Origin: Gracilibacillus salitolerans
GTDB taxonomy: Bacteria > Bacillota > Bacilli > Bacillales > Amphibacillaceae
Reading direction: 5' to 3'
Length of the DNA: 64,000 bases
Assembly (NCBI RefSeq): GCF_009650095.1
Contig: NZ_CP045915.1
Location: 1,736,001-1,800,000, forward strand
In this document: positions 1-64,000 of the stretch, one piece after another
How the letters are laid out: every line of letters starts with the position of its first letter
How positions within the stretch are numbered: the stretch's first letter is position 1
Made by a program: the position numbers and the translations under genes
Notes under the pieces: generated by a model
The model's input: only the letters and a program-made list of their open reading frames with translations
The model's database searches: none
Told to the model about the DNA's origin: nothing

Positions 1-1758
1 CAATCAGCATGGACGAATTATAAAAAGGCACCAATGATTCATATTTTCCCATATTGGGATTTTAATGAGGGTCAAACAATTGATGTACGAGTGGCAACGA
101 ATGCACCGAAAGTTGAGTTGTTTTTAAACGGTAAATCACTTGGCAGGCAAGAATTAGACCATCAAAAGGGTGATATACTTTCGGGTTGGTGGAAAGTTCC
201 TTATCAAGTTGGAAAGTTAGAATCGTATGGTTATGATGAAAATGATGAGGTAATTGCTTACGACCAGAGACAGTCATTCGAGGATTCAGCTGAAATTACG
301 TTAGATACTGATCTAGAAGTAATCAAAGCCAATGGCACAGATTTAGCTTTTGTTGAAATTGGGATGAAAGATAAACATGGCAATCCGGTCGAAAACGCTA
401 ATAACAGAGTGTACGTCGAAGTAAATGGTGCCGGGAGATTGCTGGGTTTGGATAATGGCGATCAAACCGATTACGACCAATACAAAGGAGTAAGTAGGCG
501 CTTATTTAATGGGAAGTTAATGGCAATTATCGGATCTACATTGGAAACTGGCCCAATTACCATTAAGGTTTCTTCACTTGGATTACCCACTGCTTCTTTG
601 CATTTATTATCAGAGGAAACGTCTAAGACTGTTAAACAATCGATTTTAGCTAGTAATTATCCAACAGAAGTAGTGACAGGTAAAAGCGAAGAAATCCCTG
701 TTCGAAAAATTGAAATTAGTTCAGATAGTGGCCAAACTTTAAATGAAGTGAAACAACAACTAAATGTGTTTGCTACATTATATCCAGCCGATACGGATTA
801 TACCAATGTGGAATGGAGCGTGGTAAATGATATAGGGATTGTATCGAATATTGCGACGATTGAACCGAATGGCAAGAAAGCAAAAGTTACTGCTTTTGGA
901 GATGGTGAATTCAGAGTTCGCTGTACAAGTAAAAATGGGAAAGACACCATTAATTTAATTTCCGAATTAGAATTTAAAGCGGAAGGCTTAGGTCCTGCCT
1001 TCAAAGATCCTTATTCCTTTATTTCAGCAGGCTTGTATGATGCTAGCAAAGGTGAAGTAACAAATGGTAATGAACGAGGGGTTGCGACAAGTCGGGACGG
1101 CGAAACACAAGTTGGTTTCCACAATATCGATTTCGGTAAAGAAGGATCAGATGTTATTACCATTCCCATATTTGCACTTTCAAGTGAAGAATATGATCTT
1201 CAGATTTGGGAAGGAATGCCGAATGATCCGAACAGTGAACTGTTAGCGGATACAATTTATCAGAAAGAATCAAAATGGAATGTTTATCAACCGGAAACAT
1301 TTAAGCTAACCAAAAAACTAAAAGGCGTTACATCGATTTCTTTCGTTACCAATAAAAAGATGCATATTAAAGGTTTTTCTTTTGAAAAATATAATCGTTC
1401 TTTTTCTAAAAACTACGCGATAGACGCAGATAAGATTTATGGTGACACGTTTAACAAGTTATCTGATCGAGTTGAAGAAATTGGAAATAATGTTTCGTTT
1501 GAGTTCGATCACTTTGACTTTGGAGACAAGGGTGCTACCCAGTTAGTCATTAACGGTCATTCGCCAATTGATAGAAATTCGATCCACGTTCGTTTCTTTG
1601 ATGGTGAAGAGGAAAGAGCTGAAATTCTAGAATTTAATCATACAGAAGGATATAGAGAAATAGGCTTTAAACTAGAAAAGATCAAAGGTGTGCAAAAGGT
1701 CTCAATCATCTTTTTACCAGGTTCTCAATTTAACTTTAGATGGTTCCAATTTAAATAA
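1..1758 (+). CDS. GH2 beta-galactosidase-type enzyme, C-terminal part (5' end outside window)
   Basis: The reading frame is open from base 1, so the start and the GH2 catalytic TIM barrel lie upstream of the window. The 585 visible residues begin in a DUF4982-like module containing HIFPYWDFNEGQ and VELFLNGKSLG, typical of the C-terminal half of GH2 enzymes. An Ig-like GH2 domain follows (about 105-205), then a Big-type Ig-like domain (about 235-320). Two beta-sandwiches come last, each ending in an aromatic-rich strand (GFSFEKYN; FRWFQFK), which suggests tandem CBM6-like modules. Such enzymes remove terminal beta-galactosyl or related residues from side chains. The next gene starts 19 bases downstream, so the two are probably cotranscribed. 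The GH2 call is solid; the exact substrate and the module names are inference. Confidence 0.85.
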   Translation, partial: QSAWTNYKKAPMIHIFPYWDFNEGQTIDVRVATNAPKVELFLNGKSLGRQELDHQKGDILSGWWKVPYQVGKLESYGYDENDEVIAYDQRQSFEDSAEITLDTDLEVIKANGTDLAFVEIGMKDKHGNPVENANNRVYVEVNGAGRLLGLDNGDQTDYDQYKGVSRRLFNGKLMAIIGSTLETGPITIKVSSLGLPTASLHLLSEETSKTVKQSILASNYPTEVVTGKSEEIPVRKIEISSDSGQTLNEVKQQLNVFATLYPADTDYTNVEWSVVNDIGIVSNIATIEPNGKKAKVTAFGDGEFRVRCTSKNGKDTINLISELEFKAEGLGPAFKDPYSFISAGLYDASKGEVTNGNERGVATSRDGETQVGFHNIDFGKEGSDVITIPIFALSSEEYDLQIWEGMPNDPNSELLADTIYQKESKWNVYQPETFKLTKKLKGVTSISFVTNKKMHIKGFSFEKYNRSFSKNYAIDADKIYGDTFNKLSDRVEEIGNNVSFEFDHFDFGDKGATQLVINGHSPIDRNSIHVRFFDGEEERAEILEFNHTEGYREIGFKLEKIKGVQKVSIIFLPGSQFNFRWFQFK

Positions 1759-1777
1759 GAAAAGGGAGAGATGTTTC

Positions 1778-2932
1778 ATGTTAAAAGTAGCAATAATAGG
1801 TACGGGGGCAATTTGTCCTTCCCACGTTAAAGGCTATTTGCAATTTCCAAGTAAGTGTAAGATCGTTGCATTATGTGATATTTATCCGGAAAAAGCAAAG
1901 AAAATGAAAGAGGATTTCAATCTTAATGCAAATGTGTATGACAATTATCAGGATTTAGTAGAAAAGGAAGAGGTCGACCTGATATCCGTTTGTACACCAC
2001 CATATACACATGCAGATATAGCCATTCATAGTTTGGATGCAGGAAAACACGTATTAGTAGAGAAACCAATGGCTTCTTCTTTAGAAGAATGCGATGCAAT
2101 GGTGAATGCCGCAAAACAGAATAACAAAATTCTATCGGTTGTGGCCCAAAATCGTTTCACAACACCAATGATGAAGTTAAAGAATGTACTGGAAACAGAG
2201 CTCATGGGACCTATTCTGCATACGCAAGTCGATTCCTTTTGGTGGCGAGGGCACAGCTATTATGACTTATGGTGGCGAGGCACCTGGGAAAAAGAAGGTG
2301 GTGGATGTACTTTAAATCATGCGGTTCACCATATTGATATTTTCCAATGGATGCGGGGTATGCCATCGGAGATTACCGCTGTAACAAGTAATACGGCTCA
2401 TGATAATGCCGAGGTGGAAGATATCTCGGTTGCAATTGGTCGTTATCAGGACGGCAGTTTAGCCCAAATCACAAGTTCAGTCGTTCACCACGGGGAAGAA
2501 CAACAGTTAATTTTCCAAGGTAAGAAAGCCCGTGTCTCTGTGCCATGGAAGGTGAAAGCGTCGGTATCAAAGGAAAACGGCTTTCCAAACGAAGATCCGC
2601 AACTAGAACAGCTGTTGACAGAAGCTTTTGAAAGCCAGCCTGATCTCGAGCATGAAGGACATCAAGGTCAAATCGAAAATGTACTTGATGCGATTATCGA
2701 AAATAAATCAGTGTTAGTTGATGGGGTACAAGGGCGTCAAACATTAGAGCTGATTACAGCAATCTACGAATCTGCCAACTACCAACGTATGGTAGAATTA
2801 CCGTTGACGAAAGAGAGCCCTTATTACACGAGAGAAGGAATCTTAAAAAATGCGAAACACTTCTATGAAAAAGGTGCATCGATAGAGAACTTCTCTGATA
2901 CTGAAATTACAACTGGTGGTAAATACGAATAA
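1778..2932 (+). CDS. Gfo/Idh/MocA-family NAD(P)-dependent oxidoreductase
   Basis: This is a 384-residue soluble dehydrogenase. The N-terminal Rossmann fold opens with VAIIGTGAICPSHVKGY, the family motif HVLVEKPMAS contains the catalytic EKP lysine (about residues 95-97), and NHAVHHIDIFQW (about 180-190) supplies the usual active-site histidines. Family members oxidise or epimerise sugars, inositols or sugar acids. ATG 1778 was chosen because AAGGGAGAG lies just upstream; the longer frame would overlap the GH2 gene. The position behind a GH2 gene suggests it processes a sugar released by that enzyme. The substrate cannot be read from sequence. Confidence 0.9.
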   Translation: MLKVAIIGTGAICPSHVKGYLQFPSKCKIVALCDIYPEKAKKMKEDFNLNANVYDNYQDLVEKEEVDLISVCTPPYTHADIAIHSLDAGKHVLVEKPMASSLEECDAMVNAAKQNNKILSVVAQNRFTTPMMKLKNVLETELMGPILHTQVDSFWWRGHSYYDLWWRGTWEKEGGGCTLNHAVHHIDIFQWMRGMPSEITAVTSNTAHDNAEVEDISVAIGRYQDGSLAQITSSVVHHGEEQQLIFQGKKARVSVPWKVKASVSKENGFPNEDPQLEQLLTEAFESQPDLEHEGHQGQIENVLDAIIENKSVLVDGVQGRQTLELITAIYESANYQRMVELPLTKESPYYTREGILKNAKHFYEKGASIENFSDTEITTGGKYE

Positions 2933-2955
2933 AATAATCATTTGAGGAGGTTATT

Positions 2956-3042
2956 ATGGATAACAATAAAGATGGAATGAATTATGCACCAGTAGGAAAT
3001 TCAGCTAAAGTAGCACAAGTAAAAGCGATGAAAATTGAATAA
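2956..3042 (+). CDS. 28-residue ORF with strong ribosome site, possible gene remnant
   Basis: ATG 2956 follows a near-perfect GAGGAGG at good spacing and encodes a 28-residue peptide before TAA and a terminator. The internal MNYAPVGNS resembles, from memory, the extreme N-terminus of some Gfo/Idh/MocA oxidoreductases (MNYAPxGK...). It could therefore be the stub of a second oxidoreductase that lost its body by deletion. It could also be a genuine micropeptide, since the ribosome site is excellent. Translation is plausible; function is unknown. Confidence 0.4.
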   Translation: MDNNKDGMNYAPVGNSAKVAQVKAMKIE

Positions 3043-3053
3043 AATGTATAATT

Positions 3054-3088
3054 CCCTTGGAGAATACTATTTCTCCAAGGGTTATTTA
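3054..3088 (+). terminator. Rho-independent terminator
   Basis: An 11-bp perfect stem (CCCTTGGAGAA / TTCTCCAAGGG) with a 6-base loop, followed by a T-rich tail. It closes the GH2-oxidoreductase transcript. Confidence 0.85.
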
Positions 3089-3136
3089 ACTTAGAGAAAC
3101 ATTGATAATTGGACAAATTATATAATCAAAACAATA

Positions 3137-3186
3137 TTGGACTAATGAGATAATTATGCTAATATCATATTATGTAAGCGTTTTGT
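3137..3186 (+). promoter_or_regulatory. Probable promoter with cre-like box for the lyxose isomerase-esterase unit
   Basis: TTGGAC (3137-3142) and TAATAT (3160-3165) are separated by 17 bases and could be -35 and -10 boxes. Just after the expected start, TGTAAGCGTTTTGT (3173-3186) matches the CcpA cre consensus TGWAANCGNTNWCA at 12 of 14 positions. A cre overlapping the start site would give catabolite repression. The -10 box is only a fair match. Confidence 0.45.
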
Positions 3187-3258
3187 TATTAAAGGTGATG
3201 CGATAATTTCAGATTACATTAAATGATAGATGTGAATAAAATTTCGAAATATAATTAG

Positions 3259-3792
<534 letters not shown>

Positions 3793-3862
3793 AGTCACTT
3801 AAAACTGTAAGGGTTTAAAGATAACACTTACTATAACATAAAAAATAACGGGAGGACAAAAA

Positions 3863-4519
3863 ATGAAGCTGGAAAAAAATCAAAAATTATTGTTCATAGG
3901 GGATTCCGTAACAGATTGTGATCGAGCGAAACCAGAGGGAGAAGGATTATTTCAGGCATTAGGAACCGGATATGTCGCAATCGTTGATGCATTCTTACAA
4001 TCGACATACCCTGAATTAGGAATACGTGTGGTGAATAAAGGGACATCCGGAAATAACGTAACAGACTTAAAAGCGCGTTGGCAAGAAGATGTACTTGCCC
4101 AAGAGCCTGATTGGTTAGTCATTATGATTGGTATTAATGATGTCTGGCGTCAATTCGATTCGCCTTTTATTCCAGATCGACATGTTTATATCGATGAATA
4201 TGAGAAAACTTACCGAGAGTTAGTAGAGCAAACACAATCAAAAGTAAAGCAATTAGTGCTGATGACACCATTTTATATAGAACCAAATCCAAGTGATTCC
4301 ATGCGTCATAAGATGGATGAATATGGTCAAGTCGTAAAGGAAATTGCAAACGAGTATAATACGTTATGTATCGATACACAAAAAGCATTTAACACTGTTT
4401 TAGAGGATATTTATCCTGCTGCAATTGCATGGGATCGTGTTCACCCGAATCAAACTGGGCATACGGTGTTAGCAAAAGCTTTCTTAAACGAGATTGGGTT
4501 TGACTGGCGGAAACAATAA
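3863..4519 (+). CDS. axe2: SGNH-hydrolase acetylxylan esterase, Axe2-like
   Basis: At 218 residues this closely resembles Geobacillus Axe2, a cytoplasmic SGNH esterase that removes acetyl groups from xylo-oligosaccharides. The block I motif GDSVTDC places the nucleophile at S15, GIND is the block III motif, and DRVHP places D191 and H194. As I recall the Axe2 triad is S15/D191/H194, so residue numbering matches exactly. There is no signal peptide, consistent with intracellular deacetylation of imported oligosaccharides. GGGAGG precedes the ATG. It sits 70 bases after the lyxose isomerase and ahead of a strong terminator. Confidence 0.9.
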   Translation: MKLEKNQKLLFIGDSVTDCDRAKPEGEGLFQALGTGYVAIVDAFLQSTYPELGIRVVNKGTSGNNVTDLKARWQEDVLAQEPDWLVIMIGINDVWRQFDSPFIPDRHVYIDEYEKTYRELVEQTQSKVKQLVLMTPFYIEPNPSDSMRHKMDEYGQVVKEIANEYNTLCIDTQKAFNTVLEDIYPAAIAWDRVHPNQTGHTVLAKAFLNEIGFDWRKQ

Positions 4520-4552
4520 GATGCCGGGATATAACTAGCCAAAAATAGCTAC

Positions 4553-4594
4553 AAAAGTTCTGATGATCATTCTTTGATTATCGGAACTTTTTTG
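4553..4594 (+). terminator. Rho-independent terminator
   Basis: A long imperfect stem, AAAAGTTCTGATGATCA against TGATTATCGGAACTTTT with G-T pairs and a short loop, followed by a T run. It ends the isomerase-esterase transcript. The rest of 4595-4892 shows no gene or clear signal beyond the next ribosome site. Confidence 0.85.
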
Positions 4595-4892
4595 TTGTCC
4601 TTACCTTCAGAGTAATTTCTATTTATCAGTCATTTACTGCACATATCTATAATATACAAGTAGAATCAAAGTACCCCACAAACGAAAATTATTATGCTAC
4701 GATATGGAATATCAATTAAAGGGAACACTTATGTCCCAAGTTCGTTCTTTTCTTTTTTAACAGCTGAAATCATCCGTTAAGATAGAATCACATAGCCTCC
4801 ACTCTCTTCCTCTCATTCTGTTCATTTTTCCTCTCGTTTTTGAATGACTGTTATTTTTTAGGTAATAATAACGGTGAAAAGGAGGAATGACG

Positions 4893-5249
4893 ATGATGGG
4901 ATTAATAATAAAACTAATTGTTTGTCCAATTACAGTAATCATTGCATCACTAATCTTTCCCAACGTAGAATACGCTAACTTATGGCAACCGATCATTGTT
5001 GGTCTAGTCCTTGCAGTGTTAGCGCAAATGATGGAGGTTATGATGTTAAAAGAGGATACTTTCGTGTTAAGTACTGTAATGGATTTTGTTGCAGCTACCC
5101 TGATTGTTTACTTTATTTCCTTGTTCTTTGTGAATGCTGAAGTAACTTTTATGGGTGCGCTTTTTACCGGTGTTTTACTTGCGATCACAGAAATCCCTCA
5201 ACATAGTTATTTAATTAAAAGTGGGAAAATCGCGAAAGCTCCAGCCTAA
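4893..5249 (+). CDS. DUF2512 (YndM-like) integral membrane protein
   Basis: A 118-residue very hydrophobic protein with four predicted membrane helices (IIKLIVCPITVIIASLIF; IIVGLVLAVLAQMM; VMDFVAATLIVYFISLFF; FMGALFTGVLLAITEI). The pattern and the VMDFVAATLIVYF segment resemble the DUF2512 family of Bacillaceae. ATG 4893 was chosen because GGAGG (4881-4885) is too close to ATG 4887. Function in the family is unknown. It stands alone between two terminators. Confidence 0.7.
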   Translation: MMGLIIKLIVCPITVIIASLIFPNVEYANLWQPIIVGLVLAVLAQMMEVMMLKEDTFVLSTVMDFVAATLIVYFISLFFVNAEVTFMGALFTGVLLAITEIPQHSYLIKSGKIAKAPA

Positions 5250-5376
5250 GATATTCCTCGACTGCTTGTCCAATATTTGATCCTTTCAATTTGTCGGGCA
5301 TCAGATGATATTGGTATGCAGAAGGTCCTGAATAAACTCAGTGCCTTCTTAGCATTTATGATATATTTTCAACTTT

Positions 5377-5410
5377 AAACAAACACACAACTATTTGTAA
5401 GTGTTTGTTT
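5377..5410. terminator. Bidirectional terminator between converging genes
   Basis: AAACAAACAC and GTGTTTGTTT form a 10-bp perfect stem around a 14-base loop, with A and T tracts on the two sides. It lies between the DUF2512 gene (+) and the hydrolase gene (-). Confidence 0.75.
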
Positions 5411-5419
5411 TCCTTTTGC

Positions 5420-6265
5420 TCATAATCGTTTATTGATCCATTGCATGACATTATCTAATGCTAAATCCCGGTAATGAGCTCGTAGCGGATGATGGAACCC
5501 ATCATTAAATGTAACAAAATGCTTATCAGGTATCGATACAGAATGGAAGAAATCTTGAATAAAACGAGGATGTACGATCGGATCTTTTTGATCGTAGACA
5601 CAAAGTACAGGGAATTGAAATAAGGCTGCATCCGCTATAGCATCAACTCCATTTTGGATTAATTCAGAAAGCCAACGTGGCGTATATTGTGACGTCATTA
5701 ATGGATCTTTTTTTAACTCTTTTTTCTTTGGTAAATATGGTTCTAATGATGCAACCGCTCTGAAAATTCTTTCCCATCTGTTAGGTTGTATGGATAGATT
5801 CGGCAATACACTTGAAGCAACTGCAAGAATTTTCTTGCTAAAGGAAGTCAGCTCAAAACGTAATGCTAGTGCTGGTGAAGATAAAATCACTCCAGTTGTC
5901 TCATATGCGTAAATTTGGCTGTAGCGGATTACGATTAAACCGCCTAAGCTGTGGCCGAATAAAAAGATCGGCAAATGTTCAAACCTGGCAGAGACAAACT
6001 CAATTAAATAATGTAGATCGTCTACATAATCCCGGAACGAATTGACGTGTCCCCGCACTCCTTCTGATTGACCAAATCCTCGTAAATCAGGTGCAACTAC
6101 AGCAATACCTTGTTTTACACACTGTTCACTTATAGATTGATAACGGCCAGAATGTTCCCCAGCACCATGAACAATAATAATTACCGCTTTTGGTTCGGAA
6201 GGAATCCATGTTTGATAAAAAAGGCTGATACCGTCTTGTGATTTGAAAAAATTGCTTGAATACAT
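5420..6265 (-). CDS. Alpha/beta hydrolase, monoacylglycerol lipase/lysophospholipase type
   Basis: A 281-residue serine hydrolase. HGAGEHSGRY (about 33-42) forms the oxyanion region, GHSLGG places the nucleophile at S106, and a later Asp (YDQKDPIVHP) and His (FHHPLRAH) complete the triad. This pattern is typical of monoglyceride lipase-like hydrolases. ATG at 6265 follows GGAGGT five bases upstream; a longer frame would read into the repeat copy at 6285-6374, so the short start is preferred. It follows the NhaC gene in the same direction. Confidence 0.85.
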   Translation of the reverse strand: MYSSNFFKSQDGISLFYQTWIPSEPKAVIIIVHGAGEHSGRYQSISEQCVKQGIAVVAPDLRGFGQSEGVRGHVNSFRDYVDDLHYLIEFVSARFEHLPIFLFGHSLGGLIVIRYSQIYAYETTGVILSSPALALRFELTSFSKKILAVASSVLPNLSIQPNRWERIFRAVASLEPYLPKKKELKKDPLMTSQYTPRWLSELIQNGVDAIADAALFQFPVLCVYDQKDPIVHPRFIQDFFHSVSIPDKHFVTFNDGFHHPLRAHYRDLALDNVMQWINKRL

Positions 6266-6284
6266 GATATACCTCCACGTTAAG

Positions 6285-6374
6285 TTATCACGGAAGCTAA
6301 CTTCCTGACAAATTTCGCTAATCATCAGTGGGGAAATAAAGCCACACTGATGGAAGACTCAACTCACTTTATAA
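6285..6374. repeat. Dispersed intergenic element, copy 1 (TATCACGG...ACTTTATA family)
   Basis: On the + strand it begins TTATCACGG and ends CTCACTTTATA, with an internal hairpin ATCATCAGTGGGG / CCACACTGATGG. Related copies lie at 18021-18079 and 49698-49767. It fills most of the gap between the NhaC gene and the hydrolase, and its edge supplies the NhaC stop codon region. The structure suggests a non-autonomous, palindrome-bearing element; on the minus strand the hairpin could also weaken read-through. Confidence 0.65.
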
Positions 6375-7763
6375 GATATAGGTCATTACACCATATAAAA
6401 CAGCAGAAATAGTTAGTGCGATTAAGGCGGGAACTAATTTATACCGTGCGTATTGCATGGCATTAATATTCAACAATCCAGCAATCGTATTATTATTATC
6501 ACTTAGCGGTGAAGCGATGGAACCAAATGATCCGCTGGCAAATACGGCTCCAATTACTAAAGGTAAGGATGCATCTGCAGCTTGTGCCAGAGAAATACCA
6601 AGTGGCATCAAGATACCCCAAGTTCCCCAGGATGATCCAATAAAATAGGAAACAAAAGCACCGATTAAAAACATAACGGGAGGAATAAACATCGATGGTA
6701 CCCAATCTACATTATTCGTAACAAACGTTGAAAAACCAAGGTCTTCTGTAACAGAGGATAATGCCCACACAACGGCTAATAACAGAATAACGGACATTAA
6801 GTTATTTCCAGCTTCAATGAATTCATGAATAGTAGTTTTTAATGAATTTTTTTGGATGATTTGCATGAAAACCGTGATTAATAAAGTGATAAATAACGCC
6901 ACTACCATTGCCTGTAAGACATCCGCTTCAATAAAAGCCTGGAAAACCCCATATCCTTGTTGATTTCCATCCCACCAAGTGAGGAACAAAGTAAACAAAA
7001 TGACTAACGAGACAGGAATGATTAAATTCCATGGTTTTGCAGGTAGTTCATCCGCTACAGCGGTGTTGTCTTCATCTTTTATTCGCTCAGGATCTCGTTC
7101 ATCTTGATTAATTTCTTTTGGATGGCGAAATATCACGAACAACGTACCGATAACTATCATCGATATCGCAAAAAAATTAAACGGAATGCTGCGGATAAAC
7201 AATGAATAAGGATCTGCTTCAATTCCTTGATTTTGTAATCCCATTTCGATGACGGAAACCATATAACCGACAAAAGCAGTAGCAATTGGAATTAAAACAA
7301 TGACAGGTTGTGTACTTGTTTCAATCATAAAGGCAAGCTCTTTACGAGTCATGTTAATTTTTTGTAATAATGCCTTCATAATGGGTGCTACTGTTACGAT
7401 TCGAAAGCTAGGAGCACTGAACGTACCGAGAGTAGAAGCCCAGGTTAACAATAATGCTTCCCTTTTTGAGTTAATTTTTTTGGAAGTAAGTTCGACAAAA
7501 CCTTTAATACCTCCAGATGCTTTCATAATCCCGACTAATCCTGAAAACATATATAAAAAAATGATGATTTTTAAGTTGTTAATATCTGTTAAGCTTTCAA
7601 CAATATATTGCGTGGCTTGTTCAATACCTCCAATTAAGGATGGTTCGACAATATAAGCTCCAACTACTAATCCAAGCGTCAATCCTGGAAATACTTGCTT
7701 TGTTGTCATTGCTGTAACAATAACAACAACAAAAGGGATAATCGCAAGCCAACTACCTTCCAT
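6369..7763 (-). CDS. NhaC-family Na+/H+ antiporter
   Basis: A 464-residue polytopic membrane protein with roughly ten to twelve hydrophobic segments. Conserved-looking loops include TLGTFSAPSFRIVTVAPIM and SGSFGSIASPLSDNNNTIAG, which fit the NhaC (PF03553) antiporter family. A polar linker (about 210-245, rich in E, D and K) separates the two halves. It would exchange internal Na+ for external protons, useful in saline or alkaline habitats. GGAG sits before the ATG. Exchange of another ion or organic acid is possible, as the superfamily is broad. Confidence 0.85.
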   Translation of the reverse strand: MEGSWLAIIPFVVVIVTAMTTKQVFPGLTLGLVVGAYIVEPSLIGGIEQATQYIVESLTDINNLKIIIFLYMFSGLVGIMKASGGIKGFVELTSKKINSKREALLLTWASTLGTFSAPSFRIVTVAPIMKALLQKINMTRKELAFMIETSTQPVIVLIPIATAFVGYMVSVIEMGLQNQGIEADPYSLFIRSIPFNFFAISMIVIGTLFVIFRHPKEINQDERDPERIKDEDNTAVADELPAKPWNLIIPVSLVILFTLFLTWWDGNQQGYGVFQAFIEADVLQAMVVALFITLLITVFMQIIQKNSLKTTIHEFIEAGNNLMSVILLLAVVWALSSVTEDLGFSTFVTNNVDWVPSMFIPPVMFLIGAFVSYFIGSSWGTWGILMPLGISLAQAADASLPLVIGAVFASGSFGSIASPLSDNNNTIAGLLNINAMQYARYKLVPALIALTISAVLYGVMTYIL

Positions 7764-7905
7764 ATATGTATCTCCTTTACCGAAACATTATTGCCATTAG
7801 CTTGCTTTAAAGAAGAAAAAGTATACTTCATGATTTTTAGCCATAACATATCATATCAGTGACAAAAGGGGTATAATGAAATATAGAAGGGAGGTAATTA
7901 AAATA

Positions 7906-8793
7906 ATGAGTAAACCTAGACAGAACCCCAACATGGAACAATATAAGGTGGACAAGCCAGCAGAACTCCTTCCTTTCTTACTCTCTATCATGTCACAACA
8001 AAGTCGTAATTCCGTTAAATCAATCCTTACTCGTGGGCAAGTTTTTGTAAATAATCAGGAAGTGACCAAACATGATTTTATGCTCGAACCTGGATACACG
8101 GTCACAATTCAAAAAAATAAAGCAGCAAAAGCAGCTACTTTTGAAAAAATGAATATTCTTTATGAAGATGATGCGATCATCGTTATTGAAAAGGATGCAG
8201 GCTTGCTATCCATTGCTACCGAAAAAGAAAAATCTCTAACAGCCTACAAACAATTGATGACCTACGTTCGTAAAATCAATCCAAAGAATCGTATTTATGT
8301 TGTACATCGACTTGATCGAGAAACTTCAGGAGTAATGTTGTTTGCTAAAAGTGAGCAGGTAAAGCAAACATTACAAAATGGATGGAAGGATATGGTAAAG
8401 GAGCGTTCTTATGTAGCGCTAGTTGAGGGAATTTTAAACAAACGGGAAGACACGATCACTTCTTGGTTAAAGGAAAGTAAAACGTTTAAAATGTTCTCAA
8501 GTGAGAAACCGAATGATGGAAAAAAGGCGATTACACACTACAAGGTAATTAAAGCCAACAACAACTTGTCGTTACTATCTGTTTATTTAGAAACAGGTAG
8601 AAAAAATCAAATTCGAGTTCATATGTCTGACATTGGTCATCCAATAGTTGGTGATAAGAAATATGGATCGAAAGTAAATCCAATCGGTAGACTTGGGTTG
8701 CATGCAATCGTATTAGCGATTAAACATCCAGTTACAGGAGAGCTATTACGTTTTAAATCTGATATTCCAAAAGTGTTTTTGAAGAAAAGATAG
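7906..8793 (+). CDS. RluA-family RNA pseudouridine synthase
   Basis: A 295-residue enzyme with an N-terminal S4-like RNA-binding domain (SRNSVKSILTRGQVFVNNQEV, about 35-60) and a catalytic domain. HRLDRETSG contains the catalytic aspartate D137, and RKNQIRVHMSDIGHPIVGDKKYG is the family C-terminal signature. It isomerises uridines in rRNA or tRNA. Two starts are possible: ATG 7906 after GGGAGG, or ATG 7876 after AAGGGG; 7906 is preferred because it gives a standard N-terminus. It is followed directly by a terminator. Confidence 0.9.
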   Translation: MSKPRQNPNMEQYKVDKPAELLPFLLSIMSQQSRNSVKSILTRGQVFVNNQEVTKHDFMLEPGYTVTIQKNKAAKAATFEKMNILYEDDAIIVIEKDAGLLSIATEKEKSLTAYKQLMTYVRKINPKNRIYVVHRLDRETSGVMLFAKSEQVKQTLQNGWKDMVKERSYVALVEGILNKREDTITSWLKESKTFKMFSSEKPNDGKKAITHYKVIKANNNLSLLSVYLETGRKNQIRVHMSDIGHPIVGDKKYGSKVNPIGRLGLHAIVLAIKHPVTGELLRFKSDIPKVFLKKR

Positions 8794-8820
8794 ATTGAAT
8801 TTTTATATCGTAACAGACAG

Positions 8821-8854
8821 AAACCAGCAGTCTCGAAGAAAACTGCTGGTTTTC
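8821..8854 (+). terminator. Rho-independent terminator
   Basis: AAACCAGCAGT / ACTGCTGGTTT, an 11-bp perfect stem with a 10-base loop and a T tail, behind the pseudouridine synthase gene. Confidence 0.85.
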
Positions 8855-8927
8855 ATGTTTACTAAATATAAATACTAAGTTCTCCGAAATAAAAACCTAA
8901 TAGAGCTTCCTTATATAAGATGAATCA

Positions 8928-9575
8928 TCATTTAATATCGGATATTTCCTTAGCTATGTTTTGGTTTAATTTTTGTGAGTTTTTTTGAAAAGCCAAATTG
9001 GCAAACTTCATTAATATATACGATGTAACACTTCCGCTAAAGAAAATGATCAGGCTTGGAACTATTATCATGATATGGTAGAAAATAATGCAGAAAAGTA
9101 TCATCGAAATTGTGAAGATAGGATAAAGAACCATTAATAGAAATGCGTTCTTAATTAGCATCGGAATACGTAACTTGTATTCCGCATATACGGGGAAAAT
9201 ATATAAAAGAGAAAGACCATATATAAAGTTCATAATTAGTAAAGGTGCATACAAAAATTGAATGACATTCGTACTGTGTTTTAAATAATTTAAGTCAATA
9301 TAAAAGATATATCCTATAATTACTAAGATAAGACCTAATAAGTTACTCTTCCAGAATTCGGTTTTGTATACCTTCCAAAATGTTCGTAATACGGCGACAT
9401 CTTCTTTTAACATAATTTTCCTAACTACTGTGAACATAGCGATAGTTGCAGGAAAAAAACCAAAAATAACTATTCCCATTAAAGAAAACAAAATCCATAA
9501 AATATTTGTAACAGATAATTTAAGTAAGCAATCAGAAAACTTATAGAAGCCATTCATTACGTTCACGGTCATCAT
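8928..9575 (-). CDS. DUF624 (YesL-like) membrane protein
   Basis: A 215-residue protein with five or six membrane helices. The N-terminal signature NILWILFSLMGIVIFGFFPATIAMFTVVRK is characteristic of DUF624/YesL, a family regularly found beside carbohydrate regulators and transporters in Bacilli. Its role is unknown; accessory functions in sugar transport or sensing have been suggested from context only. It is divergent from the yesN-like gene at 9872, and AAGGGG precedes the start. Two other DUF624 genes occur in this window at 41650 and 47621, also next to regulators. Confidence 0.85.
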   Translation of the reverse strand: MMTVNVMNGFYKFSDCLLKLSVTNILWILFSLMGIVIFGFFPATIAMFTVVRKIMLKEDVAVLRTFWKVYKTEFWKSNLLGLILVIIGYIFYIDLNYLKHSTNVIQFLYAPLLIMNFIYGLSLLYIFPVYAEYKLRIPMLIKNAFLLMVLYPIFTISMILFCIIFYHIMIIVPSLIIFFSGSVTSYILMKFANLAFQKNSQKLNQNIAKEISDIK

Positions 9576-9828
9576 ACCCCTTTTAAATTTTTAGTTATCT
9601 TCTAAGAGTATTGTACTATTTTTAATCCATTAAAATTGGGTAATTGGCTGAAATTATAGAATAGGTAAAAAGATTGAACTTTTGTCAATATATATCACCT
9701 GCACACTTGTTGCATGTAAAAATAAAGTTCATTTATTAAAAAAATGATCATGTACTATGTAAAATAAAGTGTTAAAATTATAGATGAAGAAAAAGAGAAG
9801 TAGTTAAGTTTTAAATGGAAAACATTTT

Positions 9829-9842
9829 TGATAACGCTTACT
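9829..9842 (+). promoter_or_regulatory. cre-like box upstream of yesN/yesM
   Basis: TGATAACGCTTACT matches the cre consensus at 12 of 14 positions, about 30 bases before the response-regulator start. It suggests CcpA repression of the sensory pair. The 9576-9871 intergenic stretch otherwise shows no unambiguous feature. Confidence 0.45.
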
Positions 9843-9871
9843 TTATGTAGGTTCTTGAATGGGGTGATACT

Positions 9872-11470
9872 ATGTATAGTCTGATTGTTGTAGATGACGA
9901 GAAAGTTGTACGTGATGGTTTTCGACAATTTATAAACTGGGAGGAATTGGGCTTCGAATTAATTAAAGATTTCGAAGATGGTAAGGAAGCCAAAGATTTT
10001 CTGCAAACAAACAGAGTCGATGTAGTTATGACAGATATAGAAATGCTGCAAATTAGTGGTATTGAACTTTCTAGTTATATTTACAAAAAATGTCCCGATA
10101 CTAAGACGATACTAGTAAGTGGCTATAAAGATTTTGAATACGCAAAAAAAGCTATTGAATACAATGTAAGCAAATACCTTATTAAGCCAGCAGAGTTAGA
10201 TGAGATAAAATCTTTATTTCAAGAGTTAAAAGAAGAATTAGATCAAGAAAGAAAACTGAAAGAAATGGAAAGTCACTATAAACAAAAATATGAAAATGCA
10301 TTACCTCTTCTGCAAGAACAACTCCTCTTAAATATAGGATCTGGAAATATTAAAAATAAAGAGGAATTAAAACTAAGAATGGCGGCCATTAATTTACCAA
10401 CAAAAATTGTCGATTATAGTTGTGCAATTATTCATACGAACGTGATAGACAATGTGAATGGGATCTCTCATCATCAATTAACCGAAAGCTTAAAAGTATT
10501 TTTTAATCAAGAAAAAAAAGGCGTATATTTTATTACATCCTCCCAAAACGCGGAATTGTTAAGAATACTAGTTTTATCTTCTCATCCGAAAGACATAGTG
10601 ATATCAAAAATAAATAGTGTTATTTCAGAAATCACCACATCCATGCGACGAAACTTTGGTATCCAAATATCTTTTGAATACGGGAGTATTTATTCAGATA
10701 TAATGGAATTATCAAGATATATTTCTAAGGATAATCTAAGCAATGCTGATGATGGAAACTACCAAACTACTGGGTTGAATATTCAGGAATATAGGGAATT
10801 TATACAAGAGTATAAAAATTTCGTTCCACTTATTATTAAAGGGGAAAAGGAAGAAGTTACGGAAAAACTGAATGTTACAATGAAGAAATTAAGTACGTTA
10901 CCTATACAAGAAATACAACGATTAAGTATTGATTTGCTTTCTATGATTACACATGTCCTTGTGGAAATGGGGGTGAATATCTTTACATTAAATAATGGAA
11001 ATTCCACGTATCATCAGATTTTACATATCGATGATATTAGGGGAATTCAAAAGTATTGTAATGCCTCTCTGTATGAATTTATTTCCTATTTTGAAAAGAG
11101 TAAATCAAATATTAGTTCTACGCATCATTTAATAGAAAAGGCAAAAAAATATATTAATAATAATTATTATCGAGATTTGTCTCTAGAGGAAGTATCTGAG
11201 CATGTCTTCCTCAATCATGCTTACTTTAGCCGATTATTCAAACAATTAACTGGTCAGAATTTTTCTGATTATTTAACTAACATTAGAATTAAAAAATCGA
11301 TTGAATTGCTAAAGGAGAATAAATATAAAACATATGAAATAAGCGAAAAAGTAGGCTATAAAAGTAGTAAATATTTTTCGAGAGTTTTCAAACAAATTAC
11401 AGGGTATACGCCAAGGGAGTATTGTAGAAAATATGTAACTGAGAGTAGTTTTGTTAATGAAATATCATGA
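9872..11470 (+). CDS. YesN-type response regulator with AraC DNA-binding domain
   Basis: A 532-residue regulator. The receiver domain (1-120) has the acidic pocket VVDDE, phospho-acceptor D55 in VVMTDIEM and the conserved lysine in KYLIKPA. A long middle region follows, and a C-terminal AraC-type double HTH (about 430-525) contains HAYFSRLFKQLTGQNFSDYL and SSKYFSRVFKQITGYTPREY. It should activate a nearby polysaccharide operon when phosphorylated by the kinase encoded next. Its stop overlaps the kinase start, showing translational coupling. The likely target is the importer at 13462-16970. Confidence 0.93.
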   Translation: MYSLIVVDDEKVVRDGFRQFINWEELGFELIKDFEDGKEAKDFLQTNRVDVVMTDIEMLQISGIELSSYIYKKCPDTKTILVSGYKDFEYAKKAIEYNVSKYLIKPAELDEIKSLFQELKEELDQERKLKEMESHYKQKYENALPLLQEQLLLNIGSGNIKNKEELKLRMAAINLPTKIVDYSCAIIHTNVIDNVNGISHHQLTESLKVFFNQEKKGVYFITSSQNAELLRILVLSSHPKDIVISKINSVISEITTSMRRNFGIQISFEYGSIYSDIMELSRYISKDNLSNADDGNYQTTGLNIQEYREFIQEYKNFVPLIIKGEKEEVTEKLNVTMKKLSTLPIQEIQRLSIDLLSMITHVLVEMGVNIFTLNNGNSTYHQILHIDDIRGIQKYCNASLYEFISYFEKSKSNISSTHHLIEKAKKYINNNYYRDLSLEEVSEHVFLNHAYFSRLFKQLTGQNFSDYLTNIRIKKSIELLKENKYKTYEISEKVGYKSSKYFSRVFKQITGYTPREYCRKYVTESSFVNEIS

Positions 11471-13235
11471 AATATGGCAAATAATATCCAGTTATAAATT
11501 TAAAAGCTTGTTTATCCGCAATTTTTTAATTATTTTATTCCTAATCGTTATACCTTTAATTGCGATGAATATGATCGTTTATCACAATATGAATAAAACA
11601 TTTGAAGCGGAAATTGAATCGCAAAATAATAATTCATTGCAAACCGTGGTAGATACGCTAAATAATCTATACAATGATACCAATCGTTTAGCTGCCCAAT
11701 TAGCGCTTCAAAATGAAGTCCAGTATTATCTTTATACGAGTTATTACCCAAATGAAGGCGTAGATAAAACAAGAAGCTTACTAAATATGTACACAAACAC
11801 ATATGATCATATTCACTCTATTATTATCTATTCCGAACAAAAAGAAAGTGTTATTACTAATCAATATTTTGGGCCAGTTCAGGAATATGCAGATCAAACG
11901 TGGTTGGAAGAGTATGAAAAAATTGATAAAAATCACACCTATGTTTTGCCACTGAAATATGATAATTTTTTCCCATATTTCCTTAGTGTTATCAAACCTG
12001 TTTTTATCGATGGAAACAAGTTAGGAACAATTATAATAAATCTAAATATTAGAGACCTTAGACCTGTTATCGAAAGTAGTAGTGGTGAATTTTTTGATTC
12101 CATTTATGTGGTGGATAATAATACAAAAAAAGTCCTGTATAATAAAGAAATATCATTATTTCAAAAAACTTTCACTGATTTGTATGACGCCAACTGGATG
12201 CTGACAAGCGATCTGTTTTATGCAAAAAATGTAACAATAGAGGAAAATCAAATGTTGGTATCAAATGAGAATTTAGAGTCTTTAGACTGGTCTGTCATCA
12301 CATTGCTCTCGCTAAATCGTTTTGAAGAACAGAAGCAGCACATCAGAAATTTCATGTATACTTTTATCATTTTTAGTATTTTTATTGCATTTATTATTAC
12401 TTTGATCATTACTTTAAGAACATATAAACCATTAGGTGAAGTAATTTCTGTTCTAGACAAACCTGAAAGAACACTCCAGGCAAAGAACAAAATCAACAAA
12501 AATGAGCTTATGTATATTTATAATAAAATCAAAAATAATTATAATAATCGTTTGGATATGGAAAAAGAATTAGACGATAGGCTGGAATTATTAAATAAGG
12601 CACAAATGTTAGCATTACAGGCTCAAATAAATCCTCATTTTCTTTCTAATGCATTAGAAACAATGAAATGGAATGCTATGATGCTTACGGGTGGAGAAAA
12701 TGATTTATCAAAGATGGCGGTTTCCCTATCGAAATTGTTAAGGCTAACAATAGGATCAGATCAGAATATTATTTCTATAGGGACGGAAATTGAATTAGAT
12801 AAAAAATACGTTCATATTATGGAAATGCGCTTTAAAGATCAATTTAAAGTTGAATGGAATTTAAATGAGAAGTTATTAGAATATGAGACGATATTACTTA
12901 CCTTGCAGCCGATTATCGAGAATGCAATCTATCATGGAATTAGACCAATGAAAAAATTCGGAACCATTGTCGTTGAAATTCAAGAACACGAAGAATGTAT
13001 CCGCTGGATTGTAAAAGACAATGGAATCGGCATGCATAAAGAAGAATTAGACAAATTGAATACACACTTACAAGATAAATTTAATTTAGAAGGGACACAT
13101 GTTGGTATAAGAAATGTAAACCATAGAATTAAGTTATTATTTGGTGAGGAATACGGGGTAAAAGTTTGGAGTGAAAGGGACAGAGGGACAAAGGTTGAGG
13201 TGAAAATCCCTAAATACCGTTCTAAAATAATATAA
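11457..13235 (+). CDS. YesM-type membrane sensor histidine kinase
   Basis: A 592-residue kinase of the His_kinase/LytS-YesM class. TM1 (about 22-42) and TM2 (about 300-320) flank an extracellular sensor region. The phospho-acceptor is H394 in QAQINPHFLSN; the N box IIENAIYHGI (about 485), G1 box DNGIGM (about 520) and G2 region HVGIRNVNHRI complete the ATPase. ATG 11457 is taken; TTG 11451 is possible. The gene overlaps the response-regulator stop by 14 bases. It probably senses an extracellular oligosaccharide, directly or through the binding protein encoded at 15423. It is followed by a terminator. Confidence 0.92.
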   Translation: MKYHEIWQIISSYKFKSLFIRNFLIILFLIVIPLIAMNMIVYHNMNKTFEAEIESQNNNSLQTVVDTLNNLYNDTNRLAAQLALQNEVQYYLYTSYYPNEGVDKTRSLLNMYTNTYDHIHSIIIYSEQKESVITNQYFGPVQEYADQTWLEEYEKIDKNHTYVLPLKYDNFFPYFLSVIKPVFIDGNKLGTIIINLNIRDLRPVIESSSGEFFDSIYVVDNNTKKVLYNKEISLFQKTFTDLYDANWMLTSDLFYAKNVTIEENQMLVSNENLESLDWSVITLLSLNRFEEQKQHIRNFMYTFIIFSIFIAFIITLIITLRTYKPLGEVISVLDKPERTLQAKNKINKNELMYIYNKIKNNYNNRLDMEKELDDRLELLNKAQMLALQAQINPHFLSNALETMKWNAMMLTGGENDLSKMAVSLSKLLRLTIGSDQNIISIGTEIELDKKYVHIMEMRFKDQFKVEWNLNEKLLEYETILLTLQPIIENAIYHGIRPMKKFGTIVVEIQEHEECIRWIVKDNGIGMHKEELDKLNTHLQDKFNLEGTHVGIRNVNHRIKLLFGEEYGVKVWSERDRGTKVEVKIPKYRSKII

Positions 13236-13246
13236 GGACATTTCCG

Positions 13247-13278
13247 AAGAACCTATACATAAGGTATGGGTTCTTTTT
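13247..13278 (+). terminator. Rho-independent terminator
   Basis: AAGAACCTATAC / GTATGGGTTCTT, a 12-bp stem with one G-T pair, a 5-base loop and a T tail. It separates the yesNM-like pair from the importer genes. Confidence 0.85.
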
Positions 13279-13419
13279 ATTGTTAAAAATAGAAATAGTA
13301 AAAAAAATGAATGTTTAATAAAATTAGACACTCTTCTTTCCTGTAATGGTTAATTTTATATTACGTATGTCAATTTTTTATAGTATGAAACAGTAATGAA
13401 ACCACTTACAATAAAGCTA

Positions 13420-13433
13420 TGAAAACGTGGTTA
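13420..13433 (+). promoter_or_regulatory. cre-like box upstream of the LplB-type importer
   Basis: TGAAAACGTGGTTA matches the cre consensus at 12 of 14 positions, 28 bases before the first permease start. No convincing -35/-10 pair was identified in 13279-13461; activation by the adjacent YesN-like regulator would not need a strong -35. Confidence 0.35.
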
Positions 13434-13461
13434 TTTACAGATGGAGAAAGGGGAGGTTTAT

Positions 13462-14433
13462 TTGGCAACACCTACTAGTAAGATAGATACTTTTAAATCA
13501 AATCAAATACAATCGGGTAAAAAAAATAATTTTTTTAAAACGTGGAAGACTTATTTACCCCTAATAGTTCTAACGGTTCCAGCCCTAATTTATTTTTTAT
13601 TATTTCACTACGCTCCCATGTTTGGAGTGGTAATGGCCTTTAAAAATTTCCAATATAATTTGGGGATATTCGGAAGTCCGTGGGTTGGTTGGAAAAACTT
13701 TGAGTTTTTCTTCACCTCAAATGATGCCTGGAGAGTGTTAAGAAACACAGTTGGTTATAGTTTATTATTTATTGTTGTTAATAATGTTGTTGCCTTAACA
13801 ATGGCGTTATTACTAAATGAAGTAAAAAATAAATTTGTTTTGAAAATACATCAAACTTCTATGTTATTACCCAATTTCCTATCATGGGTTTTAGTAGGTT
13901 TTATTACGTATATCTTTTTAAATCCAACAGTAGGAACATTAAATCAATTACTAGATTTTATAGGATTGGACCCGATTAATTGGTATCAAGAACCTAAGTA
14001 TTGGCCAGCTATTTTAACCTTAACTAATTTATGGAAGGGGATTGGCTTAGCTACTTTAATATATTATGCAGCTTTACTTGGAGTTGATCCCCAATTATAT
14101 GAAGCGGCAAGGATTGATGGAGCCAATAAAATTAAACAAGCATTACATATATCTGTTCCTGCTATTTTACCGGTGTTCACTATATTAACTATCTTAGCGA
14201 TCGGTGATACATTCCGGGGAGATTTTGGTCTCTTTTACCAAATTCCTAGAGATGTTGGTTTACTATATCCAACTACTGATATTATAGATACTTATATTTT
14301 TAGGGGATTAAGAACTGGAGATCTTAGTATTACAGCAGCAGTAGGGTTATTTCAATCAGTAGTAGGTTTGATCTTAATCCTAATTGTAAATGGTATTGTT
14401 CGAAAAATCAGTCCAGAGAAAGCACTATTTTAG
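13462..14433 (+). CDS. ABC sugar transporter permease, LplB/YteP-like
   Basis: A 323-residue inner-membrane subunit with about six helices. The EAA loop reads EAARIDGANKIKQALHISVP, the contact site for the ATPase. Family features such as HYAPMFGVVMAFKNFQ near the N-terminus fit the LplB group, which imports complex oligosaccharides with an LplA-type binding protein. The start was set at TTG 13462 because GGGGAGG (13450-13456) is correctly spaced for it and would be inside the gene if ATG 13441 were used. No ATPase gene is nearby, so a shared MsmX-like ATPase is expected. Confidence 0.9.
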   Translation: MATPTSKIDTFKSNQIQSGKKNNFFKTWKTYLPLIVLTVPALIYFLLFHYAPMFGVVMAFKNFQYNLGIFGSPWVGWKNFEFFFTSNDAWRVLRNTVGYSLLFIVVNNVVALTMALLLNEVKNKFVLKIHQTSMLLPNFLSWVLVGFITYIFLNPTVGTLNQLLDFIGLDPINWYQEPKYWPAILTLTNLWKGIGLATLIYYAALLGVDPQLYEAARIDGANKIKQALHISVPAILPVFTILTILAIGDTFRGDFGLFYQIPRDVGLLYPTTDIIDTYIFRGLRTGDLSITAAVGLFQSVVGLILILIVNGIVRKISPEKALF

Positions 14434-14453
14434 AGTGGATGGGAGGAATCTTA

Positions 14454-15320
14454 ATGAAAGCAAAATATTTTATTCACGTTATATTTATTGTATTTAGTGC
14501 TATATTTATTATTCCATTCTTATACGCTATTTCTATTTCTTTAACTAGTGAAAGTATTATTCAAGAACATGGTTATAAACTTATTCCACCTTATTTAGAT
14601 TTTATTGCGTATCAGACTATTTTCAGAAACTTAGAAGAGATTGTAAGGGCGTATGGTGTTACGATATTCACTACTTTTGTAGGAACTTTTCTTAGTATCT
14701 TAGTAATGGCTTTGTGTGCTTATCCATTATCACGTCCAGATTTCAAATGGAGATACCCACTTACTTTTATTATATTTTTTACTATGATTTTTGGTGGAGG
14801 TTTAATTCCAACTTATATTTTGATCACTCAGTACTATGGTCTTGGTAATACGATTTGGGTATATATATTCCCAACACTTGCTAATGCGTTTCATATCATT
14901 ATTTTTAGAACGTTTTTTGCTGGTTTACCTTTTAGTTTGATTGAATCAGCAAAACTAGATGGTGCTAGTGAATTGAAAATCTTTTTCCAGATTATTTTAC
15001 CATTATCTAAACCAGTTATAGCAACAATCGGGCTATTTAATCTATTAGTAAGATGGAATGAATGGATGACTGCCCTTATTTATATCAGAGATTCTGAATT
15101 ATATACATTACAGTTCTTGCTGCAAAGAATTTTAATGGAAGTGGAATTTATTAACAATATTGCGGATCAGTTGCCAATAGGATTCGGTACAATGGATGTA
15201 CCAACTGAAACTGTTAGGTTTGCAATGGCAATTGTTGCTGCAGGGCCAATGTTGTTTGTTTTTCCTTTCTTTCAAAAATACTTTGCAGAAGGACTCACTA
15301 TTGGTGGAGTTAAAGGCTAA
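14454..15320 (+). CDS. ABC sugar transporter permease, YtcP/LplC-like
   Basis: A 288-residue permease with six helices and an EAA loop ESAKLDGASELKIFFQIILP. It ends in FFQKYFAEGLTIGGVKG, the usual C-terminus of this permease class. ATG 14454 was preferred to ATG 14439 because GGGAGGAATC lies just before it. It starts 21 bases after the first permease and pairs with it as the heterodimeric membrane core. Confidence 0.92.
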   Translation: MKAKYFIHVIFIVFSAIFIIPFLYAISISLTSESIIQEHGYKLIPPYLDFIAYQTIFRNLEEIVRAYGVTIFTTFVGTFLSILVMALCAYPLSRPDFKWRYPLTFIIFFTMIFGGGLIPTYILITQYYGLGNTIWVYIFPTLANAFHIIIFRTFFAGLPFSLIESAKLDGASELKIFFQIILPLSKPVIATIGLFNLLVRWNEWMTALIYIRDSELYTLQFLLQRILMEVEFINNIADQLPIGFGTMDVPTETVRFAMAIVAAGPMLFVFPFFQKYFAEGLTIGGVKG

Positions 15321-15422
15321 GCTTAATAACTATTATGCTATTAATTTAAGGAGGTGAAGGCTAGTAAATAAAAAAATAGCTTGTCATTTAATAAAAGATT
15401 ATGCATAAAAGGGGAGAAAAAG

Positions 15423-16970
15423 ATGTTAAAGAAAAACTGGTTTTTATCGATTTTACTTTTGCTTTTTATTAGTTTGTTTATAGTAGCTTGCTCAAATGAT
15501 GATGCGAACACAAATGATACAGAAGAGCAATCTTCTGATAATAATGAGAATGCAGAAAATAGTGATGAAAATGAGGAAGTTACTTTACAATGGTTAGTCC
15601 CTTCAATAGATCAACCAGATCAAGATAAAGTCTGGGCTGAATTTAATGAGAAATTACAAGAATATTTACCAAATACAACAGTAGAATTTGAAAATGTAAC
15701 GATTCCAGAATATGGAGAAAGATGGCAATTAGTAGCTTCTGCTCAGGAACCAATTGACATTGCTTGGAGTTTTTGGAGTACACCATTGGTACAAGAGGTA
15801 GAAAAAGGGGCTTATATGGATTTAACAGAGTTAATGTCTGAATATGCTCCGGATTTAGTGAATGAATTAGATGCTACATTACTAGACTTTGGTAAAGTGG
15901 ATGAGAAACAGTATGCTATACCTAACTGGCAACCAATGACAGATATGCGTGTAACGATGAGAACGGCAAAAGAGGATTTTGAAGAATTATGGAGTAAAGA
16001 GGAATCAGAACAAGTTTTTTATTCACGAGATGAGCGTCCATTAAATCAAGAGGCTTACGATGCACTAAGTGACTACTTTCAAAGAATACAAGATGCACGA
16101 GGTAGTGTAGAGGTAAATCCATATACTATCGAACAAATGCAACAAGGTCAGTTGATCAGTAATCCTTTTGCGATTAGAATTCAGGATGATAATTATGAAG
16201 TAGTTAATAAAGTAGAATTACCAGAAATGAAATTGTTTTTCGATAATATGAACAATTGGTATGAGAAAGGTTTTATTAGGGAAGATATTGTTGCTAATCC
16301 GGATGGGGGAAGTGAAGAAGCTATTCACTTTCATGCATATTTCCCAGGAGATGAATTAGCTGAACCGGAAAAAGAATTTGTACCTCTTGGAGAAAACTAT
16401 TATATTTCACAGTTAACTCATTCATCTAATACTGTTATACCATCATCTTCCGATAATCCCGAACGTGCTATGCAATTAATTGAATTAATGCATACAGAAA
16501 AAGGAAAAGATTTATTCAATTTCTTGCTATGGGGAAATGAAGGTGAGCATTATGAGAAAATAAATGATAATCGTATTGAAACAATCGATTACCCGGGATC
16601 GTTTCCTGCAAATCCTGGTTCTGAGGCACCATATGGTTTAACTCATTACTTTACTGGTAATACATTAAACGCTTGGGAAACACAAGCAAATCCTGAAGGA
16701 CATTGGGATACATTAGGTGAAATTCATGATAATGCTTGGAAGTCACCATTGATTGGATTTAAACCAGATTTGGAACCGGTAAGAACACAAGTAGCACAAA
16801 TAGAAACCATTTATACAGAATACTGGGAAACTTTAAGTACTGGTTCAGCCTCTAACTATGAAGAATTATATGAACAAATGCTTGAGAGAATGAATGGATC
16901 AGGTGCCCAGGAAATAATTGATGAACTACAGAGTCAAGTAGATGCATTTGTAGAGGAAAATGGATTGTAA
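15423..16970 (+). CDS. Extracellular oligosaccharide-binding lipoprotein, LplA/YtcQ-like
   Basis: A 515-residue solute-binding protein. The signal peptide ends in a lipobox FIVAC with C23 as the acylated residue, followed by an acidic Asn/Asp/Glu-rich linker. The C-terminal region containing KGKDLFNFLLWGNEGEHYEKI resembles the DUF3502 end of LplA-type proteins that bind large oligosaccharides. GGGGAG precedes ATG 15423. A near-perfect Shine-Dalgarno AAGGAGGTGA near 15349-15358 has no sensible ORF behind it and may be a regulatory remnant. Ligand is unknown; neighbouring enzymes suggest a galactan or pectic oligosaccharide. Confidence 0.9.
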   Translation: MLKKNWFLSILLLLFISLFIVACSNDDANTNDTEEQSSDNNENAENSDENEEVTLQWLVPSIDQPDQDKVWAEFNEKLQEYLPNTTVEFENVTIPEYGERWQLVASAQEPIDIAWSFWSTPLVQEVEKGAYMDLTELMSEYAPDLVNELDATLLDFGKVDEKQYAIPNWQPMTDMRVTMRTAKEDFEELWSKEESEQVFYSRDERPLNQEAYDALSDYFQRIQDARGSVEVNPYTIEQMQQGQLISNPFAIRIQDDNYEVVNKVELPEMKLFFDNMNNWYEKGFIREDIVANPDGGSEEAIHFHAYFPGDELAEPEKEFVPLGENYYISQLTHSSNTVIPSSSDNPERAMQLIELMHTEKGKDLFNFLLWGNEGEHYEKINDNRIETIDYPGSFPANPGSEAPYGLTHYFTGNTLNAWETQANPEGHWDTLGEIHDNAWKSPLIGFKPDLEPVRTQVAQIETIYTEYWETLSTGSASNYEELYEQMLERMNGSGAQEIIDELQSQVDAFVEENGL

Positions 16971-16989
16971 CTTATCAAAAAACAGGGGG

Positions 16990-17021
16990 CTGAGAGAAGG
17001 TTATTCTTTCAGTTCTCTTAG
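16990..17021 (+). promoter_or_regulatory. Intercistronic hairpin after the binding-protein gene
   Basis: CTGAGAGAA / TTCTCTTAG pair (one G-T) around a 14-base loop with no T run. Such hairpins behind binding-protein genes commonly stabilise the upstream message and lower downstream expression. Confidence 0.45.
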
Positions 17022-17059
17022 TGTAATTTACTATTCTCAATGTTTAGGAGGAACGTGAC

Positions 17060-17992
17060 ATGAATTTATTGAAAAACGGTTCACTTTGGAAAGATTCTGA
17101 TGGAAACCCAATCCATGCTCATGGAGGGTTTATCATTTATTATGACAATTTTTATTATTGGTATGGAGAAGACCGTCGAGATGATTACTATGTCAATTGT
17201 TATCGATCTAAAGATCTAGCTAATTGGGAATTTAGAAATCATGTATTAACAACAGATTCGAAAACAAAGCATACTAGAGTTCGAACACAATTAAGTCTTG
17301 TGAATGGAGATCATACAAAAGTAAATATTGAACGACCAAAAGTATTGTTTAATCCACTGACAAAAAAGTTTATTTTATGGGCACATTTTGAAAATGGTAA
17401 AGACTATAGCGAAGCGGCTGCAGCAATCGCAAGTTGTGATACTCCTGATGGGAATTTTGTTTACCATGGTCATATGAACCCTTTTGGTTATATGTCAAGA
17501 GATTGCACACTATTTCAAGATGATGATGGAACAGCATATTTCATCTCAGCGGCAAGAGATAATGCAGATTTACATATTTACCGATTAAGTAGTGACTACA
17601 TGAATGTAGACAAATTAGTTCGCAAGTTATGGCAAGGTGAATATAGAGAGGCGCCAGCAGTGTTTAAAAGAAAGGAGAGATACTATATGGTCTCTTCATA
17701 CTGCACAGGCTGGGCGCCTAATCAAGGGAAATATGCTACAAGTGATAGTATGGATGGTAATTGGACACTTCTGGAAAACTTCGGAGACGAAACGACTTAT
17801 GATACACAGCCTGCTTTTGTACTGAAGTTAAATGAGGAGGAAATATTGTATTATTCAGATCGCTGGGATGCCGAAAATTATATTAATTCAAGTTATGTAC
17901 TCTTACCACTCCAGTTTGAAGAAGAAAAATTAATATTAAAATATTATGATCAATATGAAATAGATGACGATAAGAATATTCAATTTAAGTAG
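17060..17992 (+). CDS. Cytoplasmic GH43 glycosidase resembling exo-beta-1,3-galactanase (subfamily 24/34 type)
   Basis: A 310-residue five-bladed propeller glycosidase without a signal peptide. IHAHGGFIIYYDNFYYWYGE at the N-terminus, NIERPKVLFN (E91) and REAPAVFKRKERYYMVSS (E197) followed by YCTGWAPNQ match the GH43 galactanase pattern, in which a Glu near ERPK and a Glu in EAPA are important and the canonical N-terminal Asp base is absent. It would release galactose from imported beta-1,3-galactosyl oligosaccharides. AGGAGG precedes the ATG. It follows the binding-protein gene in the same transcript. The subfamily is from memory; arabinofuranosidase-like activity is an alternative. Confidence 0.75.
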   Translation: MNLLKNGSLWKDSDGNPIHAHGGFIIYYDNFYYWYGEDRRDDYYVNCYRSKDLANWEFRNHVLTTDSKTKHTRVRTQLSLVNGDHTKVNIERPKVLFNPLTKKFILWAHFENGKDYSEAAAAIASCDTPDGNFVYHGHMNPFGYMSRDCTLFQDDDGTAYFISAARDNADLHIYRLSSDYMNVDKLVRKLWQGEYREAPAVFKRKERYYMVSSYCTGWAPNQGKYATSDSMDGNWTLLENFGDETTYDTQPAFVLKLNEEEILYYSDRWDAENYINSSYVLLPLQFEEEKLILKYYDQYEIDDDKNIQFK

Positions 17993-18020
17993 TAAAAAGA
18001 TGAAATTATTCTTCCGTTCT

Positions 18021-18079
18021 ATTTATCACGGTGCTAATCGTCCGTAAAATCCCCACTTTAGGGAAGTCTCACTTTATAT
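18021..18079. repeat. Dispersed intergenic element, copy 2
   Basis: The stretch starts ATTTATCACGGTGCTAAT and ends GTCTCACTTTATATA, sharing both ends with the copies at 6285-6374 and 49698-49767 but with a shorter middle (CCGTAAAATCCCCAC). It sits between two cotranscribed glycosidase genes. Confidence 0.6.
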
Positions 18080-18117
18080 ATTATGCTTTCAGAATGATTA
18101 GATTAAGAGGTGATTGA

Positions 18118-19551
18118 ATGGCCATATTAGATACTTTTTCTGTCCCAGAAGAAGCTGTCCGTAATAAAGATTTTTCTGTTCGAGTCCGTACAGATGACAA
18201 AGAATGGAAGGAGATAGGTGTATATGAAGTAAAGGTAGATATGCACAATGTTCGGAAAGCTTCTATGGTTCATTTTGATATGGATGAATTCATAGACGTA
18301 GAAATTACATGTAACTATATGGATGTGGAAGACATTATTATCCGACCATTGTCGAATAAAATCTCATATAAACAACATCAAAATGTCATTAATATGAAGT
18401 TGGATCAACCATGTAAATTATCGGTCGAAGTGAATGGGGATCGTTTTCATAACCTCCACGTATTTGCAAACCCGATTGAAAAGGATAAACCTGATGTAAT
18501 GAATGGAAATGTAGCTGTAATTGAGTCAGGTAATCATCTTCCAGAGAATATTACGCGGATAGCTACACAACCAAACTCTAATGGTGTAATTCCCGATATA
18601 TTGTATTTTGATGCTGGTTACCATTGTATTAAAGGAAGCGAGTTTCGTATTCCATCACATAAAACGATTTATCTAGACGGTGGATCGGTGATTGAAGGCT
18701 CATTTTTATGTGACCATGCAGAAGATGTGACAATACGTGGTAGAGGCATTATGTATATGGCAAACATGGAAAAAACGACTTACTATAGAGGAGTGCAGAT
18801 CGAGTTTTCCAGGAATATTACAGTTGATGGTATAGTTGTGGTTGATCCACCACATTACAGTATTCTTATTGGTCAATCATCTGACATCAAAATAAATAAC
18901 TTTAAATCATTTAGTACACGAGGCTGGTCAGATGGGATTGATATGATGTCGAGTAAAGATGTTTCTATCCATGACGTATTCATGCGAAATTCTGATGACT
19001 GTATCGCTGTTTATGGTAGTCGAGGGAACTTTTATGGTGACACGAAAAACATACAAGTAAACAATTCAATTTTATGGGCTGATGTTGCACATCCTGTGAA
19101 TATGGGAACACACGGTGATCATGAAGGAACGGGAGACACGATAGAGAATATTCACTTTAAAAATATCGACATCTTAGAACACCATGAACCTCAAGAGAAT
19201 TATTGGGGAGCAATGGCAATTAATGCTGGAGATATGAATGTTGTAAAAAATGTAACATTCTATAATGTACGTGTTGAAAATTTTGAACTAGGTCAATTAC
19301 TAGATCTAAGAGTTGTATTTAATAAAAAATATAATCCTGCTCCAGGTAAGAGGATTGAGAATATAATCTTTAAGAATATTGAATATAACGGTGAAAACGA
19401 AAAGCCTTCACGGATTTATGGATATGACGCTGATCGAAATGTTAGTGATGTCATCTTTAGTAATTTAAGGATAAATGGAATCAAAGTTTTGAATGCTGAC
19501 GAACAACACTTCGATATAAATGAATATGCGCATTGTATCAAATTTGTATAA
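18118..19551 (+). CDS. GH28-like right-handed beta-helix glycosidase (cytoplasmic)
   Basis: A 477-residue protein with an N-terminal beta domain (about 1-150) and a parallel beta-helix. Helix motifs SDGID (271-275) and NSDDC (D293, D294) correspond to the NTD and DD active-site motifs of GH28/GH49 enzymes, and repeated turns such as NITVDGIVV, DIKINNFKSF and NIQVNNSILW are visible. The usual GHG motif is replaced by a THGDH segment. There is no signal peptide, so it should act on imported oligosaccharides such as galacturonides. AGAGGTGATTG precedes the ATG. GH49-type or another beta-helix family cannot be excluded. Confidence 0.75.
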   Translation: MAILDTFSVPEEAVRNKDFSVRVRTDDKEWKEIGVYEVKVDMHNVRKASMVHFDMDEFIDVEITCNYMDVEDIIIRPLSNKISYKQHQNVINMKLDQPCKLSVEVNGDRFHNLHVFANPIEKDKPDVMNGNVAVIESGNHLPENITRIATQPNSNGVIPDILYFDAGYHCIKGSEFRIPSHKTIYLDGGSVIEGSFLCDHAEDVTIRGRGIMYMANMEKTTYYRGVQIEFSRNITVDGIVVVDPPHYSILIGQSSDIKINNFKSFSTRGWSDGIDMMSSKDVSIHDVFMRNSDDCIAVYGSRGNFYGDTKNIQVNNSILWADVAHPVNMGTHGDHEGTGDTIENIHFKNIDILEHHEPQENYWGAMAINAGDMNVVKNVTFYNVRVENFELGQLLDLRVVFNKKYNPAPGKRIENIIFKNIEYNGENEKPSRIYGYDADRNVSDVIFSNLRINGIKVLNADEQHFDINEYAHCIKFV

Positions 19552-19602
19552 TTTTAATTTACACTAATGATAGATTGAATATTCATAAATCCAGATAAAG
19601 GC

Positions 19603-19642
19603 ATCCGGACCTTTCATACACCTTTTATGATTTGGTCCGGAT
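19603..19642. terminator. Terminator-like hairpin between converging genes
   Basis: ATCCGGACC / GGTCCGGAT, a 9-bp perfect GC-rich stem with a 22-base loop, between the GH28-like gene (+) and the ykuS-like gene (-). Confidence 0.65.
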
Positions 19643-19650
19643 ATTAAAAA

Positions 19651-19902
19651 TTACTGCTGTTGTTGCAATCTTTGTTGTACTTCCTGACTAATGTCATTCG
19701 CGCTAAGTCCTTGTGCGCTAATAACAGCACCTTGAATCGCAGTGTCTTGCATTCCCATCACATTTTCATCTTGACCGGAAATGATGCAGCAATCACAGCC
19801 ATTGGCATCTTGTTCTTGTCTTAATGTGATGACTTCATGTCCATCTTCTTGTAATTTTTGCTGAACATCTGTTAAGGACTCTTCTACTCCAATACGAGCC
19901 AT
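19651..19902 (-). CDS. ykuS: YkuS-like (UPF0180) small protein
   Basis: An 83-residue protein starting [25 protein letters not shown], with the family Cys pair in [20 protein letters not shown] and a Gln-rich tail. It matches the YkuS/UPF0180 family of Bacilli, whose function is unknown. The start at 19902 is set by GGAGGT six bases upstream. It is a stand-alone gene. The region 19903-20232 upstream holds no other gene and no clear promoter that I can defend. Confidence 0.85.
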
Positions 19903-20232
19903 ATTTTGACCTCCTTGAATTATCGTCATCTTTAATATGTTCTTTATTCATTACTTCATACACAGTTATATTTTTTACTGCAATTACTGTTCTATTCCTC
20001 CAATTTACATTCTTCTTTAAAAGGAAATTAGATACTCACGCTTTTTACTTAAAGCTGATCACCAAAAAAATGGTTAATTTTTATTACACTTGTATATCGA
20101 GATCGATACGCTACACTTTTTAAAGAACCGGAGAAATTTACATCCAAATGCAATTTTTAAAATGAACAAATATAAGGAAGCCTTTTGCATGAAATCAGTC
20201 TCAATGTAAAAGATAAAGATGAGGTGATTAAC

Positions 20233-20442
20233 ATGAAAGAGAAACGAAAAGAGAACTTTCAAATGCCTAATCCAGCAAATCAGGATGGTGAAATTGGGAT
20301 CAGAAAAGACATAGATCCCGCACATCTTGAAGATACTGTTGAGCGATATGCAGGAGACTCTGTTGACGCGCACAAAGAATTGGAAGAAGCAAACGAATAT
20401 GTTGCTAATAAAGAAATTGAACAAGTAAGAAATAATTCTTGA
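20233..20442 (+). CDS. Small hydrophilic protein of unknown function (69 aa)
   Basis: GAGGTGAT sits just before ATG 20233. The 69-residue product is charged and lacks membrane segments (MKEKRKENFQMPNPANQDGE... ending QVRNNS). It contains GIRKDIDPAHLEDTVERY, but I recognise no family. It is the first of three very small genes reading the same way and could be a stress- or sporulation-related peptide, which is only a guess from size and composition. Confidence 0.65.
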   Translation: MKEKRKENFQMPNPANQDGEIGIRKDIDPAHLEDTVERYAGDSVDAHKELEEANEYVANKEIEQVRNNS

Positions 20443-20542
20443 ATAAGCTGGTTTAGCAGGAAATAATCTGTTGCTAAACCATCAACAATCTTAACTAACT
20501 CAAGTTTTACAAAACTAACTTTAAGAATAGAAGGGGTTAAAA

Positions 20543-20716
20543 ATGAAAGAGAAGGATAGAACTCAAAAAAGAATCGAGATTGAACATGAAGCAATTCCTG
20601 AAATAGATCATGAAACACACCATCCTGATAGGGAGGAAACGAAACTCAAACAAACCTCATTTGAACCAGGGAAAGACTACCTAAATATGGATACAGGTGT
20701 TCAAGATGAAAGATAA
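20543..20716 (+). CDS. Small hydrophilic protein of unknown function (57 aa)
   Basis: AAGGGG lies six bases before ATG 20543. The 57-residue product is strongly charged with a His-rich patch (EIDHETHHPDREE) and no hydrophobic segment. No family recognised. Its 3' end overlaps the next small ORF by 11 bases, which supports coupled translation. Confidence 0.55.
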   Translation: MKEKDRTQKRIEIEHEAIPEIDHETHHPDREETKLKQTSFEPGKDYLNMDTGVQDER

Positions 20717-20849
20717 AAGTCGATCAAAAAGTACGAATGAAAAGATAAAAAACAAAAAAGATCATGAGTTTTCAGAAGAACTCTCTGATGGTGGAGAAAG
20801 AGATGAATTTATAAAAAGGCAAACTGGTAGAACTTGTGGTGGGTTATAA
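20706..20849 (+). CDS. Small basic protein of unknown function (47 aa)
   Basis: It begins inside the 3' end of the preceding small gene; AGGTGTT seven bases upstream could serve as ribosome site. The 47-residue product has a Lys/Ser-rich start (MKDKSRSKSTNEKIKNKK) and ends TGRTCGGL. A terminator follows 53 bases later. No family recognised. Confidence 0.5.
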   Translation: MKDKSRSKSTNEKIKNKKDHEFSEELSDGGERDEFIKRQTGRTCGGL

Positions 20850-20901
20850 TGAGAGACTCCTTGTCCATCTACTTGCAGGTGCATCATCTTTAAATTGTAT
20901 T

Positions 20902-20944
20902 ACACAAGTGATTTTACGCAAGAATCACTTGTGTATATTTTTTA
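20902..20944 (+). terminator. Rho-independent terminator
   Basis: ACACAAGTGATT / AATCACTTGTGT, a 12-bp perfect stem with a 9-base loop and a T-rich tail, behind the three small genes. Confidence 0.85.
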
Positions 20945-21072
20945 TTACATTATTTTAAAAATAGCAGAACAATAGTAAATAAAAGAATCTAATCTTAAAA
21001 AAGATATCCCCAAATTTGAAATAGGTTAAAATCATGACACTAATGTCAATTATTTATTGTATATAACAAAAA

Positions 21073-21086
21073 TGAAAACGCTTAAA
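21073..21086 (+). promoter_or_regulatory. cre box upstream of the 2028-residue enzyme
   Basis: TGAAAACGCTTAAA matches the cre consensus at 13 of 14 positions, the best in the window. TATAAC at 21062-21067 immediately upstream may be the -10 box, placing the cre across the start site. It predicts glucose repression of the secreted-enzyme unit. Confidence 0.55.
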
Positions 21087-21132
21087 ATTATCTGTAAGAG
21101 TATTTAGCATTTAAGGAGGTGATTCAGTATCA

Positions 21133-21165
21133 ATGTACCGGACAAAACTTGTTTTTGAAACCTAA
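21133..21165 (+). other. Possible 10-codon leader ORF behind a full Shine-Dalgarno
   Basis: AAGGAGGTGA near 21115-21124 is a perfect ribosome site followed, at longer than usual spacing, by ATG 21133 and a 10-residue frame ending in TAA. It lies 32 bases before the large enzyme gene. It could be a leader peptide or a chance occurrence. Confidence 0.2.
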
Positions 21166-21196
21166 AGATCAAAGAATAAGGAGGAGTTATTGAAAC

Positions 21197-24100
21197 ATGC
21201 TGTTAAAAATGAGAAGCAGTAAACAAAGGAGTAAAATATTGATGGTCTTTTTAGTAAGTTTATTACTTATTCCTAACCTCTCGATGAATTCTATAAATCT
21301 AAAAGCAGAAGAAACAGATGAAAATCCAGAATCTTTAAAGGGTGTTATTGACTGGATAGATTTTGGCAATAAAGAATCAGAAAAGCAACATAATTTTAAC
21401 GGAAAGAATACAAGTATAATAACCGAAGCTTTAGATGAAAAGGCAAGAGTAGCCACACCTCTAAATCCTGCAGATAAAAAGGGTGGGGATCTGACATTTA
21501 AGATGAAGGTTGACCCTGAGGCTCAAAATTATTTTACTTTAAAGTTTTGGGGAGATGATGCTTCAAGTTATGTCAACTTGATTTACATTAATGGAGAACA
21601 AATTGGTTATAGGAGAAATGGAGACTATGAAGCTATCAATAAAGGAGCTGGAGAAACTCCATTACCAAATCGTTTTTATTATAGTACGATCATGCTTCCA
21701 CTTGAACATACTTATGGAAAAGAAGTAGTTGAAATAACCATAGGTACACATGATTTCTTTAACAACGTTACTTCAGATTCAAGAGGGTATTATAAGGCAT
21801 ATACACATACGCAGCCATATTTGGATGTTTCAGATGAAAACCAGGGGGTTAAATTGTCACAGAATGTGGATGAAATTGTAAGACCTGATATCAGTGAAAA
21901 TGAAAAAAGTGATTATATTGAAAATTACCAGAAAAGACAGATTGATCTCTTCAATCAATACCATTCACAATTTAGTGATGACTCGACCTCTGACAGATTA
22001 TCGATTGAGAGATATAAGGAAGAATTACGATTCTATGCCGATACACTCAATTATGATTCGTCACCTGCAAAAACAACAGAGGAAAAAAGGGAAGTTATCT
22101 ATAATATTTTTGAAGTGATAGATAACTATGTCAAAGAATACTATGGAGATGTTAGGAAAATAGGAACAGGTGGTCATCAATCCGATTGGGGCGGATACTA
22201 TGCCAATTTAGGTCAAGTTCTTTATCTTATTGAAAATCATATCTTTGACGAAGAAATATTAGGTGAGGAAGAATTTAATGGATTTTTAGAGCAATCTTTT
22301 GATACGGGGACAGAAGCAGGAGAATTTTCATTGGCAAATGAAGATTGGAATGGTGATGAATTATCCCGCCGTGATGCATGGGAGCGGACATTAAAAGCAA
22401 ATTTTGATTTTGCCCGTTCAAGACTTTCCTATATTTTTAATCAGGTCATGTACACTTATGAGGGAGCATGGAAGTCTTCAGAAGGACTACGTATCATTGG
22501 GTCTCAATATTATGAAGGAAAAGAACGAAGCAATCGAATCTTATTAGAAGCGCTTGGAATTGAACCATTCTTGGGCGAAGAAGTGCTTGTTGGACCAAAT
22601 GGAGAAGAATTAGATTTGTTCCATTCTCTGTTTTACCATGATGGTTCTGCTCGATATACGGATGATTATTTACAAATTGTTATGAAGGGGCTTGCGAAAA
22701 GTGAATTAGATGAAAGTGGAAGTGTTGTTAGAAGGAAACCGCTTGGTGAGAACTATACAACCATCACTGAGGCTGGCTTAACAAGAGAAAATGGTTATGT
22801 GGCGAATTATGGGGAATCCACGAATTATTTTCCTCAATATTTCTATTGGACGTTGAATCATGAAGGAGACGAAGAATTAAATAAGGAAATATTAAAAATA
22901 ACATTAAAAAATCTGCATGCTCGTGGCTTAGCACGGTATACCAGTTTAACGGATGACGGAGAACGTGTGATGCGAATGGAACAGGTTATTGATGAAAGGA
23001 ACCCAAGTTTTCCGGGCTGGCATGGTTATGCAACAAGAATAACAGAAGGAAAAGTAATGTTATATGCATCTCTTGAGAAATTTATGGCAGATAATAGCGA
23101 AAAATATAGCGATCCAGAATGGGATGAGTATTGGGGGTATGCTGCCGAGGCTGTTGGATTTGCACAGCAGCAAATTGCAGACAATCAGTTTTTTAATCAT
23201 TTTAACAATATTGATATTCGACGTGATTTATGGGCAACGGAAACCTATCAATATGTTACTGAAGAAAGGGGAAATTATGACCGTTTTGGTAATATAATGG
23301 CTGGTGTGGTACATCCACAGACAGATTTTGATTATTATTCAGATGAGGAAATTGATCAATTAAACGTAGATCCGGATGACTACAATCAATTTGCCTGGGT
23401 GGATCTAGATAGTATGTTTGTTTCTCTAAGGGACAATGATACAAGAATTTTTGGTCAATTGAACCATCGAAATCGTGGTTATGTTGGCAACGGAAAGCTC
23501 CATGTCTTAAATGAAGATCATGATAATATTGTTCAAATAGCCACAAACGCAAAATTTAAATATAACGATTACTATCTTCGTCTGAATAATATAGATGTTG
23601 ATTTTATGTCAGATCAGTTAATTGATCCTAATGATGCGACACAGGCTTTGGCGGGAGAGGTCGCTCCAATTACTTATCAGCCAGGTGTTGGACAAGTAAA
23701 CAGGCAAAATTTTGAGGTTGATCATGCATATTCCGGTTATCCAGATTTATTAACTGCGAGGTATGGAAAATACTTCTTTGTTTTTAACACAACCAGGGCA
23801 GAATATGGCAACAAACAATCCTTTGATATCGAATTACCTGCCGATTTTAACGAAAGTACTGTTTTAGATTTAGTAACAGGCGAAAACATGGAGGTTCATG
23901 ATGGGAAAGTAACCATTTCAGCGAAAAACGCCATGGTTTTAAAGTTGACGTCTGATTTTGAAGAAAATTCTAAGCCGCATCATGTAGACTTTACTAATGT
24001 GTTAGCTGGTAACGGTTATGCAGGTATCACGTGGACAACGACAGCAGGTGCCGATTCCTACACGATTAAACGATCAACGTCAGAAAGTGGAGAATATGAA

Positions 24101-27100
24101 GAAATAGCTACCGGTATAGAAGGAAACTATTTTGAAGACAAAACAGTTGAAAATGGAAGTACGTATTATTACAAAATAGCAGCCGTTAATGAAAATGGTT
24201 CTGGCTGGGATTCTTACCGAACCAAGCTGGATTTGACAGAGCCAGTTTCCGATTTGAAAGGTAACAAGAATAATAGCAAAAAAAGCTGGCGTGATGATCG
24301 AGTTGGTGATATTACTGAAGGAAAGGCATCGGTAAAAGGAGACAAAATCACCATTCAGGATGGTGATGGAAACGGTTTTGGAACAGGCGATGACTACAAA
24401 GTTTTAGAGCGTGAAATACACGATTCTTTCCATTTTGTGAATAAGGTCGTATCAGGCAATAGCTCGATAAGTGGGAAAATTGAAAATCACAATGGTGATG
24501 TTACTGGTTTGATGATGCGTGATCAGCTAGATTCCAATACGCGTTATATTTACTTTGGAGCAGATTCAGATGGTAATTTAGTTTTACAAAATCGCACAAG
24601 AAATTCACAGCATCAATGGAATGATGAAGTAGCAAGTCCACTTAACGCTGAACTGGAAGGTTATCTAGTGGATGACTATCCTTACCTTAAATTAGAACGT
24701 GATGCTGATAAACATATGTTTTATGCTTATGTATCACAAGACGGTGAAAATTGGGAAAATGTTGCGGAAATTTTCACCCCATTTCCATATGCCATTTACA
24801 CGGGAGTAACTGCATCAGACAACGGGCGATTTAATGAGGTAAATGTTGCGGAAAATAATGCGGACATTCTGATTCCTCGTATTAAACAAGTTGAAGACCA
24901 TGTTACATTGTATTGGAATAAGCCTAAAGATGCCGTAAGCTTTAATGTTTATCGTACTTATGATGAAAAAGCAAGTCGTAAAGACCCTGTCTTTAAAGAG
25001 GGAACGATGACATTAAAGGAGGATTCATCGTGGAAAGAGGTACTGTCTCAAACTACCGGCACAGCCTTTGAAGAAGATCGTCTAAGAATAGGGAGTGTCT
25101 ACTTTAAAGTGGTTGCTAATTATGCTGATGGGAGCTTCGGTTCGTTTTCTGAAACCGCTTCGGCTTATGCAGATTCGATAGGTGAGCTTATAGGAAAAGC
25201 AGAAACTATGTCACCTGAACCTTATACAAAAGGCAGCTACTATCTCTTTAAAGAGGAATTAAAGCGAATTAAAGAAGTTGTAGAGACAGCTAAATTTGAT
25301 GAAGTACAATTGGTTGATGATCTTTACAATATATATGATTTACTGGTTCCAAAGGAAGAGATTCTATTGAAAAAAATTGAGATTGGTCCTTCAATGGTAG
25401 TAGCTTCAACAGAAGCGTGGGGAGGAAATGGAACTGCTGAAGAAAATGCTTGGTTTGCCTTCGATGGTGATCTTCAAACATTCCCTGATACGCTTGAACG
25501 AATTAGTTGGGTTGATATTGACCTGGGTGAAGCTAGCCAAAGTGTAATTGACACCATTAAATACTATCCTAGGCATGATCACATTGGAAGAATTAATGGT
25601 TTAGTTATCCAGGGCTCGAATGACAAAGAGAATTGGACTGAACTTTATGAGATAGGTAGTGTTTCAGAAGCGAAATGGCATTCCAACAGTATTAACGACT
25701 CTGGTAGCTATCGCTATTTCCGTCTCTATGATGATCATGATGGACGGGTAAATGTTGCGGAAATGGAGTTCTATCAGTTAACAAATGACAAAACTCTACT
25801 ACAATTATTAATTGAAAGAGCTGAAAGTGTTGATGAAAGCAAGTATGACCAAGAAAGCATGGCTATGTTGACTGAAGCTTTAACAGATGCAATAGCTGTC
25901 AATGAATTAGAAGATATTGAACAGAAACAAATAGATGAGTCAGCAGCAGCTCTCCAAGTAATCTTAGAAGAATTGGAAGTGATCGCCAATGGTCCAATAC
26001 TTGCACCAATTGGCAATAAATTGATTGTTGCCGAAACTAACTTATCATTTAAGTTGAAATTAAATAGTAGAAATAATGATTCCGTTCAATATCGTGTAGA
26101 AGGCTTGCCTGAAGGAGCACAATTCAATGAGAAAAATAAAAAATTTTCGTGGACACCAGAAAGAGATCAAAGTGGTGAATATCAAGTAACATTTATAGTT
26201 TCAGATGGAGAGAATCAATCTTCCCAAACAATAAAAATTGTTGTGAAAGGAGAGCCATCACTTAACGTAGAAACAGGTCATGAAGTAACGGTTGGAGAGG
26301 CATTGGACTTGTCAATTGATGCCTCTGACCCTACTGGAGAAGAATTAACCTATCATGTTGAGTCATTACCAGAAAATGCTGAATTCAATGAAAAAAATAG
26401 TAAAATCACTTGGATCCCAGATGATTATGATGTTGGAACATATGAAATAATCATATCTGTTTCCAACGAAAGATTTACCGTGAGTGAGACAATAAGTATA
26501 ACGGTTAAAATTCCCGTTGAGAAATATACAAAAGGAAGTTATTACCTCTTTGAAAAAGTAATTGCAAGCATTCATGAGGAAATGGAGAATACAGAAAGAG
26601 AAAGAAAGGAATTCAGTAAAGAAATTGAAGAAGCTGTTAATTTATTGGTATCTATTGAAAAACTTTATCAAGAAATTGAGGTTACAGAAGAAATGGTTAT
26701 CGCATCACATAAGTCTTGGGACGACACAGCTTCAAAAAGAGAAAATGGCTGGTATGCTTTTGATGGAAATACTTCAACTGCGACAGATAATGCTAGTAAT
26801 CCAGGATGGGTTCAGATTGATTTTGGTGATGAAATTAAAAGAAATATTACAAGCGTCAGTTTTTATCCAAGACAAGGATATCCGGAACGTATGGAAGGCT
26901 CGATCATTCAAGGTTCAAATGATGGGGAAAAGTGGACGGATTTAATAAGAATAGGTGACGTTTCCTCTGTTCAGTGGCATCAGGAAGTAATCGAAAATAA
27001 TGAGGCTTTCCGTTACATTCGATATTATTCACCACGTGCAAATACAAATGTTGCAGAGCTTAAATTTTCCGAGTTACTAGTAGATAAAAGTTTACTAGAA

Positions 27101-27283
27101 GTATTGATTGATGAGGCTATAGCAGTAGATTCATCCATGTATTCTGAAGAAAGCTATAATAATCTTCAAAATATAATAACAAGTTCCGAAGAAGTAGTGA
27201 CCAGTGAGCAAGTAGTTCAAGCAGAAGTAGATGCTGCGGTAGAGGAATTACAGTTAGCAATAGATAGTTTGGAAGAGAGATAA
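21197..27283 (+). CDS. Very large secreted multidomain polysaccharide-active enzyme, catalytic family not recognised (2028 aa)
   Basis: A signal peptide (about 1-35) is followed by a beta-sandwich (about 45-215), a helix-rich domain resembling an alpha/alpha-toroid (about 230-680; GTGGHQSDWGGYYANLGQ, YGESTNYFPQYFYWTLN, PSFPGWHGYATR) and a beta-domain (about 690-920) ending ISAKNAMVLKLTS. This order, helical barrel then beta-sandwich, is typical of polysaccharide lyases and some hydrolases, but I cannot name the family. FN3-like modules (about 925-1015 and 1230-1330) flank a DUF1349/LamG-like region. Then come an F5/8-type C module (about 1398-1525), a FIVAR-like helix (1531-1595), two cadherin-like He_PIG modules (1602-1771), a second F5/8 module (1831-1958) and a second FIVAR (1961-2028). 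No LPXTG or SLH anchor is seen. A terminator follows. Confidence 0.85.
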   Translation: MLLKMRSSKQRSKILMVFLVSLLLIPNLSMNSINLKAEETDENPESLKGVIDWIDFGNKESEKQHNFNGKNTSIITEALDEKARVATPLNPADKKGGDLTFKMKVDPEAQNYFTLKFWGDDASSYVNLIYINGEQIGYRRNGDYEAINKGAGETPLPNRFYYSTIMLPLEHTYGKEVVEITIGTHDFFNNVTSDSRGYYKAYTHTQPYLDVSDENQGVKLSQNVDEIVRPDISENEKSDYIENYQKRQIDLFNQYHSQFSDDSTSDRLSIERYKEELRFYADTLNYDSSPAKTTEEKREVIYNIFEVIDNYVKEYYGDVRKIGTGGHQSDWGGYYANLGQVLYLIENHIFDEEILGEEEFNGFLEQSFDTGTEAGEFSLANEDWNGDELSRRDAWERTLKANFDFARSRLSYIFNQVMYTYEGAWKSSEGLRIIGSQYYEGKERSNRILLEALGIEPFLGEEVLVGPNGEELDLFHSLFYHDGSARYTDDYLQIVMKGLAKSELDESGSVVRRKPLGENYTTITEAGLTRENGYVANYGESTNYFPQYFYWTLNHEGDEELNKEILKITLKNLHARGLARYTSLTDDGERVMRMEQVIDERNPSFPGWHGYATRITEGKVMLYASLEKFMADNSEKYSDPEWDEYWGYAAEAVGFAQQQIADNQFFNHFNNIDIRRDLWATETYQYVTEERGNYDRFGNIMAGVVHPQTDFDYYSDEEIDQLNVDPDDYNQFAWVDLDSMFVSLRDNDTRIFGQLNHRNRGYVGNGKLHVLNEDHDNIVQIATNAKFKYNDYYLRLNNIDVDFMSDQLIDPNDATQALAGEVAPITYQPGVGQVNRQNFEVDHAYSGYPDLLTARYGKYFFVFNTTRAEYGNKQSFDIELPADFNESTVLDLVTGENMEVHDGKVTISAKNAMVLKLTSDFEENSKPHHVDFTNVLAGNGYAGITWTTTAGADSYTIKRSTSESGEYEEIATGIEGNYFEDKTVENGSTYYYKIAAVNENGSGWDSYRTKLDLTEPVSDLKGNKNNSKKSWRDDRVGDITEGKASVKGDKITIQDGDGNGFGTGDDYKVLEREIHDSFHFVNKVVSGNSSISGKIENHNGDVTGLMMRDQLDSNTRYIYFGADSDGNLVLQNRTRNSQHQWNDEVASPLNAELEGYLVDDYPYLKLERDADKHMFYAYVSQDGENWENVAEIFTPFPYAIYTGVTASDNGRFNEVNVAENNADILIPRIKQVEDHVTLYWNKPKDAVSFNVYRTYDEKASRKDPVFKEGTMTLKEDSSWKEVLSQTTGTAFEEDRLRIGSVYFKVVANYADGSFGSFSETASAYADSIGELIGKAETMSPEPYTKGSYYLFKEELKRIKEVVETAKFDEVQLVDDLYNIYDLLVPKEEILLKKIEIGPSMVVASTEAWGGNGTAEENAWFAFDGDLQTFPDTLERISWVDIDLGEASQSVIDTIKYYPRHDHIGRINGLVIQGSNDKENWTELYEIGSVSEAKWHSNSINDSGSYRYFRLYDDHDGRVNVAEMEFYQLTNDKTLLQLLIERAESVDESKYDQESMAMLTEALTDAIAVNELEDIEQKQIDESAAALQVILEELEVIANGPILAPIGNKLIVAETNLSFKLKLNSRNNDSVQYRVEGLPEGAQFNEKNKKFSWTPERDQSGEYQVTFIVSDGENQSSQTIKIVVKGEPSLNVETGHEVTVGEALDLSIDASDPTGEELTYHVESLPENAEFNEKNSKITWIPDDYDVGTYEIIISVSNERFTVSETISITVKIPVEKYTKGSYYLFEKVIASIHEEMENTERERKEFSKEIEEAVNLLVSIEKLYQEIEVTEEMVIASHKSWDDTASKRENGWYAFDGNTSTATDNASNPGWVQIDFGDEIKRNITSVSFYPRQGYPERMEGSIIQGSNDGEKWTDLIRIGDVSSVQWHQEVIENNEAFRYIRYYSPRANTNVAELKFSELLVDKSLLEVLIDEAIAVDSSMYSEESYNNLQNIITSSEEVVTSEQVVQAEVDAAVEELQLAIDSLEER

Positions 27284-27299
27284 AAGATGAGGATTGTTA

Positions 27300-27337
27300 G
27301 GTGGCTAAATAAATTTGATTTTTAGCCACCTTCTATT
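27300..27337 (+). terminator. Rho-independent terminator
   Basis: GGTGGCTAAA / TTTAGCCACC, a 10-bp perfect stem with an 11-base loop and a T-rich tail, behind the large enzyme gene. Confidence 0.85.
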
Positions 27338-27513
27338 ACATGATTAATATTTATAAGATAAGCACATCGAGGAAAGATGGAATTAGTAGAATTAGGTAAT
27401 TCATTGTTTTAGAAAGCATATGGTATAGGTTGGATATCATTCTTGGAGGATTAAATATTTGTTAAAAATGTAAAAATTAACTATATCTATTTAGGTTATT
27501 GGAGTTGATTTAG

Positions 27514-29583
27514 TTGAAGAAGTTTATTGCTTTGTTATTTGTTTTAATTATGATAGTGACAATAAATGCTATTGATAGTCAAGCCGCTACAACTGAATTC
27601 CAACACCCAGGTATACTTCATACAGAGGAAGATTTTGACAGAATCCAGCAGATGGTTAATGAGGGTAGACAGCCATATTTAGACGGTTATAATCAATTAG
27701 ATAACAGTCCCCTTTCGTCACCTAATTGGACACCGCGTGCAACTGATACAATAATTCGTGGTGGTGATGGCGACAATGTAGCTTTGCTGTATATTGATAT
27801 AAACCGTGCTTATCAAAATGCGTTACTGTGGAAGATTACCGGTAATACGGAACATGGCGATACAGCACGTGATATTTTGAACGCCTGGTCGTCTACACTT
27901 ACGACGGTTACTGGAAATGCAGATCGTTATCTAGCTTCTGGGTTAAATGGATACCAGTTGGCTAACGTCTCAGAGATTATGAGGGAATACCCTGGCTTCA
28001 ATGTGACTCAGATGCAAGACATGTTATTGAATGTATTCTACAAGCCCCTAAATGAAAGGTTTCTGATTGGAAATGAATTCGGCGCTGATCATAATGATGC
28101 CTACATTCAAAATTACTGGGCAAATTGGGATTTAAGCAATATGGCTGCGACAGTTGCGATTGGCATTTTTTGTGATCGCCCAGATATCTATGATTTAGGA
28201 ATCGAATACTACAAACACGGAGCAGGTAACGGTTCAATCTATAATGCGATTCCCTTTCTCCACCCTGATGGGCTTGCCCAATGGCAAGAGTCAGGTCGGG
28301 ACCAGGCTCACACGCAACTAGGTGTTGGCTTGATGGCAGCTACAAGTGAAATGGCTTGGAATCAAGGGGATGACTTATATGGATGGGCAAATAACCGATT
28401 GATGCGGGCAGCTGAATATGTTGCGAAATATAACAACGGTTATGATAACGTACCTTTTTCAACATATGAATGGGGATCTGGCCAAAATGGAGACGTTCAA
28501 ACACATACAGTAATTTCTAGTGCTGGCCGTGACGAATATCGTCCGATATGGGAATTGATCTATAACCATTACGCAAATCGAATGGGATTGTCCGTACCTA
28601 ACATTGCTACAAGAGCTCAACAAATGAGACCCGAAGGAGGCCCTGACACTAGATGGCCTTCGACATTTGACCAACCTGGATTCGGAACACTTTTATATAC
28701 TAGACCTGCAGGCAGTGGAGGAACAGCAACTCTTCCAGAAGGCAATATCCCAGATGGCACATACCGTTTCATGGTGAGTCATAGTGGTAAGGCTATGGAT
28801 GCAGCTGGAATAACAGAAGGTGCAAATGTACAGCAATCGACATATATTGGAGAAAGCAACCAGCATTGGAATGTTACGCATCTTGGTGGAGGACAATATA
28901 GTGTTATGGATGGAAGAAGTGGACTCGCATTGGATGTAGCTAGTGCTTCTCATGATCACGGGGCAACATTTCAGTTGTTGAATTATCATGGTGGGGACAA
29001 TCAGAAATTTGCTTTTATCCCTGTAGGAAATGGTTATCATCGCATTACACCGGTGCATAGTAATAAGCCGGCTGATATAGTAGATGTTTCCGCAGAAGAT
29101 GGAGCCCTTTTACAACAATGGCGGTATCTACAAGGTGGAAATCAGCATTGGCGAATTGAACCAGTATCTGTAAACGTTCGCTTGCAGTCATATAACTTCC
29201 CAGATCGTTATGTGCGTCACAGTAACTATCGTACACGGATAGATGCTAATGTTTCACCAGCGCAAGACTCAGAGTTCAGGATGGTTACTGGATTGGCTAG
29301 TTCGAGTGGAGTATCCTTTGAATCTATTAATTTCCCAGGTTATTACTTGCGAGTTCGATCAAATGGGGAGGTATGGCTAGATTCAAATGACGATACATCA
29401 ACTTTCGCAATGGAAGCTACCTTTCGTCGTGTAGCAGGATTAGCAGATGCTCAAAAATCATCCTATCAAATGTGGACGGATTCAAGCAGATATTTGCGTC
29501 ATAATAATTACCAATTGTATGTCGAAAGTGGATCAGGATCTAGTTTTAATGAAGATGCTACTTTTACAGAAGTCTCTCCATAA
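27514..29583 (+). CDS. Secreted alginate-lyase-fold protein with ricin-B and AbfB (CBM42) modules
   Basis: A signal peptide (1-25, ending SQAA) precedes an alginate-lyase-like helical domain (about 30-385; HPGILHTEEDFDRIQQMV, ALLWKITGNTEHGDTARDILNAW, GADHNDAYIQNYWANWDLSNMAA). A ricin-type beta-trefoil follows (about 410-550), with QHWNV and QHWRIEP repeat ends. An AbfB/CBM42 arabinofuranose-binding trefoil (554-688) with YVRHSNYRTRID and YLRHNNYQLYVES completes it. The AbfB module argues that the target carries arabinofuranose, so true alginate lyase activity is doubtful. TTG 27514 is the start, with GGAG about ten bases before. Confidence 0.82.
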   Translation: MKKFIALLFVLIMIVTINAIDSQAATTEFQHPGILHTEEDFDRIQQMVNEGRQPYLDGYNQLDNSPLSSPNWTPRATDTIIRGGDGDNVALLYIDINRAYQNALLWKITGNTEHGDTARDILNAWSSTLTTVTGNADRYLASGLNGYQLANVSEIMREYPGFNVTQMQDMLLNVFYKPLNERFLIGNEFGADHNDAYIQNYWANWDLSNMAATVAIGIFCDRPDIYDLGIEYYKHGAGNGSIYNAIPFLHPDGLAQWQESGRDQAHTQLGVGLMAATSEMAWNQGDDLYGWANNRLMRAAEYVAKYNNGYDNVPFSTYEWGSGQNGDVQTHTVISSAGRDEYRPIWELIYNHYANRMGLSVPNIATRAQQMRPEGGPDTRWPSTFDQPGFGTLLYTRPAGSGGTATLPEGNIPDGTYRFMVSHSGKAMDAAGITEGANVQQSTYIGESNQHWNVTHLGGGQYSVMDGRSGLALDVASASHDHGATFQLLNYHGGDNQKFAFIPVGNGYHRITPVHSNKPADIVDVSAEDGALLQQWRYLQGGNQHWRIEPVSVNVRLQSYNFPDRYVRHSNYRTRIDANVSPAQDSEFRMVTGLASSSGVSFESINFPGYYLRVRSNGEVWLDSNDDTSTFAMEATFRRVAGLADAQKSSYQMWTDSSRYLRHNNYQLYVESGSGSSFNEDATFTEVSP

Positions 29584-29644
29584 ATATTATTTTCTTTACT
29601 TGCCCTTTTTAATAGGGAAAATAGACAGTAATTTTATGTATGAT

Positions 29645-29685
29645 GGCTAACTATCAATTATTGAAGGTTAGCCTATTTTATTTTT
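29645..29685 (+). terminator. Rho-independent terminator
   Basis: GGCTAAC / GTTAGCC, a 7-bp perfect stem with a 15-base loop, followed by TATTTTATTTTT. The remaining 29686-29866 shows no defined signal. Confidence 0.7.
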
Positions 29686-29866
29686 GAAAAAATCAATCGA
29701 TTAAATCAACTGGATGATACCAAAGTAAAAAAAGTATGGTATGCAAGGAATTTGAAAACTAATACAATAACAATTAATAAAAAAAGAATACATTTCTCTA
29801 TAATATCAATTATTTTCATTAGAGAAAAATAGATTTCAAAATTTTAAAACGAAGGGATCGTAAATA

Positions 29867-31432
29867 ATGATTCAAAATCCAATACTGAAAGGATTCAATC
29901 CTGATCCATCAATTGTTAGAGTTGATGAAGATTATTACATTGCTACATCTACATTCGAATGGTTTCCAGGGGTGAGAATTCATCATTCAAGAGATTTAAA
30001 GCATTGGCGGTTGCTGACATATCCACTCACACGTACTAGTCAGCTGAATTTGAAAGGAAATCCTAGCTCAGGAGGAATTTGGGCGCCAAATTTAACATAT
30101 GCAGATGGCGTATTTTACTTAGTCTATACTGATGTCAAAACAAAAGAAGGACCATATAAAGATTGTCATAATTATTTAGTGACAGCTACTAATATAGAAG
30201 GACCTTGGTCAGACCCGATTTTTTTAAATAGTAGCGGGTTTGATCCGGCACTATTTCATGATGAAGATGGACGTAAATGGTTAATTAATATGGAATGGAA
30301 CTATCGCAAGCGTGAGAAGAATTTCAACGGTATTTTGTTACAGGAATATAATCCAAAACAAGAGAAATTAACAGGTCCAATTAGTAAAATTATTGAAGGA
30401 GAAGAACATGTTCTAGAAGGTTCCAACCTTTACAAAAAAGATGACTATTATTATATTATTCTGGCGGATGGCGGGACGGGATATAATCATTCAGTATCTG
30501 TTAGAAGATCGAAAAATATTGAGGGGCCTTTTCACCAAGACCCAATGCTTCAAATTCTAACTGCCAGAAATCATCCTGATCATCCAATTCAGAGGGCAGG
30601 GCATGGATCACTTGTAGAAACGCAAAATGGGGAATGGTATATGGCCTATTTATGTGCTCGCCCATTATCCAACAAAGAATGTCCACTTGGACGTGAAACA
30701 GCTATTCAAAAGTGCTACTGGACTAATGACGGTTGGTTACGAATGGTGGAGGGAGGAGGTTTACCGACATCGAAAACAGAAGCACCTAACTTACGTGAAC
30801 ATCCTTTTAAACTATTACCGGAAAAAATTGATTTTGACGAAGAACAGCTACCACAGTATTATCAATCTTTACGCGTTCCAGTTACAGAGGATTGGGCTAG
30901 TTTGCGAGATAGAAAAGGTTTCTTGCGATTATATGGACGGGAATCATTAAGTTCAGTACACGAACAAAGCCTGATAGCAAGGAGTATCGATGAGTATTTT
31001 GTGGAAATAGAAACTGCGGTAGAATTCGAACCAGCTACATTTATGCAAAAAGCAGGGCTTATTTGTATGTTTGATGAAGATGATTTATTTTATCTTCATA
31101 TTAGTTATGACAATAACTTGGGAAAAATACTTCAAATAATAAAACATGAACAAGGTAATTATGACGAATTATTGGAAGATCCTATACCAATTCACATTCA
31201 AAGTGAGATCAATATGAAGGTTATGATCTCAAGAGAATGGTTACAGTTTTATTATCATTTTGGTAAAACAGAGTGGCAAGAGATTGGTCCACCATTACCT
31301 TTTGGGAATTTAGGAGATGAATATAGTGGAAAACTGGGTTTTACAGGTGCATTCGTGGGAATTTGTTGTCAGGACTTAAGCGGACAGCGAAAATACGCAG
31401 ATTTTGATTATATTAATTATTACTATAAATAA
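29867..31432 (+). CDS. xynB: GH43 beta-xylosidase (subfamily 11 type), cytoplasmic
   Basis: A 521-residue two-domain enzyme. The propeller holds the GH43 triad: base D13 (FNPDPSIV), pKa modulator D126 (GFDPALF) and acid E184 (LEGSNLY). A C-terminal beta-sandwich (about 320-521) is the DUF1349-like domain found in GH43_11 xylosidases. There is no signal peptide, so it hydrolyses imported xylo-oligosaccharides to xylose, possibly with arabinofuranosidase side activity. AAGGGAT precedes the ATG. It has its own upstream terminator and so probably its own promoter. Confidence 0.93.
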   Translation: MIQNPILKGFNPDPSIVRVDEDYYIATSTFEWFPGVRIHHSRDLKHWRLLTYPLTRTSQLNLKGNPSSGGIWAPNLTYADGVFYLVYTDVKTKEGPYKDCHNYLVTATNIEGPWSDPIFLNSSGFDPALFHDEDGRKWLINMEWNYRKREKNFNGILLQEYNPKQEKLTGPISKIIEGEEHVLEGSNLYKKDDYYYIILADGGTGYNHSVSVRRSKNIEGPFHQDPMLQILTARNHPDHPIQRAGHGSLVETQNGEWYMAYLCARPLSNKECPLGRETAIQKCYWTNDGWLRMVEGGGLPTSKTEAPNLREHPFKLLPEKIDFDEEQLPQYYQSLRVPVTEDWASLRDRKGFLRLYGRESLSSVHEQSLIARSIDEYFVEIETAVEFEPATFMQKAGLICMFDEDDLFYLHISYDNNLGKILQIIKHEQGNYDELLEDPIPIHIQSEINMKVMISREWLQFYYHFGKTEWQEIGPPLPFGNLGDEYSGKLGFTGAFVGICCQDLSGQRKYADFDYINYYYK

Positions 31433-31531
31433 TTCGAATAGTTTTTTATAAATAGCTCTTTGAATATTGAATAAAACTATCTCTAATGATTACAGATTTC
31501 AATAATTATAGACTCCTTTTACATTTTTTGT

Positions 31532-31585
31532 TTTTTAAAAGTACAAAAATCGTATATAATAGAATCACAATGTAAAACGTTTTCA
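31532..31585 (+). promoter_or_regulatory. Promoter and LacI/CcpA-type operator for the esterase gene
   Basis: TATAAT (31555-31560) is a perfect -10 box, with a weak TTTTTA 17 bases upstream. Ten bases after it lies the near-palindrome TGTAAAACGTTTTCA (31571-31585), which has the central ACGT/AACGTT of LacI-family and cre operators. Its position across the start site predicts repression. Confidence 0.55.
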
Positions 31586-31617
31586 TTTTTTAGCCAAGTT
31601 TAAAAGGAGTTGGACAA

Positions 31618-32634
31618 ATGAATCAATTGGATCGGTTGTTTAACCAATTTTATGACAATGCATTAGAAGAAACTTTTAAAGCGGTAGGCCCAGTTGAGCG
31701 AAAACTAACATTAAAAAGTAGTTTATTAGAGTTATTAGGTGACTTCTCTTATTTAGATGAAACAAGAGTGGAGATGAAACCTACTGTTATCGAAACAAAG
31801 GAATTTGATGACTATACAAGAGAATTGATTTCCTTACCCGTTACAGATTTAATCTACATACCAATCTATGTCCTGACACCTAAAACTGAACAACAAATAT
31901 ATTCATCTGTATTAGCACTTCATGGTCACGGCTATGGTGTCAAAGAAGCTGTTGGACTGACTAAAAGTGGAGAACAAGAGCAAGGAGAGCCAGGCATCCA
32001 CAATCAATTTGCAGTAGAACTAGTCAAACGTGGTTTAAAGGTGTTTGCACCAGAAGTGATCGGATTTGGGGAACGTCGTCTTACACGCGATAAGGAAGCA
32101 GGGAATATTAATTCTTGTGAAGCGATGGCAACCAACCTTTTAATGGAAGGAAAAACATTAGCAGGATTACGAATATGGGAAGCTCGTCGTTTATTAGATT
32201 ATATGGAATCGTGTTCGGACGTAAATACGTCACGGATAGGTATGATGGGTTTTTCCGGAGGAGCAGTAATTACGACTTATACCGCAGCATTGGATCTACG
32301 AGTAAGTACAACTGTGCTAACAGGGTTCACAAATACTTTTAAAGGAAGTATTATGGCGATGCACCATTGTATTGATAATTATATACCAGGCATATTAAAT
32401 TACGCGGAATTACCGGAATGGATATCATTAATCTCACCAAGAAGTTTATTTATTGAATCAGGTGAAAAAGATCCTATTTTTCCGAATCAGTATGTTAAAG
32501 AGGCGATTGCTGAAATAGAAAAGTATTATGATAATCGCCCAGAAAAATTTGCTTATGATATCTTTCCGGGGGTACATGAAATTAGTGGTCGAAAGTCGTT
32601 TGATTGGTTGAAACGTCAGTTGTTACCGTCTTAA
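31618..32634 (+). CDS. Alpha/beta hydrolase, Abhydrolase_7/YtaP-like, possible carbohydrate esterase
   Basis: A 338-residue cytoplasmic serine hydrolase. LALHGHGYG forms the oxyanion region, GFSGGA places the nucleophile at S213, ESGEKDPIFP contains the acid Asp, and GVHEISG the His. It resembles YtaP and acetyl-ester hydrolases found with hemicellulose genes. AAAAGGAGTT precedes the ATG, and a repressor-type operator lies upstream. Its substrate is unknown; deacetylation of oligosaccharides is the contextual guess. Confidence 0.75.
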   Translation: MNQLDRLFNQFYDNALEETFKAVGPVERKLTLKSSLLELLGDFSYLDETRVEMKPTVIETKEFDDYTRELISLPVTDLIYIPIYVLTPKTEQQIYSSVLALHGHGYGVKEAVGLTKSGEQEQGEPGIHNQFAVELVKRGLKVFAPEVIGFGERRLTRDKEAGNINSCEAMATNLLMEGKTLAGLRIWEARRLLDYMESCSDVNTSRIGMMGFSGGAVITTYTAALDLRVSTTVLTGFTNTFKGSIMAMHHCIDNYIPGILNYAELPEWISLISPRSLFIESGEKDPIFPNQYVKEAIAEIEKYYDNRPEKFAYDIFPGVHEISGRKSFDWLKRQLLPS

Positions 32635-32766
32635 TTTTATGATGGCACTTGAGGACAGGTATTAATGGAAACTTTGTGTAAAATCCATGATTGCGATTTC
32701 AGTTTCTCATGAATGTGATATACTCATAGTTAAAGACAGATTTGTAGCAGGGGGAGTAGTTGCAAG

Positions 32767-33384
32767 ATGAAAAAATTATGGGAAACTTTGAAAACGATGT
32801 CTTTTAAAGAAGCAGTAGATTATATTTGGGAATACTATAAAATACACATTATTGGAATTGTATTAGGAGTAGCTTTTCTTGTATCTATTTTATCGACAGT
32901 TTTTAAGGAAAAAGAGGAAACTTATGAAGTGATGGTTGTCAGTGAAATACCGTATGAAATTACGGAACAATTCTCCAATGAGGTGAATGAGAACTACTTT
33001 GAAGAATTTCAAGTAGCAGTAAATAATATTACGTCTGGTGGCGGTTCCATTTCAGACTTATCATATGCAGATATACAAAAATTTTGGGCAAATATTGGTG
33101 CTAATATGGTGGATGTCATTGTAACCAATGAAGCGATTGCCGAACAAATGGTGGAACAAGAAGGGATTTTACAAATAGAAGAAGCTGTCGATATGTCATT
33201 ATTGGAAGAAAGTGAAGTAGAGTTATATGATTTTGGAACAGATTCTGTATATGGGATTGATACTAATCAATTGGATGTTTTTGATGATATCGAACTTTTT
33301 CAGGACAAGGTTATAATTATCCCAATCAACTCTGAAAACCATGACAAAACCACGCAATTTTTAGAAACATTATTGCAATCCTAA
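32767..33384 (+). CDS. Single-span membrane protein of unknown function (205 aa)
   Basis: A short cytoplasmic N-terminus (MKKLWETLKTMSFKEAVDYIWEYYKIH) precedes one strong membrane helix (IIGIVLGVAFLVSILSTVF, about 28-46) and an acidic extracytoplasmic domain of about 155 residues. A GSISDLSYADIQKFWANIGANMVDVIVTNEAIAEQ stretch suggests a mixed alpha/beta fold. GGGGGAG precedes the ATG. It lies between the esterase gene and a terminator. I recognise no family. Confidence 0.7.
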   Translation: MKKLWETLKTMSFKEAVDYIWEYYKIHIIGIVLGVAFLVSILSTVFKEKEETYEVMVVSEIPYEITEQFSNEVNENYFEEFQVAVNNITSGGGSISDLSYADIQKFWANIGANMVDVIVTNEAIAEQMVEQEGILQIEEAVDMSLLEESEVELYDFGTDSVYGIDTNQLDVFDDIELFQDKVIIIPINSENHDKTTQFLETLLQS

Positions 33385-33388
33385 CATA

Positions 33389-33420
33389 GAAATCGACAAG
33401 AAAAACTTGTCGATTTCTCA
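33389..33420 (+). terminator. Terminator hairpin
   Basis: GAAATCGACAAG / CTTGTCGATTTC, a 12-bp perfect stem with a 5-base loop and a short T-containing tail, directly after the membrane protein gene. Confidence 0.75.
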
Positions 33421-33537
33421 TTTAAAAGCGAGAAAATTATTAAAATAATACACAAAATCCATTAAACTGCGAAGTAACTTTTGCGAGGATTTGCTTTCTT
33501 CCGTTCTAAATTTTGATGAGATTTGGCATACGCTTCG

Positions 33538-33649
33538 GCAGAATACTGCGCTTTCCGTGGGCTCGGCTTCAGCTAACTTTGTGAAGGAAAACACTTCACA
33601 AAGTGGATCTTCAGCTCTCGCTGTCCCACAGGAGTCTCCGTATTCTGCC
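33538..33649 (+). repeat. Covarying long-hairpin repeat, copy A
   Basis: Outer stem GGCAGAATAC / GTATTCTGCC encloses the conserved CTTTCCGTGGG / CCCACAGGAG arms. Inside these are conserved GCTAACTT and AGTGGATCTTCAGC segments and a terminal stem ACTTTGTGAAG / CTTCACAAAGT. Four related copies occur at 33737, 42458, 42704 and 48446 with different stem sequences. This copy lies in the 33385-34032 gene-free gap. Confidence 0.8.
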
Positions 33650-33736
33650 TACGCTAACTTTAGAGTCCTGATTATTGAAAGTATAGAACTCATGGAACTA
33701 TAATCTTTGGATTTCCTGTCTTTTCAACAGAACACT

Positions 33737-33878
33737 ATGCTAAGCTGCGGAAAAATGCGACACTCCTGGGGGAAGAGCGCGAGCTGAAGATGCACTTGGT
33801 AAAGTGCTTTTCTTTACCAAGTTAGCTGAGGCCGTGCCCCCGGAAAGGGAGTATTTTTCCGCAGCGACGAGTTAGCAT
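33737..33878 (-). repeat. Covarying long-hairpin repeat, copy B (inverted relative to A)
   Basis: Outer stems ATGCTAA / TTAGCAT and GCTGCGGAAAAAT / ATTTTTCCGCAGC (13 bp perfect) enclose the conserved core in reverse orientation. The terminal stem is ACTTGGTAAAG / CTTTACCAAGT. It lies 87 bases from copy A. Downstream at about 33966-34000 a GCGGGTGGG...TTTTTT segment resembles one behind copies C and D. Confidence 0.8.
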
Positions 33879-34032
33879 TCAACTCCAGAAGAATGGAAGA
33901 AAGCCACACTAAACAGAATTTTCATTGGTTCGTATTTTTATCTATTGCGAATCAGATAAATAGTGTGGGGCGGGTGGGTTTTACCTGTTTTTTATAGATG
34001 AATAATTATTATTTGATAGAAGGGTGTTAACA

Positions 34033-35028
34033 ATGAAAAAAGCGATTTATGTAATGGATCAACGTTCATTTGATTTAGTATATCCGAAGTTTGTTAGAGA
34101 AGAGATTGGGGAATTAGTCGAAGTAGTTGCCGAGCCAATGAATAAGGAACAATTATTGAATGATTTATCAATCCTTGAAGAAGTGGAAGTCTTGCTAACC
34201 GGATGGGGTGGCCCAACATTGGATGAAGGATTGCTAGAATATGCACCAAATCTGAAAGCAGTATTGTATGCAGCAGGCTCCATTAAATCGATCGCAACAG
34301 ATGTAGCTTGGAAAAGAGGAATTTTGTTTTCTACAGCGGTTACAGCAAATGGACGTCCAGTGGCAGAATTCACCTTATCACAAATTTTATTTTGTTTAAA
34401 AAATGGTTGGCAATTTGTTCGCGATATTCAGGTAACAAAACAATATCCACCAAAACCTTTTGAATTAAAAGGCGCTTACCGCAGTGTTGTCGGATTAATA
34501 TCTTTAAGTACAGTCGGAAGACATACGTTAGAATTGTTACAGCCCTTTGACATAGATGTCTTAGCATATGATCCGTTTGTTTCAGAGGAAGAAGCAAATA
34601 AATTAGGTGTTACAATGTGTTCACTAGAAGATATTTTCCGTTATGCAGACGTTGTTTCACTACATACGCCGTTATTGAAAGAAACAATCGGCATGATTAC
34701 TGGAGGCCATTTTACGTTAATGAAGCAAGGTGCTAGTTTTATCAACACCGCCAGAGGTGCCATTGTACGGGAAAAAGAAATGATAGAAGTTTTACAAGAC
34801 AGAACAGATATCACAGCTGTATTGGATGTAACAGATCCTGAACCGCCAGAGCAAGGATCTCCGTTATTTCAAATGCAAAATGTTGTAATAACACCACACT
34901 TGGCAGGAAGTGAAGGGGAAGAGTGTGGAAGAATGGGTGCCTATATGTTAGAGGAATTAAAACGATATATCAACGAAGAACCGCTTCAATGGTCTGTATC
35001 TAAAGAACAATTTCAAAAAATGGCCTAA
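34033..35028 (+). CDS. D-isomer-specific 2-hydroxyacid dehydrogenase
   Basis: A 331-residue NAD-dependent dehydrogenase. Catalytic residues are R241 (TARGA), E270 (DPEPP) and H289 (TPHLAG). The nucleotide-binding loop reads GLISLSTVGR, a variant in which the usual GxGxxG glycine is a serine, as in some members of this subgroup. It would interconvert a 2-hydroxyacid and a 2-oxoacid derived from sugar breakdown. ATG 34033 follows AAGGGTG; GTG 34024 is too close to it. The next gene, a sugar isomerase, starts 15 bases after the stop, so both probably act in one pathway. Confidence 0.9.
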   Translation: MKKAIYVMDQRSFDLVYPKFVREEIGELVEVVAEPMNKEQLLNDLSILEEVEVLLTGWGGPTLDEGLLEYAPNLKAVLYAAGSIKSIATDVAWKRGILFSTAVTANGRPVAEFTLSQILFCLKNGWQFVRDIQVTKQYPPKPFELKGAYRSVVGLISLSTVGRHTLELLQPFDIDVLAYDPFVSEEEANKLGVTMCSLEDIFRYADVVSLHTPLLKETIGMITGGHFTLMKQGASFINTARGAIVREKEMIEVLQDRTDITAVLDVTDPEPPEQGSPLFQMQNVVITPHLAGSEGEECGRMGAYMLEELKRYINEEPLQWSVSKEQFQKMA

Positions 35029-35043
35029 GAAAGGAGATTAAGC

Positions 35044-35820
35044 ATGAAAATAGGTTTATGCTCGGTAACATTTCGTGATAAAAATCCAGAACAAATTGCA
35101 GATTTAGCGATGGAAGTTTCGTTAGACGGGATTGAATGGGGAGGAGATGTCCATGTTCCCCCAGGAGATTACGAGCATGCTGAAAAAGTAGGAGAAGTAA
35201 CAAGATCACGTGGGTTAGAAGTCAGCTCCTACGGTTCTTACTATCGACTGGCCGATCATACCGGAAATGAATATGATTTCACGACAATCCTTGAAACGGC
35301 AAAAAAATTACAAGCACCAGCAATTCGTGTTTGGGCAGGGATGAAAGGAAGTAAAGAAGCGGATGAATGCTATCGTAAAAAAGTAGTCGAGGATGCCAGG
35401 AGGATAGCAGATTTAGCTTCAGATGAAGGGATTAGTGTTCATTTAGAGTATCATGATAACACGTTAACGGATACAAAAGAAAGTGCCAGAAAGCTGATGG
35501 AAGAAATTAATCATAATAATCTATTGCTATACTGGCAGCCTTCTAATGGTGTCTCCGTAGAGGAACGATTAGCGAGTATCGATCTAGTAAAGGAATGGAT
35601 CACCAATGTCCATATTTTTCATTGGCATTCTTTTGAAGACCGCTTGGAGCTGATTAGTGGCGAAGGAGAATGGCAACAGTATTTAAAGGCGATCGAGAAA
35701 GATGGTCGTGACCGGTATGTATTAATGGAATTTGTCAAGGATGATGACGAAAGACAATTTCTGAAAGATGCGCAGACATTGCATATTTTAAGAGATACAG
35801 TTACAAATAAAACAACCTGA
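35044..35820 (+). CDS. Sugar phosphate isomerase/epimerase (xylose isomerase-like TIM barrel)
   Basis: A 258-residue AP_endonuc_2-type TIM barrel. It has a metal-site pattern with EYHDN (about residue 139), a conserved WQP strand (LLYWQPSN), NVHIFHW and a final acidic residue in VLMEFVKDD. AAAGGAGATT precedes the ATG. It follows the dehydrogenase gene directly. Family members isomerise sugars, inosose or hydroxypyruvate; the substrate cannot be assigned. Confidence 0.85.
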   Translation: MKIGLCSVTFRDKNPEQIADLAMEVSLDGIEWGGDVHVPPGDYEHAEKVGEVTRSRGLEVSSYGSYYRLADHTGNEYDFTTILETAKKLQAPAIRVWAGMKGSKEADECYRKKVVEDARRIADLASDEGISVHLEYHDNTLTDTKESARKLMEEINHNNLLLYWQPSNGVSVEERLASIDLVKEWITNVHIFHWHSFEDRLELISGEGEWQQYLKAIEKDGRDRYVLMEFVKDDDERQFLKDAQTLHILRDTVTNKTT

Positions 35821-35829
35821 TAGCGAATA

Positions 35830-36884
<1,055 letters not shown>

Positions 36885-36951
36885 ACCTAAGAAAACTCAA
36901 TATTTATTATTGCCGAATGTATCCGATCTCAAAAATAAGGAGGCTTTTTAG

Positions 36952-40053
<3,102 letters not shown>

Positions 40054-40114
40054 CTTTGTATTTACTGACAAATAAGCGTATAATGGAGGTATAACCCATG
40101 AAAGGGAGTGCCGT

Positions 40115-40297
40115 ATGGCTTATTTTAATAATCAGAAAGAACCCGTACAAAATGTCGAGACTAATGTTTGGTCTTGTGTAAGTGATGATTGTCAGGGCTG
40201 GATGCGTGAGAATTATTCATTTGAAAAAGAACCAGCATGTCCAATATGCAAATCAGAAATGAAGAAAGAAGTTAGAGTAATTCCGGAAATGAAATAA
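40115..40297 (+). CDS. YdjO-like zinc-ribbon small protein
   Basis: A 60-residue protein resembling B. subtilis YdjO: MAYFNNQKEP start, NVWSCVSDDCQGWMR and CPICKSEM form a CxxxxC...CxxC zinc-ribbon-like pattern. The family is annotated as cold-inducible in some genomes, but its function is not established. GGGAG precedes the ATG. A terminator follows, so it is monocistronic. Confidence 0.8.
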   Translation: MAYFNNQKEPVQNVETNVWSCVSDDCQGWMRENYSFEKEPACPICKSEMKKEVRVIPEMK

Positions 40298-40303
40298 TAG
40301 ATG

Positions 40304-40338
40304 AGAAGCTACTCTCTGATAAGGGGGTAGCTTCTTCA
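40304..40338 (+). terminator. Rho-independent terminator
   Basis: AGAAGCTAC / GTAGCTTCT, a 9-bp perfect stem with a 14-base loop, behind the ydjO-like gene. Downstream, TTGACA at 40460-40465 may be a -35 box for the next gene, but its -10 is weak. Confidence 0.75.
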
Positions 40339-40550
40339 TTATCGAGATAGGTTTAGGAAGCATTTCTTGGATAGATTGATCGCTACTTGTGTAACATTAC
40401 CTTGCATAGGATAAGATTCTATACCTTGAAATTCCGTACCCTATCATTTACTTTCTAGCTTGACAGAAGGGGTAGTAAAAAGCTAAAAATAGAGTAGGGA
40501 ATGTTTCGTTCATACATATTAACTAGATAAAAAGGCAGTGGGGTAAAATC

Positions 40551-41561
40551 ATGAAGTTAACGATAAGAGAGATAGCAAAAATGGCAGGGGTTTCACCAGG
40601 AACGGTATCAAAAGTAATTAACCAAACTGGAAGCATTAGCCCAAACACGATTCAAAAAGTAAAGAAAGTCATAGAAGATACAGGATATCAACCAAGTTTT
40701 TCAGCAAAAGCTCTTGCAACAAAGAAATCGAATATGATTGGTCTTATATATGCTGGAGAAGTTCATGTTGAATTCAATCATCCTTTTTTTAACCAGGTTA
40801 TAAATGCTTTTAAAAACACGTTAGGACAGTTAGGTTACGATATTCTCATTTTCTCAAATCAAGCGTTTAATATTGGGAAAGAGGACTATGTAGCTCGAGC
40901 AAAACACTATCAACTAGATGGTTGTTTAATCATTGCAGGGGAGCAGATTGAGGAAGCGATCTATCAACTAGATCAAAGTGATATTCCGACAGTGGCTGTC
41001 GATTTAGAATTGTCAGGAGAGTGTTCTAGTTATGTAATGACAGATAATGAAAAAATATCCAGGCAAGTTGTCGAATATTTTTATTTGAGTGGTATCCGAA
41101 AATTGGCGTTTATTGGTGGGCAAGCGGATTCGATTATCTCTAATGTACGTAAAGATGCATTTATTCAATCGATGAAAGATTTCGGAATGGACCTCCGAGA
41201 TGAATGGATTAAATATGGGAACTTTTTTGAAGAAAGCGGTTATGAAAAAATGAAAGAAATCTTAGAACAGGGAAGTATACCTGAGGCGATTTATGCCGTT
41301 TCCGATATGATGGCATTAGGCGCTTTGAAAGCGATTAAAGAAGCGGGGTTATCGGTGCCACAAAATATAAAAGTTATCGGATGCGATGACATTGAGGCTT
41401 GCAGATATAGTGACCCCACTTTGGCAACCGTCAAACAGGATCAAGTGAAAATTGGTAGACTGGCAGCTAATATCCTGCATGATTTAATAAATGAACGAAA
41501 AGTACAAAAATCTGTCTATGTTGACCCTGAATTAATTATTAGAGATTCTGGTAGAATTTAA
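40551..41561 (+). CDS. LacI-family regulator, paralogue 1
   Basis: A 336-residue LacI protein with HTH IREIAKMAGVSPGTVSKVIN and an effector domain containing CLIIAGEQ, AVSDMMALGALKAI and GCDDIEACRYSDPTLATVKQD. It is strikingly similar along its whole length to the regulator at 46576, so the pair arose by duplication. Each is followed by a DUF624 gene, and together they flank the sugar importer at 43400-46541. Likely operators are the GAAACCGATTTC pair at 43131 and 43277. The ATG follows GTGGGG. Confidence 0.92.
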   Translation: MKLTIREIAKMAGVSPGTVSKVINQTGSISPNTIQKVKKVIEDTGYQPSFSAKALATKKSNMIGLIYAGEVHVEFNHPFFNQVINAFKNTLGQLGYDILIFSNQAFNIGKEDYVARAKHYQLDGCLIIAGEQIEEAIYQLDQSDIPTVAVDLELSGECSSYVMTDNEKISRQVVEYFYLSGIRKLAFIGGQADSIISNVRKDAFIQSMKDFGMDLRDEWIKYGNFFEESGYEKMKEILEQGSIPEAIYAVSDMMALGALKAIKEAGLSVPQNIKVIGCDDIEACRYSDPTLATVKQDQVKIGRLAANILHDLINERKVQKSVYVDPELIIRDSGRI

Positions 41562-41649
41562 TCCCATCTGGTACGTTTATTATTTTAGAAAAAGGCTATA
41601 ATGTTAACAAAATATTTCTAAAATAATATATCAAGAAATGGGTGATAGG

Positions 41650-42285
41650 ATGAACCAGACTGACCAAATGCTGTTTCGTATTTTACATGTGCTGGCTTCG
41701 TTTTTGGCATTACAGTTATTATGGTTTTTCTTCTCATTAGGGATTGTTACTGTTATTCCCGCAACTGTTGCTATGTATGCTGTAGTCTTGGAATGGTCGA
41801 AACATGGAGTAGATATAATAGGGGTATGGAAGGCGTTTTATCAAGCTTTTAAATTGAATTTTAGAAATACGTTATTTCTAGGAATTAATGTGGGTGTAAT
41901 TGTGATTATCTTCGCTTTCAATACAAGCATTCTTCCGACATTTAACGGCTTTCTGCATCTTTTTCTGCAAGTTTTATGGTTGTTTGTAGCAAGTATCTCC
42001 ATTTTTACCTTAATTGCGATGTTGCCATTAATCGTAACATCTCATTTAAAAGGATTAAAGTTATGGAAACATGCATGGATAGCTTCGATTACTATACTAC
42101 CTGATATTTTATTAATTGGAGGCATAGGTGTCATTTTTGCGATTGTGGGATTGTATTTCCCAATGGCAATTATTGCAGGTGTGAGTCTTTTTGCATTTAT
42201 TCATATTAATATATGGCAAAGAGCTGTCAAAAAATTACCACAAGACTTTTTAGATCAGTGTTTATTAAAATATCGTTATCGGTAA
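41650..42285 (+). CDS. DUF624 (YesL-like) membrane protein
   Basis: A 211-residue polytopic membrane protein with the DUF624 signature LLWFFFSLGIVTVIPATVAMYAVVLEW. About five or six helices are predicted. ATG 41650 is preferred over ATG 41638 because GGGTGATAGG lies between them. It follows the LacI paralogue 1 gene by 88 bases and ends in a terminator whose stem overlaps its stop codon. Function is unknown. Confidence 0.85.
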   Translation: MNQTDQMLFRILHVLASFLALQLLWFFFSLGIVTVIPATVAMYAVVLEWSKHGVDIIGVWKAFYQAFKLNFRNTLFLGINVGVIVIIFAFNTSILPTFNGFLHLFLQVLWLFVASISIFTLIAMLPLIVTSHLKGLKLWKHAWIASITILPDILLIGGIGVIFAIVGLYFPMAIIAGVSLFAFIHINIWQRAVKKLPQDFLDQCLLKYRYR

Positions 42286-42314
42286 CTGCTTCTTAGGTGA
42301 GAAGCAGTTTTATT
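42284..42314 (+). terminator. Rho-independent terminator overlapping the stop codon
   Basis: AACTGCTTCT / AGAAGCAGTT, a 10-bp perfect stem with a 6-base loop and TTTATTTATT tail. It begins inside the DUF624 stop codon. Confidence 0.85.
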
Positions 42315-42457
42315 TATTATAAGGTAGGAAAGTATATAACCGTTGGTATCAAAGCATTTTGGTATCCTATTCACGTTTAAAATGTGTAATAAATAAAGAT
42401 ATAGTTGACTAGTCATGTTGTTTATTATGAAAGGTATCGTGTGCAAGGAAATCGCTT

Positions 42458-42575
42458 CGGCTGCCCGCTTCCCTTTCCGTGGGGTTTTCCCTTCAGCTAA
42501 CTTTTCCAAGCAAAAACCGCTTGGAAAAGTTGATCTTCAGGTAAAACAGTCCCACAGGAGTTGAAGCGGCCGGCC
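42458..42575 (+). repeat. Covarying long-hairpin repeat, copy C
   Basis: The outer stem CCGCTTC / GAAGCGG encloses the shared CTTTCCGTGGG and CCCACAGGAG arms. The inner part has CTTCAGCTAACTT and a terminal stem ACTTTTCCAAGC / GCTTGGAAAAGT. It lies in the 1.1-kb gene-free gap 42286-43399. Confidence 0.8.
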
Positions 42576-42703
42576 TCCGCTATAAAGTTGTTCTACAACG
42601 TTTTTGACCGTTATCTTTTTGAGCTTTCTTAAAGTGGTCACATTTACATTGTGGAATAAAAGTCGTCATGTTACTACTTGCACCCATTGCAGGTCTCTAT
42701 TTA

Positions 42704-42828
42704 GCGTAGGCGTCCACTTCGACTCCAGGGGGATCAGCGTGATCTGAAGATCCACTTTTGCAAAACGATCTTTTTTGCAAAAGTTAGCTGAAGAGCATGC
42801 CCCACGGAAAGCGAAGTGGGCAAGCCGT
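42704..42828 (-). repeat. Covarying long-hairpin repeat, copy D (inverted relative to C)
   Basis: The outer stem CCACTTCG / CGAAGTGG and terminal stem ACTTTTGCAAAA / TTTTGCAAAAGT enclose the conserved core read on the minus strand. Copy C lies 128 bases away. A GGACCGGGTGGGCTTCCCAGTTTTT-like segment follows at about 42943-42970, matching the layout at 33.5-34.0 kb. Confidence 0.8.
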
Positions 42829-43130
42829 AGCGGTTGTTACGCATATTATCCATTTCAAAATTACTAATTTATTCCATAGTTATCAACCATCAGTAGTGAA
42901 CATTATCTTTCTTTTGCACTATCTTTATTTTGGTCAATTAAAAGGACCGGGTGGGCTTCCCAGTTTTTCTTAATAAGCGAGATGTCAGTTCCCGTATATA
43001 GTGTCCTATTTGATGAGGAAGATATATATGGATGGTTAAATAGGACTTAGTCGGCAATTGCTTCATGTATAGTCATTAAGTTGTTACCATGACTTAATGG
43101 TTAATCAGAATCATAATTTTACCGGAGAAG

Positions 43131-43142
43131 GAAACCGATTTC
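43131..43142. promoter_or_regulatory. LacI-type operator O1
   Basis: GAAACCGATTTC is a near-palindrome with a central CG, typical of LacI-family operators. It lies about 50 bases upstream of the -35 box of the importer promoter and is identical to O2 at 43277. Confidence 0.65.
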
Positions 43143-43182
43143 TTTATAAAGATAATTTACAAAGGAATATTTCAAAAAACTA

Positions 43183-43232
43183 TTGATTTTGTAATATATT
43201 AGTAATATAATAAACCCGAGAAAGCGGATACA
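43183..43232 (+). promoter_or_regulatory. Importer promoter with cre-like box
   Basis: TTGATT (43183-43188) and a perfect TATAAT (43206-43211) are 17 bases apart. AGAAAGCGGATACA (43219-43232) follows, matching cre at 12 of 14 positions across the start site. Together with operators O1 and O2 this is a well-formed repressible promoter. Confidence 0.7.
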
Positions 43233-43276
43233 TTATGCTGCAGCGTAATAATAAATTTTATTTTTTAGCTTTTGAG

Positions 43277-43288
43277 GAAACCGATTTC
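43277..43288. promoter_or_regulatory. LacI-type operator O2
   Basis: A second exact copy of GAAACCGATTTC, 146 bases downstream of O1 and about 60 bases after the promoter. The spacing suits repression by DNA looping or by a roadblock. Confidence 0.65.
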
Positions 43289-43399
43289 TTTTATGGCGCT
43301 ATTTTGTATTTAAAGAAGTTTAAAACAGGGTAGAAAAGTCTTATTTGTATTATTTGTTGTTGTTAGGCTTAAGTATAAAAATATTGGGGGTTAGTAATC

Positions 43400-44692
43400 A
43401 TGAAAAAATGGTTATTGTTAGTTGTATTCTCTTCACTAGTAATCGCTTTAGTTGCTTGTAGTGATGACAATGAAAGTGCTGGTAGTGATGATGGTGATGC
43501 TGGTGATGACAGTGGTGAAACTGTATCGTTGGATTTTTGGATCTTCGGTAGCACAGGCTATGGAGAATTAGTAGACGAGTACATGGAGGAACATCCGAAC
43601 GTTGAAATCACGATTAACGAAGGTGAAATGAATGATATGCACAACAACTTGTTTACATCCATTTCCGCTGGAAGCGGTGCACCAGATATTGCACAGATTG
43701 AAATTAGTGAAGTGGAGAAATTTTTAGAGGCGCAAGATCAATTCTATAATTTAAATGACTATGGAGCTGAGGATGTCGCTGGCAATTTCCTTGATTGGAA
43801 GTGGGCACAGGCACAGAATGTTGATGGATCTTTCCAAATAGGTTTGCCAACTGATATTGGACCGACAACAATGTTTTATCGCACAGATGTAATGGAAGAA
43901 GCTGGCCTTCCAACGGATCGTGAAGAACTAGCTACAGAGATTGATACATGGGATGCGTACTATGAGGCAGCTAAAACAGTTAAAGCGGAAACCGGTAAAC
44001 CTATGGCAGACGCTCCGCAACTTGTATTCAATGCACTTAGAGACCAACAAGATCAACAATATTTTAATGAAGATGGTGAATTGATCCTAGAAGATACTGT
44101 AAAAGAAGCTTATGATTATACTACTAAAATGATTCAAGAAGACTTAATTGGTGAAAATGAACTTTGGACACCTGAATGGGGAAATGCAATGGCTGAAGGA
44201 AGCTACGCTACAATGCCTGGTGCTCCGGGTTGGATGGTAGCTAATGTGAAAGGTAATGCACCTGATGCAGGTGGCAATTGGGATATCGCAAATATTCCGG
44301 AAGGGGCAGGAAACTGGGGAGGTTCTTTCTTAACAATCCCAGAAGAAACTGAACATCCACAGGAAGCATTTGAGTTTATCTCCTGGTTAACAGCGCCAGA
44401 ACAACAATTGAGATCATTTGAAATTGCTGGATTATTCCCTTCTACACCAGATGTATATGAGGATGAGGAATTTCTAGCAACTTCAGATGAATACTTCAGT
44501 GGTGCACCTACTGCGCAAATCTTTGCAGATGCAGCTCAATCAGTGAAAACTGTTTACATGGGTGTTAATTATGCAACGGTTGACACTGAACTTAATACAG
44601 CGCTTATTAATGTCGCTGTCGAAGGTGCAGACCCTCAGGAAGAATGGGATGCAGCTGTCGAACGTATCAGCTCACAAATAGAGAGACAATAA
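43400..44692 (+). CDS. Sugar-binding lipoprotein of an ABC importer (family 1)
   Basis: A 430-residue solute-binding protein. The signal peptide ends in the lipobox IALVAC (C20), followed by an acidic Ser/Gly/Asp linker. The core has DFWIFGSTGYGELVDEYMEEHPNVEI and MPGAPGWM, typical of family 1 sugar-binding proteins for di- and oligosaccharides. The ribosome site is GGGGG. The promoter carries two LacI-type operators and a cre-like box. Two permease genes follow, but no ATPase gene does. The ligand is unknown. Confidence 0.92.
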   Translation: MKKWLLLVVFSSLVIALVACSDDNESAGSDDGDAGDDSGETVSLDFWIFGSTGYGELVDEYMEEHPNVEITINEGEMNDMHNNLFTSISAGSGAPDIAQIEISEVEKFLEAQDQFYNLNDYGAEDVAGNFLDWKWAQAQNVDGSFQIGLPTDIGPTTMFYRTDVMEEAGLPTDREELATEIDTWDAYYEAAKTVKAETGKPMADAPQLVFNALRDQQDQQYFNEDGELILEDTVKEAYDYTTKMIQEDLIGENELWTPEWGNAMAEGSYATMPGAPGWMVANVKGNAPDAGGNWDIANIPEGAGNWGGSFLTIPEETEHPQEAFEFISWLTAPEQQLRSFEIAGLFPSTPDVYEDEEFLATSDEYFSGAPTAQIFADAAQSVKTVYMGVNYATVDTELNTALINVAVEGADPQEEWDAAVERISSQIERQ

Positions 44693-44701
44693 GGATGATA
44701 C

Positions 44702-44738
44702 TTAAACGGTCTATGGTGTTCATTCATAGACCGTTTAA
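44702..44738 (+). promoter_or_regulatory. Strong intercistronic hairpin after the binding-protein gene
   Basis: TTAAACGGTCTATG / CATAGACCGTTTAA is a 14-bp perfect stem with a 9-base loop and no T run. It fits an RNA-stabilising or partial attenuating element that raises binding-protein expression over the permeases. Confidence 0.7.
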
Positions 44739-44761
44739 AATCAGTGAAAGGAGAGAAGGAA

Positions 44762-45682
44762 ATGTCTCGAACAGAAACATCGTTAAAAACGTACAAAAAA
44801 TCATCCTTGAGTGAGAAAACGAAAGAAGCCATATCAGGCTACTTATATGTTTCCCCTTTCTTTATTTTATTTGCTATTTTTGGACTATTTCCCATTCTTT
44901 TTAGTTTTTATTTAGGGTTTCAAAAGTGGAATGGTCTAGGTGAAATGGAATATGTCGGTTTGCAAAACTTTAAATGGGTGCTAACTGATAAGATATTTTG
45001 GACTTCTTTAACTAATACGCTAATTATGTGGGTATTAGGTACTCTTCCACAATTGTTAATAGGTATTATCTTGGCATATGCGTTAAATTCGGCATTGATA
45101 AAAATGAAAAGCTTTTTCCGAGTTTCCATCTTTATGCCTTATGTAACTTCAACGGTTGCGGTTGCTATTGTATTTGGCATTATGTTTAATAGTCAGGAAT
45201 TTGGATTGTTTAACGTAATTTTCAGCTGGTTTGGTGTGGAGCCTATTAGCTGGGGAACATCTTGGTGGGGGGTAAAAGTAGCAATCTCCACGATGGTATT
45301 TTGGCGTTGGGTTGGTTACAACACGATCATTTATTTAGCTGGCCTTCAAGCTATACCGAATGAATTGTATGAAGCCTCACAGATCGATGGTGCTACAATC
45401 AGACAGAAAATACAGTATATAACCATTCCAATGTTACGACCAATCATTATTTTAACTGTATTTACTTCAACGATTGGTGCATTACAACTATTTACCGAGC
45501 CACTAATCTACATCGGTCGAACTTATAGAGAAGAAGGGATAACTGTAGTGCTCTATTTATACCGTGAAGCTTTTTCTAATTTATCATTTGGTCCAGCTTC
45601 AGCAGCTGCGATAATCTTATTTATTATTATTATTATCATATCCTCAATTAACGTATTTATTGCAAATCGGATTGGGAGATAA
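44762..45682 (+). CDS. ABC sugar transporter permease, MalF/UgpA-like
   Basis: A 306-residue permease with six helices and the EAA loop EASQIDGATIRQKIQYITIP. Its opening segment SGYLYVSPFFILFAIFGLFPI is standard for this family. ATG 44762 follows GGAGAGAAGG; an in-frame upstream GTG would include that ribosome site. It forms a heterodimer with the next permease. Confidence 0.93.
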   Translation: MSRTETSLKTYKKSSLSEKTKEAISGYLYVSPFFILFAIFGLFPILFSFYLGFQKWNGLGEMEYVGLQNFKWVLTDKIFWTSLTNTLIMWVLGTLPQLLIGIILAYALNSALIKMKSFFRVSIFMPYVTSTVAVAIVFGIMFNSQEFGLFNVIFSWFGVEPISWGTSWWGVKVAISTMVFWRWVGYNTIIYLAGLQAIPNELYEASQIDGATIRQKIQYITIPMLRPIIILTVFTSTIGALQLFTEPLIYIGRTYREEGITVVLYLYREAFSNLSFGPASAAAIILFIIIIIISSINVFIANRIGR

Positions 45683-45695
45683 GGAGGGTTAGTCA

Positions 45696-46541
45696 ATGAG
45701 TGAAAAAGTCGGATCAAAAAAGGTTTCAATTTCGAAAATGTTTGTGTATGCTCTACTTGCCATTGCTACCTTTCTATCCATCTTTCCGTTGTATTGGATG
45801 TTTGTAATGGCAACAAACCACAATAGTGCAATTAATAGTGTTCCACCGGCATTTATTCCGGGCGCAGAATTAGTGACAAACTTTGTAAAAGTAATAGAGA
45901 CTATTGATTTCTTTGGCGCTATTTGGAATTCACTTATTGTATCGACTGTTACAACAATAGGTGTATTATTTTTATGTTCTCTAGCAGGTTTTGCCTTTGC
46001 TAAATTTGAATTTAAGGGTAAAAATATCTTGTTTATCTTTATCTTAGTTACGATGATGATACCACCACAACTTGGACTTATTCCACAGTACTTCATCATT
46101 ACTAAACTAGATTGGTTAAACGATTTAAAAGCAATTATTGTACCAGGATTGATCGATGCATTTGGTATATTTTGGATGAGGCAGTATATTAGTAGTAATG
46201 TTCCGGATGAACTGGTAGATGCAGCCAAAATTGATGGTTGCACTAACTTTAGAGTGTATTGGAACATTGCAGTCCCAGTTATAATACCGGCGTTTGCTAC
46301 CTTAGCGATTATTCGATTTATGTATATTTGGAATGATTTTCTGTGGCCACTTGTTGTCTTGCGTGAAGAATCATCATTCACTATCCAAGTTGCTTTACGT
46401 GGATTAATTGATAATTACGTGCGTGATAATGGTATGATCTTATCTGGAACGTTTTGGGCTACTGTCCCACTGATAATTGTATTCTTGTTATTAAATAGAT
46501 TATTTATTCAAAGTCTAACTGAGGGTGCGGTAAAAAGTTAA
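45696..46541 (+). CDS. ABC sugar transporter permease, MalG/UgpE-like
   Basis: A 281-residue permease with six helices and the EAA loop DAAKIDGCTNFRVYWNIAVP. It ends in FIQSLTEGAVKS, the classic C-terminus of MalG-type permeases. AAGGAGGGT precedes the ATG, 13 bases after the previous gene. The transporter probably borrows an MsmX-type ATPase. Confidence 0.94.
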   Translation: MSEKVGSKKVSISKMFVYALLAIATFLSIFPLYWMFVMATNHNSAINSVPPAFIPGAELVTNFVKVIETIDFFGAIWNSLIVSTVTTIGVLFLCSLAGFAFAKFEFKGKNILFIFILVTMMIPPQLGLIPQYFIITKLDWLNDLKAIIVPGLIDAFGIFWMRQYISSNVPDELVDAAKIDGCTNFRVYWNIAVPVIIPAFATLAIIRFMYIWNDFLWPLVVLREESSFTIQVALRGLIDNYVRDNGMILSGTFWATVPLIIVFLLLNRLFIQSLTEGAVKS

Positions 46542-46575
46542 GGTAATACATTTAATAAAAAATAGAGGGATTCAC

Positions 46576-47610
46576 ATGAAGTTAACAATCAGAGAGATAG
46601 CTCAAATGGCAGGTGTGTCACCAGGTACCGTATCAAAAGTAATCAATAAAACTGGTAGTATTAGCCCGCAAACAGTGAAAAAAGTAAAAAAAATAATTGA
46701 AGAAACAGGATATCAACCTAGTTTTTCAGCAAAGTCATTGGCGACCAAAAAGTCCAATCTAATTGGTTTGATTTATGCAGGAGAAGTTCATGTGGAATTT
46801 AGCCACCCTTTTTTTAATGAAGTAGTCAATGCTTTTAAAAATGCGATAGGAAAACTAGGATATGATATTCTAGTTTTTTCTAATGATAAATTTAACATGG
46901 TGAAAGAGGATTATGTAGCTAGATGTAATCACTTCCATCTAGACGGCTGTGTCATCATCGCTGGGGAGCAATTAGAGGAAGCTGTTAATGAGTTGGATCA
47001 AAGTAATGTACCTTGCGTAGGAGTTGATATCGAACTGAAGGGACCTAGATCAAGCTACGTATCTACAGATAATGGGAAGGTTTCTGCTAAAGTAGTAGAA
47101 TATCTTTACTTAAACTCTATTAAAGAGGTGGCGTTTATAGGTGGTCCAGCAAATTCAATCATTTCTAACCTCCGAAAAGAAGCTTTTACACACTATATGC
47201 ACCTTTTCGGAATGACTGTTAGACCGAATTGGATTCAATTTGGTAATTACTTTGAAGATAGTGGCTATCAAGCGATGAAACGAATATTAGCTAGTAAGCC
47301 ATATCCAGAGGCGGTTTACACAGCATCTGACATGATGGCGTTAGGTGCATTAAAAGCACTGAAAGAAGAAGGTTTACGTATACCCGAGGATATGAAGCTA
47401 GTAGGTTGTGATGATATCGAAGCTTGCCGCTATAGTGATCCCCCACTTGCGACAGTCAAGCAAGATAAAGATAAAATGGGAAAGCTAGCAGCTTACATGT
47501 TGCATGATTTAATAAATGGAAACACGGAACCAGGTTCCATATTAGTAGATCCGAAATTAATTATCCGAGATTCCTGTGTAATCGAAAAGGATATAACAAT
47601 GTCCACATAA
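46576..47610 (+). CDS. LacI-family regulator, paralogue 2
   Basis: A 344-residue LacI protein with HTH IREIAQMAGVSPGTVSKVIN and the same effector-domain motifs as the regulator at 40551 (GCDDIEACRYSDPPLATVKQD). It starts 34 bases after the importer permease, so it is part of the transporter operon and probably autoregulates. Its stop is 10 bases before a DUF624 gene. AGAGGGATT precedes the ATG. The two paralogues may bind the same operators with different effectors. Confidence 0.93.
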   Translation: MKLTIREIAQMAGVSPGTVSKVINKTGSISPQTVKKVKKIIEETGYQPSFSAKSLATKKSNLIGLIYAGEVHVEFSHPFFNEVVNAFKNAIGKLGYDILVFSNDKFNMVKEDYVARCNHFHLDGCVIIAGEQLEEAVNELDQSNVPCVGVDIELKGPRSSYVSTDNGKVSAKVVEYLYLNSIKEVAFIGGPANSIISNLRKEAFTHYMHLFGMTVRPNWIQFGNYFEDSGYQAMKRILASKPYPEAVYTASDMMALGALKALKEEGLRIPEDMKLVGCDDIEACRYSDPPLATVKQDKDKMGKLAAYMLHDLINGNTEPGSILVDPKLIIRDSCVIEKDITMST

Positions 47611-47620
47611 GGGTGATGAC

Positions 47621-48223
47621 ATGAATAAATCAGAAAACATTTTCTTTCGCATACTTGATATTTTCGCCCACTTTGTATTACTCAATACACTTTGGATTAT
47701 TTGCTGTGTACCTATAATAACTATTTTCCCAGCGACAACGGCTTTATTTGGAGTTGTCCGAAAATGGCACACAAATGGAACAGATGCCGGATCCATTCGA
47801 TTGTTTTTTTCACTATTTAGAGAAAACTTTAAAAAAAGCTTTTTTATTGGCGTTTTATGGATCGTTGCCGGATTTATTTTATTTGTTGATTGGTCAATCC
47901 TGCTACAAGTAGAATTTACTGGGAAGTTGGGGGTATTCACCTTATTGATATTTTCCATTATTCTATTTATTTTTATGACAATATATGTATTTTTTGTTTT
48001 AGTGCATTATGAACTTTCTATATTACAAACGCTTAAGAATGCTTTATTCCTTTCGTTAGGTTACTTTTTTCATACACTTTTGCTGTTGGTAACAATAGTT
48101 GTAGCAATAACGGTTACCTACTTTGCACCGGTTTTTCTTATGATATTCGGAAGTATTCTAGCATTTACTATGTATTTCATCTTTCAAAAATTATCTATCA
48201 AAGTCCAACAGAAACTTGTATGA
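47621..48223 (+). CDS. DUF624 (YesL-like) membrane protein
   Basis: A 200-residue polytopic membrane protein with the signature LLNTLWIICCVPIITIFPATTALFGVVRKW. It follows LacI paralogue 2 by 10 bases, with AGGGTGATG before its ATG, so the two are cotranscribed with the importer. This is the third DUF624 gene of the window. Function is unknown. Confidence 0.87.
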   Translation: MNKSENIFFRILDIFAHFVLLNTLWIICCVPIITIFPATTALFGVVRKWHTNGTDAGSIRLFFSLFRENFKKSFFIGVLWIVAGFILFVDWSILLQVEFTGKLGVFTLLIFSIILFIFMTIYVFFVLVHYELSILQTLKNALFLSLGYFFHTLLLLVTIVVAITVTYFAPVFLMIFGSILAFTMYFIFQKLSIKVQQKLV

Positions 48224-48256
48224 AAAGGAGAACCCTTAAGTAAAAATTCATTAGAT

Positions 48257-48345
48257 GAGGCTGGGACATAAGTATTTAGTCATCCAAAAATCCGAACGAA
48301 CATGTAAATTCTTTAGTTAGGATTCGATGTAGTTCGGATCTTTTA
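48257..48345 (+). terminator. GAGGCTGGGACATAA element with terminator-like hairpin
   Basis: GAGGCTGGGACATAA (48257-48271) is a motif I recall downstream of many Firmicutes genes. It is followed by ATCCGAAC (48290-48297) pairing with GTTCGGAT (48332-48339) and a CTTTTATCTTT tail. It probably ends the importer-LacI-DUF624 transcript. Confidence 0.5.
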
Positions 48346-48445
48346 TCTTTCCATTTAGAAGGTATTGATTGCAAACAAGGCGGATGATGAACGAAATCAT
48401 GTAACCATTTTGAAATGTATTTACTGCTAAACGATCGCTGCGACC

Positions 48446-48551
48446 GACCACTCCGCTTTCCGTGGGCACGGCTGAAGCTAACTTGGTAAAGAAGAGCACT
48501 TTACCAAGTGGATCTTCAGCTCGTGCTCTTCCCACAGGAGTCTCGATGGTC
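48446..48551 (+). repeat. Covarying long-hairpin repeat, copy E (single)
   Basis: The outer stem GACCA / TGGTC, then the shared CTTTCCGTGGG and CCCACAGGAG arms, GGCACG / CGTGC, GCTGAAG / CTTCAGC and terminal stem ACTTGGTAAAG / CTTTACCAAGT form one long hairpin. No inverted partner is present within this gap (48224-48703). Confidence 0.8.
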
Positions 48552-48703
48552 TTGTCTTCTCTATACTTATGCGCTACAACATTTGTTAGAAATAGTAGTT
48601 TGAATGGACTGTTTTCGTATCCCTTTCCTCTAGGTTTTATTTTAGCGATTTAAATGGTATAGGAAAAAACATAGAGTTATTTAGAATCCAATCACTCTTG
48701 TAT

Positions 48704-49639
48704 TTAATCAATTTCTATTGTTTCCGTATATTCTACTTCGTTAACCGGCTCTGTATTGATTATTTCAGATAATCGTTTGACGATGAGTTCTCCCCATTTG
48801 CCTTGATTTTGCGAGATAGTGCTTGTAATTTGTCCATTCTTCACTCCTTCCAGAATAATCGGTAAGTCATCAAACGTTACAGCTGTTTTATCAAAACCAT
48901 GAGCTTTCCATACAGTAATTGCTGCAGGTCCAGCCAGTGAATCTATACCAACAAAACCATCAAAATCAGGGTGAAGATCTACCATTTCTTCAATATTTGT
49001 TAATGTATCAGGTGCCGTTCCGTTACTATAGGCAATTGTTTTTATCGATAAATCAGGATACCTTTCAGCGACAGCTTGTAGTCCTTCTATTCGAAGTCGT
49101 AAATTTTCCATCGTCGGTAATCCACTACTGACAATTAATTCTCCTTTGTAGTCTAAATGTTTTGCTACCGTTTCTCCTAAATGCAGGCCAGCCAAATAAT
49201 TATCTGTTCCAATATAGGTATATCGATTACTTTTCGGTGCATCCGTATCAAAACAAACAACAGGGATGCCTTGGTCTACCGCTTGATTGATAATGGGTGT
49301 TATCGTTTCCGGATCTGTTGCTCCGATGGCAATTCCATCAACCTGTTGTTCGATATATGATTGAAGAATTTCCACTTGATCTTCGGCAGAAGCGATTTTC
49401 GGTGCATCGATAATAACGTTAACACCCAGATCAGCGGCATGTTCACGAGCTGCTTCTGTTACCCTTTCAAAAAAAGGATGTGCAACAGGATAAATGATGG
49501 CAAAAGTATAATTCGAAGATAATTGATCCTCTTCCTTGCTAGTTTCTTCATGTAATACAGGACGATTTGTTCCAGAAAATAAAATATAAATAATACTGCA
49601 TATACTCATTCCAATTATAATAAAAATCCACTTTCGCAT
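48704..49639 (-). CDS. Membrane-anchored sugar-binding protein of a sensory system (XylFII-like)
   Basis: A 311-residue Peripla_BP_4-type protein (YPVAHPFFERVTEAAREHAADLG; GAT-DPETITPIINQAVDQGIPVVCFDTDAP; TYIGTDNYLAG). The N-terminal helix (about 4-22) has no valid lipobox or clear cleavage site, so it is probably a signal anchor. It is the last gene of a leftward operon with a YesN regulator and a LytS/YesM-type kinase. In Clostridium beijerinckii an anchored XylFII presents sugar to LytS, which acts through YesN. The same job is inferred here, for the furanose importer encoded divergently. GAGGGA precedes the ATG. Confidence 0.8.
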   Translation of the reverse strand: MRKWIFIIIGMSICSIIYILFSGTNRPVLHEETSKEEDQLSSNYTFAIIYPVAHPFFERVTEAAREHAADLGVNVIIDAPKIASAEDQVEILQSYIEQQVDGIAIGATDPETITPIINQAVDQGIPVVCFDTDAPKSNRYTYIGTDNYLAGLHLGETVAKHLDYKGELIVSSGLPTMENLRLRIEGLQAVAERYPDLSIKTIAYSNGTAPDTLTNIEEMVDLHPDFDGFVGIDSLAGPAAITVWKAHGFDKTAVTFDDLPIILEGVKNGQITSTISQNQGKWGELIVKRLSEIINTEPVNEVEYTETIEID

Positions 49640-49697
49640 GTCTATCCCTCATTTTAGCTGATACTAGTGATCGAAAAAGTCTTTGTTAACTGATTTG

Positions 49698-49767
49698 GAT
49701 CACGGTGCTAACTTTCGCTAACCATCAGTAGGGGATAAAACCCCCGCTGACGGAAGGCTTACTTTAT
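49698..49767. repeat. Dispersed intergenic element, copy 3, forming the 3' end of a yesN gene
   Basis: On the + strand it starts GATCACGGTGCTAACTTT and ends GGCTTACTTTATA, with the hairpin CCATCAGTAGGGG / CCCCCGCTGACGG. It covers the last codons and stop of the response-regulator gene and most of the gap to the binding-protein gene. Copies 1 and 2 are at 6285 and 18021. Confidence 0.7.
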
Positions 49768-51226
49768 ATTCCTTGGTTGTCATGCCCGTCACTTTTTTGA
49801 AAGTATGGCAGAAGTAATGGGAATCATTGAAACCTACTTTATCAGCAATTTCGTATGTTTTGTGATTGGTTGTTTGTAACAATTCTTTCGCATGGTCCAT
49901 TCTTGTCTTTGTTAAATATTCCGTAATCGTTTGGTCCATTTCTTTACTAAAAATATTACTAAGGTAGGAAGCGCTAATATTGATTTCCTTTGCAATTTCC
50001 TGAAGTGACAAACTAGAGTCATGAAATCGTGTTGCAACTACTTGTTTCACTTGTTGTATCACCGTTCCGTATTTACTGGAATGGTGTTCATGATGAACTA
50101 ATAAAGGATGTAACATTTCTTTCATGAAATCAATCATTTCTTCTTTTGTTCGAACTTGATGGAGAGAATTTTCTAATGGTTCGATCATTTCTTTACAACG
50201 GTTGTCATAATGATCAGATTCCTCAAGATGATGTCGAATTGTAATTGTAAAATCTAGTAGAAAATAATAGAGAAATACATTAGAAAAATCCCGTTTTTGA
50301 TTAATAAAACTAGCATATGTTTGAATAAACGTATCCAGTTGATTTAGTTGCCCGAATTTCAGAAAATGAATGAGTTTTCTTCTATCAAAGGACTGCATTA
50401 ATTCTCTGTGTACGTCCTGATGATCTTGCAGAAAGTTATCAGAGTGTATGGCACGACTGTAACTATAAGCTTCTAACGCATTTTCATACGCTATAGTAAT
50501 ATGTTCGGTCCTTGTTTCAATGGATCCTAATCCGAATAAAAGTGGTTGATGATGTGATGTTAATATCTGTTTAATCTCATGTATTTGTTTTAAGAGCATA
50601 TGCTCCAGATCATGTTTTAAAATGAGGATCGATTTGGTATCTTTTACAAAAAGTAAAGGTTGGTAGCTTGTTAATTTTTGTTTTACTGTTTCTGGATTAT
50701 TTTTAATGACAAGGACAGTGTAATAACTAGCCATTAAATCTACTTGCAGATTTTTGGCCTGGTGGATGATTTCTTCTGTTGATAGTGAACCTTTGCAAAG
50801 TTGCTCATATAGCTCTTCCTTTGTGTCGATACTAGTAAATACTTTTCTTGTCGTTTCCATTTTTGTTTTTACTTTTCGTAAAATAGTTACTAGATCCTGA
50901 CTGCTGACAGGTTTCAGACAATACTCTTCTACTTGTAAACGTATCGCTTGCCTGGCATACTCAAACTCATCATGTCCACTTAAAATAATGATTTTCACAT
51001 GTGGCATTTTTTCCTTTAATATTCTTGATAGCGTCAAACCATCCATGAAGGGCATTTTAATATCAGTAATCACAATATCTGGTTGATGTTTCTCAATTAG
51101 TGGTAGTGCCACTTCTCCATCAGACGCATCTCCACAATAGGTAAATCCTTCGTTTTCCCAATCAATTTTTTGGGCAATACCCCGTCGGATCACTGCCTCA
51201 TCATCAACTAAAAATACTTTTTTCAA
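49718..51226 (-). CDS. YesN-type response regulator with AraC DNA-binding domain
   Basis: A 502-residue regulator: receiver domain with LVDDE and phospho-acceptor D55 (IVITDIKM), middle region, and C-terminal AraC HTH (about 400-495) with SASYLSNIFSKEMDQTITEYL and NDSHYFCHTFKKVTGMTTKEY. The final residues VSLPSAGVLSPTDG are encoded by repeat copy 3, so the natural C-terminus was replaced. The start is TTG 51226 after AAGGGG, two bases beyond the kinase stop. It should activate the divergent importer promoter. Confidence 0.93.
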   Translation of the reverse strand: MKKVFLVDDEAVIRRGIAQKIDWENEGFTYCGDASDGEVALPLIEKHQPDIVITDIKMPFMDGLTLSRILKEKMPHVKIIILSGHDEFEYARQAIRLQVEEYCLKPVSSQDLVTILRKVKTKMETTRKVFTSIDTKEELYEQLCKGSLSTEEIIHQAKNLQVDLMASYYTVLVIKNNPETVKQKLTSYQPLLFVKDTKSILILKHDLEHMLLKQIHEIKQILTSHHQPLLFGLGSIETRTEHITIAYENALEAYSYSRAIHSDNFLQDHQDVHRELMQSFDRRKLIHFLKFGQLNQLDTFIQTYASFINQKRDFSNVFLYYFLLDFTITIRHHLEESDHYDNRCKEMIEPLENSLHQVRTKEEMIDFMKEMLHPLLVHHEHHSSKYGTVIQQVKQVVATRFHDSSLSLQEIAKEINISASYLSNIFSKEMDQTITEYLTKTRMDHAKELLQTTNHKTYEIADKVGFNDSHYFCHTFKKVTGMTTKEYKVSLPSAGVLSPTDG

Positions 51227-51228
51227 TT

Positions 51229-52962
51229 TTATTCGCCCCTTTTTGGAATTGTGATCGTTACTCTTGTACCAGAGCCTTTCCAGCTATTTATCTTTAATCC
51301 ATAGTCTTTTCCGTAATATAACTGTATTCGTTGTTGTACGTTAATAAGTCCGAATCCATTTTTGGAATCTGGAACTACTTCGCCGGAGATTAAGTGATTT
51401 CTTACCTTTTGTAATCTTGCTTCATCCATTCCAATACCATTATCGATAACTTCAAAACGAATCTTATCTTCATCCTCTAATGTTCCGATAATCCGTAAAA
51501 ATCCCATGCCGCGTTTATTTTTTATGCCATGGTAAATAGCATTTTCCACTATTGGTTGTAATAATAGCTTTAAAATATGATAACGGTAAAGGTCCTGATC
51601 CACATCTACCGTTACATCTAAAATGTCTTCATATCTTGTCTGTTGAATATATAAATAACTATCTATATGGGACATTTCATCTGCAATAGTGATCCAGTCT
51701 TTGCCTTTATTGAGTGAGATTCTACTATATTGTGATAATGCTTTTGTTATATCAATAACAGATTCATGTTGTTTTGCTTCAGCTAACCAGACGATAGTAT
51801 CTAGTGTGTTATATAAAAAATGAGGATTAATTTGTGCTTGCATCGTACGAAATTCTGCAGCTTTCAGTTTCTTTTGCTCTTCAATACTTAGATCTAAAAG
51901 CGATCTTATTTTTGAAATCATTTGATTGAAGCTATGGCCTAAGGTTGCAATTTCATCTTCTCCAACTGGATTTACCTTTGCTTTAAGATTTCCCTCGGCA
52001 GCCTGAGTCATTTTTGTTTTTAATATTCGTATCGGTAATATTAACTTGTTAGAAATAAACATATAAAGTCCAATAATGAAAATAATACTGCTGATTACTG
52101 TTAAAAAGATTAAGGTTCGAATGTCGTTACTATCTTTCATGATTTCGCGGATTGGCGCCTGACCGATGACTTTCCAGTCTGTCATTTTCGATGTTTCATA
52201 TACATAAAACATGCCATCTTCTGTGTAATAGCCCTGTTCCTTATCAGAAATGCGTTCCAAATCGAAATAAACATGGTCTGCAGAGTGAGGTTGTTTTTGT
52301 TGAAAAAAGATATCACGATCGTTCGAAGTTATAAAAAAGGAACTGCTCTCCGTTAAATTGACATCGTCCAGAACCGAGGTGATCGCAGAAGCATCAATCG
52401 TTATTTTCAACATACCGATGACAGAATCCGTTATATCCCAAACAATAGCATTTGTTATCACTAGAGTAGGGAAACCATTTTGATAGATTATTTCCATTCT
52501 TGATTGTGTAGGATCTTCTGCTAACCATTCCTCTATTTCTATATCATTTCGTTGATAAACACCTCTGGTATTGCTGATTGTTTTACCTTCTGCATTCATA
52601 ATTTGGATGTCAAAAATATCTTCACCTGATAAATAACTTTTTTGGTAAAAATCAAACAAACTTAGAATTTCTTTGGCTTCATCGTAGGTTTCTTCTTGGT
52701 GAAGCAAGAATTGAACGGTACTTTGCTGTTTTCCTATTTCGTTAAAACGATGAATGTCCTGAAAAAGGACATCGATTTCTCGAGTTATTTGACTAGTTTT
52801 GATTTGTGCCAAGCTGTATGCTCGTTCTGAAACAATATTAGAAGATTTTATATAAGATATGAATCCGATGAAAACTAATGGAAAGACTGTTAATAGAACA
52901 AACATAACCAGCATTTTAATACGTAAGCTTTTGTCTAACCAATTGAACCAATTCCATTGCAT
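51229..52962 (-). CDS. LytS/YesM-type sensor histidine kinase
   Basis: A 577-residue kinase. TM1 (about 15-35), an extracellular Cache-like sensor domain, TM2 (about 275-297) and a HAMP domain (about 300-350; LPIRILKTKMTQAAEGNLKAKV) come first. The phospho-acceptor H381 lies in QAQINPHFLYN, and the ATPase has IIENAIYHGIKNK and DNGIGMD. AAGGGATG precedes the ATG. It is encoded with a YesN regulator, an anchored binding protein and a HAMP protein, suggesting a multi-component sensor. Confidence 0.93.
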   Translation of the reverse strand: MQWNWFNWLDKSLRIKMLVMFVLLTVFPLVFIGFISYIKSSNIVSERAYSLAQIKTSQITREIDVLFQDIHRFNEIGKQQSTVQFLLHQEETYDEAKEILSLFDFYQKSYLSGEDIFDIQIMNAEGKTISNTRGVYQRNDIEIEEWLAEDPTQSRMEIIYQNGFPTLVITNAIVWDITDSVIGMLKITIDASAITSVLDDVNLTESSSFFITSNDRDIFFQQKQPHSADHVYFDLERISDKEQGYYTEDGMFYVYETSKMTDWKVIGQAPIREIMKDSNDIRTLIFLTVISSIIFIIGLYMFISNKLILPIRILKTKMTQAAEGNLKAKVNPVGEDEIATLGHSFNQMISKIRSLLDLSIEEQKKLKAAEFRTMQAQINPHFLYNTLDTIVWLAEAKQHESVIDITKALSQYSRISLNKGKDWITIADEMSHIDSYLYIQQTRYEDILDVTVDVDQDLYRYHILKLLLQPIVENAIYHGIKNKRGMGFLRIIGTLEDEDKIRFEVIDNGIGMDEARLQKVRNHLISGEVVPDSKNGFGLINVQQRIQLYYGKDYGLKINSWKGSGTRVTITIPKRGE

Positions 52963-52986
52963 GGTATATCATCCCTTGGGTAGTAG

Positions 52987-54228
52987 TTAAATGGTAAATT
53001 GTCTTAATTGCTGTTGTAATTGATCTAAATATGCAAGTTGCTTATCAGAGTTCTCGGCAATTTCTTCGATGGTAGTAAGTTGTTCTTCGCCTAGTGCCCC
53101 GATCACTTCCATATTTGCAAAGCATGTAGTGATTTGTGTTTTAAACTCCTCCATATTTTTCTGTAGTTGACTGATCATGGTGATAGTAATAGAAGTGTGT
53201 TCATGGATGAGATCGTGTTCTTCTGGAAGAGTATCTAATTGTTTTTGAAAGCTTAGTTGTTTCTCTAATAATCTCTCATTCTCTCGTTGTAACTGTTGCA
53301 ATTGTATGTGTTGTTGTTGTAAGTCGCGGGTGATGAATTGACTAGTAGATGTCATTTGTTCACCAGCAGTCAAATTTTCTTCTGTACTTTGATGAATTTG
53401 TCGAGAGGTGTGGATAATTTCATTACTTGTTCGATGTACTTGACTAATAATATGTTTTAAATAATTCGTCATCAAATGAAAGCCATTATATAGATCATCT
53501 ATTTCGTTAGTTGCTGTTACTGGATTAATCAGAACATTTAAATTTCCTTTTGCAATTTCTTTTGCGTGGTTTTGTAAAGAATAGATCGGTTTTAACATGT
53601 ATTTTGATGCAATCCAGATAATGAAGAAGGTAATCATTACTAATAATATGTAGACTGTAATACTTATAACGATATCACGATTAATTTTTTCTTTTATCAC
53701 TTCTTTTTGTATTTCACTTTCTTGTAAGGTATTTTGCAGTAATGTTTGGACATGATCATTAATTAATCCAGATGCAATACCAATATACTCTTGTGTCGTA
53801 TATTTTTCTTCAGCTGGTACATTAAATTTAATTTGATGACCAAGCAGGTCGACATATTCAGTAGTTGTTTCTAGAATTGTCCTGACCTCTTCTATTTCGT
53901 TTGTAAAAGGTTGTGCCATTTCTTTATTTGCTACAGTATTTAGATGCTCCTCCATTTGGGATAAAATTTGATATTGTCTTCCATCTTCAAAATATACTTT
54001 GCCATAAACAATATCTCGAATTTCTTCTTCTAACTGTTCTCTTAACTCCCCGTGAATCGAATTAGTTAAGTGGATGGTTTCCGTCATTTCGTTATATTGC
54101 TTGATATAGCTGATAAAAAAGAAGAGCTGTACAAGCTGTATAAGACCAAACCATACAAAAAGCAACACAAATAAAACAAGAAATTTTGAGCGAATCGATA
54201 ATTTGCGAAACTTTGTAAACGTATTCAT
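52987..54228 (-). CDS. Kinase-less HAMP and coiled-coil membrane protein
   Basis: A 413-residue protein with TM1 (about 16-40), an extracellular helical sensor region, TM2 (about 185-207) and a HAMP domain (about 208-262; KPIYSLQNHAKEIAKGNLNVLI). A long Gln/Glu-rich cytoplasmic coiled coil follows. It resembles a chemoreceptor in layout, but the conserved hairpin-tip motif of MCPs (GRGFAVVA-type) is absent and there is no kinase domain. It is the first gene of the leftward sensory operon, 24 bases before the kinase gene. A signalling accessory role is inferred. AGGAG precedes the ATG. Confidence 0.75.
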   Translation of the reverse strand: MNTFTKFRKLSIRSKFLVLFVLLFVWFGLIQLVQLFFFISYIKQYNEMTETIHLTNSIHGELREQLEEEIRDIVYGKVYFEDGRQYQILSQMEEHLNTVANKEMAQPFTNEIEEVRTILETTTEYVDLLGHQIKFNVPAEEKYTTQEYIGIASGLINDHVQTLLQNTLQESEIQKEVIKEKINRDIVISITVYILLVMITFFIIWIASKYMLKPIYSLQNHAKEIAKGNLNVLINPVTATNEIDDLYNGFHLMTNYLKHIISQVHRTSNEIIHTSRQIHQSTEENLTAGEQMTSTSQFITRDLQQQHIQLQQLQRENERLLEKQLSFQKQLDTLPEEHDLIHEHTSITITMISQLQKNMEEFKTQITTCFANMEVIGALGEEQLTTIEEIAENSDKQLAYLDQLQQQLRQFTI

Positions 54229-54463
54229 TTTTAATCTACTCCTAACTGATGGAATATATGTAGAGGATACGCTCGTTGTGTATTTCAGATGTACTTGATA
54301 CTGACAAAGACTTTCATATAGTTTAACTTATTAGAACAAGTTTCTATAGTCTATTGTACGCATTTTAAAAAATAATACAATTTTAGTTAAAAAAATTGCA
54401 CTAAATAAAGGGAACTTAATAAATATTTAATTTTTTACAAAAAAAATTCTATTACATCTAATT

Positions 54464-54477
54464 TGGAAGCGTTTTAA
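54464..54477 (+). promoter_or_regulatory. cre-like box upstream of the furanose importer
   Basis: TGGAAGCGTTTTAA matches cre at 12 of 14 positions, 54 bases before the binding-protein ATG. The 54229-54530 gap must hold both divergent promoters and the YesN binding sites, but no certain boxes could be assigned. Confidence 0.45.
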
Positions 54478-54530
54478 AATGAAGCTATACCAACATTTTT
54501 TGGTATAGAAAAAAGGGAGGTTATACGAAC

Positions 54531-55610
54531 ATGAAGAAAATTTTAGAAGCTAAGGGGTTATTAGTTTTATTATTTGCTCTTTTATTACTATTAGCAGCTT
54601 GTGGTTCTGCAGACGAAAGTGGAGGAAATGATGACGCTGCTGGTGACAACTCGGAACAAACAGAGGAAGAAAATGACGCAGAAGAGTCACATAGTGATTC
54701 AGGAGAAGAAAGTAATGACCAAGCAGGCGAAAAACTAGTGATCGGCTTTTCACAAGTGGGGGCAGAGAGTGAATGGCGTACTGCAAACACGAAATCGATC
54801 CAAGATGCAATAAAAGATGCTGGTCACGAGCTGAAATTCTCTGATGCTCAGCAAAAACAAGAAAACCAGATTAAAGCAATTCGTTCTTTTATTACACAAA
54901 AAGTAGATGCGATTGTTTTCTCTCCAGTAGTTGAAACTGGATTTGAAACGGTACTTCAAGAGGCAAAAGACGCTGATATTCCAGTGTTTCTAGCTGACCG
55001 TGCTGTGGATGTTGAAGATGATTCTTTATGGGTTACCTTCCTAGGCTCTGATTTTGTAGAAGAAGGACGTAAAGCAGGGGATTGGTTATTGGAAGAGATG
55101 GCAGACGAAGAAGGACCAGTCAATATCGTAGAATTACAAGGTACAGTAGGTTCTGCACCTGCAATTGACCGTAAAGAAGGTTTTGAAGAAATTATTGGTC
55201 AAGAAGACAAATTTGAAATTACCAAATCACAAACAGGTGACTTTACAAGAGCAAAAGGTAAAGAAGTAATGGAAGCATTCTTAAAATCAGATGGCGAAAA
55301 CATTGATGTACTGTATTCACATAATGATGATATGGCAATTGGTGCAATTCAAGCAATTGAAGAATATGGATTAAAGCCAGCGGAAGACATCAAAATTATT
55401 GGTGTGGATGCTGTAAAAGGTGCTTTCGAGGCAATGGCAGATGGAAAAATGAACGTAACGATCGAATGTAATCCATTGTTTGGACCGCAATTAGTAGAAT
55501 TAATGGAACAGCATTTTGCTGGAGAAGAATTAGACAAACGTATCGCAGTAGAAGAAAGCATGTACACGATGGATCAAGCAGATGAACTATTACCAACACG
55601 TGAATATTAA
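54531..55610 (+). CDS. ytfQ: YtfQ-like galactofuranose/arabinofuranose-binding lipoprotein
   Basis: A 359-residue Peripla_BP_4 protein. The signal peptide ends in lipobox LLAAC (C24) and an acidic linker follows. The core resembles E. coli YtfQ closely: IGFSQVGAESEWR, QQKQENQIKAIRSF, VELQGTVGSAPAIDRKEGF, SQTGDFTRAKGKEVMEAF and HNDDMAIGAIQAI. YtfQ binds galactofuranose, and related proteins serve L-arabinose, so a furanose ligand fits the arabinan/galactan setting. GGGAGGT precedes the ATG. The ATPase and two permease genes follow. Confidence 0.92.
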   Translation: MKKILEAKGLLVLLFALLLLLAACGSADESGGNDDAAGDNSEQTEEENDAEESHSDSGEESNDQAGEKLVIGFSQVGAESEWRTANTKSIQDAIKDAGHELKFSDAQQKQENQIKAIRSFITQKVDAIVFSPVVETGFETVLQEAKDADIPVFLADRAVDVEDDSLWVTFLGSDFVEEGRKAGDWLLEEMADEEGPVNIVELQGTVGSAPAIDRKEGFEEIIGQEDKFEITKSQTGDFTRAKGKEVMEAFLKSDGENIDVLYSHNDDMAIGAIQAIEEYGLKPAEDIKIIGVDAVKGAFEAMADGKMNVTIECNPLFGPQLVELMEQHFAGEELDKRIAVEESMYTMDQADELLPTREY

Positions 55611-55694
55611 GAAATAGAGATAAAGCAATGAAGTAGCCTAAAGCAACGCTGACTTGCTTTAGGCTAAATGAATGGTAAGAGGGAGGTAGACAAC

Positions 55695-57209
55695 TTGTCT
55701 GAACAACAACCGAGATTAGTAATGGGAAATATCGTGAAAGAGTTTCCAGGTGTTAAAGCTCTTTCCAATGTACAACTTTCACTCTATTCCGGTGAAGTTC
55801 ACGCCTTAATGGGTGAGAATGGTGCTGGAAAGTCAACATTAATTAAAGTTTTAACGGGTGTTTATTCGATTGATCAAGGATCCGTAACTCTTGAAGGGAA
55901 GCCTGTTCATATTAATAGTCCGTTAGAAGCACAGGAACAAGGGATAAGTACCGTGTACCAAGAAGTGAATCTATGTTCCAATCTTTCGGTAACCGAAAAT
56001 ATTTTTATTGGTCGAGAAATAAAAAAATACGGCAGGTTGGCTTGGAAAGAAATGCATCAACGTGCAGAAAAATTATTAGAAAAATTACAGCTTAAGATTG
56101 ATGTGACGAAACTATTATCCTCCTATTCAGTAGCTGTTCAACAAATGGTCGCAATAGCACGTGCTCTTAATGTATCTGCCAAAATACTAATCTTAGATGA
56201 GCCGACATCTAGTTTGGATCGCGATGAAGTGCAGCATCTTTTTGCAGTCATGAGACAATTGAAAAAAGAAGGGCTTGCAATAGTATTTGTTAGTCACTTT
56301 TTAGATCAAATCTATGAGATTACCGATCGCTTAACTGTTTTGCGGAATGGCGAATGGATTGGTGAGTATAAAACGAAGGAAATGGATCGTATGGAGCTTG
56401 TTTCGAAAATGATTGGTAAAGAGTTACAGGAGATGGAGGATATTTCTTCCAAAAACGCAGTGAATCAAGAAAAGATTCCCGAATCTTTTCTAAAGGCTGA
56501 CGAGGTTGGATTAAAAGGAAAAATTGAGCCATTTGATCTGGTAATGCGAAAAGGTGAAATCGTGGGGATTGCAGGGCTATTAGGTTCAGGGCGAACAGAG
56601 ATGGCGCGTGTTTTATTTGGAGCAGATAAAGCAGATAAAGGGAAAATGGAAGTAAACGGAGAGGAAGTCAACTTTTCTTCACCAAGAAATGCCATTTTAA
56701 AGAACATTGGTTTTTGTTCGGAAAATCGAAAATCTGAAGGAATCATTCCTGAATTAACTGTACGGGAAAATATGATTCTTGCCATCCAGAGTATCTACGG
56801 CTGGTTTAATTATCTATCAAAAACGAAACAAATCAAAATTGCTGAAGAATATATTGAATTATTAAATATTAATCCAGCTAATCCAGAACATCTAATAAAA
56901 AATTTAAGTGGTGGTAATCAACAAAAAGTCATGCTTGCAAGATGGCTGATAACCAATCCGACATTACTAATATTAGATGAACCAACTCGGGGTATTGATA
57001 TTGGTGCGAAGACGGAAATTATGAAATTAATGACACGGCTTAGTAAAGAACATAAGTCGATTTTATTCATTTCATCTGAAATAGAAGAGATATTGAGAAC
57101 GTGTAACCGAATTGCAGTACTTCGAGATAGAAAGAAAGTAAAAGAGTTTTATAACGATAAAGAGTTAACACAACAGGATTTAATGAAAGAAATGGCCGGG
57201 GGAATGTAA
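55695..57209 (+). CDS. ytfR: Sugar ABC transporter ATPase, YtfR-like
   Basis: A 504-residue protein with two fused nucleotide-binding domains, as in RbsA/XylG/YtfR. The first has a full Walker A GENGAGKST and Walker B ILILDEPTSSLD; the second has the degenerate GLLGSGRTE and LSGGNQQKVMLARWL with LLILDEPTRGID. The start is set at TTG 55695 because GGGAGGT (55681-55687) lies seven bases before it; ATG 55668 would place that site inside the gene. It energises the furanose importer. Confidence 0.93.
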   Translation: MSEQQPRLVMGNIVKEFPGVKALSNVQLSLYSGEVHALMGENGAGKSTLIKVLTGVYSIDQGSVTLEGKPVHINSPLEAQEQGISTVYQEVNLCSNLSVTENIFIGREIKKYGRLAWKEMHQRAEKLLEKLQLKIDVTKLLSSYSVAVQQMVAIARALNVSAKILILDEPTSSLDRDEVQHLFAVMRQLKKEGLAIVFVSHFLDQIYEITDRLTVLRNGEWIGEYKTKEMDRMELVSKMIGKELQEMEDISSKNAVNQEKIPESFLKADEVGLKGKIEPFDLVMRKGEIVGIAGLLGSGRTEMARVLFGADKADKGKMEVNGEEVNFSSPRNAILKNIGFCSENRKSEGIIPELTVRENMILAIQSIYGWFNYLSKTKQIKIAEEYIELLNINPANPEHLIKNLSGGNQQKVMLARWLITNPTLLILDEPTRGIDIGAKTEIMKLMTRLSKEHKSILFISSEIEEILRTCNRIAVLRDRKKVKEFYNDKELTQQDLMKEMAGGM

Positions 57210-57210
57210 A

Positions 57211-58254
57211 ATGATCAAATCTATGTTGAAATCAAGACTATTTTGGCCAATTATCGTATTATTGCTTATTTTGATGATCAATTTATTTGTTGATAGTAGC
57301 TTCTTTTCCATAGAAGTGCGAAATGGCCATTTAACAGGAAGCCTTATTGATATTTTAAATCGTGGTGCACCGTTAATGCTGATTTCAATAGGAATGACAT
57401 TAGTGATTGCGACAAAAGGAATTGATTTAAGTGTAGGTTCTGTGATTGCAATGTCCGGAGCGATAGGTGCAATGACAGTTGCCAGTACAGATGGTACAGG
57501 GTTAGTACCATTATTTATGGCGATTGGTTTGTCATTATTAATTTGTACATTAGTAGGTAGCTGGAATGGTCTGCTTGTTTCAAGGATTGGTGTACAGCCG
57601 ATAGTGGCGACATTAATATTAATGGTTGCAGGAAGAGGGGTTGCCCAACTGATCACAGGTGGTCAAATCACAACCGTATATTATGATCCTTATTCTTATA
57701 TTGGTGGTGGCTATTTATTGGCATTACCTTTTTCCGTTTTTATTGTAGCTTTTGTTTTCTTTGTTGCAGTCTTATTAACGAGAAAAACAGCACTTGGGCT
57801 TTTTATAGAAGCAGTTGGCTCAAATCCTGATGCAAGTCGATTAGCTGGGATAAATTCGAAAAATATTATGCTCATGGTCTATATGTTTTCCGGTTTTTGT
57901 GCAGGAGTTGGCGGTTTAATTTTATCATCTAACGTAATGAGCGCAGATGGAAACAATGCTGGATTATGGTTTGAACTAGATGCTATTTTAGCTGTTGTAA
58001 TTGGTGGTACGTCCTTAATGGGTGGACGTTTTTATTTAATGGGAACTGTTATGGGAGCATTGATCATCCAAAGCTTAACTACTACGATTTATTCAATTGG
58101 TGTCCCGGCAGAAACAAATTTAGTAGTAAAAGCGATAGTAGTTTTGGTTGTTTGTTTATTACAATCACCGGAATTCCGCCGAAAAGTATTTGGTTTTGGT
58201 AAGGTAAAACGAACAGGAGAACAAAAAGAAAGGGAGGGTGTGACATTATCATGA
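57211..58254 (+). CDS. ytfT: Sugar ABC transporter permease, YtfT-like
   Basis: A 347-residue permease of the BPD_transp_2 (RbsC) type with about nine or ten helices. GMTLVIATKGIDLSVGSVIAMSGAIGA and the late GGTSLMGGRFYLMGTVMGALI are the family hallmarks. It starts one base after the ATPase stop and overlaps the next permease by four bases, so the core is translated as a unit. Confidence 0.92.
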   Translation: MIKSMLKSRLFWPIIVLLLILMINLFVDSSFFSIEVRNGHLTGSLIDILNRGAPLMLISIGMTLVIATKGIDLSVGSVIAMSGAIGAMTVASTDGTGLVPLFMAIGLSLLICTLVGSWNGLLVSRIGVQPIVATLILMVAGRGVAQLITGGQITTVYYDPYSYIGGGYLLALPFSVFIVAFVFFVAVLLTRKTALGLFIEAVGSNPDASRLAGINSKNIMLMVYMFSGFCAGVGGLILSSNVMSADGNNAGLWFELDAILAVVIGGTSLMGGRFYLMGTVMGALIIQSLTTTIYSIGVPAETNLVVKAIVVLVVCLLQSPEFRRKVFGFGKVKRTGEQKEREGVTLS

Positions 58255-59237
58255 TCAATAGACTATCACTAGATTATAAACAACTTCCTTTACTTGCGAC
58301 TATTTCTTTATTTGTTCTCATGTTTAGCTTTGGTTCGCTAAGATACACAGGTTTTTTCTCTACACAAGTATTTCTCAATCTATTTATCGATAATGCATTT
58401 CTAATTGTAATTGCAGTAGGAATGACATTTGTTATTTTATCTGGCGGTATTGATTTATCTGTTGGTTCATTGATAGCTCTGACAAGTATGGTTGCTGCGA
58501 GTTTAACAATGGAAGCACAATTATCACCCTGGATCGTCGTACCGATCAGCTTGTTGGTAGGTACTGTTTTTGGTGTTGTTCAAGGTGTTTTGATTCATTT
58601 ATACAATTTGCAACCTTTCATTGTAACATTAGCCGGAATGTTTTTAGCCCGGGGACTTAGCTATATGATTAGCGTCGAGACGATTTCCATTGATCATTCT
58701 TTTTTTAGCTATATGGCAAGTACACGAATTCCTTTACCGGGAGATAATTTTATTTCGATTAGTGTGGTGATTGCTCTTATTGTTGTTATTATTGCGATAT
58801 TTCTTGCTCATCTTACTAATTTTGGCAGAACAGTATACGCAATAGGTGGCAGTGAACAATCAGCAATGTTGATGGGCTTACCAGTTGGAAGGACCAAAAT
58901 ACTAATCTATACGTTAAGTGGGTTCTGTGCTTCTTTAGCAGGTTTAATCTTTACTTTCTATATGCTGTCAGGTTATGGCTTGCATGCGAATGGGATGGAA
59001 CTAGATACGATTGCAGCTGTTGTTATTGGTGGCACACTTTTAACAGGAGGTGCTGGTTATGTTGCTGGAAGTGTAGTTGGTGTGTTAATCCTCGGGATTA
59101 TTCAAACCATTATTGTTTTTGAAGGGACACTTAGCTCGTGGTGGACCAAAATTGCAATCGGCGTATTGTTGTTTTTATTTATTGTTTTACAGCGAGTGAT
59201 TGTATTAAGAAGTGAGAAGAAGCAGGCCAGTAACTAA
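58251..59237 (+). CDS. yjfF: Sugar ABC transporter permease, YjfF-like
   Basis: A 328-residue BPD_transp_2 permease (GMTFVILSGGIDLSVGSLIALTSMV; GGTLLTGGAGYVAGSVVGVLILG). It overlaps ytfT by ATGA. Two unlike permeases after one ATPase is the layout of the YtfQRT-YjfF furanose transporter rather than the single-permease ribose or xylose systems, which supports the substrate inference. Confidence 0.92.
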   Translation: MINRLSLDYKQLPLLATISLFVLMFSFGSLRYTGFFSTQVFLNLFIDNAFLIVIAVGMTFVILSGGIDLSVGSLIALTSMVAASLTMEAQLSPWIVVPISLLVGTVFGVVQGVLIHLYNLQPFIVTLAGMFLARGLSYMISVETISIDHSFFSYMASTRIPLPGDNFISISVVIALIVVIIAIFLAHLTNFGRTVYAIGGSEQSAMLMGLPVGRTKILIYTLSGFCASLAGLIFTFYMLSGYGLHANGMELDTIAAVVIGGTLLTGGAGYVAGSVVGVLILGIIQTIIVFEGTLSSWWTKIAIGVLLFLFIVLQRVIVLRSEKKQASN

Positions 59238-59264
59238 AAATGTGATAAGGGAGTGTGAGAAAAC

Positions 59265-62200
59265 ATGAAAAATAATCGAAACATTTCTCTCCTTATAATT
59301 TCGTTATTATTATTTCAGGTCATAGTAGGAAGTATTCCCATCACAGTCACAGTGATTGCAGAAGAGGGGGAACCAAATCAAGAAAGCAATCTCATCGTTC
59401 ATTATGATATGAAACAGACAGAAGAGGTAGAAGGCAAAACGGTTTTTAAAAATCTGTCAGATAATGAATTTGAAGGTGTTTATCAAAATGAGGACAAAGG
59501 CCGTCTGCTGGCTAATGAAGAGGTTGGCTTTGTCGCATTAGATGGTGGTTCAGCAGGCGATAACAATGCTTACATTGAAATCCCTAAGGCAGGTGATGGG
59601 AGTGATGTGTTATCGGATTTAGAGAATGTAACCGTAACCGCTTTAGTGAATTGGACAAATGATGGTGTGAATCGTTGGATATATGGTTTCGGAAAAATGG
59701 ACGATGACATTGCAAACGGAAACAGTTATCTATTTACAACACCACAACATGGTAATAGTAATAGTGCTGCTTCAGGAATTTCTGAGGCTGGTTGGCAGAA
59801 TGAAGCACTAATTACCGCAAGTGAAGCAATGTCTGCTAACAAGTGGAATGTTGTGACATCTGTTTTTAACGGTGCTGAGGATACGTTGACATTATTTATT
59901 AATGGTGATGAAGTAGCACAGGGTTCTACTAATGGTTTACAACTTGCCAATATTATTGATTCTAAAGCCTCGTTTTCAGGATTCATCGGTAGATCGATTT
60001 TTCAGAATGATGATTACTTTACAGGAATGGTGGCTGACTTCCGCATTCACGGTGATGCACTTTCATCAGTAGAAGTGGCTGATCTATCATCAGAATTGCA
60101 AGCCAAAAAGGATCCTTTAAATCAACTTTTGCTAGAGGATCAAAGGGAACAATTAACAATTGAATCGATGTTACATCAAGGAGATGATGTGGAGCAGGTG
60201 TCACATGATTTAAACTTACCGACAAGCGGTGATAACGGTGTAGAAATCACGTGGGATTCGAGTCATCCAGATGTGGTTGCCGAGGATGGTACCGTTCAAC
60301 GACCTCCCTTAGAGAAAGGGGATACAGTAGTAAAACTAACCGCCACCTTATCCTACCAAGGAGTAGCAACCACCAAAACATTTGAGGTGACAGTTGTAAA
60401 AGAATTTTCAGATCAGGAAAGAGCAGACCTTGATGCTACAGCGATTTCGATCTATAACCCTGACAGTGTCAAAGGGAATCTAAATTTAACGACAAGTGGT
60501 GATAATGAATCTGAAATTAGTTGGAAATCCTCACATCCTTCCATTATTAAAGGATCAGATGATATAGCTGATCAATCCCATCAATTGGGGTGGGTAGATC
60601 GTCCAGATGCAGACACGGAAGTAACCTTGACAGCTACTGTTCAATATAATGATGCAATTACAACAAAGGATTTTCAGGTTACTGTCAAAAAAGACCCAGG
60701 TGATAAAGAGTATGATGCCTATTTCTTTAGTTATTTTACGGGAGAATATGAAGGTGGAGAAGAAATTTCTTTTGCTGTAGCCGAAGATCCTTTACATTGG
60801 CGTGCTTTAAACAATGGTCAATCTGTGATCCAATCAAATATGGGTGAGAAAGGTTTACGTGATCCATTTGTGATTCGTGCACCAGAGGGTGATAAATTCT
60901 ACATGATTGCAACAGACTTAAAAATGGGTGAAAGCACGAATTTTGATCAAGCGCAAATTACGGGAAGCCATTCGATTATGGTATGGGAATCAGATGATCT
61001 TGTCAATTGGAGTGAACAACGTATGGTTGAGGTTGCTCCAAAAAATGGAGGCAACACCTGGGCACCAGAAGCATTTTATCATGAACCGACTGGTGAATAT
61101 GTGGTGTTTTGGGCCTCATCCATACCGAACGAAGAGACATATGGAGATTTCTCAAATGGTCGTCCAAATGGCCAGTATAATGTTATGTACTATGCTACAA
61201 CAAGAGATTTTCAAACGTTTTCTGATCCCGAGGTATTTATAGATGATAGCTTTCCAACTATTGATACAACGTTCATTGAACACGATGAAACATTTTACCG
61301 TTTTACAAAATCCGAAGCGAATTACAAAGTCTACTATGAAAAGGCACAAGATATTTTTGATGATTTAGATGGAATAGAGGAAAACGGCTTCCAATTTGAA
61401 GAAATTGCAGGAACAAAAGATGGTAATCAAGGTTTAATTGGACATGGCGGTAATAACGAAGGACAAACTATTTTCAAAGCAATTGATGAAGAAAAATGGT
61501 ACCTTTTCTTAGATTCCTGGCCATATCACGTGCGCTGGACAACTGATTTAGAAGATGGGCCCCAGCTAGTGGATAATGTACTGGATCCATCTGACTATGC
61601 ACTGCCACCTGGTCCACGTCATGGAACGGTTATTCCGATTACAAGTGAAGAGTATCAAGCTTTAACCGATCATTATCTTCCAGAAGGTCCAGATCCAACT
61701 GAAGATCCTGTTGTCCATTACTCCTTTGATGAGGAAGAGGATGGTGTTATTACTGACAACAGTGGAAATGGTTATGATGCAACAATACAAGGGAATGCAT
61801 CCATTGAAACAGAACAATCCATTGGAGATTCCCTGGGGTATATACAATTGGATGGAGAATCTAGATATGTCGACATGCCAGAAAACCTGATTCAACAAGA
61901 AAATTTGGAAAAAATGACGATATCGACTTGGGTAAAAGTAGATCGTAATGAAGCAGACCAACGTATCTTTGATTTTGCATCTGATACGGGAAGAACAGCG
62001 AACCGTAATAGTATGTATTTAAGTACACAAGGTGACGATGGACAGTTAGAATTTGCGACAGTAACCCCTTTTACAGAGAAGTTTGCAAATGCTTCATCAG
62101 ATTTACCGTCTGATTATAAGTATCGCTTAGCTTCAAGTCGGTTAGGATTAAACAATTGGCAACATGTTGCGGTCACTATTGATGGGTTTCAAGCTAGCCT

Positions 62201-64000
62201 GTTTGTTAATGGTGAAGAAGTATCTTCAAGTGATACATTTAATGTTGAACCGCGAATGCTGATGGAGACAACCATGAATTATCTAGGAAAATCAAGTCGT
62301 AACAACCAAGCATATTTTGCAGGTGGGTTCGATGAATTTAAGATATATAACCGCGCTCTGTCTGCTACAGAAATTGAAGAGTTAGCGGATGAAGTAACAG
62401 TCGAAGTACCTGAAGAACCTGTTTCGGAAACGTTAAAGGAAGCTATGCAGTCTTTAGTCGTACCCAATATTCAGGATGTAAGAGGAAATCTGAGATTACC
62501 GACTAAAGTAGCAGAGATTATTGATGTCACTTGGGAATCTTCTGTTCCGGATGTCATTACAACTACTGGTGAAGTAACGAGACCTGTACATGGTGAAGGT
62601 GACGCGGATGTTATGTTAATCGCAACATTAGAGTTAGACGGCGAAAAATTACGCAAAGCATTTAAAGCTAAAGTGAAGGAATTACCAGAAGAACAAGAAT
62701 ATCAAGGCTATGTATTCCCTTATTTTACAGGTGAAGGATATGAGAATGGAGAACAAGTCTACTTTGCTTTAAGTGAAGGAAATAATCCGTTAAAGTGGCA
62801 ACAATTAAATGAAGGGGAACCTGTATTCACTTCTGAGTTAGGTGAAGAAGGATTACGGGATCCATTCATTATTCGATCACCTGAAGGCGATACGTTTTAT
62901 ATGATTGCAACAGATCTAAAGATTTATGGTAATGGCGATTGGAACCGTGCCCAAACTCAAGGCAGTCGTTCGATTATGGTTTGGGAATCAAATGACCTTG
63001 TCAATTGGTCAGAACAACGGATGGTTGAAATAGCGCCACAAGAAGCAGGAAATACATGGGCACCTGAAATTTTCTATGATGACACGACAGGTGAGTATAT
63101 CATATTTTGGGCATCAAAGTTATATGAAGAACTGAATGACCGTAATAATGGCAACAGTTATCAGCGGATGATGTATACCAAAACCCGTGATTTCTATACA
63201 TTTACAGAACCAGAAGTGTATATGGACTATGGTTATTCGGTTATTGATACGACCATGATCGAACATGATGGAAAAATTTATCGTTTTACAAAAGATGAGC
63301 GAGGCAATCATCCAGAAAATTCTCCGAATGGGAAATTTATTTTCCAAGAGGTTGGAGATTCTGTGCTAGATCCAAACTTTGAAATGATTAAAGAAGGAGT
63401 AGGTAAAGGACAAATTAGTCAAGGAGAAGGACCTGCCATTTTTAAATCGAACACGGAAGAGAAATGGTATCTTTTTATCGACGAATTTGGTGGAAGAGGC
63501 TATGTGCCTTTTGAAACAACAGACCTTGATTCAGGTGAATGGACTATTCCTGAAGAATACGATTTACCAGACCGTCCGCGTCACGGTACGGTTTTGCCGA
63601 TTACTGCAAAGGAATATCAAGCATTATCACAACAAATACCCCAAGAGCAGGAAGAAGTGGCTGATAAGATAACATCCATTTCATTAGTTGAAAAAGATAT
63701 TACGCTACCTGTAAATGAGACAAAACAACTTTCAGTAGAAGTAACTCCAGATCAATCGGTTGACTTGTTATGGGCTTCTAACAATCAAGAAGTGGTGAAA
63801 GTCGATTCAGCTGGAAAAGTAACGGCTGTTAGCGCAGGAGAAGCATATATTACTGTATCCACTGTCGATGGTCTTCATACAGATGTTGCGAGAGTACTGG
63901 TAACAGAACAAGATGCAGAAGAACCATCAAATAAGTTGGAAATAGAAAAACAAACAGAAGTAAAGGCTGGAGAAACTTATTATCTTCAAGGCACCAAAGT
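59265..64000 (+). CDS. Secreted multidomain enzyme with two GH43 domains (3' end outside window)
   Basis: The frame runs from ATG 59265 (after AAGGGAG) to the end of the window without a stop: 1578 codons visible. A signal peptide (1-32, ending VIA) precedes a LamG-like domain (about 40-285) and two Ig-like aBig-type domains (about 295-475; EITWDSSHPDVV, EISWKSSHPSII). GH43 domain 1 (about 480-800) contains RDPF (D533), NTWAPEAFY and IDTTFIE. LamG 2 (about 808-1040), a third aBig domain (VTWESSVPDVI) and GH43 domain 2 (about 1142-1460; RDPF D1199, NTWAPEIFY, IDTTMIE) follow, then a Big2-type domain (about 1465-1550). It should act on extracellular arabinan or related polymers and feed the upstream furanose importer. 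Confidence 0.88.
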   Translation, partial: MKNNRNISLLIISLLLFQVIVGSIPITVTVIAEEGEPNQESNLIVHYDMKQTEEVEGKTVFKNLSDNEFEGVYQNEDKGRLLANEEVGFVALDGGSAGDNNAYIEIPKAGDGSDVLSDLENVTVTALVNWTNDGVNRWIYGFGKMDDDIANGNSYLFTTPQHGNSNSAASGISEAGWQNEALITASEAMSANKWNVVTSVFNGAEDTLTLFINGDEVAQGSTNGLQLANIIDSKASFSGFIGRSIFQNDDYFTGMVADFRIHGDALSSVEVADLSSELQAKKDPLNQLLLEDQREQLTIESMLHQGDDVEQVSHDLNLPTSGDNGVEITWDSSHPDVVAEDGTVQRPPLEKGDTVVKLTATLSYQGVATTKTFEVTVVKEFSDQERADLDATAISIYNPDSVKGNLNLTTSGDNESEISWKSSHPSIIKGSDDIADQSHQLGWVDRPDADTEVTLTATVQYNDAITTKDFQVTVKKDPGDKEYDAYFFSYFTGEYEGGEEISFAVAEDPLHWRALNNGQSVIQSNMGEKGLRDPFVIRAPEGDKFYMIATDLKMGESTNFDQAQITGSHSIMVWESDDLVNWSEQRMVEVAPKNGGNTWAPEAFYHEPTGEYVVFWASSIPNEETYGDFSNGRPNGQYNVMYYATTRDFQTFSDPEVFIDDSFPTIDTTFIEHDETFYRFTKSEANYKVYYEKAQDIFDDLDGIEENGFQFEEIAGTKDGNQGLIGHGGNNEGQTIFKAIDEEKWYLFLDSWPYHVRWTTDLEDGPQLVDNVLDPSDYALPPGPRHGTVIPITSEEYQALTDHYLPEGPDPTEDPVVHYSFDEEEDGVITDNSGNGYDATIQGNASIETEQSIGDSLGYIQLDGESRYVDMPENLIQQENLEKMTISTWVKVDRNEADQRIFDFASDTGRTANRNSMYLSTQGDDGQLEFATVTPFTEKFANASSDLPSDYKYRLASSRLGLNNWQHVAVTIDGFQASLFVNGEEVSSSDTFNVEPRMLMETTMNYLGKSSRNNQAYFAGGFDEFKIYNRALSATEIEELADEVTVEVPEEPVSETLKEAMQSLVVPNIQDVRGNLRLPTKVAEIIDVTWESSVPDVITTTGEVTRPVHGEGDADVMLIATLELDGEKLRKAFKAKVKELPEEQEYQGYVFPYFTGEGYENGEQVYFALSEGNNPLKWQQLNEGEPVFTSELGEEGLRDPFIIRSPEGDTFYMIATDLKIYGNGDWNRAQTQGSRSIMVWESNDLVNWSEQRMVEIAPQEAGNTWAPEIFYDDTTGEYIIFWASKLYEELNDRNNGNSYQRMMYTKTRDFYTFTEPEVYMDYGYSVIDTTMIEHDGKIYRFTKDERGNHPENSPNGKFIFQEVGDSVLDPNFEMIKEGVGKGQISQGEGPAIFKSNTEEKWYLFIDEFGGRGYVPFETTDLDSGEWTIPEEYDLPDRPRHGTVLPITAKEYQALSQQIPQEQEEVADKITSISLVEKDITLPVNETKQLSVEVTPDQSVDLLWASNNQEVVKVDSAGKVTAVSAGEAYITVSTVDGLHTDVARVLVTEQDAEEPSNKLEIEKQTEVKAGETYYLQGTK

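Follow-up and report, generated by a model that had tools for sequence, protein, structure and literature searches.

A gene-less pair of inverted hairpins in Gracilibacillus salitolerans: one copy of a dispersed, putatively mobile repeat with relatives in an IS1182 subgroup

The window, a stretch of 64,000 nucleotides of Gracilibacillus salitolerans to whose first letter all positions refer, contains a gap without genes between an open reading frame (ORF) that ends at 33384 and another that starts at 34024. At its left side lies a terminator-like hairpin of the upstream gene (GAAATCGACAAG ... CTTGTCGATTTC; 33389..33417, + strand), which was read in the sequence and is present at the orthologous site of relatives, and beyond it a gene-less element of about 0.5 kb. 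The element comprises a left end motif (AAACTGCGAAGTAAC; 33464..33478, +) that is common to many copies and is a candidate terminal inverted repeat; hairpin A (33531..33655, +), with outer stem GGCAGAATAC/GTATTCTGCC located at 33537 and 33640; a spacer without a gene that is conserved among copies (33656..33742); hairpin B (33743..33866, -), with outer stem GCTGCGGAAAAAT/ATTTTTCCGCAGC located at 33744 and 33853; and a right end motif that is a diverged inverted counterpart of the left end (33927..33955, -; right edge approximate). The layout is therefore end, 70 to 90 nt (approximately), hairpin(+), spacer, hairpin(-), another 70 to 90 nt or so, and end, with the inverted, covarying hairpins both within 33531-33866. 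Exact edges were sought through empty sites and not obtained, the flanks being too diverged in the six loci aligned. Elsewhere the window holds hairpin C (42453..42581, +), the left arm of a second pair and of another subtype, hairpin D (42703..42832, -), the right arm of that pair, and the single hairpin E (48436..48557, +). All five were matched by model R1, built from 50 hairpins of the own genome, and by model R2, built only from 38 hairpins borne by insertion sequences (IS); R2 matches them at E values of 2.5e-8 (A; B, 2.1e-7) to 3.4e-5 and nothing else in the window at E<=0.1. A sequence-only reading of this DNA had described A and B as members of a dispersed hairpin family; the strings that it quoted are in place, the model puts A (+) and B (-) in the gene-free gap, and the observation as such is real.

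Hairpins A and B are one copy of a small gene-less repeat dispersed in the host genome. With the whole stretch as query, 86 matches to the own genome were obtained from 40 scored of 118 candidate places, and R1 matched every one of the 150 candidates scored out of 1,318 at first look, so that the genome contains at least 150 such hairpins. Over the stretches fetched around those places, R1 gave 156 matches from 93 sources; the stored alignment, on which the pair counts rest, holds the best 150 of the 156. These 150 hairpins form 56 pairs in the order (+,-) and 38 singles, with no (-,+) neighbours. The spacer measures 80-89 nt in 46 of the 56 pairs and 300-309 nt in one, and no gene lies between the arms of the own-genome pairs. 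By a loose pattern, 42 of the 56 pairs combine one A-type and one B-type arm; A and B therefore represent two standing subtypes, one for each arm of an element, and their difference is not an independent event; the earlier count of five copies as five examples of compensatory change was too high. The other elements, those of C, D and E, bring different outer stems. The stems of A and B had also been said to differ completely, which holds for the outer stems and fails for the terminal stems (ACTTTGTGAAG and ACTTGGTAAAG).

Among the 94 own elements, 72 lie in gaps between genes of the same direction, 18 in convergent gaps and one in a divergent gap, with three unseen on one side, as compared with 20 same-direction, three convergent and four divergent gaps among gaps of 60 bp or more in the window; one of the 94 lies wholly within an ORF. 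A terminator-like hairpin pointing in was found within 40-220 nt of 60 of the 94 elements, versus 54 of 300 random places in the window, a control that includes coding places. No shared gene was found among the ORFs beside 40 copies, where protein families other than the repeat itself join two to five frames; the largest protein cluster (22 frames) was rejected as a shared gene because it overlies the repeat itself. Beyond this species, R1 has matches in 56 or more of 299 Bacilli genomes, with at most 11 candidates scored per genome, and the repeat DNA itself was matched in 34 of 61 genomes, counting the own genome. A phage origin was rejected, as there was no phage match and a single plasmid record. 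The Radiobacillus record L062, although labelled a plasmid, has rsmA, ispE, purR and rnmV next to the repeat and may be part of the chromosome.

The stems covary beyond chance, as the sequence-only reading had maintained. In a test of the 50 own-genome hairpins, on the structure drawn from copy A, 90.2% of cells pair, and both members vary in 17 of the 30 base pairs. The hairpins score 0.255 for covariation, whereas shuffles give 0.103, with none of 500 as high, and slid controls stay at or below 0.080; as many further pair types or more occur in 2 of 500 shuffles. The copies tested are related to each other, and the changes are therefore not independent events. In the IS-borne hairpins both members vary in 16 of the 30 pairs. 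Among 59 hairpins in the loci of other genomes, 52 have an outer stem, 42 of these stems being distinct, and 513 of their 555 pairs are Watson-Crick, a proportion biased upwards because the finder takes the best helix.

Comparison with relatives indicates turnover at fixed sites. Three relatives were searched with the flanks of 12 own elements, giving 36 site-genome combinations, of which 33 were fetched and three were split between contigs. A hairpin is present at 15 of the 33 orthologous sites at E<=0.001 and at 18 of the 33 at E<=0.01; from copy number, as an expectation without a control, a random gap would be filled in a few percent of cases. At least eight of the 15, read by eye, carry an arm of an outer-stem subtype unlike that of the own copy. 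Because whole arms of another subtype stand at orthologous sites, some of the covariation reflects the swapping of entire hairpins. At one site (L018) the junctions seem to fall at the same place in four genomes, so that the insertion there looks old and the arms look to have changed afterwards; at another (L006), genome G008 has kept the outer ends and has its middle filled by another repeat. The orthologue of the window's own site contains half an element in G016, its stem being GGCAAGATAC/GTATCTTGCC and its terminal stem a different one, a pair in G010 whose stems are different, another repeat instead in G014 and G008, and no element in G001, G011 and G012; the downstream gene is non-adjacent at this site in G008, G010, G001, G011 and G012. 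In G014 and G008 the orthologous gap is filled by another dispersed palindromic repeat, of the GCGGACATCTGTTCCG type (L079, reverse complement of 2200-2700; L081; L229), which in G008 also takes up the middle of L006. A repeat within a repeat was observed in G016, four of whose hairpins (L080, L239, L228 and L249) have a common extra stretch, inserted after CTTTC in L080 and L239.

Related hairpins accompany the transposase genes of certain insertion sequences. Genome G341 has four remnants of an IS1182 transposase gene, flanked by a hairpin(+) and a hairpin(-). When the first 67 residues of one remnant served as query, 196 relatives turned up in named genomes, and the 80 best were used. Upstream sequence is available for 75 loci, and in 64 of these an R1 hairpin(+) ends 18-97 bp upstream of the transposase match (E<=0.05), a proportion that describes one subgroup, since the query was picked for copies with hairpins and the loci are the best 80 of 196. 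These hairpin-bearing loci belong to Sporosarcina, Lederbergia, Bacillus, Lysinibacillus, Psychrobacillus, Peribacillus and Robertmurraya. A hairpin(-) follows within 2,300 nt downstream in 22 of the 80 loci, and both hairpins are present in 15 (E<=0.05); several of the 11 loci without an upstream R1 match show hairpin remnants on reading. Both of the two intact proteins tested are IS1182 transposases (NCBIfam NF033551: 463.6 and 476.3 bits; cut-off 270). The IS-derived model R2, besides matching A to E, has 69 hits over 39 loci in the own genome. The window hairpins are shown by these matches, which run in both directions, to be homologous to the IS-borne hairpins, with the same inverted order. 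Two inverted hairpins stand 295 to 1,763 nt apart in 20 IS loci, and about 1,440 nt apart in two with an intact gene; the shortened distances approach the length of the own-genome spacer.

Regular association with the hairpins was found for this one subgroup only. Among IS1182 loci drawn more widely, only 4 of 60 have any hairpin, against a rough background of 2 of 16 at Y1-transposase loci, and IS1182 in general is thus not supported as the driver. Two loci considered as hairpin-ended insertion sequences, L119 (G015) and L190 (G527), were also rejected, as reading showed an IS1182 of another type inserted into the hairpin; the hairpins can therefore also serve as targets, and such insertions fit hairpins as mere targets. 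In G222, a hairpin lies between the terminator and the transposase gene in two IS1182 copies (L214 and L215), and a third copy (L216) is without it.

In B. massiliglaciei, copies of the subgroup's IS terminate in TCAGACTGTAGACAAA and its counterpart. The left end was found in 64 of the 80 loci; a hairpin lies directly outside it in 55 of the 64, versus 100 of 2,000 random places. Both ends were found in 41 loci, of which 34 have at least 12 nt of flank in common and seven have less than 12 nt; about 20 of the 34 flanks are 19-32 nt long and mostly a complete stem-loop. The IS subgroup is thus shown to land at terminator-like stem-loops and to duplicate its target. The end motif of the own elements does not match TCAGACTGTAGACAAA, and as an exact pattern it was found in none of 10 IS1182 loci of the own genus and in 1 of 140 other IS1182 loci. 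Target duplication was not detected for the 94 own elements, whose flank repeats are as in shuffles, and no intact IS1182 gene was found in the own genome, which yielded a single fragment and no match to PF13751.

On balance, the window element is probably a non-autonomous, MITE-like mobile repeat that has its hairpins and their inverted order in common with the IS1182 subgroup, and its occurrence where terminators lie favours this reading. In the IS, the transposase gene stands where the own element has its spacer; the window element may have arisen from such an IS by loss of the transposase gene and may have spread in trans through an IS1182-type transposase. The hairpins would act as DNA structures whose stems stay paired via exchange of whole hairpins among copies, and via repair of the palindrome arm against arm or selection as DNA. 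Confidence is held to a modest level by the own genome's lack of an intact IS1182 gene among the matches, the non-matching ends, the lack of target duplication, the choice of the query by its hairpins, the low frequency in the wide IS1182 sample and the IS1182 copies within hairpins. A wider proposition is put forward tentatively and has less in its favour: a lineage of DDE transposons might carry and target DNA stem-loops, its transposase reading shape and a few fixed loop letters while the stem letters drift and pairing is maintained, and its non-autonomous hairpins might fill the 3' ends of Bacilli genes, swap arm by arm between sites, and underlie orphan intergenic hairpins and small RNA (sRNA) annotations such as tsr24.

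It is rather unlikely that the hairpins are an independent family moved by some other activity, a copy of which was picked up by one IS1182 lineage in its leader. The wide occurrence of the hairpins in Bacilli would suit such a family, as it includes genomes without an IS1182 match (G016, G160 and G315), and so would the irregular presence of the hairpin in the other IS1182 type of G222 and the fact that the ends of the IS lie about 90 bp outside the hairpins; however, an independent family would leave unexplained the near-constant position and orientation of the hairpin relative to the transposase gene across genera, and the 15 loci with an inverted second hairpin, as in free pairs.

Less probable still, and in our judgement unlikely, is that the hairpins are functional RNAs (sRNAs, cis-acting elements, or IS leaders that control the transposase gene) maintained by selection acting on their transcripts. 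The loop letters are fixed, the covariation is strong, the hairpin of the IS sits shortly before the transposase gene, and both halves of the element give a sub-threshold match to Rfam tsr24 (24.9 and 24.4 bits; gathering score 50); on the other hand, one element has hairpins in both orientations and arms turn over at fixed sites. Pairing as RNA is expected to leave an excess of G-T mismatches, unlike what is found in the own outer stems and in the own terminal stems of one loop class, where G-T and A-C occur at near-equal frequency. This count, on 146 distinct own-genome hairpins, took in only 145 outer stems and, for a single loop class, 70 terminal stems; the 2,361 pairs comprise 2,262 Watson-Crick, 29 G-T, 36 A-C and 34 others. 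Outer stems from 50 own and 59 other hairpins, counted earlier, showed 9 G-T and 21 A-C. By helix, G-T and A-C number 6 and 36 in the own outer stems, 3 and 6 in the own inner helix (plus one column pair that is T-G in all 50), and 30 and 23 in the own terminal stems, those of the first loop class giving 6 and 12. The 38 IS-borne hairpins have 2 G-T and 7 A-C in the outer stem; their inner helices, besides one fixed T-G pair, have 50 G-T and 3 A-C, counts that few columns carry and that come from a structure made by RNAalifold, which allows or favours G-U. The outer stems thus speak against RNA and the inner helices of the IS-borne hairpins do not, and with this G-T bias, which favours RNA pairing in those helices, an RNA role is conceivable. 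Selection on the folded form, or its regeneration by mobility, had been proposed earlier for RNA or single-stranded DNA alike; the link to mobility is upheld, and the folded form may be RNA or DNA.

That the element is a REPIN-like pair mobilised by a Y1 (RAYT) transposase is very improbable, for although it has the layout and many intergenic copies of REPINs, a Y1 match was found in 0 of 8 scored candidates in the own genome and its arms are about 125 nt, not 20-40.

These results point to a likely origin of the large hairpins that are abundant between genes in Bacilli, and kinship with the hairpins of terminator-targeting transposons suggests a source of intergenic hairpins in the Bacillus group. 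They also warn that strong covariation alone is no proof of a functional RNA.

Among known systems, MITEs are short, gene-less and present in many copies, with inverted ends and a relationship to a transposase-coding element. The window element resembles them in its shortness, absence of genes, many copies, candidate inverted ends and transposase-coding relative, and differs in its large internal hairpins, in ends unlike those of the IS found, and in the absence of target duplication in the own genome. REPINs, or REP sequences with RAYT, consist of two inverted hairpins and a spacer in intergenic DNA, as does the window element, whose hairpins are much longer and in whose genome no Y1 transposase was found among the scored candidates. 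At Rfam gathering thresholds no family matches the window or the loci of 12 relatives; RF02577 (tsr24, an sRNA of S. aureus) has conserved strings and stems in the same order, with scores for A and B about half of its gathering score, and IS hairpins of three of six loci also match it below that score. Literature searches with the repeat's sequence strings, with subscription papers and ISfinder outside their scope, gave no related-looking paper by titles, and those for tsr24 nothing related by titles and abstract starts. REP sequences are 20-40 nt long in the part of the source drawn on here (PMC3733652). Bhal-1 of B. halodurans and Sta-1 of S. aureus, of 74 and 105 bp, are likewise repeated stem-loop families, a likeness by description only in the portion of the source cited (PMC2267715). 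In the sections cited (PMC5678879; PMC4923244), IS1272 and TnSha1 of the IS1182 family target stem-loops, several of which are transcription terminators, and part or all of the target stem-loop is lost without target duplication. As far as those sections go, the hairpin-bearing IS is like them in its transposase family (NF033551) and stem-loop targets, and unlike them in duplicating its target (34 of 41 loci) and in carrying homologues of the window's hairpins; a related IS that duplicates the stem-loop on which it lands, contrary to the behaviour described for IS1272, opens structure-directed targeting by this transposase family to testing.
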